From Bryobacteraceae bacterium (GTDB taxonomy: Bacteria; Acidobacteriota; Terriglobia; Bryobacterales; Bryobacteraceae): DNA of 5,912 bases. Position numbers and translations under genes: made by a program. Where the stretch lies: assembly GCA_025350445.1 (NCBI GenBank), contig JANXXV010000506.1:1-5912 (forward strand). Direction: 5' to 3'. Positions 1-5,912 of the stretch are shown in pieces. The first letter of the stretch is position 1; every line of letters starts with the position of its first letter. A model generated the notes under the pieces. The model ran no database searches, had not been told where the DNA came from, and saw only the letters and a program-made list of their open reading frames with translations.

Positions 1-135
1 TCGGCACCAAACATTTGTCGGTCATAGCTTGCCTGCCTAGCCTGGTTTGAAGGATCTCATAGTCAGGCGATCGCGCCCAAGACTGATTCCAGTTTCTGGC
101 TCACACGATCACGCGCCCCGCGTGTTCTGATACTC
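1..135. other. Intergenic region downstream of the DUF1501 gene
   Basis: This stretch lies past the last stop codon of the operon (TAG at 138-136, minus strand). It contains a short perfect GC-rich inverted repeat, listed separately, and a palindromic octamer GCGATCGC at 67-74 that occurs only once and means little alone. A minus-strand ATG at 25-23 opens a frame (MTDKCLVP) that runs off the window edge without a stop. It lacks a clear ribosome binding site and only eight codons are visible, so I do not call it a gene. No convincing promoter was found. Confidence 0.6.
110..124 (-). terminator. Possible weak terminator hairpin after the DUF1501 gene
   Basis: A perfect 6-bp inverted repeat (CACGCG / CGCGTG) with a 3-base loop begins 11 bases after the TAG stop of the DUF1501 gene. 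In the minus-strand transcript it would form a short, very GC-rich stem. No T-run follows (the next bases read ATCGTGTGAG), so it does not meet the usual intrinsic-terminator pattern. It could be a weak or Rho-assisted stop, a 3'-end stabiliser, or chance in GC-rich sequence. Confidence 0.25.
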
Positions 136-1569
136 CTAGCCGAATACCTTGGTGATCACGCTGCCGCCGAAATCAGTCAGTTTTTCATGCCTGCCGTTAT
201 GCAGATACCAAAGCTGGTTTTGGTCCAGACCCAGCGCGTGCAGAATCGTCGCATGGAAGTCCCGCATGTGGTGACCGTTCACCGCGCGCAGACCCATCTC
301 ATCCGTCTCGCCAATCACTTGTCCACCCTTCACGCCTCCCCCGGCGAACCACATCGTAAACCCATGCGGATTGTGGTCGCGCCCGTTGCCGCTTTGCGAC
401 ATCGGCAGACGGCCGAATTCGCTGCCCCAGACCACGAGAGTGGAATCCAGCAGGCCACGCTGCTTCAGGTCTTTGAGCAGCGCCGCGACGGGTTGGTCCG
501 TCAGGCCGCACATCTTTTCGTGATTCGCTACCAGGTCTTTGTGCGCGTCCCACTGAATGCTTACCGGGCCGCCTCCAGAGTACAACTGCACGAAGCGGAC
601 GCCCCGCTCCACCATGCGGCGCGCCAGCAGGCATCGCGTTCCGAAGTCCGCGGTGTGTTTCCGATCGAGCCCGTACATTTTTCTGGTCGCCTCGGATTCC
701 TTGGTCAGGTCGACAGCCTCCGGCGCGTGGCTCTGCATGCGGAAAGCCAGTTCATAGGAACTGATGCGCGCCGCCATCCCGGTGTCGTTCTCCGACGTGT
801 CCAGATCGTTCATCTTCTGCAGCAGATCCAGCGTGGCCCGCTGCCGCTTGGCGGTCATGCCCTCAGGCGGCTTCAGATTCAGAATGGGATTGGAACCGCT
901 GCGAAGAAGTGTCCCTTGATAAACGGCGGGCAGGAATGCCGAGCCCCAGCAGGGCGTTCCGCCTTCGGGCGTCCCTTCCGGCTGTGGCATCACGACGTAC
1001 GCCGGCAGATTCTCACTTTCGCTGCCGAGCCCATACGTTACCCAGGACCCCATGCTGGGATATCCCATCAGAATACGGCCGGTGTGGACCTGATACATCG
1101 CGGGAGCGTGAACGACACTTTCGGTATAGAAGTTGCGGACGAAGCAGATATCGTCGACACACTGCGCGACATTGGGAAACAGCGCTGAGACGTCCATGCC
1201 GGATTGCCCGTGCTTCTTGAATTCCCAGGGCGAGGAGAGAAGCGGATCGTCGCCTTTCGTAAATTGGCTTTCGATTCGGCCAAAGCTGTCCGGGAGCTTC
1301 TGGCCTTGAAATTTCTTGAGCATCGGCTTGGGATCGAAAGTATCCACGTGGCTCGGCGCGCCCACCATGTAAAGGAATATCACCGATTTGGCTTTCGCTT
1401 CAAAGTGCGGCTTCTTCGACGCCAAAGGATTGCCGCGGACCTTCGCGGCAGCTTCCCGCGCCAGCATCTGCTGCAACGCCAGCGCGCCGAAGCCGTGTGC
1501 CGCGCCGCGCAGAACATCGCGCCGGGTGAGCGCGGGCCGAAAATGCTCAGGGTATATAGACAAACTCAT
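136..1569 (-). CDS. DUF1501 family protein with Tat signal (477 aa)
   Basis: This is an exported protein of the DUF1501 family, whose biochemical function is not established. The family belongs to the alkaline phosphatase/sulfatase fold group, so a metal-dependent hydrolase is a reasonable inference. The N-terminus carries a twin-arginine motif TRRDVL (residues 15-20) followed by a hydrophobic stretch to about residue 36, suggesting export folded through the Tat pathway. Candidate metal-binding motifs are HVDTFDPK (74-81), WDAHKD (340-345), SEFGR (383-387) and GRDHNPHGF (396-404). Length is normal for the family, with no truncation. The ATG at 1569-1567 lies 20 bases before the stop of the upstream DUF1549/DUF1553 gene, a 23-base overlap. 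No Shine-Dalgarno sequence precedes it, so expression probably depends on coupling to the upstream gene. DUF1501 genes habitually pair with DUF1549/DUF1553 genes in Planctomycetes, Verrucomicrobia and Acidobacteria, which supports a joint role. Substrate and partner interaction are unknown. Confidence 0.93.
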
Positions 1570-3727
1570 TGCGATTCAGAAGAGCCAGACAGAAGTCCGG
1601 CATCGATCCTTCTGCGGTGAAAAACTCGTTCGCCATTTTGATCTCGCTTGCTACAGGCAGTCGGGAAAGCGTCAGCTTATAGGCGCGCCGCAACTGGCAG
1701 ACGCGGTCCGGGCCGCATTCGGTCTTGAGCCGCTCGGCAAACGCCTCGGATTGCTCATGCATAAACCCGCTGTTCATCAGAGTCAGCGCCTGTAATGCAT
1801 GCGTACTGGTTAGCCGCACCGGGCAGGACGTCATGGTGTCGGGCTGATCGAAGTTCATCAGCAGCGGCAACCGAACGGTGCGCTTGTTCAACAGATACAG
1901 GCTGCGGCGGTTGTGCTCATTCTTATCCGCTAAGAGAGGCCAGAGATTGTCGGGTTCGGCCTCACTAAAAATCAACTCGTAGATTTCTTTGTCAATGGGC
2001 ACCTTCACAGGCACGCCGCCCATGCGCGGATTCAGCTTCCCGGTAGCTGCCAGGACGCCATCGCGAATCGCCTCGCCTTCCAGCCGCCTGCGGTTCGCCC
2101 GCCAATAGAGAGCGTTGTCCGGATCGCTTTTCGACTTCCGCAAGTCATCCGAGGCAGATTGCATGTAAGCGCTGGAGAGAACGATCATGCGGTCAATGGC
2201 CTTGACGCTCCAGTTGTTCGTCATGAACCCGGTGGCGAGCCAATCCAGCAGTTTCGGATTGGTGGGGCGTTCGCCAAGTCTCCCAAAATCGTTCGGCGTG
2301 CGCACCAGACCGGTGCCCATGCGGAACTGCCAGATGCGGTTCACCATCACGCGAGCGGTGAGCGGGTGCTCCTCGGAAGCCAGCCAGTTCGCCAAGGCCG
2401 AGCGCCGGCTGCACGCGTCTCTTGTGACGCCTCCGTTGTTCACCGAAAGGACCGAGGGCAGGCCAGGCTCAACGGGAGCGAGCTTCTGATGGGCGTCCCC
2501 GATCTTCAGGATGTACGCCTGCGGAGCCTGGGCTGCATTCTGAACGGCGTATGCAGTGGGGAGCGGCTGCGGTTCAGTGAGTTCGATTTCATGCAGCCGC
2601 TTGCGCAGCGCCGTGCGGCGTTCGCGGTCAGGGGTGGACAACACCGCCAGCACTTCATCCCATGAGGATCCGATTTGCGCCGTGGCGTCCTTGGCCAGCC
2701 GCGTTTGTTCTTCGGTGCGTTTTTCCTTCGGCGCATCGAGAGCTTCGCGGAGCTTCGGCTCCAGTTGCGCGGTCTTCTCCGCCTTGATCTTCTCGCGATA
2801 AGGCTTTTCGATCTCCGCAATCTGGTCGTTGATGGGCTTCAAGCGCGCTTCGTAGACTTTGACATCCTGGGCGTGCTGCCCGCGTTCTTCACTGGAAGAC
2901 AAGTCCACATCTTTGCCTTCGGTTGAGGCGAAGACGGCTTGCATGCGGTAATAATCGGCCTGCAGGATAGGATCGAATTTGTGATTGTGACACTTGGCGC
3001 AGCCGATGGTCATACCCAGGAACACAGATCCGATAGCCCCGGACATTTCGCTCAACACTTCCTGCCGGTTCGCTTCTTCGTCCTGATTACCGCCCACCAA
3101 ATGGATCGGCCCGGCGCGATGAAAACCGGTTGCGATCAAAGCATCGTTGCTGCGCGGGTAGAGTTCATCGCCGGCGATTTGTTCCTTCACGAACAGGCTG
3201 TATGGCTTGTCCCGATTGAAGCTGCGGACCACGTAGTCTCTGAAGCGCCAGGCGTGCAGGCGTTCCAGGTCGAGTTCGTAACCGTTCGTGTCGGCATAGC
3301 GGATCACATCCAGCCAGCGCTGTGCCCAACGTTCGCCGTAGTGCTGGGATTGGAGCAGCCGGCCCACCACCTTCGCATAGGCATCGGGAGAATGGTCCGC
3401 CAGAAACTGGTCTACTTCAGCGGGAGTGGGCGGCAGCCCGATGAGGTCGAGCGTGACGCGGCGCAACAGACGGGCCTTGCCGAGTGGGGCGGACGGTTTC
3501 ACATTCTTCGCATTGAGCGCTTCCAGCAGAAACGCATCGATCGGCGTCCGGACCCACGGATCTTCGACGGCAGGAATCGCATCGCGGATAGGCTTCTGAA
3601 ACGCCCACCAGTTGCGGCGATTTCCGATGAAGGCTTCTTCCTTCGGATCTACTCTCGGATCCGGCCACGCAGTTGCCGCAACAATGATTAGGATTCCGGC
3701 GGCAATGGCGGTGCGTCTGCGGCGCAT
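1547..3727 (-). CDS. Secreted DUF1549/DUF1553 (PSCyt2-PSD1) protein, no N-terminal cytochrome domain
   Basis: A 726-residue exported protein of unknown function. A signal peptide or membrane anchor occupies residues 1 to about 22 ([11 protein letters not shown], then a hydrophobic core). The DUF1549 domain spans roughly 60-265, with family signatures [16 protein letters not shown] (87-102), [16 protein letters not shown] (131-146) and [11 protein letters not shown] (243-253); the last holds a CxxCH sequence that could bind haem c. A Lys/Glu-rich, probably coiled-coil segment covers about 283-384. DUF1553 follows from about 441 to 705 ([37 protein letters not shown]), ending in [11 protein letters not shown]. 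Larger relatives have an extra N-terminal PSCyt1 cytochrome domain, absent here; the sequence goes from signal peptide to the linker RNWWAFQKP (38-46). I chose the ATG at 3727-3725 because it starts the signal peptide and follows a purine-rich GAGGAGA; an in-frame ATG at 3772 would add 15 unlikely residues and overlap the upstream gene. It pairs with the overlapping DUF1501 gene. Confidence 0.92.
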
Positions 3728-3729
3728 GT

Positions 3730-3736
3730 CTCCTCT
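3730..3736 (-). promoter_or_regulatory. Shine-Dalgarno site for the DUF1549/DUF1553 gene, overlapping the upstream stop
   Basis: On the minus strand the sequence reads TAGAGGAGACATG. The first TAG (3737-3735) is the stop of the RdgB-UDGb fusion gene, and AGAGGAG sits directly before the ATG at 3727. The ribosome binding site thus shares bases with the stop codon. It decides the start of the downstream gene in favour of 3727 over the in-frame ATG at 3772, and implies that both genes are read from one mRNA. Confidence 0.7.
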
Positions 3737-4958
3737 ATTCTTCACACAACACAGAGGCCTTTTCAAATACATCCAGCAGCATACGGTCCGTCAGCTTGCC
3801 GGTGGAAGTATTCTGCCGGCTTGGATGATAGGAACTGAGCAGCAGTGGTTGTCCGTCCCCAACCGCGTGAACCACATTGTGGCCGAATGCGAAGGGCGCC
3901 CGTGTGTGGATGATTCCCTGTTCTTTTAGGATGGCGAGGTAGTTGTCGAAGGCGAGTTTCCCCAGCGCCACCACCACCTTCAAATTTCGCAAGAGCTGTA
4001 GTTCCCGCACCAGATAAGGCCGGCAGCGCGCTATTTCATCGATGTCAGGCTTGTTATCGGGCGGAGCGCAGCGGACCGACGCTGCGATATAGGCGTCGTT
4101 AAGTACCAACCCATCGTCCAGGTACCGGCTGCCGGGTTGATTGGCGAAACCCGCCGCATGCAGCGCGCGGTACAGGTAGTCACCGGAACTATCCCCGGTG
4201 AAGACACGACCGGTGCGGTTGGCTCCGTGAGCGCCAGGGGCCAAGCCGATGATGGCCACGCGCGCCTTCGGATCGCCGAAGGACGGCACCGGTTTGCCCC
4301 AATAATCCCAATCGCGAAACGCACGGCGCTTCACCAGTGCGATCTGCGTGCAGTGTGCCACTAGACGCGCGCATTGACGGCATTCGACGATCTCCCGCTG
4401 CAGCGCTTCGAGTAGATATTCGCGCATGGCCGCCAGGGCCCGGGCCCGGTGGCTGACCGTTTGCTTCTGTGCGACCGGCACTTCGCCAAAGCTGCGGCCG
4501 AAGCCGGGGTAGTAGAACAGGGGATCGTAACCGAAACCACCGCTGCCTCGCGGCGCATGAAGCAGCTCGCCTTCCACTTCGCCGCGAAACGTTTTCAATA
4601 ATTGCCCTTGACGCGCCAGCGCGATCACGGAAACAAATCGGGCGCGGCGATCCGCGATGCCACCCATACGCTCCAGTACCAAACGGTTATTGGCCTCATC
4701 CGTCGCGCCTTCGCCGGCATAGCGGGCCGAGTAGACCCCGGGGGCTCCGCCAAGCGCGTCTATCACCAGACCCGAGTCATCCGCAAACACTTCCTCCGCG
4801 GTGAACCGGCTGTAATAGATCGCCTTCTGAATTGCGTTGTCTTCGAACGTCTGTCCGGTTTCCTCGCATGGCTCGATGGTGGAAAGACCGGGCAGTACTT
4901 CGGCGCCAAACTCACGCAGTTTCCCTGCATTCGTGGTGGCGCCGTACAGCTTCTTCAC
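3735..4958 (-). CDS. Fusion of RdgB/HAM1 dITP/XTP pyrophosphatase and family 5 uracil-DNA glycosylase (UDGb)
   Basis: A single 407-residue frame encodes two complete enzymes. Residues 1 to about 186 are RdgB/HAM1, which hydrolyses dITP, ITP and (d)XTP to the monophosphate and pyrophosphate. Its motifs are all present: TTNAGK (8-13), FADDSGL (58-64), [10 protein letters not shown] (73-82), GFGYDPLF (141-148) and SHRARAL (169-175). From about 187 to 407 lies a family 5 uracil-DNA glycosylase. Four cysteines fit a 4Fe-4S cluster (C193-x2-C196, C297-x14-C312). Other signatures are [12 protein letters not shown] (219-230), [19 protein letters not shown] (238-256), CAPPDNKP (297-304) and [14 protein letters not shown] (377-390); D256, N301 and H378 are candidate active-site residues. 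Some characterised UDGb enzymes also excise hypoxanthine and xanthine. Both halves have the usual stand-alone length, and the linker is essentially one helix. The start is GTG, overlapping the rph stop as GTGA, with AGAAGGAAG about 12 bases upstream. An internal ATG (4427-4425, M178) has no Shine-Dalgarno sequence, so separate UDGb initiation is unlikely. No stop or frameshift is visible at the junction. Confidence 0.93.
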
Positions 4959-5689
4959 TTCGATGCGAGCGCTTCCTTCTGAATCTCGATCAAGTCGCGG
5001 ACGCCGCGCGAAGCCATCGCGATCATAGACAGCAACTGCGTGTCGTTGAACGGAGTCTTCTCTCCGGTCGCCTGCAACTCAACGAAATGGCCGGAGCCGG
5101 TCATCACCACGTTCATGTCCACCTCGGCCTGCGAATCTTCTTCATAGTTCAGATCGAGCATCACCTCGCCGCGGACTACGCCGACGCTGGTTGCGGCGAC
5201 GAATTCCTTGATCGGGATGGTCTTCAGCTTGCCGAACGAGACCAGTTTCCGCAGCGCCATCACCAGCACCACGTAGGCGCCCGTGACCGCGGCGGTGCGC
5301 GTGCCGCCATCGGCCTGCAGCACGTCGCAATCGATGATGATACTACGCTCGCCCAGCGCTTGCAGGTCCACCACCGTGCGCAAAGAACGGCCGATCAGGC
5401 GCTGAATTTCCAGCGTGCGTCCACTCGGCCGGCCCTTCACAATCTCGCGCGGCGTGCGTGTTGCCGTGGCTCGCGGCAACATGGAATATTCCGCCGTCAC
5501 CCAACCCTTGCCGGTGCCGCGCTGAAATGCCGGGACCGTTTCCTCAATGGAGGCAGCGCATAGAACGCGCGTGTTTCCAACTTCGATGATGGCGGAGCCT
5601 TCGGCGGTCAGCAGATAATCGGTGATCAGCCGGACCGGGCGCATTTCATCCGCTTCGCGGTTTTCTCTTCTATTGATGGATTTTTGCAA
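4955..5689 (-). CDS. rph: Ribonuclease PH
   Basis: RNase PH is a phosphate-dependent 3'-to-5' exoribonuclease that trims the 3' ends of tRNA precursors and other RNAs, releasing nucleoside diphosphates; it works as a cytoplasmic hexameric ring. The 244 residues match the usual length. Signatures include [14 protein letters not shown] (62-75), [15 protein letters not shown] (90-104), [20 protein letters not shown] (119-138), acidic residues D179 and D185, and the phosphate-site region TGSG (197-200) with ELQATGE (204-210). The start appears to be TTG at 5689-5687: the family's N-terminal pattern R-x-D-G-R-x-x-D-x-L-R-P-V is matched by residues 7-19, so the ATG at residue 16 would delete conserved sequence. 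In that pattern the common DGR reads ENR here. A GAG overlapping the upstream stop is the only Shine-Dalgarno-like sequence. The stop overlaps the next GTG start by four bases. An rph-rdgB pairing is common in bacteria and fits RNA and nucleotide housekeeping. Confidence 0.96.
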
Positions 5690-5696
5690 TGGGAAC

Positions 5697-5837
5697 TCAA
5701 TTCGCTTTCATGCCGTAGTAAAACACCAGGGCGACCAACAGGAATCCTATGAAAATCAGTACCAGACAAGGGATGGCGCCTTGCGCTCGTGGAGATACGC
5801 CTCGCTTCTTCCCGCGTGCCAGTTTATATTTACCCAC
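5697..5837 (-). CDS. Small single-span membrane protein (46 aa)
   Basis: I do not recognise this protein. The frame starts at GTG (5837-5835) and ends at TGA (5699-5697). An AGGA eight bases upstream of the start supports initiation. The first 18 residues are strongly basic ([12 protein letters not shown], then SPRA). A hydrophobic segment from about residue 21 to 42 ([20 protein letters not shown]) is long enough for one membrane span, and a short tail GMKAN follows. By the positive-inside rule the basic N-terminus should be cytoplasmic. The gene sits 13 bases after the preceding stop and seven bases before the rph start, so it is probably co-transcribed with both. The frame stays open upstream of the GTG to the window edge, but that extension overlaps a better coding frame and is less likely. 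Function is unknown; a role linked to RNase PH is only a guess from position. Confidence 0.72.
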
Positions 5838-5845
5838 ACTGTCGA

Positions 5846-5849
5846 TCCT
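5846..5849 (-). promoter_or_regulatory. Shine-Dalgarno site for the 46-aa membrane protein
   Basis: AGGA on the minus strand, eight bases before the GTG at 5837. It lies in the 13-base gap after the TGA at 5853-5851 of the preceding gene. This spacing is close to ideal and is the main reason for choosing GTG 5837 as the start. Confidence 0.55.
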
Positions 5850-5850
5850 A

Positions 5851-5912
5851 TCACTGCGCCTTGCGTCCGCGTAAGAAAACAGCGGTCTGGTGGAAGAAGT
5901 CGTCCAATGCGG
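5851..5912 (-). CDS. C-terminal end of an unidentified protein (cut by window edge)
   Basis: One minus-strand frame entering from the right edge reads ALDDFFHQTAVFLRGRKAQ and then stops at TGA (5853-5851). Its third codon positions are mostly G or C, as in the known genes of this window, while the competing open frame is less biased. The stop falls 13 bases before the start of the small membrane protein, consistent with an upstream member of the same operon. Nineteen residues are too few to identify the family, and no motif is recognised. It could still be a chance open frame. Confidence 0.5.
   Translation of the reverse strand, partial: ALDDFFHQTAVFLRGRKAQ

Follow-up and report, generated by a model that had tools for sequence, protein, structure and literature searches.

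A rare in-frame fusion of an RdgB-type pyrophosphatase and a family 5 uracil-DNA glycosylase in a bacterium related to Bryobacteraceae

The stretch of DNA considered here (5,912 nucleotides, hereafter the window) belongs to a bacterium related to Bryobacteraceae, among the soil acidobacteria, and encodes, in a single gene, an RdgB/HAM1 nucleotide pyrophosphatase followed by a family 5 uracil-DNA glycosylase (UDGb). The genes and features discussed below all lie on the minus strand, as follows.

4955..5689, minus strand: rph (RNase PH), directly upstream of the fusion; the 5' limit is the TTG given by the ORF tool, and the true start is uncertain
3735..4958, minus strand: RdgB-UDGb fusion gene, 407 aa, GTG start at 4958, stop codon at 3737-3735
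4416..4958, minus strand: RdgB/HAM1 (dITP/XTP pyrophosphatase) half, residues 1-181, with F38, D61-S62-G63 and S169-H170-R171 present
4383..4451, minus strand: junction helix, residues 170-192, the C-terminal RdgB helix running unbroken into the first UDGb helix with no linker predicted
4425..4427, minus strand: in-frame ATG at codon 178; initiation here would yield a whole UDGb
3738..4415, minus strand: UDGb (family 5 uracil-DNA glycosylase) half, residues 182-407 (start at about 182), with C193, C196, C297 and C312, N302 and H378
136-3772, minus strand: PSCyt2/PSD1 (DUF1549/DUF1553) and DUF1501 genes, behind the fusion

The TGA stop of rph and the GTG start of the fusion overlap in the four bases GTGA, and initiation of the fusion is probably translationally coupled to rph. 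Behind the fusion, the PSCyt2/PSD1 and DUF1501 genes show a 23-base overlap; the ATG at 3772 is probably a false start, and GAGGAG precedes the ATG at 3727. The fusion is one frame of 407 residues with zero internal stops. Its GC content by codon position is similar before and after the junction, and likewise in the 40 codons flanking it to either side (0.70/0.46/0.72).

The N-terminal half is readily recognized as RdgB. Pfam places a Ham1p_like domain at residues 6-181 (E 8.1e-58), with a PF01725 score of 195.8 bits against a cut-off of 22.5 and coverage of profile positions 3-186 of 186, and TIGR00042 scores 160.5 against a cut-off of 145.35; PRK14822 scored 201.4, under its cut-off of 234, and the remaining narrower RdgB models likewise fell under theirs. 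The best solved relatives of residues 1-182 are HAM1 proteins. Moreover, K13, E33, F38, D61-S62-G63 and the SHR motif (S169-H170-R171), which we take to be the conserved active-site residues of RdgB/HAM1, are invariant in an alignment of 51 rows comprising the three fusions described below and 48 RdgB proteins. This half is predicted to hydrolyse (d)ITP and (d)XTP to the monophosphate and pyrophosphate. It differs from known RdgB/HAM1/ITPA pyrophosphatases (PF01725, TIGR00042; E. coli RdgB, 1k7k/2pyu) in ending directly in a UDGb domain. Membership in a defence system was considered, as RdgB-like KomB (9v0g, 8zsg) is among the fold matches, yet it was rejected: PADLOC-DB yielded 0 families matching the fusion protein at E 1e-3, and the neighbours are rph and the PSCyt2/PSD1 and DUF1501 genes.

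The C-terminal half carries a Pfam UDG superfamily match at residues 225-399 (E 4.2e-29), and the best solved relative of residues 184-402 is the UDGb of Thermus thermophilus (2d3y); the domain is nearer to family 5 than to family 4 or UdgX. Six residues (C193, C196, C297, C312, N302 and H378) are invariant in an alignment of 45 rows, made up of the three fusions and 42 UDGb sequences (19 proteins and 23 translated matches from loci). H378 aligns with residue 190 of 2d3y, presumably the motif-2 His, and N302 with chain residue 120. The corresponding N120 of the Thermus enzyme is reported to be catalytically important (PMC5387724), and family 5 enzymes are described as carrying a [4Fe-4S] cluster (PMC5295032), for which the four cysteines would be the ligands. 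This half is predicted to start base excision repair at uracil in DNA, with hypoxanthine or xanthine in DNA as possible further substrates by analogy with characterized relatives. The N-terminus is free in stand-alone family 5 enzymes (T. thermophilus UDGb, 2d3y/2ddg), whereas in the fusion it is the continuation of an RdgB helix. The sequence-only reading had proposed a one-polypeptide fusion of two complete enzymes with intact motifs; the single open frame, the Pfam and structural matches to each half and the retention of the invariant residues all bear this out.

How the two domains meet was examined in a pair of AlphaFold2 models, for which RdgB relatives supplied the alignment in one case and UDGb relatives in the other. 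DSSP assigns helix to residues 170-192 in both, and mean pLDDT over residues 171-180, 181-190 and 191-200 is 71, 85 and 83 in one and 96, 85 and 68 in the other. Since a separate alignment was used for each half, each model is good in one half only: one mainly in residues 181-407 (with dips near 211-220 and 241-250), the other in 1-190, with a mean pLDDT of about 71 in both. The relative placement of the two domains in the models is accordingly not reliable. Fold matches assign the RdgB-type fold to model residues 1-185 and the UDGb-type fold to 181-407, an overlap from which the two domains seem to share one helix without a flexible linker.

A whole-protein search recovered the same fusion in two further records, P0002 (89% identity, 407 aa, longest contig 115,259 bases) and P0003 (86% identity, 430 aa, longest contig 2,615 bases), both with the same architecture and the same junction. 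Among the three fusions, similarity is 83-88% over the RdgB half and 87-89% over the UDGb half, and the junctions are of the same length; the sequence of P0002 where RdgB crosses into UDGb is AAMRAFLLQLVQREIV, and the crossing point is identical in the window protein, P0002 and P0003. Compared with the window protein, P0003 has 23 extra C-terminal residues.

These two were the only fusions among the best 120 proteins for the whole-protein query, and the same two were the only ones with a UDG domain among the best 120 proteins of 224-712 aa for the RdgB region; both searches scored only the 8,000 or so candidates sharing most words, and a more distant fusion could escape them. Genomes were surveyed around G001, the genome of a Bryobacteraceae bacterium (locus L001), with 237 genomes of its family covered. 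The fusion query is matched in 235 of these, but among the matches listed none covers the RdgB half: the earliest stop-free match begins at query residue 132 (G026) and the earliest overall at 84 (G131, over two stop codons). RdgB is itself matched in 222 of the 237. At E 1e-101 or better, one of 399 class-level and one of 396 phylum-level genomes matched (the sets overlap), in both cases the UDG-only match of G001. UDGb was found in all 80 loci taken from 80 of 171 relatives (tblastn, E 1e-3), and neither rdgB nor rph was detected near it in any of them at that threshold, within up to 6 kb per side (less on some shorter contigs). A mobile origin was also rejected, as 0 of 75 plasmid and 0 of 36 phage records with a match cover 80% of the query and 0 of 11 stretches of viral contigs that matched a pattern encode a relative. 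The RdgB-UDGb architecture is thus genuine but rare. As far as the titles and opening lines of abstracts in the open-licence PMC literature reveal, an RdgB/HAM1-UDG fusion is apparently undescribed, in agreement with the sequence-only reading, to which the architecture was unfamiliar as a described enzyme. Each of the two enzymes is of a known kind; their domain combination is real and new.

In the closest unfused relatives, rdgB and udgB are separate genes. Each half of the fusion is roughly as similar to its nearest stand-alone counterparts (UDGb, P0004-P0008, 84-89%; RdgB, P0240-P0258, 77-86%) as to the corresponding half of the other fusions. Six of 13 UDGb entries (P0004-P0016) are equal in longest-contig size to one of the 19 RdgB entries (P0240-P0258), at 2279, 9636, 12117, 25265, 27948 and 39230 bases; the source tags agree fully in four of the pairs and overlap in two. 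The other seven have no RdgB entry of equal longest contig. From the equal sizes we infer that these are the same contigs, with the two genes near each other. In the pair with the 2,279-base contig (P0006/P0240), coding lengths of 591 and 687 bases would leave a gap between rdgB and udgB of at most about 1 kb, and both members of another pair (P0013/P0248) are labelled as coming from a Bryobacteraceae MAG. In 32 of 32 more distant, distinct genomes of the G001 family (the 30 best-scoring of the 222, together with G001 and G104), rph immediately precedes rdgB, at a distance of no more than about 100 bases, and udgB was found beside the pair in none of them, within a flank of up to 1.5 kb.

Comparison of the ends of the stand-alone proteins with the junction indicates what was lost. 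The stand-alone RdgB P0240 ends in ...MREYLKGIEANDGAPGSAA and the stand-alone UDGb P0004 begins MTALQVLQREI; relative to such proteins, the fusion is without the RdgB tail of about 14 residues, which is present in the nearest stand-alone relatives, and without the first two or three residues of UDGb. The final residue of the stand-alone RdgB tails is A, E or K in 17 of 19, which at the protein level is compatible with an ATGA overlap of stop and start. An rph-rdgB-udgB cluster is the most likely setting in which the fusion arose. To judge from the relatives, udgB would have come to lie behind the old rph-rdgB pair in the lineage of the window; a small deletion would then have removed the unconserved RdgB tail and the first residues of UDGb, and the last RdgB helix would thereby run on as the first helix of UDGb.

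Whether this happened once or twice is less clear-cut. In the RdgB tree, P0003 pairs with the unfused P0244, away from the other two fusions (support 98/93 and 96/92), which complicates a single origin. The three fusions form one clade in 0% of bootstrap trees for RdgB and in 27% or 37% (two runs) for UDG, and for each half the unconstrained trees require two changes. For neither half does the AU test reject a clade of all three fusions (RdgB, p 0.13; UDG, p 0.48). Single residues, compared between the three fusions and eight stand-alone proteins in each half, point both ways. An L in the junction column is common to all three fusions; A in UDG column 22 and F in column 35 are common only to the window protein and P0003; UDG columns 178, 187, 190 and 202 and RdgB columns 41, 80 and 170 unite the window protein with P0002; and UDG column 109 and RdgB column 167 unite P0002 with P0003. 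That the junction is identical in all three favours one event, with recombination perhaps following it. Two separate origins of the junction, or its spread between related populations by recombination, are also conceivable.

Fusions of rdgB with other partners offer a point of comparison. In P0195, P0202, P0220, P0225 and P0235 (435-469 aa), the rph-rdgB pair is united as an RNase PH-RdgB fusion. Like the protein described here, these (P0202 and P0195 are examples) join rdgB to a neighbour of the rph-rdgB pair, but the partner is upstream and acts on RNA, and there is no DNA repair domain. P0130 combines RdgB with a cytidine/tRNA-adenosine-deaminase-like domain (PF00383, PF14437), so that one polypeptide pairs a deaminase with an inosine-nucleotide pyrophosphatase. 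P0122-P0127 are RdgB proteins of 332-340 aa with a C-terminal part that we read as cupin-like; a Pfam scan of three of them (P0122-P0124) found no second domain. At locus L123 the cupin-like gene is separate, about 22 bases after the rdgB stop, and has its own ribosome site. The six long proteins seem to read through such a site, rdgB having joined its downstream neighbour in another lineage. In the deaminase and cupin-like proteins, as here, the second part lies C-terminal to RdgB, though the partners differ; moreover, in P0122-P0127 the ribosome site and start of the second gene are apparently still present, unlike in the RdgB-UDGb fusion. Elsewhere the same two kinds of enzyme occur in one cell but are encoded apart; T. 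thermophilus, for example, has an RdgB besides its UDGb.

Our main reading, to which we assign a probability of roughly 0.7, is that the gene encodes a bifunctional enzyme that prevents and repairs, formed by the in-frame fusion of two neighbouring genes. Both halves look functional, since the catalytic and invariant residues are kept in both halves of all three fusions. RdgB and UDGb would be made in a fixed 1:1 ratio from one start. Human ITPase is described as a homodimer with its active site close to the dimer interface (PMC5075207), and if the RdgB half dimerises like its relatives, each particle would bear two glycosylases on stiff arms. By analogy, it is plausible that cleaning of the pool is coupled with repair at the same lesions: T. 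thermophilus UDGb is reported to remove uracil, hypoxanthine and xanthine (PMC8438529), and the substrates given for M. tuberculosis UdgB are uracil, hypoxanthine and ethenocytosine (PMC8011731). However, family 5 enzymes differ in their substrates, and the UDGV of Sulfolobus acidocaldarius (SacUDGV), for which the source reports removal of neither hypoxanthine nor 7-deazaxanthine (PMC5295032), counts against coupling at the same lesions. In E. coli, loss of rdgB is reported to lead to chromosome breaks via excision of hypoxanthine by Endo V (PMC3288088); pool cleaning would therefore set the load on excision repair, which makes a link between the two activities sensible. In this account we infer the presence of both activities, dimerisation, the gene order before fusion, the deletion and the benefit of coupling.

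Several other explanations must be weighed against this one. That an assembly or sequencing error united two adjacent genes is hardly credible: rdgB and udgB are apparently close in relatives, so a small deletion error could imitate a fusion, but the same fusion and junction in two other full-length records 86-89% identical to the window protein can be neither chance nor a local assembly error, and codon-position composition is smooth over the joint. Of the two observations that the sequence-only reading had set against itself, separate genes are indeed found in the closest unfused relatives, but the shared junction speaks against an indel artefact. It is unlikely that the gene gives two products, the full-length fusion and a free UDGb made from the internal ATG or by proteolysis. 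A UDGb initiated at 4427-4425 would be 230 aa long, near the 228 aa of most stand-alone proteins P0004-P0016; by eye, however, the 30 bases preceding this ATG hold no Shine-Dalgarno-like sequence, the same Met occurs within the last helix of stand-alone RdgB proteins (e.g., P0240-P0245), and the predicted helix would offer no loop for cleavage. Very unlikely, too, is an arrangement in which one half is active and the other is a scaffold, with RdgB, for instance, doing no more than dimerise the glycosylase. Selection on one partner can be relaxed after fusion, but each of the three fusions retains complete catalytic motifs in both halves, and RdgB is otherwise kept across most genomes of the G001 family, as the count above attests.

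A more serious rival, to which we give somewhat less than even odds, is that the fusion is a neutral accident in which co-transcribed genes lost the intervening stop and the halves work as before, tethered without functional coupling. Co-expression of neighbouring genes would already supply much of the coupling, and rdgB has acquired other partners, some without an obvious common lesion: RNase PH (P0195, P0202), a cupin-like part (P0122-P0124) and a deaminase (P0130). The junction bears no trace of a purpose-built linker, and the fusion is rare, with separate genes in its nearest relatives, so it is not needed for function. Against this, the fusion persists in three sequences 83-89% alike per half with catalytic positions intact, and the start of UDGb has been lost, leaving the joined form as the only evident product. 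Our confidence in the bifunctional enzyme and in the neutral accident overlaps, since an enzyme with both activities may equally be the product of a neutral fusion. A stronger version of the bifunctional reading, in which an RdgB dimer is the rigid frame that holds two glycosylases and the cleaning of dITP and dXTP is coordinated with removal of the same bases from DNA in one particle, we regard as doubtful; such coordination may, for example, take the form of nucleotide-dependent control of the glycosylase through the modelled shared helix (170-192).

If both halves are active as predicted, sanitation of the nucleotide pool would here be physically tied to base excision repair in a natural protein, and should the UDGb half accept hypoxanthine or xanthine, one protein would both prevent and repair the same deamination products. 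The balance of RdgB against hypoxanthine excision matters, given the breaks reported in E. coli on loss of RdgB (PMC3288088), and the fusion is a ready test object for asking whether tethering changes the mutation rate. Together with its relatives, the locus seems to preserve apparent stages of a fusion: unlinked genes, apparent neighbours and a fused protein.
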